14,339 bases of DNA from a methanogenic archaeon (lineage in GTDB: Archaea; Thermoplasmatota; Thermoplasmata; Methanomassiliicoccales; Methanomethylophilaceae), in the NCBI GenBank assembly GCA_902787415.1, contig CADAGG010000008.1, positions 1 to 14,339 on the forward strand, given 5' to 3'. Both the position numbers and the translations under genes were made by a program. Below, in pieces: positions 1 to 14,339 of this stretch. Below the pieces are notes generated by a model that saw only the letters and a program-made list of their open reading frames with translations, ran no database searches and was not told the origin of the DNA. Position 1 is the first letter of the stretch, and each line of letters opens with the position of its first letter.

Positions 1-32
1 ACCTCGTAGTAGTCCCTTTTCGATTCTGCCAT
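1..32 (-). CDS. dnaJ: DnaJ co-chaperone (Hsp40), N-terminal fragment only
   Basis: Only the first ten codons and part of the eleventh are in the window; the gene continues past the left edge. They read MAESKRDYYE followed by a probable V, the characteristic start of the DnaJ J domain (KRDYYEVLG). The ATG lies 15 bases after the dnaK stop, and the gap holds a Shine-Dalgarno-like GAAGGT. DnaJ delivers substrates to DnaK and stimulates its ATPase through the J domain. The order grpE-dnaK-dnaJ is a standard Hsp70 operon, which strongly supports the call despite the short visible part. Zinc-finger and C-terminal domains cannot be assessed. Confidence 0.85.
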   Translation of the reverse strand, partial: MAESKRDYYE

Positions 33-47
33 CTGCTCTTACCTTCT

Positions 48-1934
48 TCAGTTGTCGTCGTCGACGATCTTGTAGTCTGCGTCGACCACGTTGTCGCCGT
101 CGGCCTTCTTGCCGGCGGACTGCTGTGCTCCCGCCTGCTGCTGGGCCTGCTGGTATGCCTGCTGGGCGGCCTGCTGCTGCTCAGGGGTGGCATTCTCGTA
201 GATCTTCTTTCCGATGGGCTCCATCGCTTTCATCAGGGCGTCGGTCTTGGCCTTGATGTCATCGACGCTGTCGGAGTTCTGGACCGCTTCGAGGTCCTTG
301 ATCGCGGACTCGACGACGGTGCGCTCCTCCTGGGTGACCTTGTCGCCGAGCTCCTCGAGGGATTTCTTGGTGGTGTAGACGAGGGTCTCCGCCTGGTTGC
401 GGGCGTTGATGAGCTCCTCCTTCTTCTTGTCGGCCTCGGCGAACTGCTCTGCGTTCTTGATGGCCGCGTCGATCTCCTCCTTGGTGAGCTTGTTGGAGGA
501 TGCGATGGTGATCTTCTGCTCCTTTCCGGTACCGAGGTCCTTGGCGGACACGTTGATGATACCGTTGGCGTCGATATCGAAAGTGACCTCGATCTGGGGG
601 ATTCCGCGCCTTGCGGGGGGTATACCGTCGAGGGTGAACCTTCCGAGACTGGTGTTGTCAGCCGCCATCTTCCTCTCCCCCTGCACGACGTTGATCTCGA
701 CAGAGGGCTGGTTGTCCACTGCGGTGGAGAACACCTGGGACTTCTTGGTGGGGATGGTGGTGTTCCTCTCGATCAGCCTGGTGGCCACTCCTCCGAGGGT
801 CTCGATGCTGAGGGACAGAGGAGTAACATCCAGCAGGAGGACGTCCTTGACGTCTCCGGAGAGGACTGCTCCCTGGATTGCTGCTCCCTTGGAGACGCAC
901 TCCATGGGGTCGACACCGCGCTGGATCTTGGGTCCGACGATGTTCTCGACGAAGTTCTGGATGATGGGCATCCTGGTAGGTCCTCCGACCATGATGACCT
1001 TGTCGACCTTGTCGGCGGTGAGTCCGGCATCCCTCATGGCCTGCTCGATGGGTCCGCGGCACCTCTCCACGATGGGGGTGACGAGCTCCTCGAGTTTGGC
1101 GCGGGTGAGGGTCTGCACCAGGTGCTTGGGGCCGGAGGCGTCCGCGGTGATGAAGGGCAGGTTGACCTCGGTCTGCATGGTGGTGGACAGCTCGATCTTC
1201 GCCTTCTCGGCGGCCTCCCTAACACGGACGTATGCCGCGTGGTCCTTGGAGAGATCGATGCCGGTCTCGTTCTGGAACTGCTTGATGATGAAGCTGGTGA
1301 GTGCTTCATCCATATCGGATCCTCCGAGAGCGGTGTCTCCGGAGGTGGACATGACCTCGAACACTCCGTCGTCGAAGTCCATGATGGTGACATCGAGGGT
1401 TCCTCCTCCGAGGTCGAAGACCAGGATCTTCTGGGACTGTCCTGCTTTGTCGAGTCCGTAGGCCAGTGCGGCGGCGGTGGGCTCGTTGATGATACGGACG
1501 ACGTCGAGTCCTGCGATGGCTCCGGCGTCCTTGGTCGCCTGCCTCTGGTTGTCGTTGAAGTAGGCGGGGACGGTGATGACCGCTTTCTCGACTTTCTCGC
1601 CGATGAATGCCTCTGCGTCCTTCTTGATCTTTCCGAGGATGAAGGCGGAGATCTGCTGGGGAGTGTACTCTTTGCCGAGTGCGGTCACTTTCTCGCTGGA
1701 TCCCATCTTCCTCTTGACGTTCTTGATGGTTCCCTCGGGGTTGGTGACTGCCTGCCTCCTGGCGGGTTCGCCCACGAGCAGCTGGCCGTCTTTGGTGAAT
1801 GCGACGTAAGACGGGAAGGATTTCCCGCCGACGCTGGTTCCTTCAGCGCTGGGGATGATGGTAGGTATACCTCCCTCCATGACGGAGGCGGCAGAGTTGC
1901 TGGTTCCGAGATCGATTCCGATGATTCTAGACAT
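48..1934 (-). CDS. dnaK: Hsp70 chaperone DnaK
   Basis: This is a 628-residue cytosolic ATP-dependent chaperone that binds exposed hydrophobic segments of unfolded proteins, working with DnaJ and GrpE. The nucleotide-binding domain begins with the phosphate motif GIDLGTSNS (residues 6-14) and includes [48 protein letters not shown] and [11 protein letters not shown]. The linker reads [19 protein letters not shown] and leads into the substrate-binding domain. The tail is rich in Gln/Ala and ends in [13 protein letters not shown], as in bacterial DnaK. The segment before [10 protein letters not shown] is short, so the roughly 25-residue insertion of proteobacterial DnaK is absent, as in Gram-positive and archaeal forms. 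A Shine-Dalgarno sequence GAGGTGA overlaps the grpE stop, and the ATG follows that stop after 11 bases, so translation is probably coupled. Archaeal DnaK is generally regarded as acquired from bacteria. Confidence 0.98.
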
Positions 1935-1945
1935 ATTCTTTCACC

Positions 1946-2524
1946 TCAATTTTCTGTGTTGTTTTCAGCAGTTTTCTCATCCTGCTCAGGAGCCGCTTCC
2001 TGCTCCTTCTTCTTCGTGACCACGACCTTGGCGAACCTCAGCACGCGGCCGTTCATCATGTATCCTTTCTGATACACCTGGGCGATCTTGTCGTCCTCCT
2101 CTCCCTCGACCACCATCAGCGCCTCGTGCATGTTGGGGTCGAAGCCCTTGTCGGTGGGAACCTCGCTGACACCCTGTGCTTCCAGGATCTTCACCAGGTT
2201 GCCCCTGACGGCCTTGACTCCGACGGCGAGGGGCGACTCGGCGTCGGGAGCGGATTCGAGGGCCCTCCCCAGGTCGTCCACCACGTTCAGCAGCTCGGTG
2301 ACGAGCCCGCTGTTGGCGAACTTCCTGAAGTCGGCCATCTCCTTCTCGGTCCTCTTGCGGTAATTGTCGAACTCGGCGAAGGTGCGCTGCCAGCGGTCCA
2401 GGTTCTCGGCGGCTTCCGCCTTCGCCTGCTCCAGCTGTGCTTCCAGGGTGGGTTCTTCGGGGGTCTCTTCGACCTCTTTCTCCTCGGAGGGCGCTTCTGT
2501 TTTTTCTTTAGACTTGCCAGTCAT
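1946..2524 (-). CDS. grpE: GrpE, nucleotide exchange factor of DnaK
   Basis: This 192-residue protein dimerises and releases ADP from DnaK, resetting the chaperone cycle. The first 30 residues are acidic and low in complexity. A long coiled coil follows, with LDRWQRTFAEFDNYRKRTEKE, typical of GrpE. The C-terminal beta domain contains GFDPNMHEALM and YQKGYMMNGRVLRFAKVVV, close to the family signature (HEA...GY...RVLRPA.V.V). The extreme C-terminus is a charged tail. Length fits the family (about 170-210 residues). The start has only a weak ribosome site (GTGGT). It lies 71 bases after the thermosome stop, with a strong hairpin in the gap, and I see no convincing TATA box there, so it may be reached by readthrough from the thermosome promoter. 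Confidence 0.97.
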   Translation of the reverse strand: MTGKSKEKTEAPSEEKEVEETPEEPTLEAQLEQAKAEAAENLDRWQRTFAEFDNYRKRTEKEMADFRKFANSGLVTELLNVVDDLGRALESAPDAESPLAVGVKAVRGNLVKILEAQGVSEVPTDKGFDPNMHEALMVVEGEEDDKIAQVYQKGYMMNGRVLRFAKVVVTKKKEQEAAPEQDEKTAENNTEN

Positions 2525-2534
2525 ACATTACCAC

Positions 2535-2552
2535 TTTTGAGACATTTTGAGA
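2535..2552 (-). repeat. Two 8-bp direct repeats upstream of grpE
   Basis: TTTTGAGA (plus strand) occurs at 2535-2542 and again at 2545-2552, a period of exactly 10 bp (one helical turn), 11-28 bases before the grpE ATG. It could be a binding site or chance in a short A/T-rich leader. No known regulator is recognised. Confidence 0.35.
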
Positions 2553-2560
2553 GGTTTTTC

Positions 2561-2578
2561 AGGGGGCCGAAGCCCCCT
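2561..2578 (-). terminator. UUCG-capped hairpin between thermosome and grpE
   Basis: In the transcript direction the sequence is AGGGGGC-UUCG-GCCCCCU: a perfect 7-bp stem closed by a cUUCGg tetraloop, an exceptionally stable RNA loop. It begins 18 bases after the thermosome stop. The bases that follow are A-rich (GAAAAACC), not U-rich, so it may act as an mRNA 3'-end protector or processing/attenuation structure and not as a simple terminator. Confidence 0.6.
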
Positions 2579-2595
2579 TTGATAGTTTAGAAGCT

Positions 2596-4206
2596 TCAGT
2601 CCGTTCCGGGTGCTGCGGGTGCAGGTGCGGATTTGGAGGCGATGACATCGTCGATCCTGAGGATCATGACCGCAGCATCGGTTGCAGAGTTGATTGCCTG
2701 TTTTCCGATCCTGTAGGGCTCGATGACATCGTTCTTCATCATGTCCTCGACCTTGCCGGTGAAGGGGTTGATTCCGGCGTAGGTCTTGCCTGCCTTGTGC
2801 TGCCTCCTGAGCTCGATGACCATGTTGATGGGGTCGAGTCCGGCGTTCTCGGCGAGGGTGGTGGGGATGATCTCCATGGCGGAGGCGAAGGCCTCGATGG
2901 CGATCTGCTCCCTTCCGCCGACGGATGCGGCGTAGTCCCTGATCTTCATGGCGAGCTCCATTGCGGTGGAACCTCCTCCGGTGCAGATGAGGCCGTCCTC
3001 GATGGAGACCTTGACGACGGACCAGGCGTCCACCAGGGACCTCTCGACCTCGTCGGTGACGTGGTTGGTTCCTCCCCTTACGAGGATGGAGACGGTCTTG
3101 GGGTCCTTGCATCCGGTGACGAAGGTCATCTGCTCGTCGCCGATGAACCTGAGCTCGACGCAGTCGGCTGCTCCGAGGTCGTCGGCGCTGAGCTCGCTGA
3201 TCTTGCTGACGATGTTGGCGTTGCAGGATTTGGCGAGCCTCTCCATGTCGCTCTTCTTCACGCGGCGGCAGGCGTAGATGCCTTCCCTGGCGAAGAAGTG
3301 CTGTGCGAGGTCGTCGATTCCCTTCTGGCAGAAGACGACGTTGGCTCCGGCCTTCTTGCATGCGTCGACCATGGCCTTGAGGGTGTTCTCCTCTTCCTTG
3401 ATGAACTGGGAGAGCATCTCGGGGTCGGTGATCTGGATCTTTGCGTCCATCTCGGGCTTCTTGACCTCGAAGGCTCCGTCGATGAGTGCGATCTTGGCGC
3501 CCTTGACTACCTTGGGCATGGTGGGGGAGACGGGCTCCTTGTCGATGATGAGACCTTTGATGAGCTCGGACTCTTCCATGTTGGCTCCGGCCTTCTTGAC
3601 AGTGCAGATGTTCTTCAGGTTGGCGAAGTACTTGCCCTCGTCGTCCTTCTCGACGATGGTCTTGACGGCGTCGACGATCATCTTGGAGAAGAAGTCCTTG
3701 GCGGAGTTGATCTGCTTGCTGTTCATGGATACCTGGGCAATCTTCAGGAGGAGTTCCTCGTCCTTGAGGGAGACCTTCTTGGAGACCTGCTTGAGGATCT
3801 CCTGTGCCTTGTCGTTGGCGAGCCTGTATCCGGCGGTGATGATGGTGGGGTGGACGTTGGAGTCGATCAGGTCGAGGGCCTTCTTGAGGAGCTCTCCTGC
3901 GATGATGACGGAGGTGGTGGTACCGTCTCCGACCTCGTCGTCCTGTGCCTTGGCGACTTCGACGAGCATCTTTGCTGCGGGGTGCTGTACATCCATCTCT
4001 TTCAGGATGGTGACACCGTCGTTGGTGATGACGACGTCTCCGAGGGAGTCGACGAGCATCTTGTCCATTCCCCTGGGGCCGAGGCTGCTCCTTACGGCGT
4101 CAGCGATGGTCCTGGCGGCAGTGATGTTGTTGAACTGCGCGTCTTTTCCTTTCTCTCTCTTGCTTCCTTCCCTGAGGATAAGTACAGGTGCGTTACCCAT
4201 TCCCAT
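2596..4206 (-). CDS. thsA: Thermosome subunit (group II chaperonin)
   Basis: This 536-residue cytosolic chaperonin assembles into double rings and folds proteins in an ATP-driven cage with a built-in lid. Family motifs are GPRGMDKMLVDSLGDVVITNDG (about residues 43-64), the nucleotide motif GDGTTTS (93-99), ICTGGGSTAMELA in the returning intermediate/equatorial part, and SATDAAVMILRIDDVI near the end. The C-terminus (SAPAPAAPGTD) is short and lacks the Gly-Gly-Met-rich tail of many thermosomes. The first ATG is chosen because AGGAG lies 9 bases upstream (4216-4220); a second ATG two codons later is an alternative. It is the first gene of the chaperone cluster and has its own TATA box and a flanking inverted repeat. 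Only one thermosome gene is visible; others may exist elsewhere, so alpha versus beta is not resolved. Confidence 0.97.
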   Translation of the reverse strand: MGMGNAPVLILREGSKREKGKDAQFNNITAARTIADAVRSSLGPRGMDKMLVDSLGDVVITNDGVTILKEMDVQHPAAKMLVEVAKAQDDEVGDGTTTSVIIAGELLKKALDLIDSNVHPTIITAGYRLANDKAQEILKQVSKKVSLKDEELLLKIAQVSMNSKQINSAKDFFSKMIVDAVKTIVEKDDEGKYFANLKNICTVKKAGANMEESELIKGLIIDKEPVSPTMPKVVKGAKIALIDGAFEVKKPEMDAKIQITDPEMLSQFIKEEENTLKAMVDACKKAGANVVFCQKGIDDLAQHFFAREGIYACRRVKKSDMERLAKSCNANIVSKISELSADDLGAADCVELRFIGDEQMTFVTGCKDPKTVSILVRGGTNHVTDEVERSLVDAWSVVKVSIEDGLICTGGGSTAMELAMKIRDYAASVGGREQIAIEAFASAMEIIPTTLAENAGLDPINMVIELRRQHKAGKTYAGINPFTGKVEDMMKNDVIEPYRIGKQAINSATDAAVMILRIDDVIASKSAPAPAAPGTD

Positions 4207-4225
4207 TGTGTTATTCTCCTATGTT

Positions 4226-4240
4226 ACCGCCTTTCGCGGT
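4226..4240 (-). promoter_or_regulatory. Hairpin at the predicted 5' end of the thermosome mRNA
   Basis: The RNA would read ACCGC-GAAAG-GCGGU: a 5-bp stem with a 5-base loop. The start predicted from the TATA box (about 4243) puts it at the very 5' end of a leader of about 38 bases, upstream of the AGGAG site. It could affect mRNA stability. It does not itself cover the ribosome site. Confidence 0.4.
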
Positions 4241-4265
4241 TGATGCGTAGTTATTATTTGTCCTT

Positions 4266-4274
4266 CTATATAAA
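4266..4274 (-). promoter_or_regulatory. TATA box of the thermosome gene
   Basis: The minus strand reads TTTATATAG, close to the archaeal consensus, in an otherwise non-repetitive context. Transcription should start about 25-27 bases downstream (near 4243), giving a short leader that contains the AGGAG site. The inverted repeat begins one base upstream of the box, where TFB would contact the BRE. Confidence 0.75.
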
Positions 4275-4275
4275 C

Positions 4276-4307
4276 GTTTGTAAGGTTCACAACTGCAGGT
4301 TACAAAC
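4276..4307. repeat. Inverted repeat abutting the thermosome TATA box (candidate operator)
   Basis: Arms GTTTGTAA (4276-4283) and TTACAAAC (4300-4307) are perfect 8-bp reverse complements separated by 16 bases. The arm centres are 24 bp apart, a little over two helical turns, which would suit a dimeric regulator contacting one DNA face. The element overlaps the BRE position, so a bound protein could block TFB. I do not recognise the site as that of a known archaeal heat-shock regulator. Confidence 0.55.
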
Positions 4308-4357
4308 ACTATGGATGGATTATTTTCTGCATCTGGCCTTTCTGAAAAACCACCAAT

Positions 4358-4424
4358 ATTGTAAAATATCTACATATTCCTTAAATGGATACTTTTTGAA
4401 TTGTGTTATCCTAATTGTAAAATA
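4358..4424. repeat. Two 11-bp direct repeats upstream of the thermosome promoter
   Basis: ATTGTAAAATA occurs at 4358-4368 and 4414-4424, exact copies with a 56-bp period. Each contains TTGTAA, the core of the inverted-repeat arm next to the TATA box, so four TTGTAA half-sites lie within about 150 bp. The region is A/T-rich, so chance cannot be excluded. Confidence 0.4.
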
Positions 4425-4497
4425 GGCCGACAAGAAACGGACACGGAGGAAAGGATCCGGCCCTTGTCATATTATAGAAAGAATAAGAAATGATGAT

Positions 4498-4523
4498 ACG
4501 GGGCGGGCCCCTGCCCGTCCCGT
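4498..4523 (-). terminator. Hairpin after glnN
   Basis: In the transcript direction an 11-bp GC-rich stem with one A-C mismatch (ACGGGACGGGC / GCCCGCCCCGU) surrounds a 4-base loop, starting 9 bases after the stop codon. The sequence after it, AUCAUCAUUUCUUAUUC, is moderately U-rich. It is the likely 3' end of the glnN transcript. Confidence 0.65.
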
Positions 4524-4532
4524 TTTAAGGTT

Positions 4533-6716
4533 TCAGTGGATGAAGAGCAGCTCCCTGTACTTGGGCAGGGGCCACATCTGGTCGTCGACCATGAGCTCCA
4601 GGGAGTCCACGTGGGTGCGGATGTTCTCCAGCATGGGGACCACCTTGTCGTGGTACTGGACGGCCGCTGCGCGTCCCTCTCCGTTGGCCTCGATCTTCTC
4701 GACCAGCACATCGAGCCTGTCGATCTCGGACTCGGCGGCGGAGATGTCCTCGGAGATGCACTTGATCAGGTCGAGCTGCGATGCGGCATACTTCTTGAAC
4801 TCCTTCTCGCCGTAGATCTCCTTGAGGTTCTTGACGTTCTCCAGCAGGATGTTCTGGTACCTGATGGCCACGGGGATGACGTGGTTGGTGACCAGGTCGC
4901 CCAGGGTCTTGGCCTCGATGGAGATCCTCTTGCAGTAGATCTCCAGGAAGACCTCCTTCCTGGACTCCAGCTCCACCTTGGTCAGGACCTTCTCGGTCTC
5001 GAAGATCTTGACGGTCTGTTTGGTAGTGTAGGCGTCCATGCAGACAGGCACGGAGCTCTCGCAGTCCAGTCCGCGCTTCTTGGCCTCGATCTTCCACTCC
5101 TCGGAGTATCCGTTTCCGTCGAAGCAGATGGCCTGGCAGGACCTGTAGGTCTCGCGGGTCTCGTCGAGGATGGCCCTGAGGGGGTCCTCTCCGGCCTTGA
5201 CCCTCTTCTTCACGACGGCGATGAACTGCTCCAGCTGGTAGGCCAGCAGGGTGTTCAGGATGGTGATGGGCCCGGAGCAGTTGGCGGACGAGCCGACGGC
5301 CCTGAACTCGAACCTGTTGCCGGTGAAGGCGAAGGGGGAGGTCCTGTTCCTGTCGGTGTTGTCCACGATGAGCTCGGGGATCTGCGGGATTCCGAGGCTG
5401 TAACCCTTCTTGCCGGCGATCTTGACCATGTCCTTGGACTTCAGGAGCTCCTCGAAGGCCGCGTGGACCTGGGTTCCCAGGAAGGACGAGATGATTGCGG
5501 GGGGTGCCTCGTTGGCTCCCAGCCTGTGGGAGTTGGAGGCGGTCATGACGGACGCTTTCAGCAGGGCGTTGTTGTCGTACACCGCCTTCAGGGTGTTGGC
5601 CATGAAGCACAGGAACCTGAGGTTCTCGCTGTCGGTCTTGCCGGGGGAGAACAGTCCGATGCCGCTCTCGGTGCCGATGGACCAGTTGCAGTGCTTTCCG
5701 GATCCGTTGACGCCCGCGTAGGGCTTCTCGTGGAGCAGCACGGCGAAGCTGTGCTTGTCCGCCACGGACTTCATCACGGACATCAGGAGCAGGTTGTGGT
5801 CGATGGCGAGGTTGGAGGTCTCGTAGACGGGTGCGATCTCGTACTGTCCGGGGGCGACCTCGTTGTGCCTGGTCTTGACCGGGATGCCGAGCTTGTAGCA
5901 CTCGAACTCGAGGTCCCTCATGAACTCCATGACCCTGGCGGGGATGGATCCGAAGTAGTGGTCCTCCAGCTGCTGGTTCTTGGACGACACGTGGCCGATG
6001 AGGGTACGGTCGGTGAGCACCAGGTCGGGGCGCTGGGAGTAGAGGTCCTTGTCGACCAGGAAGTACTCCTGCTCCCATCCGAGATAGGAGTGGGTGACCT
6101 CGCCGGGCATGCCCATCAGGGTCAGCAGCTCGCTGGCGGCCCTGGTCACGGCGGCGTCGGATTTCAGCAGAGGGGTCTTGTAGTCAAGGGCCTCTCCTGC
6201 GTAGGAGACGAAGACCGTGGGGATGCAGAGGGTGTCCCCGATGATGAACGCGGGGGAGGAGGGGTCCCATGCGGTGTAGCCCCTCGCCTCGAAGGTGTTC
6301 CTCAGTCCCCCGCTGGGGAAGGAGGACGCGTCAGGCTCCTGCTGGCACAGCAGCTTTCCGCTGAACTTCTCGATGGACTCGTCGCGGGCGCGGGGGTCGG
6401 CGAAGGAGTCGTGCTTCTCCGCGGTTCCGCCGGTGAGGGGCTGGAACCAGTGGGTGTAGTGGGTGACACCGTGATCGATGGCCCATCTCTTCATACCGGC
6501 AGCCACATACTCGGATACGGTGGTATCGAGGGTGGCTCCCCTCTCGATGGTCTCGTAGATGGTCCTGCGGGTGTCGGCGTCGAGGTACTTCCTCATGGCC
6601 GCCCTGTTGAAGACGTTGCATCCGTAGTAGTCGGAAGTCTCCCTGGAAGGGGCGATCGCTTCGATCGGTTCTTTCGCGGTGGCTCTCTGAACGGCGTCGA
6701 ACCTAAAATTTACCAT
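4533..6716 (-). CDS. glnN: Type III glutamine synthetase
   Basis: This 727-residue enzyme makes glutamine from glutamate, ammonia and ATP, the main route of ammonia assimilation. The length matches GSIII (about 700-730), far longer than the archaeal GlnA type I (about 450). Visible motifs are GWEQEYFLVD (213-222, metal-binding glutamates), HNEVAPGQYEIAPVYE (284-299), NGSGKHCNWS (337-346, equivalent to NGSGMHxHxS of other GS types), RLGANEAPPAIIS (398-410, typical of GSIII) and FTGNRFEFRAVGSS (464-477). The C-terminal 200 residues are helical and specific to this type. There is no good Shine-Dalgarno site. The TATA box centre is about 24 bases upstream of the ATG, so the mRNA is probably leaderless. 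It is flanked by intergenic gaps on both sides, so is likely monocistronic. No adjacent GlnK/PII or amt gene is present in the window. A bacterial origin by transfer is plausible but unproven here. Confidence 0.97.
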   Translation of the reverse strand: MVNFRFDAVQRATAKEPIEAIAPSRETSDYYGCNVFNRAAMRKYLDADTRRTIYETIERGATLDTTVSEYVAAGMKRWAIDHGVTHYTHWFQPLTGGTAEKHDSFADPRARDESIEKFSGKLLCQQEPDASSFPSGGLRNTFEARGYTAWDPSSPAFIIGDTLCIPTVFVSYAGEALDYKTPLLKSDAAVTRAASELLTLMGMPGEVTHSYLGWEQEYFLVDKDLYSQRPDLVLTDRTLIGHVSSKNQQLEDHYFGSIPARVMEFMRDLEFECYKLGIPVKTRHNEVAPGQYEIAPVYETSNLAIDHNLLLMSVMKSVADKHSFAVLLHEKPYAGVNGSGKHCNWSIGTESGIGLFSPGKTDSENLRFLCFMANTLKAVYDNNALLKASVMTASNSHRLGANEAPPAIISSFLGTQVHAAFEELLKSKDMVKIAGKKGYSLGIPQIPELIVDNTDRNRTSPFAFTGNRFEFRAVGSSANCSGPITILNTLLAYQLEQFIAVVKKRVKAGEDPLRAILDETRETYRSCQAICFDGNGYSEEWKIEAKKRGLDCESSVPVCMDAYTTKQTVKIFETEKVLTKVELESRKEVFLEIYCKRISIEAKTLGDLVTNHVIPVAIRYQNILLENVKNLKEIYGEKEFKKYAASQLDLIKCISEDISAAESEIDRLDVLVEKIEANGEGRAAAVQYHDKVVPMLENIRTHVDSLELMVDDQMWPLPKYRELLFIH

Positions 6717-6733
6717 GACCTGTACTGCACCAG

Positions 6734-6745
6734 TATATTAATAAA
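6734..6745 (-). promoter_or_regulatory. TATA box of glnN
   Basis: The minus strand reads TTTATTAATATA, with its centre about 24 bases upstream of the glnN ATG. Archaeal transcription starts about 25 bases after the box, which would place the start at or next to the ATG and give a leaderless mRNA. This agrees with the lack of a ribosome site. Confidence 0.7.
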
Positions 6746-6815
6746 CCTTTCGAGTCCGATAATCAAAAGAATACTTCTGGGATTCTTTGGTGTTGATTTG
6801 TATAATTTTGAAGAT

Positions 6816-6872
6816 TGAAATTAGACAATCATCCATAAACACCCAGAAAATAACCGTGAAAATAGACAATCA
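6816..6872. repeat. 16-bp direct repeats between glnN and the operon
   Basis: TGAAATTAGACAATCA (6816-6831) and TGAAAATAGACAATCA (6857-6872) match at 15 of 16 positions with a 41-bp period (about four helical turns). They lie about 75-130 bp upstream of the glnN TATA box and could serve glnN or the divergent operon. They do not match the NrpR operator (GGAA-N6-TTCC) of other methanogens. Confidence 0.5.
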
Positions 6873-7000
6873 AACGGTTAAAGGGGGTTTTTGTCGGCCG
6901 GGACTAACCCCGGAACAACGGGGGACGCCGCACGCGGAGATACACGGCCCTCAACATAGCCAGACTGATGCAATCCGCGTCCGGACGGGAAAATAACGGC

Positions 7001-7010
7001 CTATACTTTT
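7001..7010 (+). promoter_or_regulatory. Candidate TATA box of the five-gene operon
   Basis: CTATACTTTT lies about 49 bases before the GTG start of the first gene, predicting a leader of about 20-25 bases that contains the AAGGGA ribosome site. The box overlaps a perfect short inverted repeat, ATACT-TTT-AGTAT (7003-7015), which could be a regulator site. The match to the TATA consensus is only fair. Confidence 0.4.
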
Positions 7011-7053
7011 AGTATCGGTTAAGACATTACTTACTGTTAAAGAAGGGACAAAC

Positions 7054-7971
7054 GTGGCGTTCTTGTTCAAAAACGGTGAACAGCTCTACAACGAGGGCCT
7101 CGACATGATCGGCCGGAGGGACTTCAGCGGAGCTAGGAAGAAATTCGTCGACGCGGTCCAGAAAGGATACGGCGCCGACGGCATGGCGGATGTCTACATC
7201 ACCATCCTCGACGTGGGGGCCAACCGCTCCAATATCGGAAGCTACAAGGCGCTCAGGAACGCCCTGGGCAACCTGAAGGTCGGCTCTTTCAAGTTCGGAC
7301 TGACCGACATCGATGTGAACGACCTCATCGCAGAGGTCGAGCTCGACATCAAGGAGATCGAGGCCAACAACCTCCCCGATTCCCTCTACAAGGAGAAGAG
7401 CGCGGCGCTCATCGCCTGCGCAGGGGAGTACATGGGCCGTATCGGCGAGAAGAACCTCAAACTCGACGAGATATTCAAGGGCACCACCGCCGCCACCGGC
7501 AGCAGGGAGGCCCTCATCCTCCAGGCCGAGGGATACTACGTGCTGGGAGAGGGCAGCGTGTCGGAGGACCCCAAGCTGGCCTCCGAGTACATGCAGATGT
7601 CCTACAACTTCCGCAAACAGCTGGGCGACAGCGGCGACCACGAGCTCAGGCTCGCGCAGAACTACGCCAGGTCCGCCAGGTGCTGGATCTGCGGCAGGCC
7701 CGCCAACGGCGAGGGCATCCACTTCCTGCCCATGAGGAGCTCCATCGCCCCCGTGTTCGCCAAGACCTCCGACGGGGAGATCGTCAAACCCTTCTCCGAT
7801 GACATACGCTCGATCTACGTCTGCGTCCCCTGCTACACCGCCATCTCGAACAGATCCGACGACATCTCCAGGGAATACTACGAGCGCGCCATGGCCGAGG
7901 TCCACGCCATCGAGGCCCGCCTCGAGGCGGAAATCGCCTCCGTGAGGTTCAGCGCATCCATGCACAGGTGA
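7054..7971 (+). CDS. Unrecognised TPR-like protein with a CxxC/CxxC zinc module, operon gene 1
   Basis: This 305-residue protein has no signal peptide or membrane segment and is predicted cytosolic. Residues 7-37 (NGEQLYNEGLDMIGRRDFSG and following) look like a TPR-type helical hairpin, and much of the rest is helical. A zinc-binding module is formed by CWIC (C210, C213) and CVPC (C257, C260), split by 43 residues, longer than a simple zinc ribbon. A helical tail ends the protein. The GTG start is supported by AAGGGA about 5 bases upstream. It begins the operon; its stop is four bases before the next gene, and AGGTGAT spanning the stop serves as that gene's ribosome site. I do not recognise a named family. 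Context suggests a partner of the SPFH protein; the function is unknown. Confidence 0.85.
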   Translation: MAFLFKNGEQLYNEGLDMIGRRDFSGARKKFVDAVQKGYGADGMADVYITILDVGANRSNIGSYKALRNALGNLKVGSFKFGLTDIDVNDLIAEVELDIKEIEANNLPDSLYKEKSAALIACAGEYMGRIGEKNLKLDEIFKGTTAATGSREALILQAEGYYVLGEGSVSEDPKLASEYMQMSYNFRKQLGDSGDHELRLAQNYARSARCWICGRPANGEGIHFLPMRSSIAPVFAKTSDGEIVKPFSDDIRSIYVCVPCYTAISNRSDDISREYYERAMAEVHAIEARLEAEIASVRFSASMHR

Positions 7972-7975
7972 TACG

Positions 7976-9514
7976 ATGGACGACATGATCGCACTCAGAT
8001 GCAAATACTGCGGGGCCCCGCTCGACGCCTCCGCCGTGAAGGAGGACAGCCCTTACATCACCTGCTCCAGCTGCGGTACCACCCAGCAGAAGATGGATGC
8101 CCGCGCCTACCTCGACCAGCTCATGGGACAGGTCCGCTCGTGGGTCAGCCAGGCCATGCCCGGAGGCATGTCCGCCGCCATGACCCAGAACGTCGACAGC
8201 GTGGCCAGGCACAACATCTTCATGACCAACTTCAAGCCGAAGGTCGACATGGAGTTCGCAGCCTACAAGTTCGGCATGAACAACCTGCTCTCCCAGCCCC
8301 TCATGGTGATGCCCTTCACCACCAGGAAGATCAACGTGAGCCACAGCTCCAACCAGGCCTTCGAGTTCGGCGCCAAGATGAACGAGATCTCCTCCCTGGC
8401 GGTCAGCGACGAGACCTCGAAGATCATGACCGAGGTCACCAAGGTCACCGACGCCTATGCGCTCCTGATCAACAACTGCGCCCTCATCAGCGAGGACAAG
8501 CCCGGCAGGTTCGCGCTCATGGCCAACAACTTCAGCCTGGCCGCCGCCGACTTCGGCCACATGGCCGACTACAGCCCGGCCCGCGACCGTTTCGAGGGCC
8601 TCGCGCAGCTCTGCAACGGCTGCGAGATGCTGATGAACGGCGACATCGCCTCCTCCCGCCCCCAGTTCGAATCCGGAAGGGACAAGCTGAAGGCATCCTC
8701 CGCCGCCGTGATGGGGAACATCAAGGTGGCCATCATGGGCCAGGCGGTCAACCAGGAGGCCAAGATGGCCGAGGTCCTGACCGAACTGACCGATTACGTT
8801 AACAGCATGGGCGGGACCAAGGAGATCTTCGACGCCGTCAGGCGCGTCTTCACCTTCCAGTATCCCGCCACCGGCAACTGGGCGTTCCTGCTCAACAACC
8901 ACGACCGCCTCGCCGAGGTTTTCGGCTACATGGCGGACTGCGTGAAGGCCAAGAGCGGTGCCGGCACCCTGCCCATCACCGCCGGCTCCGGGGACGTTCT
9001 CGTACCCTTCTGGCACATCGACCTGAAGTACAGTTTCCAGACCGGCTCGCTGTGGAAGAAGCACAGCGTGGAGGTCAGCGAGACCCTCCTGGTGCCGGCC
9101 GACTTCGTCATCGACGGGGACTGCCTCAGCTCCCCCCGGAACGCGGTCACCGACGTCTTCAGCGTCAAAGGTTCCAACGGACTCTTCGCCGGCCTCACCG
9201 GCAGCGAGACCAGCATCAGCGACTCCCAGGGACTGGGGAAGCTGGCGGACTCCGCGGCCCCCAACTCCGCAGGAGGGAGGAGGATCGTGGTCCCCCTCAG
9301 CACGAAGCGCGAGGCCGAACGCATCGCCGAGACCTACATCCAATGGATGTCCAAGAGCCTCGACAAACTCAAGCTCAGCAACCCCGACGTGAAGGAGCTC
9401 ATCTACATCCCCTTCGAGAGCGAGGGCAACAAACTTACGGTAAAACCGGAATTCGGTGTACTGACCCCCGCAAGGGTCAAGCGCACCGACCTCGGACAAC
9501 TGATCGTACTATGA
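7976..9514 (+). CDS. Zinc-ribbon protein of unknown function, operon gene 2
   Basis: This 512-residue protein starts with a compact TFIIB-like zinc ribbon (C9-x2-C12, C30-x2-C33, reading CKYCGAPLDASAVKEDSPYITCSSC across that span in part). A long helical region follows (about 45-330). A later, more beta-rich part contains VPFWHIDLKYSFQTGSLW, similar in style to the aromatic-rich segments after zinc ribbons in YdjG-like proteins. No transmembrane helix is evident. The ATG at 7976 follows AGGTGAT, which overlaps the previous stop; a second ATG three codons on is an alternative. It is 9 bases from the next gene. In Bacillus subtilis a zinc-ribbon protein, YdjG, sits beside the SPFH protein YdjI, so a parallel role at a membrane complex is a reasonable inference, but sequence equivalence is not established. 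Confidence 0.85.
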   Translation: MDDMIALRCKYCGAPLDASAVKEDSPYITCSSCGTTQQKMDARAYLDQLMGQVRSWVSQAMPGGMSAAMTQNVDSVARHNIFMTNFKPKVDMEFAAYKFGMNNLLSQPLMVMPFTTRKINVSHSSNQAFEFGAKMNEISSLAVSDETSKIMTEVTKVTDAYALLINNCALISEDKPGRFALMANNFSLAAADFGHMADYSPARDRFEGLAQLCNGCEMLMNGDIASSRPQFESGRDKLKASSAAVMGNIKVAIMGQAVNQEAKMAEVLTELTDYVNSMGGTKEIFDAVRRVFTFQYPATGNWAFLLNNHDRLAEVFGYMADCVKAKSGAGTLPITAGSGDVLVPFWHIDLKYSFQTGSLWKKHSVEVSETLLVPADFVIDGDCLSSPRNAVTDVFSVKGSNGLFAGLTGSETSISDSQGLGKLADSAAPNSAGGRRIVVPLSTKREAERIAETYIQWMSKSLDKLKLSNPDVKELIYIPFESEGNKLTVKPEFGVLTPARVKRTDLGQLIVL

Positions 9515-9523
9515 GGTATTGAA

Positions 9524-9901
9524 ATGGAAAACACAGGAAACGCATACAGGACCCGCCAGGCACTGGTGGGCGCATTCATCCTGATCGCAGCGGCCCTGGC
9601 CATCGTGGTCTACGGGGCCACCAACCTCGGCGCACTGGCGGCCGTGGGGATCTTCATCCTCGTGATGGGGGTCGGCATCGCGGCCATGTCGCTCATGTTC
9701 AGCGGCACCCCCGACAAGTTCGGACCCTCCGAGAGGGTCTACCGCCTGGTGGCCGGAGTGATCCTGGCGATCATCGGAGCGGTCCTGCTCCTCCACGTGT
9801 ACGGGGCCGCATGGTACATACTCGCAGCCGTCCTCCTCATCGGCATCGCCATACTGGGAGCCCTGACGGCAGTCTCCAACAGCAAGAAGGTAAAATACTG
9901 A
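9524..9901 (+). CDS. Small four-helix integral membrane protein, operon gene 3
   Basis: This 125-residue protein has four predicted membrane segments, roughly residues 14-33, 36-59, 74-93 and 97-117, connected by short loops. The N-terminus is short and polar, and the C-terminus (SNSKKVKY) is basic and so probably cytosolic. The loop between helices 2 and 3 (SGTPDKFGPSERVYR) is the only sizeable soluble part. A good ribosome site GAGGT (9513-9517) overlaps the previous stop. It may anchor the other operon products at the membrane. No family is recognised. Confidence 0.85.
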   Translation: MENTGNAYRTRQALVGAFILIAAALAIVVYGATNLGALAAVGIFILVMGVGIAAMSLMFSGTPDKFGPSERVYRLVAGVILAIIGAVLLLHVYGAAWYILAAVLLIGIAILGALTAVSNSKKVKY

Positions 9902-9910
9902 GGTGTGAAA

Positions 9911-10450
9911 ATGGGAAACGCACTCGAGAACAGCGCCGAGGCATCCATCGGCAAAAACAGGACCCTCATCGAGAGGATCCAGATGTACATCCCCATCTAC
10001 AGGGGCTACAAGCAGAAGAACCTCCGCAGGGACGAGGACCGTGCCATCAGGGACGTGGTGGCCAAGGTCCTGACCGCGGTCAAGAACGACCTCGCCAACG
10101 CCGCCAGGGCCACCCTCGGCGACGTAGAAGCCATGAGGGACATGGAGAGGGTCAGATCCAAGGTCGACAGGTACTGCACCGACGTCAAGAAGGCCGTCGC
10201 GGGATACAGCGGCGTCCACGCCTCCGTGAAGATCCTGGAGTCCGAGCTCGACAAGGTCATCGAGTGGGATGCCAACCTCATCGACGACGTGGAGCTTCTC
10301 AAGCAGCAGTCCGCCAAGATGCTGCAGGACATCGACGACAACCTGCCCATCAAATCCGACATGAGGATGATCGAGCAGACCGTCGACGAGATGATCAACA
10401 CCTTCCGCGAGAGGGACAACGTCATGAAGAACCTGGTAGAGGAGGAATGA
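9911..10450 (+). CDS. Helical coiled-coil protein, PspA/ESCRT-III-like candidate, operon gene 4
   Basis: This 179-residue protein appears entirely alpha-helical with long charged heptad-like stretches and no membrane segment. A short conserved-looking motif, YIPIYRGYKQKNLRRDEDR (residues 26-44), precedes the helices. GAGGTG (9900-9905) is a strong ribosome site, best spaced for ATG 9911; a GTG at 9905 would add two residues but lies on that site. It occupies the place that PspA (YdjF) holds beside SPFH YdjI in Bacillus, and its size and helical make-up would suit a membrane-binding helical polymer. I cannot align it with PspA or Snf7 by eye, so the comparison rests on context and composition. 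Its stop is two bases before the preferred start of the SPFH gene, with GGAGG just upstream. Confidence 0.8.
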   Translation: MGNALENSAEASIGKNRTLIERIQMYIPIYRGYKQKNLRRDEDRAIRDVVAKVLTAVKNDLANAARATLGDVEAMRDMERVRSKVDRYCTDVKKAVAGYSGVHASVKILESELDKVIEWDANLIDDVELLKQQSAKMLQDIDDNLPIKSDMRMIEQTVDEMINTFRERDNVMKNLVEEE

Positions 10451-10452
10451 AG

Positions 10453-11580
10453 ATGGCAATATTCGGATCCAACGGAGAGAAGAAGGAGAACGTGGTGTTC
10501 TGGAAGGACCAGGGTCCCGACGACATCATCTACGTCTCCAAGGACGACGACCTCAGGACCCTGACCTCGGTCACCGTCCCCGAGCACGCGGTCGCGATGT
10601 TCCTCAAGGACGGACAGCTCCAGGGAGTCCTGGAGCCCGGCAGGCACGTGATCACCTCCAACAACATCCCCTGGCTGACCGCCATCTACAACAAGGCGCT
10701 CGGATACAGGGACACCCCCTTCAAGGTATGGATCGTCTTCATCTCGCTGAAGATGTTCAACGGCAAATGGGGCATCAGGGGAATGATCAAGGCAGCCCCC
10801 GGCTACGAGGTCCCCATCACCCTGATGTCCAACGGAGAGTTCCAGTTCAGGATCTCCGACACCTCCGTGTTCTACACCCAGGTCCTCGGAGGAATGAAGT
10901 CCTACTCCACCGGAGACGTCAACGCCTTCATGAAGAGCTTCATCAACGAGCAGATCACCCAGCAGCTGTCCCAGCAGTACTACATGGACGTCATGCAGAA
11001 CCTGGAGAAGGCATCCTCCACCACCAAGATCCTCATCGACCCCTACTTCCAGCAGAGGGGTATCGAGCTGCTCTCACTGAAGATCAACGAGGTCTCCACC
11101 ACCGAGGAGGAGAAGAAGAAGGTCTTCGAGTATCTCCAGTTCTCCAGCGCCAACGGAGAGGCCTACAAGAGGTACGAGGTCATGGACAGGATGGCGGACG
11201 CCATCGGCAACTCCGAGGGAGGTGCGGCCATGGGTACCGGTATGCTCCTGTTCCCCCAGATGTACCAGCAGCTCCAGCAGCAGCCCGTCGCAGGCGTGCA
11301 GGCCCAGCAGGCGCAGGCCGCCCCCCAGGCACAGAAGGTCATGTGTCCCTTCTGCGGAGGCCTCAACGACTACCCCTACAAGTTCTGCGGCAACTGCGGA
11401 AAGCCCTCGCCCCAGATGCAGGCCCAGCAGACGCCCCAGCCCCAGCCCGTTCCCCAGCCGGCCGGACAGCCCGCAGGCGGCGCCCGCGCGTTCATGCGCT
11501 GCCCCTACTGCGGAGAGGACCTCAGCAGCCTGAAGAAGACCCCCAAGTTCTGCCCCTACTGCGCGGAAGAGCTTTCCTGA
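10453..11580 (+). CDS. SPFH-domain protein of the YdjI (virion core protein-like) type with two zinc ribbons, operon gene 5
   Basis: This 375-residue protein is predicted to form a membrane-associated scaffold. The SPFH (stomatin/prohibitin/flotillin/HflK) part matches the YdjI type: VPEHAVAMFLKDGQ (about 42-55), LEPGRHVITSNNIP (60-73), NGKWGIRG (103-110), then the helical second half with QQRGIELLSLKINEVS. Unlike most SPFH proteins there is no N-terminal membrane anchor. After residue 260 comes a Gln/Ala-rich linker, a zinc ribbon (C298, C301, C312, C315), a Pro/Gln-rich linker, and a second ribbon (C350, C353, C367, C370) at the C-terminus. ATG 10453 is preferred, 7 bases after GGAGG; ATG 10447, which overlaps the previous stop, is an in-frame alternative two codons earlier. 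In Bacillus YdjI works with PspA in membrane stress; the same theme is likely here. Confidence 0.92.
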   Translation: MAIFGSNGEKKENVVFWKDQGPDDIIYVSKDDDLRTLTSVTVPEHAVAMFLKDGQLQGVLEPGRHVITSNNIPWLTAIYNKALGYRDTPFKVWIVFISLKMFNGKWGIRGMIKAAPGYEVPITLMSNGEFQFRISDTSVFYTQVLGGMKSYSTGDVNAFMKSFINEQITQQLSQQYYMDVMQNLEKASSTTKILIDPYFQQRGIELLSLKINEVSTTEEEKKKVFEYLQFSSANGEAYKRYEVMDRMADAIGNSEGGAAMGTGMLLFPQMYQQLQQQPVAGVQAQQAQAAPQAQKVMCPFCGGLNDYPYKFCGNCGKPSPQMQAQQTPQPQPVPQPAGQPAGGARAFMRCPYCGEDLSSLKKTPKFCPYCAEELS

Positions 11581-11589
11581 AACCCTCCC

Positions 11590-11617
11590 GCCGGCCCTCC
11601 GGGGCCGGCATTATTTT
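11590..11617 (+). terminator. Hairpin terminator after the SPFH operon
   Basis: GCCGGCCC-TCCG-GGGCCGGC is a perfect 8-bp GC stem with a 4-base loop (11590-11609), followed by ATTATTTT. It begins 9 bases after the SPFH stop and ends 15 bases before the next ATG, marking the end of the five-gene operon. Confidence 0.7.
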
Positions 11618-11624
11618 CGATACC

Positions 11625-12443
11625 ATGGACGGACTTAGGCAGAAAGTCATCGCCATCGCCGAGGCGGCCGGCGACATCATGCTCACCGAGCAGGATGTGC
11701 ACGTCGACACCAAGGGCACCAAGGAGAACTACGTGACCTCCACCGACCTCAAGATCGAGAGGTTCCTGAGGAAGGAGCTCACCTCGCTCCTCCCGGGATC
11801 GGCGTTCATGGGCGAGGAGGACGGGACCTCCGGGGACAGTGCCGATCCGGACCGCCCCATGTGGGTGGTCGATCCCATCGACGGCACCGCCAACTACGTC
11901 CGGGGGATCCCCATGAGCGTGGTCTCCATAGCCCTTGTGAAAGGCTGCAAGCCGATCCTCGGAGTGGTCCGCCATCCCCGTCTGGACGAGACGTTCTCGG
12001 CCGCTGAGGGTGAAGGTGCCTTCCTCAACGGGAAGCCCCTGCACGTCTCCGAGCGCACCCGCGAGCACTGCATGGTGTGCACCGCCTGGTCCTGCTACAA
12101 CAAGACCCGCGCCGGCCTCTGCTTCGACGTGTCCCAGACCCTCTACGGAATCTGCGAGGACATCCGCAGGATCGGCACCGCCGCCTACGAGCTGTGTCTC
12201 CTCGCCAAGGGTTCCTGCGACCTCTACTTCGAGGCCTTCCTGGCCCCCTGGGACTTCTCCGCCGCGGCCTGCATCCTGAGGGAGGCGGGAGGCTGCATCA
12301 TCACCTCCTCCGGCGATCTCGACTGCACCCGTCCGAGCATCGTCCTCGCCGCCAACGGCACCGGGAACCTGGAGTTCCTGAAGAACGTCGTGAGAGAGGC
12401 GCTCGCACGCCACCCGGAAGCAAAAATAAATATTGGCTTCTGA
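11625..12443 (+). CDS. Inositol monophosphatase / fructose-1,6-bisphosphatase family phosphatase
   Basis: This 272-residue cytosolic enzyme belongs to the metal-dependent phosphatase family. The metal-binding motifs are complete: GEE (63-65), WVVDPIDGTAN (80-90) and APWDFSAAA (207-215, D210). In archaea such proteins can hydrolyse inositol phosphate, fructose 1,6-bisphosphate or both, so the substrate cannot be fixed from sequence. The ATG fits the family N-terminus (M-x-x-L...A..AG). No ribosome site precedes it, and the upstream 44 bases hold the operon's hairpin with no TATA box at the proper distance, so how it is expressed is unclear. The last codons contain the A/T-rich promoter of apt, and the gap to apt is 14 bases. 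Confidence 0.93.
   Translation: MDGLRQKVIAIAEAAGDIMLTEQDVHVDTKGTKENYVTSTDLKIERFLRKELTSLLPGSAFMGEEDGTSGDSADPDRPMWVVDPIDGTANYVRGIPMSVVSIALVKGCKPILGVVRHPRLDETFSAAEGEGAFLNGKPLHVSERTREHCMVCTAWSCYNKTRAGLCFDVSQTLYGICEDIRRIGTAAYELCLLAKGSCDLYFEAFLAPWDFSAAACILREAGGCIITSSGDLDCTRPSIVLAANGTGNLEFLKNVVREALARHPEAKINIGF
12424..12434 (+). promoter_or_regulatory. TATA box of apt, inside the end of the phosphatase gene
   Basis: AAATAAATATT stands out within GC-rich coding sequence, where it encodes the phosphatase C-terminus (KINIGF). Its centre is about 29 bases before the apt ATG, predicting a leaderless apt mRNA. No ribosome site is seen before apt, in agreement. Confidence 0.6.
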
Positions 12444-12457
12444 CGCTACTGGACTTC

Positions 12458-12988
12458 ATGGCAAAGCAGCTCAGCGACTTCGTCACCACCATCCCCGACT
12501 TCCCCAAGCCCGGGATCATGTTCAGGGACATCACCACCATCATCCAGAGCCCCGAGGGATTCAAGATGGCCGTCGACCAGCTCTGCGAGAGGCTCAAAGG
12601 ACTCGACTTCGACTACGTGGTCGGCAGCGAATCCAGGGGATTCATCTTCGGAGCGCCCGTCGCCTACGCCCTCGGCAAGGGATTCGTCCTCGCCAGGAAG
12701 AAGGGGAAACTCCCCAGGGAGTGCATCTCCGAGACCTACGACCTCGAGTACGGACAGGCGACCCTCGAGATGCACCTCGACTCGTTCCCCAAGGGAGCGA
12801 GGATCGTCATCATCGACGACCTCATCGCCACCGGCGGAACCACCAAGGCCATCTGCAACATGATCGAGAAGCTCGGCGGAAAGATCCTCAAGATCGGATT
12901 CGTCATGGAGCTCGAGGGTTTCAAGGCGAAGGACACCGTCCTCAAGGACTACGACGTCTTCAGCCTCATCAGCTACCCCGGCGCATAA
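12458..12988 (+). CDS. apt: Adenine phosphoribosyltransferase
   Basis: This 176-residue enzyme salvages adenine: adenine plus PRPP gives AMP and diphosphate. The N-terminus has FVTTIPDFPKPGIMFRDIT, the family start. ARKKGKLP (79-86) is the APRT substrate loop motif. The PRPP-binding motif VIIDDLIATGGTTK covers 117-130. VVGSESRGFIFGAPVA (54-69) is also typical. Length matches bacterial APRT (about 170-180). It has no Shine-Dalgarno site; a TATA-like element in the preceding gene predicts a leaderless mRNA. The gene ends in the only TAA stop in the window and is followed by a hairpin terminator. Archaeal paralogues with similar motifs can act on hypoxanthine or guanine, but the RKKGKLP loop favours adenine. 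Confidence 0.93.
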   Translation: MAKQLSDFVTTIPDFPKPGIMFRDITTIIQSPEGFKMAVDQLCERLKGLDFDYVVGSESRGFIFGAPVAYALGKGFVLARKKGKLPRECISETYDLEYGQATLEMHLDSFPKGARIVIIDDLIATGGTTKAICNMIEKLGGKILKIGFVMELEGFKAKDTVLKDYDVFSLISYPGA

Positions 12989-12995
12989 ACTCCAA

Positions 12996-13022
12996 GGGGG
13001 CGGTGCCCCCATCCACTTTTTT
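12996..13022 (+). terminator. Hairpin terminator after apt
   Basis: GGGGGC-GGT-GCCCCC (12996-13010), followed by ATCCAC and TTTTTT (13017-13022), starts 8 bases after the apt stop. It resembles a bacterial intrinsic terminator and also fits archaeal oligo-T termination. Confidence 0.75.
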
Positions 13023-13054
13023 ACAGGGCTTTCGGGTATCCAGGCTCGGAATTG

Positions 13055-13064
13055 GTTATATAAT
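13055..13064 (+). promoter_or_regulatory. TATA box of the 294-residue gene
   Basis: GTTATATAAT is a good archaeal TATA box in the 108-base gap after apt. Transcription would begin near 13085, leaving a leader of about 12 bases before ATG 13097 and no ribosome site. Confidence 0.65.
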
Positions 13065-13096
13065 CTGTACGTATTGTCCCGTCCCGGGATGCATAT

Positions 13097-13981
13097 ATGC
13101 AGGATGTTCACGAGAACCTCTATGCGGAAATAATGTCCATGGCCTCCGTTTTCGAGAGGATGGACTGCCACAACTCCGCCAACTACATGAGAAAAAGACT
13201 CGACAACGGGTTCCTCTCCGGTGCGCTGAGGAGCCTCTATTCCGACGCCAGGACCGTCAGGTTCGCAGGCGACATCAGCGGCCTCGACCAGCGCCTCATC
13301 GGCGGCATGAGGAAATCCGCCGTATCGGCCCTCAACCTCCTCTCCGAGAGGATCGCCGCCCAGCCCGGCAAGAAGGCCAAGTACCGCCAGATCGGCATGA
13401 TGCCCTACGACATCGAGCGCGCATGGTTCATGAACCGCTTCAACGCCGACGTCGAGAGGATCAGGGAGAAGATGCCCAGGCCCATCGACGACCCCGAGAA
13501 GTACCTCAGGCTTGTCTTCAAACTTTACACCTCCTTCATGCAGAACGTCCACCGCCCCTACGCGGAACTCTACAGGACCTTCATGAAGAACCTGCTCGGC
13601 AGCAACTGCAGGGACGTCGGAACGCTCATCGAGGAGAACTTCTCCATGGACTCCGTCTTCCTGGTCAACGGAAAGGCGGTCTCCGACATCCGCTGGCTCC
13701 GCAGGATGTACAGGGAGAAGAGGTACACCCTCAAGGGCGACACCGTCTCCTTCGACGGCGTCGACGGCATGCCCAGGCTCACCTACACCCTGTGGGAGCT
13801 CATGGTCATCATACTGTTCATGCAGAGGAAAGTCCTGCTGCTCTGTTCGATGTTCTGTCTCATCGACATCGAGAAGATCAGGCAGGTGGCCGAGGCCTGG
13901 ACCGAACTGCCCAGGAAGGACTCCAACTACGCGGCCAACCTTAACAAGGTGAACTCCGTCAGGCTCAGGGCCACAATCTGA
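13097..13981 (+). CDS. Hypothetical protein, 294 residues
   Basis: I do not recognise this protein. It is mostly alpha-helical, basic, and rich in Arg and Met, without a signal peptide. A hydrophobic stretch near residues 233-258 (LTYTLWELMVIILFMQRKVL and on) could be a buried helix pair or a membrane segment. No CxxC zinc motif, Walker A or nuclease motif is visible. Codon use is like that of its neighbours, so it appears native. It has its own TATA box and lies between the apt terminator and galM; its stop overlaps the likely galM promoter. An ATG at 13089 is out of frame and would not encode this product. Confidence 0.8.
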   Translation: MQDVHENLYAEIMSMASVFERMDCHNSANYMRKRLDNGFLSGALRSLYSDARTVRFAGDISGLDQRLIGGMRKSAVSALNLLSERIAAQPGKKAKYRQIGMMPYDIERAWFMNRFNADVERIREKMPRPIDDPEKYLRLVFKLYTSFMQNVHRPYAELYRTFMKNLLGSNCRDVGTLIEENFSMDSVFLVNGKAVSDIRWLRRMYREKRYTLKGDTVSFDGVDGMPRLTYTLWELMVIILFMQRKVLLLCSMFCLIDIEKIRQVAEAWTELPRKDSNYAANLNKVNSVRLRATI

Positions 13982-13986
13982 TATAA
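13979..13986 (+). promoter_or_regulatory. Candidate TATA box of galM, overlapping the previous stop codon
   Basis: TGATATAA begins with the stop codon of the 294-residue gene. Its centre is about 25 bases before the galM ATG, the spacing expected for a leaderless transcript. Confidence 0.45.
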
Positions 13987-14007
13987 CCCCAAGGGGTACG
14001 GGCATTC

Positions 14008-14339
14008 ATGAAGAGAGAATTCGGCCGTATCGACGGGACCCCCGTGGACGCAGTGAGACTCGAGTGCGGAGAGATGTCCGCCGAGATCCTCACCTACGGT
14101 GCGACCCTGAGATCCCTCACGGTGCCCGACATTAACGGAACGCCCGTGGACACCGTCCTCGGCTACGATTCCGTCGATGACTACTCCTCCCGTTCCGGAA
14201 GGTTGGGAGCGACCATCGGCCGCTTCGCCAACCGCATCGGCGGCGCCAGCTTCCCCCTCGGCGGGAAGGTGTACAACATCACCAAGAACCGCGGGGACCA
14301 TCACATCCACGGCGGGAACAGGGGCTTCGACAAGAGGGT
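14008..14339 (+). CDS. galM: Aldose 1-epimerase (mutarotase), N-terminal part
   Basis: The gene runs off the right edge; 110 codons are visible. It interconverts the alpha and beta anomers of hexoses such as glucose and galactose. The visible part has the family N-terminal beta-sandwich pattern, with YGATLRSLTVPD, then GATIGRFANRIGGASFPLGG and NRGDHHIHGGNRGFDKR, matching the mutarotase motifs (R.ANRI, N....LHGG..GFD). The asparagine and arginine of R-x-A-N-R and the histidine before GG are positions that contact sugar in this family. No strong ribosome site is present, and a TATA-like element at the start of the gap suggests a leaderless mRNA. Without the rest, the catalytic His/Glu in the C-terminal part cannot be checked. 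Confidence 0.9.
   Translation, partial: MKREFGRIDGTPVDAVRLECGEMSAEILTYGATLRSLTVPDINGTPVDTVLGYDSVDDYSSRSGRLGATIGRFANRIGGASFPLGGKVYNITKNRGDHHIHGGNRGFDKR

Follow-up and report, generated by a model that had tools for sequence, protein, structure and literature searches.

The question raised by this locus is whether five closely packed archaeal genes that bring together an SPFH protein, a membrane protein and several zinc proteins are a version of the Bacillus ydjFGHI module or a system of their own. The window, by which we mean the whole stretch of DNA analysed, comprises positions 1 to 14,339 of contig CADAGG010000008.1 (assembly GCA_902787415.1), from a member of the Methanomethylophilaceae, a gut methane-making archaeon. 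Between positions 7054 and 11580 its + strand carries five adjacent open reading frames, here g1 to g5, separated by 4, 9, 9 and 2 bases:

7054-7971, + strand: g1, 305 aa, start GTG
7681-7833, + strand: CxxC...CxxC module of g1, residues 210-260 (alignment and AlphaFold model)
7976-9514, + strand: g2, 512 aa
8000-8074, + strand: zinc ribbon of g2, residues 9-33 (Zn_ribbon_3 and invariant cysteines)
9524-9901, + strand: g3, 125 aa
9911-10450, + strand: g4, 179 aa, start ATG
10453-11580, + strand: g5, 375 aa
10549-11130, + strand: SPFH/Band_7_1 domain of g5 (PF13421)
11344-11562, + strand: double zinc ribbon of g5, four CxxC pairs (DZR 1e-5)
11590-11609, + strand: hairpin with T-rich stretch, likely terminator (-21.2 kcal/mol, z -3.4)

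A purine-rich sequence resembling a ribosome site precedes all five starts, as judged by eye. The closing hairpin was equalled by 1 of 200 shuffles and is directly followed by the T-rich stretch ATTATTTT. The reading frames and the folding energy thus confirm the layout proposed in an earlier note, namely five same-strand genes 2-9 bases apart with ribosome sites and a closing hairpin, and the CxxC zinc modules that it ascribed to three products were found in g1, g2 and g5. A hydrophobic span is present in g3 alone. Other start codons were also seen: a GTG at 9905 for g4, which falls within the ribosome-site sequence, and an ATG at 10447 for g5, which overlaps the end of g4. By eye, no promoter motif common to 26 sequences upstream of g1 (that of locus L054 being taken inside the gene) was apparent, and scans of the window with PHROGs, Rfam and for tRNA returned nothing of use.

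The last product is an SPFH protein of the YdjI type, as had been claimed. g5 matches PF13421 well over the cut-off (2.8e-23, 83 bits vs 24) and Band_7 at 4.9e-7; its SPFH domain is followed by a Gly/Gln/Pro-rich linker and two C-terminal zinc ribbons, which scored just below the DZR cut-off (26 vs 27.3 bits). In an alignment of the window's protein with 23 of the 36 fetched matches, seven of the eight zinc-ribbon cysteines were unchanged in all 24 rows, while C298 varied. It is the sole PF13421 match in the source genome (82.6% complete), a protein 97% identical to it occurs in genome G019, and no convincing solved homologue was found by sequence at E <= 1. PF13421 also matches in B. subtilis, where the matching protein is probably YdjI itself.

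Neither g1 nor g2 of the window reached the cut-off of any Pfam or NCBIfam profile; their architecture was read from AlphaFold models and alignments. Residues 1-206 of g1 were modelled (pLDDT 89.6) as a TPR-like helical solenoid, followed by the zinc module and a long C-terminal helix; TPR_2 matched 20 of 25 aligned g1 members at E <= 1 (best 2.1e-5), the window's own copy not being among them. The putative zinc-binding module reads CWIC...GIHF...CVPC, with pairs C210/C213 and C257/C260, and the four cysteines and H223 are unchanged in 25/25 rows. Its motif and its order of strands and helix suggest a treble-clef-like fold. The model of g2 (pLDDT 86.8, pTM 0.80) comprises an N-terminal zinc ribbon, a helical solenoid (39-326) and a C-terminal beta domain (332-512). 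Its pairs C9/C12 and C30/C33 are unchanged in all 34 aligned rows, and Zn_ribbon_3 matched 29 of these 34 members at E <= 1, with the window's copy below the cut-off. No convincing solved homologue of g2 was retrieved by sequence at E <= 10. Its zinc ribbon aligns with those of ZnrA/B/C, and the zinc ribbons are the only parts that align; a kinship of the C-terminal domain with ZnrC or ZnrA/B, prompted by a PFW/PIW motif, was rejected since the domain profile comparison gave a probability of only 2-10%.

The smaller products are g3 and g4. Residues 10-63 and 70-121 of cysteine-free g3 are hydrophobic, and either stretch could accommodate two helices; g3 is probably a small multi-TM protein with four TM helices, in line with the earlier claim. 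g4 has no TM span and carries the motif IPxYRGYxxKxLRRxxDRxxR; its helical-looking sequence is what lies behind its description as a coiled coil. By profile score it is a distant relative of the NCBIfam family LIMLP_15305 (NF047596; 1.3e-9, 38.2 bits) and no member by the curated cut-off of 210. That profile matched all 29 aligned g4 members at E <= 0.1 (best 2.3e-20). The g4 family was found in 76 of 243 Thermoplasmatota genomes and in none of 14 control genomes, and none of the matches in the 243 genomes reached the LIMLP_15305 cut-off. Further weak matches of g4, to End3 (0.0017, below cut-off) and to alpha-xenorhabdolysin A and EzrA (4/29 members each), were put down to general helical likeness, and CdvB3 gave a chance-level match (0.092) in one of the 29 members.

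The five genes are kept together in most of the Methanomethylophilaceae and in one distant relative. The search of species genomes gave 62 g2 loci, every one with g1 upstream, and 47 of the 52 g2 loci not cut by a contig end hold the full set in the order g1-g2-g3-g4-g5, among them L185 (on the same contig as L120), which comes from another class. The arrangement goes beyond what chance would give: across 20 loci selected because they carry the genes, the gap medians were 5, 14.5, 3.5 and 4 bases; a value of 1217 in L056 is due to a second g5-like reading frame. dN/dS was 0.05-0.17 against L052 and 0.35-0.45 against L053. g1 and g2 matched the identical 42 of 101 genomes of the order, and g3 matched in 51, the weaker of these matches being doubtful. 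Matches to g1 and g2 were missing from 14 of the 56 family genomes in this sample, some of them incomplete; since G048, G054 and G056 lack both and are 98-99% complete, some family members can do without the set. Nor can g3 be the sole anchor everywhere, because it is absent from three loci (L174, L181, L194) that hold g1-g2-g4-g5 nearly without gaps. Loci L179 and L182 have g1-g2 alone, and in the four f7 loci that were read g1-g2 stands with no g4-g5 nearby. Independent scattering of the homologues, named earlier as grounds for giving up the idea of a unit, was therefore seen in part: mainly outside the family g1-g2 and g4-g5 occur apart, whereas the uncut g2 loci are largely intact.

Outside the family, Thermoplasmatota have g4-g5 with other partners, which we call type I operons. 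Among genomes of the order outside the family, g5 lies beside g4 in 36 of the 37 with g4 (coordinates compared by eye); in G035 a partial g5 match was seen about 800 bases from g4. A small multi-TM reading frame directly precedes g4 in six of 20 phylum loci (L116-L119, L122 and L120, the six for which spans were computed). Like the window, the type I operons have g4 followed by an SPFH-zinc-ribbon g5, but in L084-L088 three other zinc-ribbon proteins come after the pair, which belongs to a separate clade; LemA and TPM, or NfeD and stomatin, are found further on in five loci. The family's g4 and g5 group with a distant class, as a lineage apart from their order-mates. Common descent of the window's g4-g5 with the type I pair of its own order was rejected by the AU test (g5, p 3e-45; g4, p 1e-4), which carried the program's warning of long branches. 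Either lateral exchange or old paralogy may account for this grouping.

How far, then, does the likeness to known systems go? The locus shares with B. subtilis pspA-ydjGHI an SPFH protein with a C-terminal zinc ribbon, no anchor of its own, and membrane and zinc-ribbon partners (PMC8581546, PMC9239133, PMC11237479); it differs in adding g1, g2 and g4 and in having its membrane spans in a small separate protein. The proposed kinship with ydjFGHI thus holds for the SPFH-zinc-ribbon part alongside membrane and zinc proteins and finds no support in the remainder, as none of the eight window proteins scanned matched PspA or TPM (the YdjH domain), and the operon has no YdjG-like membrane protein with zinc ribbons, g1 and g2 having zinc modules without TM and g3 TM without cysteine. 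The suggestion that PspA had been replaced was not borne out for the helical protein, since g4 matches neither PspA nor Snf7 at E <= 1 and belongs to another family; nor was that of an expanded ydjFGHI, given the separate lineage of the window's type and the lack of profile assignments for g1 and g2. PspA-free operons of band-7/flotillin proteins with a YqiJ/YuaF-type protein, found in bacteria and archaea, likewise have a membrane protein as partner of the band-7 protein and lack an adjacent pspA (PMC11237479). They are, however, of the flotillin type, and the accessible part of that paper mentions neither zinc ribbons nor g1, g2 or g4. The Meth_adaptin ESCRT loci also have an archaeal SPFH protein with zinc ribbon (and coiled coil) in a membrane-related setting (PMC10936438), whereas the five-gene operon has no Vps4 or ESCRT-III match. 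Within titles and abstract openings of the literature searched, subscription papers and preprints lying outside its scope, we found no description of the five-gene operon and no work joining SPFH proteins with Methanomassiliicoccales.

Our preferred reading, to which we assign about an even chance, is that the five genes are expressed together and encode an SPFH scaffold that serves the archaeal membrane independently of PspA. It is supported by the gene order kept in 47/52 loci, the g4-g5 pairing, the multi-TM reading frame before g4, and the dependence of YdjI, which has no membrane anchor of its own, on YdjG/YdjH (PMC8581546). We infer a complex in which g5 would assemble on the cytoplasmic face as YdjI and other SPFH proteins do, with g3 as its membrane receptor and g4 as a helical bridge between the two, while clients may be recruited and organised by the zinc/solenoid proteins g1 and g2 together with the g5 zinc ribbons. 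Such an assembly could protect or organise the membrane; deletion of ydjI lowers membrane fluidity (PMC8581546), and ISO4-H5, a close relative, is reported to have a thin bilayer membrane only, with no S-layer or wall (PMC5011839). In the accessible text of the papers cited, the link between SPFH-zinc-ribbon proteins and membrane stress comes mostly from loci in which PspA is also encoded. The present order has next to no PspA but retains the SPFH part, joined to new partners, and at least one of these archaea is reported to have a bare membrane, so that the role of the SPFH part alone can be asked. The three poorly known families g1, g2 and g4 also gain a consistent setting, as parts of a proposed complex that can be tested.

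A possible but unlikely alternative is a quality-control or folding platform for membrane proteins, with the SPFH scaffold and TPR/zinc co-chaperone-like adaptors working with the adjacent DnaK, GrpE and thermosome. Window genes at 48-4206 resemble these three (named by eye); of the 92 loci scanned, many of which were short, 29 contained thermosome and 18 GrpE; g1 is TPR-like, and band-7 proteins have been given a chaperone-like role in complex assembly (PMC11237479). The chaperone genes, however, lie on the opposite strand beyond glutamine synthetase, itself a neighbour in 51/92 loci, so that their adjacency may be inherited gene order; at L185 none of the seven window neighbours was matched, and no protease was found in the operon. 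Less probable still is an envelope-stress module of the ydjFGHI type that draws on a PspA or ESCRT-III effector from another source. The shared PF13421 family speaks for it, as do TPM-domain genes downstream of g4-g5 in three of eight loci read from other families of the order (L082, L087, L088). Against it, TPM matched none of the eight window proteins scanned, PspA exceeded the cut-off in two of 101 genomes of the order (four at E <= 0.001) and was not detected in the source genome, and Snf7 was found in 0/101, a weak test whose control matched Sulfolobus only, below cut-off.

We consider it quite improbable that the CxxC modules sense zinc or oxidants and relay the signal through g1/g2. The invariant cysteines of three products would suit a sensor, and a Leptospira peroxide study gives LIMLP_15305 as the gene neighbouring a non-coding RNA (PMC7567364). 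In Pfam and NCBIfam, no profile of a regulator or transporter scored over its cut-off in the operon. Zinc ribbons are, moreover, usually structural, which counts against sensing. A defence system against mobile elements is very improbable: a multi-gene operon of unknown function with a membrane part might invite the idea, but no computed result points there, none of the five products matched a PADLOC family at E <= 0.02, PHROG matches fell only in g5, in its linker and zinc-ribbon end, and the same neighbours flank the operon in much of the family.

We also entertain, as a long shot, that g1 and g2 are archaeal Bro1-like adaptors. Together with a cage of SPFH protein, a small receptor in the membrane and g4, a new helical family standing in for PspA/ESCRT-III, they would then form a third type of machine for remodelling or repairing membranes, which distant Thermoplasmatota would have exchanged. 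The setting would be an order in which PspA is nearly lacking and Snf7 was not detected. Bro1 domains (HD-PTP, BROX, ALIX) took the ten top rows in the comparison of g2 and the eight top rows in that of g1, at 5-10% identity and not above the level that is trusted for helical repeats. A relationship between the g1 and g2 solenoids was looked for by profile comparison and none was found, and because two families with unrelated profiles both match Bro1, the likeness is likely that of solenoids in general.

The operon proper consists of five genes, g1 to g5, and their spacing and closing hairpin bore out the layout read by the earlier note (five same-strand genes, 2-9 bases apart). Ribosome-site-like sequences precede all five genes. 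The features of the window are as follows.

48-6716, - strand, upstream of the operon: block of DnaK-, GrpE-, thermosome- and type III glutamine synthetase-like genes, named by eye from their translations
7054-11580, + strand: operon g1-g5, with gaps of 4, 9, 9 and 2 bases
11590-11609: hairpin closing the operon
downstream of the operon: inositol monophosphatase-family gene (Pfam)
downstream of the operon: phosphoribosyltransferase gene (Pfam), called APRT by eye
13097-13978: ORF of 294 aa, without a match in Pfam or PHROG

The AlphaFold model of g1 (305 aa, pLDDT 89.6) opens with a helical solenoid, after which come a split CxxC...GIHF...CxxC module and a long helix; TPR_2 was matched at E <= 1 by 20 of 25 aligned g1 members, the window's own g1 not being among the matches at that threshold. 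In the predicted structure of g2 (512 aa, pLDDT 86.8, pTM 0.80) a zinc ribbon and a helical solenoid are combined with a beta domain, and the window's g2 reached neither a Pfam nor an NCBIfam cut-off. The hydrophobic g3 protein (125 aa) probably has four membrane spans. The g4 protein (179 aa) matched the NCBIfam family LIMLP_15305 at 1.3e-9, well below that family's cut-off; at E <= 0.1 the family was matched by all 29 aligned g4 members. Finally, g5 (375 aa) encodes an SPFH protein of the Band_7_1 type that has two zinc ribbons and a low-complexity linker and lacks a membrane span. It is the sole PF13421 match found in the window's genome (1.23 Mb, 82.6% complete), and PF13421 is also present in B. 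subtilis, L. lactis, S. acidocaldarius and M. acetivorans among 14 control genomes.

Within the order Methanomassiliicoccales we sampled 101 genomes, 56 of them from the window's family, f1 (count taken from the listing), and found the window's closest relative in genome G019. Genes g1 and g2 matched an identical set of 42 genomes, every one in f1, while g3, g4 and g5 matched 51, 76 and 86 genomes, respectively, many of the g3 and g5 matches being weak or partial. The order g1-g5 was seen in 20/20 f1 loci, a biased sample chosen from genomes having matches (g5 of L053 is truncated by a contig end). A less biased scan of species genomes for g2 used two short peptide patterns, which more distant relatives would escape; 92 stretches fitted a pattern and 62 encode a g2 relative, with two or three loci sharing one genome in a few cases and some overlap with the f1 loci. 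Their titles mostly refer to Methanomassiliicoccales, Methanomethylophilaceae or Thermoplasmata groups; a few give archaeon or Euryarchaeota and nothing more specific, and one is 'Methanomassiliicoccaceae bacterium'. Gene g1 lies directly upstream of g2 in 62/62 loci, and all five genes occur in order in 47 of the 52 loci that are not cut by a contig end (10 are cut). Three uncut loci lack g3 (L174, L181, L194) and two hold g1-g2 alone (L179, L182). Among the 47 complete loci, g5 of L175 lies in two frames, and in L190 (7001-11060, Candidatus Methanomethylophilus sp. 1R26) g2 and g5 are split over several frames, through errors or decay. In L056 a short second g5-like ORF (7930-8250, 106 aa) with a zinc-ribbon end follows g5.

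Neighbouring genes vary more than the g1-g5 order itself. Across 92 loci (30 further loci plus the 62; many short, some overlapping, a few outside the family), the scan detected glutamine synthetase at 51 of the loci, APRT at 34, thermosome at 29, GrpE at 18 and DnaK at 17. The upstream block of the window is partly conserved across the family; among these 92 loci the 294 aa ORF recurs in L052 only. The order g1-g5 also holds in differing surroundings: all five genes are present in L120, from another class of the phylum Thermoplasmatota (family f23), with a g2 37% identical to the window's, and none of seven window neighbours had a match in L185, a Candidatus Thermoplasmatota locus judged from length and gene positions to be the same contig as L120. 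A family-mate of that genome, G274, carries pieces of the set over two contigs (L199, L200). In a phylum-wide profile search g2 matched 34/243 genomes, namely 19 of f1, two of f23 (G231, G274), and four of a further family, f7. The other nine had no more than weak matches, which in eight were restricted to the zinc-ribbon end.

The g4 family was matched in 76/243 Thermoplasmatota genomes. A g5-type SPFH gene adjoins g4 in 18 of 20 loci fetched outside the order (in L116 it is one gene away); the g4-adjoining proteins of L123 and L126 (406 and 378 aa) are SPFH-like by eye, and Pfam at E <= 0.01 gave zinc ribbons only in one and no match in the other. The 421 aa protein between g4 and g5 in L116 (4312-5577, G182) has no Pfam match over cut-off and weak similarity to ZnrA/ZnrB, and the g4 protein of an f7 locus itself contains an N-terminal zinc-ribbon-like stretch (L122, 5833-6543). 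In the order outside f1, g5 adjoins g4 in 36 of 37 genomes with g4, as judged by comparing coordinates by eye; G018 has the two on different contigs and G035 a partial g5 match ~800 bases away. These g4-g5 operons, here called type I, are described from eight loci (L082-L089). In L084-L088 the pair is followed by three zinc-ribbon proteins of ~247, 335 and 196 aa (ZnrA, ZnrB, ZnrC); L082 has ZnrC, its other two proteins not being delimited, none of the three was among the ORFs listed for L083, and L089 stops after g5. Further on lie LemA and TPM (L082, L087, L088) or NfeD and a stomatin-type Band_7 protein (L085, L086), assigned by Pfam except for LemA of L088 and NfeD of L085, which were named by eye.

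Trees of g4 and g5 included 13 f1 loci, three f23 loci, eight order-mates and other phylum loci matching over enough length. In both, f1 and f23 (L116, L120, L200) group together, apart from type I, whose side includes the order-mates of f1. The split is supported at 100/100 for g5 and 94/82 for g4, the latter not a starred branch. The divergent L123 and L126 are likewise placed on the f1/f23 side of the g4 tree, where their branch is very long, and the L116 branch is a long one for g4 and g5 alike; the tree program warns that such long-branch joins may be false. A single clade of f1 with its order-mates was rejected by the AU test (g5, p 3e-45; g4, p 1e-4). The f1/f23 grouping would reflect either lateral transfer or ancient paralogy with loss, which are indistinguishable here.

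The earlier note had proposed an archaeal cousin of the Bacillus ydjFGHI membrane-stress module. According to three papers, YdjI depends on YdjG/H for the membrane and PspA depends on YdjI (PMC8581546, PMC9239133, PMC11237479). Compared with that module, the window's operon shares the YdjI-type part (g5) only. Searches for PspA and Snf7 covered the 101 order genomes. PspA (PF04012) was over cut-off in two of them, the window's genome not included, and in four at E <= 0.001, with the control positive in 9 of 14 known genomes; Snf7 gave 0/101, a weak test with a control positive only in Sulfolobus, below cut-off. The most economical account is a proposed SPFH scaffold of the g5 type on the membrane face, in which g3 would be its own anchor, g4 a bridge, and g1 and g2 two zinc/solenoid adaptors. 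Such a membrane scaffold would fit the setting, since strain ISO4-H5, probably a close relative, is reported to have only a thin bilayer membrane and to lack both wall and S-layer (PMC5011839).

Variant arrangements also occur in some f1 genomes. In L075 and L076 the genes after g1-g2 encode a divergent SPFH protein and one of 225-228 aa that begins with a hydrophobic stretch; in L078 and L079, a divergent SPFH gene is accompanied by a g3-like gene and a 272-289 aa zinc-ribbon-like protein on the other strand; and in L081 thermosome and APRT flank a lone g4. In f7, the g1-g2 loci read (L195-L198) lack g4-g5 in 4/4, and g4-g5 copies lie elsewhere (L201, L202). Together, the f1 variants and this separation indicate that the gene set is modular; its tightest pairs are g1-g2 and g4-g5, and an SPFH-zinc-ribbon protein turns up repeatedly alongside small membrane and zinc-ribbon proteins. 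The divergent g1-g2-SPFH set of L075 is preceded by three more ORFs starting with zinc-ribbon-like stretches (1-3379), and the lone g4 of L081 (927-1463, genome G084) looks as if the remaining operon genes were lost.
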